Below, one piece after another: positions 1 through 19,101 of a stretch of 19,101 bases of DNA. The position numbers and the translations under genes were made by a program. The stretch covers positions 1-19,101 of the forward strand of contig JADGJL010000522.1 in the NCBI GenBank assembly GCA_027600665.1. Direction: 5' to 3'. This stretch comes from Irineochytrium annulatum (taxonomy: Eukaryota; Chytridiomycota; Chytridiomycetes; Chytridiales; Chytridiaceae). Position 1 is the first letter of the stretch. Every line of letters begins with the position of its first letter. The notes beneath the pieces were generated by a model. That model was not told the origin of the DNA and did not search any database. It saw nothing but the letters and a program-made list of their open reading frames with translations.

Positions 1-3000
1 GGGTTGGGAAGGGCACGGTCAAGGCGCCAAAGGGCGGGATTGCGGCGGCCGGGATTCGGACGGTGGCGATCATCGGGGCGCCTGCGGAGGTGCGTCAGAC
101 TTGGCTGGAAAATATGGGAGGGGCCGAGGTAGTGGATAAGCTCGGCATTTCGAAGCAGGAGAGAAAGAGGCAGGAGGTCATCTTCGAGGTGCTATGCACA
201 GAGAGAGACTATGTGGAGGATTTAGAGACTGTGATAGAGGTAGGAGTTTCCGTAACATATTTGGTTATGACGAGCCAACCCTGTCTCTTGTTAGGTCTAC
301 ATCAAGCAGTTGAAGAAAAACAAGCTGTTGCGGCCAAAGGATATGTCTGTCATCTTCTCTAACATTGAAACAATCATGCCTGTCAACTCGGTAACATGTT
401 AAACTTTTAATTTCTTATCCCGCCTAACTGGAAGGACAGGAACTGTTGAAGCTTTTGGAAGACAGACAGGCGGAGTCAGAGAACGGCGTTGTGGAGCAAG
501 TCGGTGATATTTTTATCCGTGTGGTTAGTACGCTTCTTCACTTTTTCATGCACGACTAAATGCCAATAACTATACAGAGCGACTACCTGAAGATCTATAC
601 AATGTACTGCAGCAATCATCCCTACGCGGCGATGAAGTTGCAGGCTGTACGACATTCGAAGGCCGTCGGCAAATTTTTAGATCAATGCGCGCAAATGCCG
701 GAAAGCAGGAACTTGAGCTTGTCGCATTTCCTGTACGCTTTGTTCAAGCAACGCTAGCCTCTCTAATTGTTGTCTCAAGCTTGAAGCCGGTGCAAAGAAT
801 TTGCAAATACCCTCTACTTCTCCGGGAAATGATTAAGCAAACGGACGCGTCGCACCCGGACTCGGCTAACTTGATTAAAGCATTGATGAAGATTGAGACG
901 GTGGTAACAATCGTCAACGAGGGCGCGCGGCAGGCTGAGGGTGTTCACAAGATGATTGAGCTCCAGGCGAGGTTCACTCAGGTACTCTCTCATTATCAGC
1001 ACCACCGCTAAGTCAATGCCTTGGCTTATAGAAGGTGAATATTGTTGCCCCGTCTCGAACGATGAAGAAATTCGGCGCTATGGACCTGATTGCGGCGTCG
1101 GGCGAGCGCAAGAAGCGCGAGCTCTTCTTGTTTAACGACATGCTTCTCATGGCCAAGGCGCCGGACGCCCACTCTGACCGGCTTAAAGTCGTTGCAATTG
1201 TGCCTTTCGACATGATCCTTATCAACGCGCCCCAGGACGAGCCGGGCAAAGAGAACCTTATCGAGATCGTTCACATTAATTCCGCAAAATTCACCTTGGC
1301 CGGGGACAGCCCCTTCACGAAGACGAGCTGGATTAAGGCGTTTACAGAGGTGACGGATGCTTGGATGGCTTTGAAAGGAAGCAAGCTTGACTCGGTCGAG
1401 GGGCGGGTTATCAGGAGCGATAAGATGTCGGAAGACGACAAGGAGGACGATATTGAAAGCGAGTGCGGGAACACGGAGTCGAACCTCGGAGTGCTTTCTT
1501 CCCTTAGCGTACCTAATCTTTCGGCGAGGCCGTCGGTCAATAAGCCGATCGAGGAGGGAAGGGCGCAGAGTGTCGAGGCGCTGCAGGACTCTGGCGCGGA
1601 CGTCAGCACGTTCAAGGAGGTCTCCATCTCGTTGACGTCACTTGCGACGCCTTCCATTGTCGAGACGCGCGCGCCGCCGCCTCTGCCAATCCATGGGACA
1701 CCCCTCACAGCGCAGAAGCCTACGACCGCACAATCGGCACCGGCAATATCGGTTGCTTTGGCGACAGCGAACACGGTTGTAGCATCCTCAAGCTATCAAA
1801 GACCCGCGGCCGCGCCTGCGACGAGAGCTCCGACGCGACCCATTTCCCCTTCACCTTCTACAAACTTTTCGACGTTATCCTCCGCACCGCGCCCCCTCAG
1901 CTCCCTCAAGCCCCCGTCGACGACCTCAAATGGGAGCATCCACGACTCTTCCGAGGATCTCTCCGGCTCCGCCTCATCCCTCAGCGGAAAAGTTTCGCCC
2001 TCGGTCCTCCGTTCACACTCGGTCCGTGCCCCGAACCCAACACCGGCTGGCTCGCTTGCGAACCTGAACGGCTCCAACTCGAATCTCTCCGGCTCGAACC
2101 ACAACCTCTCAGCACGCATCGCGAGCAACCACTTTATCGTCCAAGACCTTAACGCGTCCCTCATGCGCGCCTCAACCCCTGTGCCGACCCATGCGCGCTC
2201 AGCTACCGCCGACCCTGCCCCGCCGGCGGCCCCTTACCAAGCCGCCATCGCATCCCAGCCTCCGTCAGAAGCCGTGCATGGCCGCTCCCTGAGCGCACAA
2301 CCACGCGCCCTGCCGCCGCGCGGCGCCGGCTTCAGCACGTCGACGTCGACCCAGATCCCGGCACGCGCTGCGATGGCTGCCGCTCAGCTGCCAAACCCGG
2401 CGTTCCAGCGCAACGCGACCGTGGTCGACGCGGCGCTCCGGGGCAGGGGGCTCGTCATCTCGGCCACCGTCAAGGAGCGTCAGGAGCGGCTCGCGCAGGA
2501 GATGGCGGCGTTCGCCGTCCCGGGAACGGCCGTGGCGGACAGTGGCAAGGTTTCCGTCGCCGTAGCGCAGCCACCCCCAACGCCCGCTGTCGTGACGGCG
2601 CCCGTGAGCGGACGGGGTAGGACGCAGTCGATGGTGTCGAGAGAGGCGGAGGTGGAGCCGACGACGGCCGTGAACGCTGCTTTGATGGCGAGGGGTCTGA
2701 TGGCGAATACTGGCGCGCTCGGCGGCCAGCCGTCGTTGAAGCCGTCCGTGAATGCAGTAAAGAACTCGTCGCTGCAGAATACCTCTGTGGATGAAGACAG
2801 CAAGGGCGGGGACGACGGAGAGTGAGTGGGATCTTACAGCCATACGCTTCCATGACCGATATTAACGCGTTTTCTCCGTTTTACAGCATCAAGCAGAAGA
2901 AGATGGCCGTCAACAAACCGATCAAGCACGCGCAGGTCGTCGACGTCGCGCGGAAGTCGAAGAAGGACCTGAAGGACTTTGTAAGACAGATGCATACGCT

Positions 3001-3495
3001 TTGTAGACGCTAATCGTTTGCGTCGAAGGTCTACACTTTGCGAGTGCAGTATATCGGCGCGACGGACCCTAAGGGCTTTTCCCTCATCCACCATACATAC
3101 GAGGACTTCTTTGACCTGCACCTGAACCTCCTTGGGGTATGTGCAAAGCTTATTGCGTGCAATGGGTATCTAACGTTCAATAGCACTTCCCGGAGGAAGC
3201 CGGCACCCAGATCCGGAATGACGGCGAGGGCACTACTATAACCACCACGACAAACCGCATCATCCCTGAGCTGCCGGGCCAGATGATGTTTGTCAGCGAG
3301 GCCGTCGCGAAGTCCAGGATGGCGACGCTTCAAGGATATGTACAAGTGAGAACCTTTGCATTACACCTCGTTTATAACGCGATTCCTTCTGTTTCGCAGG
3401 CTTTGATCGCCCTCCCTCCGAAGATCTCAAGATCGCCCTTAACGATGCAGTTCTTTAGGCTGGATGGAAAGCACGCGCAGTCGTTGCTGGCTTAG
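1..3495 (+). CDS. RhoGEF with DH-PH and C-terminal PX domain, 5' partial
   Basis: Likely guanine nucleotide exchange factor for a Rho/Rac/Cdc42 GTPase, acting at membranes. Ten exons are seen: 1-239, 295-390, 440-523, 578-732, 780-981, 1032-2821, 2887-2980, 3029-3136, 3184-3345 and 3400-3495. All junctions are GT..AG and the frame stays open throughout, giving at least 1007 residues. The frame is still open at base 1, so the start lies upstream. The DH domain spans about residues 56-258, with CR1 (RQEVIFEVLCTERDYVEDLE) and CR3 (LLKPVQRICKYPLLL). The PH domain spans about 259-372 and has the conserved Trp of its last helix (TSWIKAF). A Ser/Pro/Ala/Thr-rich, probably disordered linker spans about 375-850. 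The PX domain spans about 868-995 and holds the proline loop (IIPELPG) and terminal helices. In the PX domain the usual basic pair before Tyr-x-x-Phe is replaced by His-Thr. DH-PH identity is firm; the cognate GTPase is unknown. Confidence 0.9.
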
Positions 3496-3737
3496 GAGGA
3501 GTTTGATAGGACCTGCGTTTCTCCCGCTACCTTACTTTCTATTTACGTTAATTGTTATAATAAGTTGCAGCGTTTATATCTAATTTACTGCTAAGTAACT
3601 AGTGTTGAATGAGAATGATTACAGTTTCTTGATTGTCTCCCACCGCGCCACGCGACCCTAGCCTCGCTCCATAACCGACGACCCGCGCCCCGTCACCCAC
3701 AAGACACAGCCCATAAGTGGTGCATCCTCCGTCACCA

Positions 3738-5031
3738 ATGTATACAACTATAGAGCAATGCCATGTCCTGCTGGGCGTTCGACCCGGCGCTACTCGCAAC
3801 GAGATCCGCGCCGCTTTCCGACGACTGGCCCTACGCCACCACCCAGACCGCAACGGGCCTGATGCGAACGGCGATCGGTTCAGGGAAATATCGGAGGCCT
3901 ATCAAGTGCTGATGGAGCGGGCAGAAGAGAGGACCAGCGTCGCCGGCGACCCGCCACTCGCTGAAGGTGCTGTGCCCGTGTATGCGGGCGGCGCCGCGGC
4001 GAAGGACCGGAGGTCTCAGGATGCGACGCGGCCAACGAGGAAGGCTAGCTCGTCATCGTGCTCGCAGGGAGGAGTTAGGGCCGACACGTCACCGGCCGCC
4101 ACCGCGTTCTCGTCTGCCTGCCGTGGTTCCGAACCACACAAGGACCACATCGACCCGTTCGACGCCATTAAGCGAACACATTCAGCTCCCAATCTCCAGA
4201 GCTTGCGGGGCAGCTACGTCCACTCGCAGCGATATGGTGAGGTTGTTTGAGGTACTTCCATCCTGACAGCCGTCATTAGGCACGAGCCGCGCTGGCAGCT
4301 TCGTTTGGACGGCCGAACAGGGATCCGGGCAGCAGCAGGAGACCCGACCGCACCGGGAATCCGCCGGCGTCGCGGGAACGACGCGTGCGCCTCCTGCACC
4401 ATGGCCACAACCGGTGGATAGAAATCGACCGGCATCGCCAGCGGGCCGACAGACCCCGCCAGTGTCATCCCAGGATGACTGGCCTTCGAAAGAACGCGAA
4501 GCCTCGCAAGAACCAGCGTCGGGACGCGCTCGCACCGTCGATTTGGACGACAGCCGCGGCAGCCGCGACTTGCGCCCGACCCCAAGGTCGCTCCGTGAGA
4601 AGGCCGCCGCCGCAGCGGCACGCCTTCGCGTGGCGCTCGACTCGCATCGATCGTGGGGTGCACGCGACGCCACGCCGACGGCACCCGGCGTCCCCGATTC
4701 CACCGTGGCGCCGGAGTCGCCGACTGAAGACAACAGCCGAAGGAAGATGAATATCTTCACGAAGCTCAAAGAGCGATTGGCGCGCATGAAGAAGCCGAAG
4801 GAGGCGGAAGCTGCTGCGGCGGGTGACCGCGAGAAAGGCGAGGGCGACACGGAGTTCGGGGCGACGATGCCGGCGCATGGTAAGCAGGAGGAGCCAGACA
4901 TAGAAGAGCTGCACAAGATGTTGTTGGAGGTTGATCAAGAAGTCTTTTGGTCCACGCTGCATCATGAGCTGAATGAGGATCTTATGCTCGAAATTTTGTT
5001 GAAGCTGAAGGCGCGGGCACAGGTGGTTTAG
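3738..5031 (+). CDS. J-domain (DnaJ-like, class C) protein
   Basis: Putative Hsp70 co-chaperone. Exons are 3738-4236 and 4280-5031, separated by a 43-nt intron (GTGAGG..TTAG); the total is 416 residues. Without splicing the first exon would stop at 4250. Using the acceptor at 4279 keeps one long frame open to 5031, whereas the alternative AG at 4269 soon meets a stop. The J domain lies at about residues 5-60 with an intact HPD motif at 35-37, which stimulates Hsp70 ATPase in this family. No Gly/Phe region or zinc-finger domain follows, so it is class C. The rest is low-complexity Ser/Pro/Arg/Ala sequence, then a charged Lys/Glu-rich segment and a short predicted helix (EELHKMLLEVDQEVF) near the C terminus. 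ATG 3738 is chosen because the in-frame codons just upstream lack another ATG and the domain starts immediately after it. The function beyond Hsp70 binding is not recognisable. Confidence 0.8.
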
Positions 5032-5072
5032 TTGAATATTGCTGCAAGTAGCTATCGGCATGTTTACGGTAC

Positions 5073-5078
5073 AATAAA
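5073..5078 (+). terminator. AATAAA polyadenylation signal of the J-domain gene
   Basis: A canonical AATAAA hexamer lies 42 nt after the stop codon of the J-domain gene, a normal distance for a fungal 3' UTR. The call rests on the motif and its position only. Confidence 0.5.
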
Positions 5079-5257
5079 AGTAAGATGTCTTTCTGCTGGT
5101 CGACCTATGTAAACGTAATGCAATCTGCCCAACTTCGCACTGTCAAGTTTAAGCTTCACCTTGCCGACAACTCGTCGTGTTTGTACTGCTAGCGCGCTTA
5201 ACGTCCTACTTCTTTCAGGGCATTCGAATTTATGTTCCCGCCTTTTATTCTACTTCT

Positions 5258-5620
5258 ATGAGGGAAGACGTGGAATGGCGGATCGCACAGATGGCTAATC
5301 TACTCTCGAACGCGAACCGTGACGAACGACACGTGGCGTGCACACCCGCAGTAGGTGACGGCCATTTCCAACGGGTGCTATCAGGCTCTGGCTTAGAAAC
5401 TCAGTCAGCGAGGCCTGTCAGTGCCGCCTCCTATGTTCGTAGACATCGAGCTTTTGCTATTGCTGATGAGGAGGGTAACGATAGCGAGACGAGAATAGAA
5501 AGGAAGAGCACAAAAAAGATGGGATGGACGGGCTTCTTCATGCGGTCGCAAGGCCGTTTTGACGATGAAGGGTCCGAGTTGGAGATGAGGGGCATGGAGA
5601 TTGCATCGGCCCTACCGTAG
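5258..5620 (+). CDS. Small unrecognised ORF, 120 aa
   Basis: An uninterrupted frame from ATG 5258 to TAG 5620. The product is hydrophilic and charged, with an Asp/Glu/Arg/Lys-rich middle (ADEEGNDSETRIERK) and no signal peptide, membrane segment or recognised motif. The frame is open upstream as far as 5153. A good splice acceptor with branch-like and pyrimidine-rich sequence (CTTAAC..CTTTCAG) ends at 5218, and exon sequence from 5219 would stay in this frame. The true gene may therefore start in an upstream exon, for example from ATG 5085 with a donor at 5109; this is inference. Codon content is plausible for coding but length alone is weak support. It may be a lineage-specific gene or a chance ORF. 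Confidence 0.35.
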   Translation: MREDVEWRIAQMANLLSNANRDERHVACTPAVGDGHFQRVLSGSGLETQSARPVSAASYVRRHRAFAIADEEGNDSETRIERKSTKKMGWTGFFMRSQGRFDDEGSELEMRGMEIASALP

Positions 5621-6338
5621 GCGGATGCTGTCGGGAATTCTGAGCCGAGCAAGTGAGTCGGCGAAAGGCCGGACGCTGCGACTCGTGCTCACACGCTCAT
5701 AATCTAAAGTTTGCGATTGCAATAGCGGCAAGTGTTCTTGTTCCATCTTTTCAGCAGCCCGCATATGCACTACATCAGACAGTATCACAGATAGTAAGAT
5801 GTTGAAGTCCGGGCAGACTTCGCGCAGGAAATGGAGGGGCAACCTTTATCTCATTTGATGGAGGGGTAATCTCGATCTCCTGAGCAAACTCCGCGAAAAG
5901 TTCAACTGTCCTACTATCTGTGATAACGTTGGCAGGGTTGATCGACTCGAGACTTTCTTAGCTGGGAGCGAGGGCCAACCATAGTGAGACCAGACACTGC
6001 AATCATGGGAGAATTAACCTTCAAGTGTACGAGGCCGTTCTCGAAAAGTCACCATTGCTCACCAGCGAGTACCACCCTGCGCTCCGAGAAACGACCTATT
6101 TGAATGCAGCGCTTGTTAACGTTGATTATGGGCTCAGATCCCCCCTACTGGACTGAGCTGTCCCGCCGGGCCAAACCGCAGACCACCCAGATCCCGAAGG
6201 TCCAGAAATTGAATAAGTCAATTCCAGCGCAAGCCTTGTATCCAGAAGCCCTCGAGCCTGGAGCTGTCCTTTGAAGCAATTGCGCTCGCGCAACTAAAAA
6301 TTCTAACCGCGCTGGTTGTCAATTTTCCTTCACACAAG
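5621..6338. other. Intergenic region between the small ORF and DNALI1
   Basis: About 720 bases without a convincing gene. It holds the foldback element at 5783-5925 and the presumed promoter of the dynein light chain gene. Short antisense frames here cross the foldback arms and show no recognisable protein. No tRNA or other RNA gene was seen. Confidence 0.5.
5783..5925. mobile_element. 143-bp foldback / MITE-like element
   Basis: The outer 14 bases are a perfect inverted repeat: TATCACAGATAGTA at 5783-5796 and TACTATCTGTGATA at 5912-5925. The match continues inward imperfectly for roughly 50 nt per arm (5783-5832 against 5876-5925), with a one-base gap and scattered mismatches, leaving a central stretch of about 40-45 nt. 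Both ends carry TA, as would the TA target duplication of a Tc1/mariner-derived MITE with TCACAGATAGTA termini. The unit is non-coding and far too short to be autonomous. The TA duplication and element class are inference; the inverted repeat is visible directly. A structured RNA or a chance hairpin is the alternative. Confidence 0.5.
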
Positions 6339-7669
6339 ATGATCCCGCCCTCTCACTCGCTCGTCCGCTACGACAACCCGGTCCTCGTCTCCAAGACGAC
6401 GGACGGGCTCGCCAAGGCGTCCCAGAAGGCCGTCGTGGGCGGATCTAACCAGCTGCAAGGCGGCGGAGGCGGCGGTGGCGGGGGCGCGGGCGGACCTAGT
6501 GGCGGCGGAGGACAGCAAGGGCTGATGATGATGGAGACGAAGATGGGGGGAAAACCGCCACTGCAGGGCGGGCAGCTGAATGGGGCGAAGAAACTACCGC
6601 CCGTGGATGATAAGGGGAGAGTCAAGACGCCGACTCAGACGGAGGATATTTTGAATTCGATCTTGCCGCCGAGGTGGGGATCAAAAGGCCTTTTGTTTTT
6701 TTTTTCTTTTTTCAGGCATGGCGATCGGCATCAGTTGCTGCTTTCATTTGTTGTCTGCGATTATTTGTTTGGATCTGGAGAATGTTTGAGGTATTTACTT
6801 GTGCTTCTATTTCTAGAGAATGGGAAGAGAGCGGACAGCTTTGGGTGCAGAAGGTGTCGAGCACGCCCGCGACACGGCTGGATGTTATCAACTTGCAGGT
6901 GCGATCGGCCGGAACAGCTGTTTGTTGTAAGATGGAGCTAAACCGTTGGTGCTTTGATTTACAGGAACAACTCGACCACATGCTACAAAAGCGGCAGGCG
7001 AGGGAAACGGGTATTGATCCTGTTCGCCGGGAGCTTTACGGACAATGCTTTGGTGGGTTTTGTCGTTGATTGCTTTATATCTCGCGGGTTTATAATTGCG
7101 ACTATCGAGTATTTACGCAATCTCGATATAGATGAGCTCATCCGGCAGGTGACCATTTCCTGCCAAGAGCGCGGTCTGCTCCTTCTTCGCGTTAGGGATG
7201 AGATCCGGATGTCGATTGCCGCGTACCAGACCCTGTATGAGAGCTCCGTGGCGTTCGGGATGCGGAAGGCGCTTCAAGCCGAGCAAGGGAAATCTGATAT
7301 GGAGAACAGAGTTCGTGCTCCTTTTCTTCGAACATTTTGGCTCCGCTGTTGCTTCGGCTGTTTTACTGCTCCAGCTTGTGTGATGTTGATGCCATTCTCG
7401 AATAGATAAAGGAGCTCGAGGAAGAGAAGCGACAGCTGGAGCAGACTGTGCTTGAGCTGAAGGCGAAGTGCGAGGCGATCGAGAAGAGGGAGAGCGAGCG
7501 GAGGGCGATGGAGGAGCGGAAGCACGCGGAGGAGATTGCGTTCCTGAAGAAGACGAACGTTCAGTTAAAGGTACGTCATTGCTTCGCCGCTTAGAGATTT
7601 TCGACATGCTCATTTCCGTTCATCCCACAGACGCAACTCGAGGGTATTTTGAGCCCACAGAAGAAATAG
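6339..7669 (+). CDS. DNALI1: Axonemal dynein light chain, DNALI1/p28 family
   Basis: Light chain of inner-arm axonemal dyneins, expected in the flagellar axoneme. Six exons are seen: 6339-6673, 6817-6898, 6965-7052, 7132-7310, 7406-7570 and 7631-7669. All introns are GT..AG and the joined frame gives 295 residues, a little longer than the roughly 255 typical of p28/DNALI1. Family hallmarks appear in order: the N-terminal SLVRYDNPVLVS segment, the TEDILNSILPPREW block split by intron 1, SSTPATRLDVINLQEQLD, GIDPVRRELYGQCFDELIRQ, CQERGLLLLRVRDEIRM and the glutamate/lysine-rich coiled-coil tail ending GILSPQKK. The N-terminal part carries a Gly-rich insertion at about residues 47-65. Intron 1 (143 nt) contains a long T run and an unused AG. 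ATG 6339 starts the conserved N terminus. The gene implies a motile flagellated stage. Confidence 0.95.
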
Positions 7670-7808
7670 TGGGACCGCAACTTGACTCGCTCGACGAAAT
7701 GATTTCGCCGACAACTCGCATACAACAGCCGACATCTAGCAACTATTTATTTGCCATTCGTTGTTTGATTTAGAGGGCAAACGATGTACATAACACAGAC
7801 GTTTAGTG

Positions 7809-7814
7809 AATAAA
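7809..7814 (+). terminator. AATAAA polyadenylation signal of DNALI1
   Basis: AATAAA lies 140 nt after the DNALI1 stop codon, within a tandem AATAAATAAA run. The next gene is on the opposite strand, so the two transcription units converge here. Confidence 0.5.
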
Positions 7815-7905
7815 TAAACCTAGATAAACAAAGCTAACGGATATACCGTTTCCTCTTTTCTCAGCTCGGTCTTACAATGATGCGACGAAGTACATTGATA
7901 AATTC

Positions 7906-7911
7906 TTTATT
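7906..7911 (-). terminator. AATAAA polyadenylation signal of the minus-strand unit
   Basis: TTTATT on the plus strand reads AATAAA on the minus strand, just after the last minus-strand frame stops at 7955. It suggests that the minus-strand transcript starting near 8730 runs through 7955-8236 before ending. Confidence 0.35.
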
Positions 7912-7954
7912 ATGTCTCTCATATGTACAGGGTTACATTACATCTCATATAAGG

Positions 7955-8164
7955 CTAAAAACACATAGGTGTAAAGGAAGGGAGAGAGAGGAGGTGAAAG
8001 GCTACTCTTGGCACATATCCTCGTGCCGCTGTAAATGATTTGTTCTTCAAAGCTACATAATCCCATATCCCATCAATCGCCGGTCCGTATAAATTGGCTA
8101 TGAACAGTTCGCATACAGGGTTAAGCAATGGAAACGGGATAGTTTCCTCGGCAAGCAGTCCCAT
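7955..8164 (-). CDS. Coding-like ORF downstream of the small minus-strand gene
   Basis: A minus-strand frame from ATG 8164 to TAG 7955 gives 69 residues. The same frame is open a further 16 codons upstream. The product is rich in hydrophobic and aromatic residues (AIDGIWDYVALKNKSFTAA) and looks more like a globular domain than a random UTR translation, but I do not recognise the family. The frame differs from that of the gene at 8237-8730 and no convincing donor/acceptor pair joins them. It could be a separate small gene, a C-terminal exon reached by unrecognised splicing, a decayed gene fragment, or chance. Confidence 0.25.
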   Translation of the reverse strand: MGLLAEETIPFPLLNPVCELFIANLYGPAIDGIWDYVALKNKSFTAARGYVPRVAFHLLSLPSFTPMCF

Positions 8165-8236
8165 CAGCCACCAATGTAAGGGTTCAACAAATTTTGAGTC
8201 CAGTGAAGATCCTCATCCTCTTGAGCTTCAATATCT

Positions 8237-8730
8237 TCATGCCTGCTGATCGTAAAACTGCTTGATTTGGCCCAAAGAGACCACGGTCCGATGGCTGTCA
8301 AGAGAAGAACAAAAATTAGAAATCACAAAAACTGGACGAAATACTCAACCACAAAGAATACAAAACGAAGAAGCATAACCGCCACCAACTATGAAATAAA
8401 CATAATGACTCACTTTGGCTCGGTAATGCACACCCCTCCTCTTCGCTTGCGCACCGTCTCGACGCTCGGCCGAAGATCCTCGGTCGCCAACGCATTCTCC
8501 CGACTCGTAATAATCGGCGTCTCGGGCACCTCCGACAGGCTGGAGCTCGAGCTCGACGCCGATCCGCCGAGGCTCGTCACGCTGATGGGAGGGGGCATGG
8601 GCTTCTCCCGTGCGGATGATGTGGCGGGCGCGGTGGAGGTGGCGGCGGACGTGGTGGAGGGCGTGTCGTCGGATGCAGGGGAGCGGAGGGCTAGCCCGGA
8701 GAGCTTCTCGGCCAGGTCTTCGGCGGCCAT
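8237..8730 (-). CDS. Small unrecognised two-exon gene, 124 aa
   Basis: Exon 1 runs 8730 to 8414 and exon 2 runs 8294 to 8237, joined across a 119-nt intron (GTGAGT..TTGACAG on the minus strand). ATG 8730 is the first ATG in the frame; the open sequence upstream has only a TTG at its far end and probably represents 5' UTR, or an exon after a CAG at about 8819. The protein opens with a short amphipathic stretch (MAAEDLAEKLSGLAL), continues through a Ser/Thr/Ala/Pro-rich low-complexity region, and ends with a basic then hydrophobic tail (RKRRGGVCITEPN, then SLGQIKQFYDQQA). It has no signal peptide or membrane segment. Ser- and Pro-rich patches suggest a regulated, mostly disordered protein; this is inference. 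Splicing is supported by frame continuity only. Confidence 0.5.
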
Positions 8731-8887
8731 ATTGAGATGATGGGTGGGTCGGTACAAGAAGCCTTTGTGCACCCGGTTGCCAAAAGCGTGAGCAGACTCC
8801 GATTGGGAGCCTGACAAATTTAAGGACAACTGGGGTTAAAAACTATCTTCTTTTCCACCACTGCGATATTCTATTATGATTATATGT

Positions 8888-8925
8888 TAGTAACGGAATC
8901 CTGATCATGCTAGTAACGGAATTCT
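8888..8925. repeat. Short tandem direct repeat (15-base unit, 23-bp period)
   Basis: TAGTAACGGAATCCT at 8888-8902 recurs as TAGTAACGGAATTCT at 8911-8925 with one mismatch. It lies between two minus-strand genes, upstream of the one starting at 8730. It may be a regulatory repeat or a simple duplication. Confidence 0.5.
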
Positions 8926-9165
8926 CCGCTTTCACAGTGATTTATTTGACGAGTAAACTTCAACATGTATTGTTTGAAAGAGGGAATTGCCGAGAGCCGG
9001 CAACTCACGGCTACATAAAATGAAAGGAAGAAATTGTAGACAATGTTCGCCTAGTGTGTAAATAATCACCGGTTGAGGCAAGTATTGCGGCAGAAATGTA
9101 CGCGGTGGAAACGATGGACGGCACAATCCATAACATGGGTAACTCGGACAGCAAAAGGAAATGAA

Positions 9166-9787
9166 TTACGCAGAAGAAGGCGCCTGAGAGAGAGGAAGGA
9201 AGAGAAGTTAGCACGAGCAGAGAAAAAGTATCAACGAGAAATCTCCAACCTTGTGGCCGTAGAACACGGGCTTGCCGACACCCATGACCTTGGATACGGA
9301 GAACGAGGTCGTGTTCGTCAGCGAGCCGGCGAAGTTGATGGTGGAAGCAAAATCGCTTCAGGGGCCAATGTTAGTCATCCTCGCACGCTACACACAAGCA
9401 CATAGCACTCCATGCTCACTTGAAGGCAACCAGGAGCTGGGATCGGAAGATGCCGGCGTCCGGGATGTCGCCGCTGACGTCGCGGACGTTGTAAAGGGCG
9501 TGCATGAACTATTGGACCGCAAACCGGCTCCCATTCAGAACCATCGACCACATCATCAAAGGAATGCCCCGCCGTACCTCCTCCGAGATTCCGCTGTTGA
9601 CGTAGACGAAGTTGGCCTCGTCGAGGGTGTCGACGATGTCATTCGAGCACAGAGAGTTGGTGACGGTGACGCCGTACTGGCGGAGGGTGTTCCATCGGGC
9701 CTGCTGTTCGTTGTCGAAGGTGACCACGTCGGCGCTGACGACGGCCAGGAGGAGGGCGATGACGGCGACGATGATGTGAGGCTGCAT
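9166..9787 (-). CDS. Predicted secreted protein with an in-frame UAG
   Basis: Exons on the minus strand are 9787-9420, 9355-9250 and 9183-9166, with introns of 64 and 66 nt that obey GT..AG. Translation from ATG 9787 begins with a clear signal peptide (MQPHIIVAVIALLLAVVSA, cleavage probably after residue 19) followed by a secreted-type domain containing a Cys at residue 47. Codon 93 is TAG (9511-9509), yet the same frame stays coding-like beyond it (FMHALYNVRDVSGDIPDAG) and through two consistent splice junctions to TAA 9168-9166, 163 codons in all. The stop could be a nonsense mutation, a readthrough site or a sequencing error. It could also be the end of a very short 33-nt intron (9541-9509, GTTCTG..AATAG) whose removal keeps the frame. 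An in-frame ATG exists upstream at 9841, but 9787 gives the better signal peptide. The family is not recognised. Confidence 0.55.
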
Positions 9788-10153
9788 GGTTGACAAATGA
9801 ATTCTGAAACAGGGTTGGTGGCTCACACCAGCATCAATCATTTTTTATGATCAGCGCATTTCGAACAAGCACCAAATATGCTGCTTCACACATATCGCGT
9901 CCACAACACTTTTTTTTTTAACCGTTTAATTTTCTTTTTGGCGTTAGCTCCGCTTTTGACCTCGCGACCTCGGCAATCGTTAAATAAATCGCTGTTATTT
10001 GGCGGGTATGCAAAACAGTACGCGAGCGGTACAGATAAAATGGGAAGGAAAACACAAATTCGCTTTATCAGGCGAAAAATCCTATCATGCAGTAAACAAA
10101 GAAGCGGCCCTCATCATGCAAATAACATCATTAAGTTTCATCCATCCTGTCGC
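9788..10153. other. Intergenic region between the secreted-protein and LRR genes
   Basis: About 366 bases, AT-rich, with T runs near 9910. It should contain the promoter of the secreted-protein gene (minus strand) and the 3' end of the LRR gene. Plus-strand frames here show no recognisable protein. No RNA gene seen. Confidence 0.4.
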
Positions 10154-11880
10154 TTAAGCAACAAATGCGCTGTACTCGAAATCCCCGACCTTCAAATCCC
10201 TAGCCAACAGCACCTTGGCCTTCTCCTCCACACTGCGCCTCCGGCCCGCGGCCTTCCTGCTCATCTTAAAGCTAACCAGTAGCGCCAAGAGGACGATCAT
10301 GCTTAGCTGCACCACGGGCGAGCCAAGGGCCGCCACGATATCAGCGGCGGACTCGGGCAGGCCGAGGCCGTCGGGGAGGACAAGGCAGGCGTCCGAGTTG
10401 TGCATGCGGGTCTGGAGGAACGGGTTAGACCTAAGGGAGATGGGCAGGACGGGGGAGAGGCAGTTGGCGTCGAGGAGGAGGTACTGAAGGCGGCCTGTTT
10501 TCAATGTTTATGCAAGCGAGTTGTTAGATGACGGGTCGGTAAACGGATAGACTTTTTGTTTGATCTTACCAAGCTTGTTGAAGGAGGCCGGGACGCGTCC
10601 GGTGAAGCGGTTGTCGGACCAGTCAATCTCGGTCAAGAACTCGGAGGTGGCGTCCGGGAGTGGGCCGCGGAGGAGGTTGGACTGCATGCGCCAGTTCTCG
10701 AGGTAGAAGAGTTGGCCGAGGGTGGCGGGAACGGTGCCTTCGTTGCAGGCAATATTAGCTCCACGATGACGGGAAAATGGAATCCATTGACAACTAACCG
10801 GTCAGCCGATTGTGGCCCAGCCACAAGTACTTCAAGCCAACAATAGTCCCGATCTCATGCGGAATCTCGCCCGAGAACTCGTTGTGCTCAAGGATCCTAC
10901 GGACACATTAAACAAACACGATCGAGTCAAACCAGCGTCGTTCTCCATTTAGATAAAGCCGGGGTCCTTACAGGTAGTTGATGTTGAATGCTCCGGCAAT
11001 CGCAGCGGGAATCCGGCCGCTGAGCTTGTTGAAGGACAGGTTGAGGGTCAGGAGGACCTTGAGGTGCTCGAACCATTTAGGCAATGCGCCAGAGAGCTGG
11101 TTCATCGAAAGGTCGATCGTGCGCATGCGGCGGTTGTTTGACATGTCCGGGATAGAGCCCGTGAGCTTGTTCTTGTTCATGTTCCTGCGCGGCGGGTAAA
11201 AGGCTTAGTTTAGCACGGGTGGAAAATCGCGATCTAAGCGGAACAGAAAATTGAGCTGACTTACAGACGCTCGAGCGCGCTAAGGCTCGACATCGATTCC
11301 GGGATGGAGCCCGTGAAGCCGTTGCGTGAGAGATCGAGGTCCTTGAGCATTGGCATATCGCTGAACGCGTCTGGGAGCGAGCCGGTCATCTAAAACATGC
11401 AACGTTGAGCGCCAGAACACAAAGAGTAGGTCTCTGGGTAAGGAGTAAACTTACGTTGTAGTTCTGGGTGATGGCCAGCACCTCGAGCTTCGACATGGCC
11501 GAGATGCTCTCGGGCAACGATCCGGTGATGCCGGTGTTGATGATTGAGAGTCTCTTCAACTGCGTGAGCGAGCCCAGGCACACCGGGAGCTCGCCGCGAA
11601 CATCGCCCGTGATCGTGCTGAACGACATCGCGTCAAGCAAACGCGAAAAACGGGCAGTGGAAGCACCCAAAACTCACATTGACTCCACCCCGGTGAGCCC
11701 GCAGATGTGCTCGGGGATGACGTCGCCGAACATGACAGACGGGTTGAGGTTGACGTGGATGACGCGCGACATCGCCGGGTCGCAGATGGCGACGTTCCGC
11801 TGGGCGCAACAGATTTCTGGCAGGCCATTCACGATGCGGCCGAGGACGGCGCAGTCGTTGAGCTCCGCGAGGGCGTTCAT
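10154..11880 (-). CDS. Leucine-rich repeat single-pass membrane protein, no kinase
   Basis: Seven minus-strand exons: 11880-11678, 11617-11455, 11389-11265, 11184-10972, 10896-10799, 10737-10570 and 10494-10154. The joined frame gives 436 residues and every intron is GT..AG. The N-terminal part resembles an LRR cap with a Cys pair (GLPEICCAQRNVAICDP, about residues 39-55). About nine repeats of the plant-type LxxLxLxxNxLxGxIP pattern follow, roughly residues 75-345, for example LKDLDLSRNGFTGSIPESM. A single hydrophobic segment at about 382-399 (VVQLSMIVLLALLVSF) precedes a short Arg/Lys-rich tail of about 37 residues. There is no kinase domain. No signal peptide is visible at ATG 11880, so either a small 5' exon is missing from the model or the protein inserts through its C-terminal segment. 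A surface recognition or adhesion role is inference. Confidence 0.85.
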
Positions 11881-12543
11881 CGTTAATGGGGGAGTGCAGT
11901 GACTGGGAAGGGTAGGAATGCGAAGAAGGCGGGCGGGATGCGAGCGGGACTTTATGGCGATTTGGAAGTTCTAAGGTTCTGGAGCTGGTCTTCCGCCTAA
12001 CAACGGCGCCAATCATGGGCGATCGGCCTTAAGCGATGGAAGAGCGCTGCTCGCGTTACTTTTTGTCGACGTACTGATAGGCGTTGTAACGATCCCAATC
12101 AGAAACGGAAAGCCAAAATTCAAAACAAGCATAGGTGAATGTGCGCACCAGTTTACCTCCAATGCTTGTGTATTTTTGCATAACAAAAGATGCGATGCAG
12201 TCGGCTACTCTCACGCATCAACCATCAGCGTTGGTAACCAACACTACAAAAAATCGGTTGCTTGTGCGAACCCAGGCAGGATGCCATAAGTGACTGCCGC
12301 TGGAGTCGCTCTCCTCAAAGAACGCCATGACTCGCGCGGGGCCCAGGTCCCGCCGTTATCGAGCTTAACTCTGCACGCGCGGGACTTGGCGTGTAAAGAA
12401 TGTAAACCATATGCTGGAGGCCCCCTGTAAATCATTAATTACGCAACACGTAAATCCGCAGCTTTGCGACCAAACGCAAATCAGCAGTGTCAGTCCCGAC
12501 GGCAGCCTCCGGCATCCTTCCGTAGCTCGCACTTGCTGGGAGT
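11881..12543. other. Divergent intergenic region between LRR and cyclase genes
   Basis: About 660 bases between divergently oriented genes, so it should hold both promoters. It may also include an undetected 5' exon of the LRR gene: the LRR frame remains open upstream to about 11970, next to a CTTAG acceptor-like site. No RNA gene, repeat family or convincing ORF was seen. Confidence 0.4.
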
Positions 12544-12660
12544 ATGGACGTCGCGAGGTTTACGGCCAGCTACCTTCGCAAACTGAGTCGCGACCCGGAC
12601 GCGGTTGCCGCCGTCCAAGCCGACCTCATCGCCGGGCGGGCCTTCGAGCGCACCGAGAGG

Positions 12661-13666
12661 ATGGCCGTCATGATGCTGGACATAAGCGGGTACTCCAAGA
12701 TGTCTGCTGACCTAGTGAGTTCCGCAGATTGTGCAAGGATTTGGTTCGGTTTTGGAGTGGTTTCTTCTACGACAGCGACAAGGTTGTCCTGGTTGTATTT
12801 TAAGCAAGGGAGGCCGCTTTGTGTTGTGGTCGCTTGTATCGTATTGTTCAAAAATCGATGTATGGAAGGGGCTCGGCGTGGATCGAAAAGCGCGACGCAC
12901 TGGTTGCTTTTGTCTTAAAATGCATTTGTACTTACAATTTCCTTCAAGACGTTCCTTGGCAAGATGGCGTCAGAAATTATCACCGTATCCATAGGAGCCT
13001 ACATGAATCAGGTAGCTCATCAGGGATGATGCGTTAATAATTCACACACTGCTCTACTTACGCGCGCTCCTCATACATTAAAAGATTATTGATGTCATCT
13101 CGCTGTACAGTGGCGACATTGTCAAGTTCTTAGGTAGGCGAGGGCATTCATTTGTATTAACGTGTTCGTAACGTTGCAGGTGACGCCGTACTTGTGACGT
13201 TCTCAAAGAAACATCCGCTGGAGTCTCAGGGCCAGATTGTTGTACGTGCGAAAAAGTGCTGCCTGCACATCATGTCGGCATACCCAGTTATGGATCTTGA
13301 TATGAAGATTGCGGGAACCAACGCGATTATCAATGGCAGCAAGAATGATAGTGCTACTCACCATAGCGGCGTGGAGAATCGGGTTACACAGTTGCGCTTG
13401 CATTGCGCCATCACAACCGGTGATGTGTCTCGATTGTCGGCGACTTCGAGCGCCGAATGGACTACTTCATCTACGGCGACTGCCTGGCGGCTCTTGGCGC
13501 AATATTAGATGCTACAAAGCATGGTGAAATTGGTGTCACCACGCATGTGATCAATAATCTGGAGCCCAGCAGCGGGGAGAGGATCCATTCAATTGCATCC
13601 TCCTTGACCGACGAGCACGTGCTGTTTACCTCTTCTGCTGTGGAAACGTTGGCCCTAGAGATGCTC
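12661..13666 (+). other. First cyclase domain (C1) of the pseudogene
   Basis: The pieces MMLDISGYSKMSADL, TFLGKMASEII, DVISLYSGDIVKFLGDAVLV and, after a frame change near 13431, VGDFERRMDYFIYGDC and LGAILDATKHGEIGVTTHVI follow the order of ADCY10-type C1 domains. Both metal-binding Asp positions are kept. The first intron (12715-12948, 234 nt) is longer than its neighbours. Confidence 0.8.
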
Positions 13667-13930
13667 TAATTCAACATGAGCAAGGACGTGGTAGCAAAAC
13701 CGGACACACACTCGGAGTCTATTGGAGGAGCTGAGCCTGATGAGGCTTGTCATACTCAGAGAAACGGCCTAGACAGCGGATTTCTGGGGAACTTTATAAA
13801 TGAGTCAACAAGGCACCAATTGGAGACTGCACAAAACTTCATTACATACCGGTCGACTTTGACCGGCAAACGTAGTTCCACCGATGTTTGCGACCAGTCT
13901 CATCACACCAACATTGATGCCGAATTTTGA

Positions 13931-14640
13931 TCTGTCTCCACCGTTTTTGTTGCCCTGAACTTTCCCTTCAACACCACCACTGTGCAGAATGTTGTCCAAT
14001 GCTTTTTACGTGCACTTAAAAAGCATGGTGGAATCTTTCAACAATATGCTGGTATGTCTTCTGCACTTACTTGCAAATCTTACATTGTTGATTCCTCAGT
14101 GGATGATAAAGGACAAACTTTGTTGGGTCTATTCGGCTTGGCGGTAAGCGCATCACGCATTTGGGCACAGTTTCCCGCTGGTTGCTCACCCATCCTGTAG
14201 CCCTATGCCCACATCAACAATAGCAAGAAATGTGTTCTTGCCTTATTAGACTTTCATAATGATCTGCAGCACCGCAAAATGGTGGATTACGTTCACCCCG
14301 CGATAGCTATAGCCACAGGAGAAATACTCTTCACGTCTGTGGGCAACAAAAACCGTAGCAAGACAAGTCATTTAGGTTTTTCATTTCTGTCCTGCGTTGT
14401 TTGTCTAAGCTTGCGTTCAGGTGATGTTGTGATCACAGCTGCACGTTGAATGGGAACAGCGAAAAAAGAGAACATTGTTGTTATTGACCAGGCCTCAAAT
14501 GAAAACATAAGCTCATCATGGAGACAAAGTACATTGGGCTCATTAAAGTTAAAAGCAAGACGCACCCGCTGCAGGTTTTTGGCGTGGCCGTCAATGAGGG
14601 ACCTTTAGGTGAAGCGCTAACAGTGGACGAGTTAATCATG
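13931..14640 (+). other. Second cyclase domain (C2) of the pseudogene
   Basis: After a TGA at 13928, STVFVALNF starts the C2 domain. VDDKGQTLLGLFGLAPYAH is reconstituted across two introns, then come IAIATGEILFTSVGNKNR, GDVVITAAR, a TGA at 14447, GTAKKENIVVID and, in another frame, IKVKSKTHPLQVFGVAV. The order and spacing match ADCY10 C2 and its trailing strand. Confidence 0.8.
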
Positions 14641-15089
14641 AGTCACAAGCTTAGATTTGGTTACCAGCATGAAAGAACAGTCATTACAGAGAGATTTGAG
14701 AGCTGGCGGGACTTTGGAGGAGAGCTGTGGTGGTGGTCGAGGCTTCAAGTGGACTTGGGAAATCATCATTGGCCGAGGACCTTATGAATTTGGCGCGGAA
14801 GGCCTCAATACCTATTTGTCTTATGCAAGGTAAACAAAATCTGCATGAAACCTCCCTCTTAACAATGCAAAAGGTGTCCAGAAAGATCAATGGACACCAT
14901 TTCGTGGGCTTCAGCCCCTGTTGGCCTTCTTACGTCATCAGTGCAACTCAGCTGAGGCTACTACCCAAGACATTGGCATCGCGAGATTTGATAAGATAAT
15001 TGGGGCCAGCAGCAGCATGTCCGTTCCCCTCCATGCATTTGATGATCGCATGTCTTTGAAGGCAGATGCCACTGGCACTGGTGCCATTG

Positions 15090-15094
15090 AAAAG
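15090..15094 (+). repeat. Target-site duplication AAAAG, left copy
   Basis: AAAAG immediately precedes the LTR start and is repeated identically at 15481-15485 after its end. A 5-bp duplication is the usual size for LTR retrotransposon integration. Confidence 0.85.
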
Positions 15095-15204
15095 TGTTAG
15101 AAAGTGGCCTGTGGTGTTACCCGCTAGGCCGGGGTCATTCCATACCACTGCACGGGCTTATATAGGATAACACCATATATTAGGTAGTGCCAGAGCCTCT
15201 GCTC

Positions 15205-15244
15205 CCCCTCGAGGGGATGCCTACGTTACTCCGCTTCGGCGGAG
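15205..15244. repeat. Two adjacent hairpins inside the LTR
   Basis: CCCCTCGAGGGG at 15205-15216 is a perfect 12-base palindrome. CTCCGC-TTCG-GCGGAG at 15229-15244 is a 6-bp stem closed by a TTCG tetraloop. Both lie about 45-85 nt after the TATA-like site and would fall in the 5' leader of an LTR transcript if it reads plus. Confidence 0.7.
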
Positions 15245-15360
15245 ATCAAGAGGTTTAGCAGCTATGCTGTGGACCGACCACATTGAGCCGTAGTTCTCTC
15301 CTACATTCTAGCTACTCGTTAAATACAGATTCTACTGTTTATGAAGACTATGAGACATGG

Positions 15361-15443
15361 GCTGACGCGTCGGCGTCAACACGTCACAGGCGCTAACAAC
15401 AAAGTATCCTACTCGTCCACGCTGCCGTGTCGGACGCGTCAGC
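15361..15443. repeat. 11-bp inverted repeat near the LTR 3' end
   Basis: GCTGACGCGTC at 15361-15371 is the exact reverse complement of GACGCGTCAGC at 15433-15443, separated by 61 nt. It may be a structured or protein-binding element in the LTR. Confidence 0.65.
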
Positions 15444-15480
15444 GAAGCATCGCCTTGGCGTGACTCATCATATTCTAACA

Positions 15481-15485
15481 AAAAG
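15481..15485 (+). repeat. Target-site duplication AAAAG, right copy
   Basis: Identical to 15090-15094 and directly follows the LTR terminal CTAACA. Cyclase coding sequence resumes at once. Confidence 0.85.
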
Positions 15486-18330
15486 TGGCTTCTGAAGATT
15501 ATGCAAGAAGCCGGAGCTGATGTTGAGCTTGCGCCTTTGTTATCCGTCGTGTTCCCAGGGTTTACTTTCCATGACACGGCAAAAACGAGCGCGCTTGGCG
15601 GCACTGCCCGCAACGACCTCCTTAAACCACTGCTTGTTAAAATTGTGGAAAGCTATGCGGCTGTATTCATTTTTGATGACGCACAATGGTTTGACTCAGG
15701 CACCTTAGACGTCTTGGTGCCAGTTGCAAAAGGGTGTCCCAAGGTATCTGAACTATTTTCTTTGCAATTCAAGCTATATTGGAGAAGATTTTTCTGCAGA
15801 TACTTTCACGGCCAATACAGGACTCCACGAACAAAGCTATCAGCGCTGTTGTCTCCTTAACGGACACGACTCACTTTGTTATTGACGAAGGCGGAGACAT
15901 TCCAGATGATCGTGGGTGTTCAACTAATATCAACATACTAACGCAAACACAAATGAGCAAAAACTGAAAATGATGACGGCTCAAATAGATTCAGTCGCCC
16001 CAGAATTAGCTGAAGCAAGGCATTTGAAAACAAGTGGCAACCCGTTGTTTATGCAAATGACCTTGGAAATAGTTGTTGCGAAGATTGGGACAGATTTACA
16101 AGTGACGGAAGACTATCATCTATGTGTTAGTAATGACAAAATAACCACTGAATCCATTCTTTCCGATCTTGGGGCAGCAATTCTCTTTCAATTTGATCGC
16201 CTCAATCCGGTGTTTCAGCGAATGTTGAAAGCGGCATCCATTCTTGGCCAGGTAGCCTTCCAAGTCAATAGACGCAAAATGCCATCCCGCTAATCCACAC
16301 TGTAGTACTTTGTTCTCATGGATGTTTTGGCTATTCTCGCGCTTGAAATGTCGGAAGATGAAGCGCTGCAGTTCATGAAGGAGAATGACCATTTTGCTTT
16401 TGTTTTCTTTCCAGACTGTTTTCAGAATCGCCGGGAAAATATAGCGCCATGGGAGTTTTCTGAACTAGCAAAGGATGCGGATGAAGTTGCACAATTCAGG
16501 GGCACTGGCATGCAACTCTCCTTTCGACACATTGGAATACTCAACGCCATTTACGAGGCCCTCTCATACGAGGAGCGGTCAGAGATGAACAAGTTTGTGG
16601 CGAGAGCCTATGAGAACCTCTTCATGCAGGGAAATCACAATGTCTTGCCATCTGTTGAGTTTCACTACTCCCGCACTGGTGAAATCACTAAGATCATTCA
16701 CTTCAGGGATATGCTAGGGTGCGCATCCACTGCTCAATGCTGTTGAACCTGACGTTTTTTTAGATGTAGTCTCATTCAGCACTTCCACTGCGTTGAAGGA
16801 AATACGGACACTAGAATCACCTGATCGCAGCGGGCACTCTCATGAGGTAGCACCGCTGTGGCGCGCGAGATGGTTGGCTCACTTGTGCGCTGGATATACT
16901 TTGATGAACATGTACCCAAAAGAGAAAACTGCCGGTTGCCTTGCCCTTGAACTAGTGGACGGCCAGGCGTGGCCGAGGGCAAGGAAGGAATACCAGCTAG
17001 CAATTTCTTTATCAAGGCGACGAGCTTTAATGCTGTGGGTGCAGACGTCGGGCGGGAGAAAGCCGAGGAAGCCACTATCCAGCGAGCATCCCGAGCTAGT
17101 GGCCGTTTTCGAAGTCAAGAACATGATTTTTCGCAATCTTCTGCAGGTCGCTTCACGAGATAGAGCCGTCACAAAGCAAGATAACGAACTGATTATATAC
17201 CGCTACATGGTGCTTCTGTTTACATATAAAGCTGACATGGATGCACTGTACGTGTTGATCTGTACTCCTTCCCATCTAATGACCACAAAGATCTCTTTGT
17301 CTACTAAAACTTGCTTACTACTCGCAGTACACTAATCCAATGCCGCCCAAGTTGTTTTTATGGACAGCAAATCGTATCGAAATAACTGACCCTGCTGACC
17401 TGTACACGCTGGCATATGTGCAAACCGTCGTTGGCAATGTGTCCAAAATGGTTACTTATCTTGAAAGATATTCAAGTTTTGCGCACATTCGTGGTGATCA
17501 TGCGCAAGCCGTGTTGTCATCCTGTTATGCTTGCGGAATGGCGTACATGTCAGGCGATTTAGTTTTCTATGAATGGGGGTGTCAATCCAATGTATTTGCG
17601 AGACCCTTCACTGAAGGAAAATCAACTGGTCGCTTTTATGGTTGCCTATGTATCCTTGAAAATGGCCTTGCTGAGGGGACGCCATTTCATCGAAGTGGAT
17701 CAGTTGAAGTCAGAATTTGAGCCTCTCGGAAAGTTCAGCGACACAATTAGCTACACGCGTGGCGCTACGGAGCTGTATAACGGGTGGTGTCAAACATATC
17801 ACGGTGATTATGAAGCCTCACTGGCTGCAATCGAGGCCCTCGAGCAAAAGATAGACGTAACGACAATTGGTCCCTCAAATGCAGACATCCTCTCCTCAGC
17901 CTTCCTATGGGTGGCGCTTTTCTTCGACCCATCACACTCAATGCTTTTGGTTCCTCAACTTCGAGCAGAACAGATCACACCAAAGAGATGGAATGACGAT
18001 GAGATGGCTCGTATGATTCGTGTAATGTCGCTCGTTGCTGCACATTTGAAAAGGAGTAGGATTCAGGTGTTGGCATACTGGGCCATGCAAGGATTCTCGA
18101 CTATGGCCCTCATTTTGCAAGGACGGCCGACAGCTGCAGCTCGAAGGTTGAAGCTGAAGCTACACTCACGCAAGCGGAAGGCGTAAATCAAATATCTAAG
18201 GTTGTTGGGAGGCGTGCTGAATGGGCTGAGTGGGAAGTACTCTAAGCGCGACGAAGCATGTAAGAATAGAGCGGCACAAGTATTCAGGGAAATTGGCGCG
18301 CCGGTCCACCTACGATGGGTTGAGAGTTGA

Positions 18331-19101
18331 GGAGGGTAGCCAAAAATCGTGCGGCTGTTTGATGACGATTTATCTTGACCACCCAACGTTCTTACTGAAA
18401 ATGCTAGTCCTCATATTGGTAAATCTGGAGCTTTCTCCACAATGGAAGGGCCAGCTACGACCTTGAGGCATTGTGAAAGTTTATTGAATATCTACATGGT
18501 CCCTATCCCTCTCACTAGTCATGAACTTCAGTCCCTCTCGCAGCTGATGGGACCCGATGCATCACATACGAGAACTCCAAAATCTTTCGAAGTCGCAATA
18601 AAGCACTTTCGCTGTTCGTGTTAGTACCAGCAATTTTAACATGTTTGGGCCAATTATCATTCTATACATCGAGCATTGCATTTGTATTGTACGTATTTCC
18701 GCCTTAAATAAAGATGAGATTGAAACAAAATAATTAGATCTCCACGAACAGCGCAGTGAAGCACCAAATAGTAACACAAAAAGAGGAAGTAGGCAAATTT
18801 GAAGGTCGCATGCACCCATACAAGCAACCTTATAAAAAGGGATAGTACAAAAGAAGTAATTAAACAGATCTACCAGTGGCTATACGGTTTTTAATCGCGT
18901 GGGGAGTAGCAAATGAACACTCTTGAAGATAGTTAACGAAAAGGGTGAAGTGTCTGGCAGCAACGTTCTCCACTCGTTAACGATTTCGCGAAATAAGATT
19001 GGTCGGGACAAAGGACGATAGTGAAAGGGGCACAGTCGCGGGAACTTCGAAACAAACACAAGGAATACTCGAAGCGACGGAATAAACGAGAGCGACCCGC
19101 C
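18331..19101. other. Right-hand flank without a supported gene
   Basis: Beyond the last recognisable cyclase-like segment there are only short frames on either strand with no recognised motif. AATAAA within TTAAATAAAG at about 18706 could be the old polyadenylation site of the cyclase gene, so 18331-18700 may be its decayed 3' end. The last 250 bases show nothing I can support. Confidence 0.4.

Follow-up and report, generated by a model that had tools for sequence, protein, structure and literature searches.

Does a broken gene for an ADCY10-like soluble adenylyl cyclase (sAC) mean that a flagellate fungus has lost this enzyme? The question is raised by a locus of Irineochytrium annulatum within a stretch of 19,101 nt (the window), for which the initial annotation proposed the recent decay of such a gene and considered its loss notable unless another paralog compensates, given the tie of ADCY10-type enzymes to flagellar signalling and the axonemal dynein encoded in the same window. 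The dynein is indeed present as a light chain gene, and the cyclase gene is indeed decayed, but the enzyme type is not lost. Very probably, this locus was one member of a large sAC/STAND family of I. annulatum that evolves by birth and death, and has recently become a pseudogene.

Spliced alignment of the protein of C39, an intact paralog, to the window DNA resolved a single ADCY10-like gene (Table 1). C1, C2, P-loop NTPase and C-terminal region follow each other in the order typical of the family, as had been proposed. Surviving splice sites were observed as well: 12 introns, all GT-AG as the only type taken by the spliced aligner, sit where C39 has them, except for a slight shift of the last. 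Whereas none of ten single fragments of the window reached a Pfam cut-off, C39 matches PF00211 over two stretches (36.8 bits against a cut-off of 21.9); its AAA_16 match (E 1.5e-5, Walker A and B aligned) remains with 26.0 bits below the cut-off of 32.6. The highest 19-residue hydropathy of C39 is borderline (1.66), with such stretches situated inside the cyclase and NTPase regions. The C1-C2 catalytic core fold of ADCY10-type soluble adenylyl cyclase was found, as was the combination of P-loop NTPase, winged helix and C-terminal repeat sensor expected of a STAND NTPase; the structural model (mean pLDDT 70.7) lacks the region of the first Asp and includes roughly a quarter of the C-terminal part.

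Table 1. Features of the decayed cyclase locus and the dynein gene (window positions).
Feature	Position	Strand	Remarks
Axonemal dynein light chain	6942-7406		PF10211, E 3e-31
ADCY10-like gene	12544-18327	+	13 exons
Exons 1-2: start of C1 cyclase half	12544-12714, 12949-13011	+	first metal Asp 12679; alignment to C39
Exons 3-4: remaining C1, variable linker, C2 start	13085-13133, 13180-14051	+	second metal Asp 13182; frameshift 13434, TAA 13667, TGA 13928
Exons 5-7: C2	14100-14143, 14201-14375, 14421-14829	+	Lys 14108, Ile for catalytic Asn 14432, Arg 14444
Exons 5-7: breaks and P-loop		+	TGA 14447; frameshifts ~14507, ~14707; P-loop Lys 14760
Exon 8: NTPase	14874-15743	+	Walker B Asp 15675; split by solo LTR
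Solo LTR, 386 bp	15095-15480	+	ends TGTTAG...CTAACA; target duplication AAAAG 15090-15094 and 15481-15485
Exons 9-10: NTPase end	15800-~15911, 15958-16251	+	frameshift ~15881; exon 10 used as locus-counting marker
Exon 11: winged-helix-like end of NTPase module	16306-16718	+	FRHI motif 16522
Putative mosaic breakpoint relative to C39, within exon 11	~16537-16579	+
Exons 12-13: C-terminal TPR-like part	16764-18327	+	frameshifts ~16801, ~17562; TAA 18184; C39 no longer closest

Aligned to C39, the gene shows three in-frame stops, six frameshifts, a solo LTR and a late stop 48 residues before C39 ends. All four stops recurred unchanged when two other paralogs served as reference, and the six frameshifts were recovered within approximately 45 bases. 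Such alignment to relatives had been recommended in the initial annotation, whose three in-frame stops hold with all three references and whose frame breaks at 13431 and 17575 are now placed at 13434 and ~17562, respectively. Judged against intact paralogs, the window copy carries several independent disabling changes and is a pseudogene. The interrupting LTR, also noted before, is real: a perfect target duplication of 5 bp flanks it, the genome contains 17 matches including itself, and full-length copies elsewhere are 98, 96, 95, 89, and 86% identical.

The decay is recent, as had been suspected. Over residues 1-960, dN/dS between the window copy and C39 is 0.197, and the intact pair C119b-C119d has 0.260 over these residues and 0.231 over the gene. 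The branch of the window copy shows a small dN excess (0.016-0.048 over residues 1-960), whose interval lies above zero with four of the five outgroups. The whole-gene relative-rate test gave an excess of 0.021-0.061, likewise above zero with four of the five, but this test and the whole-gene dN/dS are confounded because C39 is not the sister of the window copy in the C-terminal part, hence the repeat over residues 1-960. No such excess was observed in C119b-C119d, the intact control pair (four outgroups), or in C716-C759 (three outgroups). Among the five pairs with the lowest dN, four include a broken copy, so C119b-C119d alone speaks for constraint on the intact genes.

The enzyme type as such has multiplied in I. 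annulatum. Window included, exon 10 has 77 genome matches at E<=0.1, 74 at E<=1e-3 (the weakest of these, 29-36% identical, may represent different STAND proteins) and 67 at E<2e-11, leaving 73 and 66 loci beyond the window at the latter two thresholds. Stops occur inside four of the 77 matches, in case of at least one (C645a) merely from intron read-through. For the C-terminal exon, 65 of 66 genome matches are without stop, the exception being the window copy itself. The search for an intact paralog, likewise recommended, yielded 18 copies without stop or frameshift among 20 fetched paralogs (same spliced aligner), two of these 18 being incomplete because the stretch or contig ends within them; the 20 paralogs and 20 further short stretches were picked by similarity to the window, not randomly. 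A distant copy, L053 (C529), which three references aligned only with at least one apparent stop or frameshift, is counted neither as intact nor as broken. Several contigs hold two to five family loci. Retroposition was rejected as the copying route: the introns were duplicated along with the genes, thus the family was copied by DNA.

In a tree of 152 rows, built without 13 rows outside 600-1900 residues and three gappy rows, 28 Irineochytrium rows form one clade (support 1.0), although some of these are an annotated protein plus our own model of the same locus. Chytridiales sp. JEL 0842 likewise forms a group, of 26 rows, with a support of 0.999. Judged by this tree, the burst is Irineochytrium-specific, and the window copy belongs to it rather than to the groups common to several genera. 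Flagellum-less Mucorales also carry relatives, one or two per species among the matches listed, so the tie of ADCY10-type enzymes to flagella is looser than presumed.

Survival of the catalytic Asp residues had been taken as a sign of recent loss. Both Asp codons are kept, and the aligned positions of the window copy retain both metal Asp of C1 and the adenine-site Lys of C2. This has little weight alone, since most intact copies of the subfamily have already changed the catalytic Asn of C2. It is replaced by Ile or Val in 34 of 38 loci (17 of 18 models and 17 of 20 further loci), and by Ile in the window copy, while none of the 18 Irineochytrium models, full or partial, has lost either metal Asp, the Lys, or the Arg. 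Hence, most burst copies lack the ADCY10-type NxxxR transition-state motif in C2, with Arg kept, and due to this replacement we do not claim a working adenylyl cyclase for them. P0003 and P0210 keep the Asn though located within the burst clade, and the annotated proteins P0058, P0062, and P0069 of I. annulatum have the full set of catalytic residues.

By sequence comparison, genes of this family are mosaics, in which the cyclase and NTPase part and the C-terminal part differ in their closest paralog. Breakpoints lie directly after a conserved FRHI motif, presumably the equivalent of the NLR MHD motif, where a TPR-like sensor seems to begin; from both observations, copies have recombined. Trees of residues 1-900 and 1050-1535 conflict, and for both C411a and C119d the data reject swapped groupings, at log-likelihood differences of 721, 611, 169, and 59 (p 3e-49 to 5e-5), with groups named after sight of the identity table. 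In the C-terminal part, C411a is well supported with C412b, and C119d with C759/C716 (nucleotide identity 0.68-0.74). Trees of residues 1-515, 540-900, and 901-1030 match the N-terminal grouping, with just 83.7 for C119b+C119d in the last. These trees are quick searches of 18 rows, with C119c (L042), which lies outside the burst, omitted, and the program flags unlike base composition for C304b and the window copy in the N-terminal and for C142 in the C-terminal part. C411a and C119d are the strong cases of mosaicism. In case of the window copy, the N-terminal part is 77% identical to that of C39, and in a search with the C-terminal exon C39 ranks 20th after self (39% versus 48% for the best match), but a C-terminal clade of both is not rejected (p 0.0675). 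Breakpoint permutation gave 0 of 1000 also for C716 with C759 and C411a, so this test cannot name the recombinant copy; we read the signal as a change in C411a. Synonymous divergence jumps within C39-window, C759-C411a, and C119b-C119d (dS 0.24 in C2, 1.02 in the NTPase) and is, the linker aside, fairly even along C759-C716.

That the breaks are sequencing or assembly errors in an intact gene is very improbable. The contigs are short (1082 for 26.9 Mb), but the unbroken state of 18 of 20 other loci under the same aligner argues against both an aligner artefact and a generally poor assembly, and neither the target duplication and relatives of the LTR nor the non-synonymous excess over residues 1-960 fits such errors. 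Even less credible is the loss of a flagellar sAC in a flagellate. A dead copy in a window that also encodes an axonemal dynein light chain might suggest it, but the many further loci, unbroken ones among them, the three proteins with all catalytic residues, and the placement of the window copy in a species-specific burst speak against it.

The tree conflicts have two further possible explanations. C-terminal parts might be unswapped and merely mutate or diverge faster, in line with their lower conservation in the chytrid pairs listed; this is improbable in view of the jumps of synonymous divergence in three pairs, its evenness along C759-C716, and the well-supported other partners of the C-terminal parts. 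Alternatively, gene conversion may homogenise an N-terminal chassis next to old, unconverted C-terminal parts. This possibility, unlikely but to be taken seriously, predicts the same tree conflict, and the low dS of C119b-C119d in C2 resembles a local conversion tract; the closeness of the C119d C-terminal part to those of C759/C716, however, indicates that C-terminal parts were recently shared too.

The multi-exon gene that was duplicated to approximately 67-74 loci encodes a class III cyclase pair (C1-C2) followed by a P-loop NTPase of STAND type and a C-terminal region of helices; most fetched copies remain intact, and some decay via stops, indels and, in the window copy, also LTR insertion. 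Under the favoured reading of a birth-and-death family, an intact copy would be a cytosolic sensor, its TPR-like part binding a cue, the NTPase acting as switch and the cyclase pair as output. As the Asn that aids catalysis is replaced in most burst copies, this output may be slow cAMP production or nucleotide-bound allosteric signalling. Sensor swaps on a fixed chassis might create new specificities and surplus copies would die, the window copy among them.

Compared to animal ADCY10/sAC, the burst has dozens of copies, a C2 Asn mostly changed to Ile/Val, and C-terminal parts probably exchanged among paralogs. NeoR and a cyclase-like ATP-binding protein of Pseudomonas are pseudo-cyclases, from which the burst differs in that Arg is kept and only Asn replaced; according to the published account, the motif introduced into NeoR did not restore activity. 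Both points leave the consequence of the Asn replacement uncertain. Large cyclase families that arose by lineage-specific expansion occur in other motile protists, e.g., trypanosomes with their receptor cyclases, Naegleria, and Chlamydomonas, but those consist largely of membrane receptors or of other class III types rather than of sAC/STAND proteins. No description of a comparable sAC-type expansion was found among the open-licence PMC papers searched, nor any mention of cyclases in the main text of PMC10406608.

A dead gene is ordinary by itself; what stands out is a set of about 70 sAC-type loci, most fetched ones intact, with sensor ends that have probably been exchanged. The copies appear to swap these ends much as immune-receptor genes do, in our reading by birth and death like fungal NLRs. 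Different from those STAND proteins, the N-terminal part of the burst is a class III cyclase pair, and any role in non-self recognition is hypothetical. PMC4986451 reports no NLR matches in chytrids or Mucorales. It is tempting to speculate, if only tentatively, that chytrids built an NLR-like repertoire on soluble adenylyl cyclase, in which the Irineochytrium cyclase halves would serve as a nucleotide-binding or slow-catalysis output and shuffled sensor ends among dozens of copies would provide fast-evolving recognition of zoospore cues or non-self. Two questions become testable in this family: whether a class III cyclase that has lost the catalytic Asn may still signal, and whether NLR-less flagellated fungi may draw on sAC/STAND proteins for a recognition repertoire that can expand.

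Spliced protein-DNA alignment of the window to C39 (L033), an intact paralog (paralog loci are named after their contigs), placed an ADCY10-like gene with 12 introns together with each of its stops and frameshifts (see table). With two further reference paralogs the stops were identical and the frameshifts were reproduced to within ~45 bases. Furthermore, exon 8 is split by a 386-bp LTR with the target duplication AAAAG. On these grounds, the decayed gene described in the initial annotation is confirmed, including the catalytic Asp codons and splice sites still present, and is an ordinary pseudogene that was correctly observed. The flagellar gene reported for the same window was recovered as an axonemal dynein light chain exon, and the RhoGEF/PH-like and DnaJ genes are ordinary neighbours.

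Features of the window
Feature	Position	Strand	Evidence
RhoGEF domain, then PH-like stretch	529-2825	+	domain search; PH models below own cut-offs
DnaJ domain protein	3717-4247	+	domain search
Axonemal dynein light chain exon	6942-7406	+	PF10211, E 3e-31
ADCY10-like gene	12544-18327	+	spliced alignment
Stop TAA	13667	+	spliced alignment
Stop TGA	13928	+	spliced alignment
Stop TGA	14447	+	spliced alignment
Stop TAA	18184	+	spliced alignment
Frameshifts	~13434, 14507, 14707, 15881, 16801, 17562	+	spliced alignment

The genome of Irineochytrium annulatum, a chytrid of the order Chytridiales, comprises 26.9 Mb in 1082 contigs, of which the window is C573, and exons of the gene match ~40 contigs. 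Taking exon 10 as a one-per-gene marker, 77, 74 and 67 matches, window included, were obtained at E<=0.1, E<=1e-3 and E<2e-11, respectively. Four of the 77 contain an internal stop; of those, C645a at least is break-free once introns are permitted. The C-terminal exon has 66 matches, a few being fragments of one gene, and only the window copy carries a stop inside it. Among 20 fetched loci, selected for greatest likeness to the window, 18 are without stop or frameshift (two of them cut by the end of the stretch or contig); six frameshifts in C716 (L038) and three in C411a persist with a closer reference. The closest paralog, C39, is intact with 13 exons and 1537 residues. The initial inference of a notable loss is therefore wrong. 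Between two and five copies sit together on several contigs, and since introns are retained, the copies arose by DNA duplication. Matches to the Pfam cyclase model PF00211 (32 in genome G000) are mostly located on contigs other than those of this sAC/STAND burst.

A FastTree family tree with 152 rows places the window copy among 28 Irineochytrium rows that form one clade (support 1.0); in some cases an annotated protein and our own model represent the same locus. Chytridiales sp. JEL 0842 (26 rows, support 0.999) and Blyttiomyces (7 rows, support 1.0) form separate clades; the remaining groups are mixed in genera, Irineochytrium members among them. Named protein matches among those listed, counted by locus tag, number at least 22 for Irineochytrium, 35 for JEL 0842, 19 for Phlyctochytrium planicorne, 14 for P. 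bullatum, 8 for Dinochytrium, 7 for Blyttiomyces and 5 for Chytridium lagenaria, with one or two per species in the Mucorales; these are lower bounds that depend on gene annotation, two of the three listings being the best 120 of 273 and of 349. Some public models (P0004, P0185, P0224 and similar ones) bear other proteins' names (ABC transporter, phospholipase D1, serine protease) and look like fusions with neighbouring genes, so that annotation conceals part of the family.

Considering residues 1-960, where window and C39 are sisters, dN/dS is 0.197 (dN 0.135, dS 0.683), whereas the intact pair C119b-C119d gives 0.260. Along the window branch, dN is in excess by 0.016-0.048 with five outgroups (interval above zero for four); no excess was observed for C119b-C119d against four outgroups. 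Over the whole gene the result is similar, but there the mosaic C-terminus confounds the test. The LTR has 98% identity to the copy nearest to it; taken together with these rates, this suggests that the duplicate was inactivated late in its history. C716, with zero stops and without dN excess over C759 (L039), is either an even younger dead copy or affected by local sequence errors.

The dS is uneven along C39-window, C759-C411a and C119b-C119d, and fairly even along C759-C716 outside the linker. C411a is nearest to C759/C716 over the N-terminal 1040 residues (nucleotide identity 0.71-0.88) and to C412b beyond (0.62-0.68); C119d is at first C119b-like (0.71-0.92), then C759/C716-like (0.68-0.74); the window resembles C39 at first (0.73-0.84) and is at background level afterwards. 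The trees built from residues 1-900 and from 1050-1535 disagree, and tree tests rejected the swapped groupings both ways for C411a and C119d; for C39 plus window as a C-terminal group, formal rejection was not reached (p 0.0675). Residues 1-515, 540-900 and 901-1030 each gave trees consistent with the N-terminal grouping, with a support of only 83.7 for C119b+C119d in the last. Breakpoints lie at 973-987 (window/C39), ~1060 (C411a) and 1020-1067 (C119d). In each of eight triples tried, none of 1000 permutations matched or exceeded the observed value, likewise for C716/C759/C411a, a signal we read as a change in C411a. Genome-wide, the best match of the window's C-terminal exon has 48% identity, with C39 at 39% (rank 20 after itself); no close partner of this exon was found for the window or C39 (best 48 and 47%). 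Mis-joining by the assembler is an unlikely source of the mosaics, since copies at ~80% nucleotide identity should not confuse it and C39 and C119d are open across their junctions. In a JEL 0842 quartet, P0201 is nearer to P0197 in the C-terminal but not the N-terminal part, a sequence pattern hinting that the same mosaicism may occur there.

The Asn of class III cyclases reportedly matters for catalysis (Yan 1997). Alignment to human sAC and the family revealed that all 18 Irineochytrium models retain both metal Asp, Lys and Arg, and that Ile/Val replaces the Asn of the NxxxR motif in 17 of them, as in 17 of 20 further loci (short stretches). Asn is still present at C119c, C113, C376 and C751, in P0003 and P0210, annotated proteins inside the burst clade, in the conserved-group proteins P0058, P0062 and P0069, and in 30 of 31 JEL 0842 rows, the other being unaligned there. 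Mucorales rows have Ile or Val, possibly an independent change; these flagellum-less fungi retain an sAC/STAND protein (P0052, P0056, P0059-P0061, and others) with the motif end changed to AVRM/AVRL. One report discusses the NxxxR motif and describes that putting it back into NeoR did not regain activity (PMC12264004), so that the replacement may or may not impair catalysis. The C1-C2 linker (C39 residues 216-335) has a mean pairwise identity of 0.26 in the burst, compared to 0.58-0.60 in the cyclase halves.

Behind the window pseudogene stands an sAC/STAND family that is unusual, has expanded and recombines; the most likely reading, at moderate confidence, is that the burst proteins would act as sensors.
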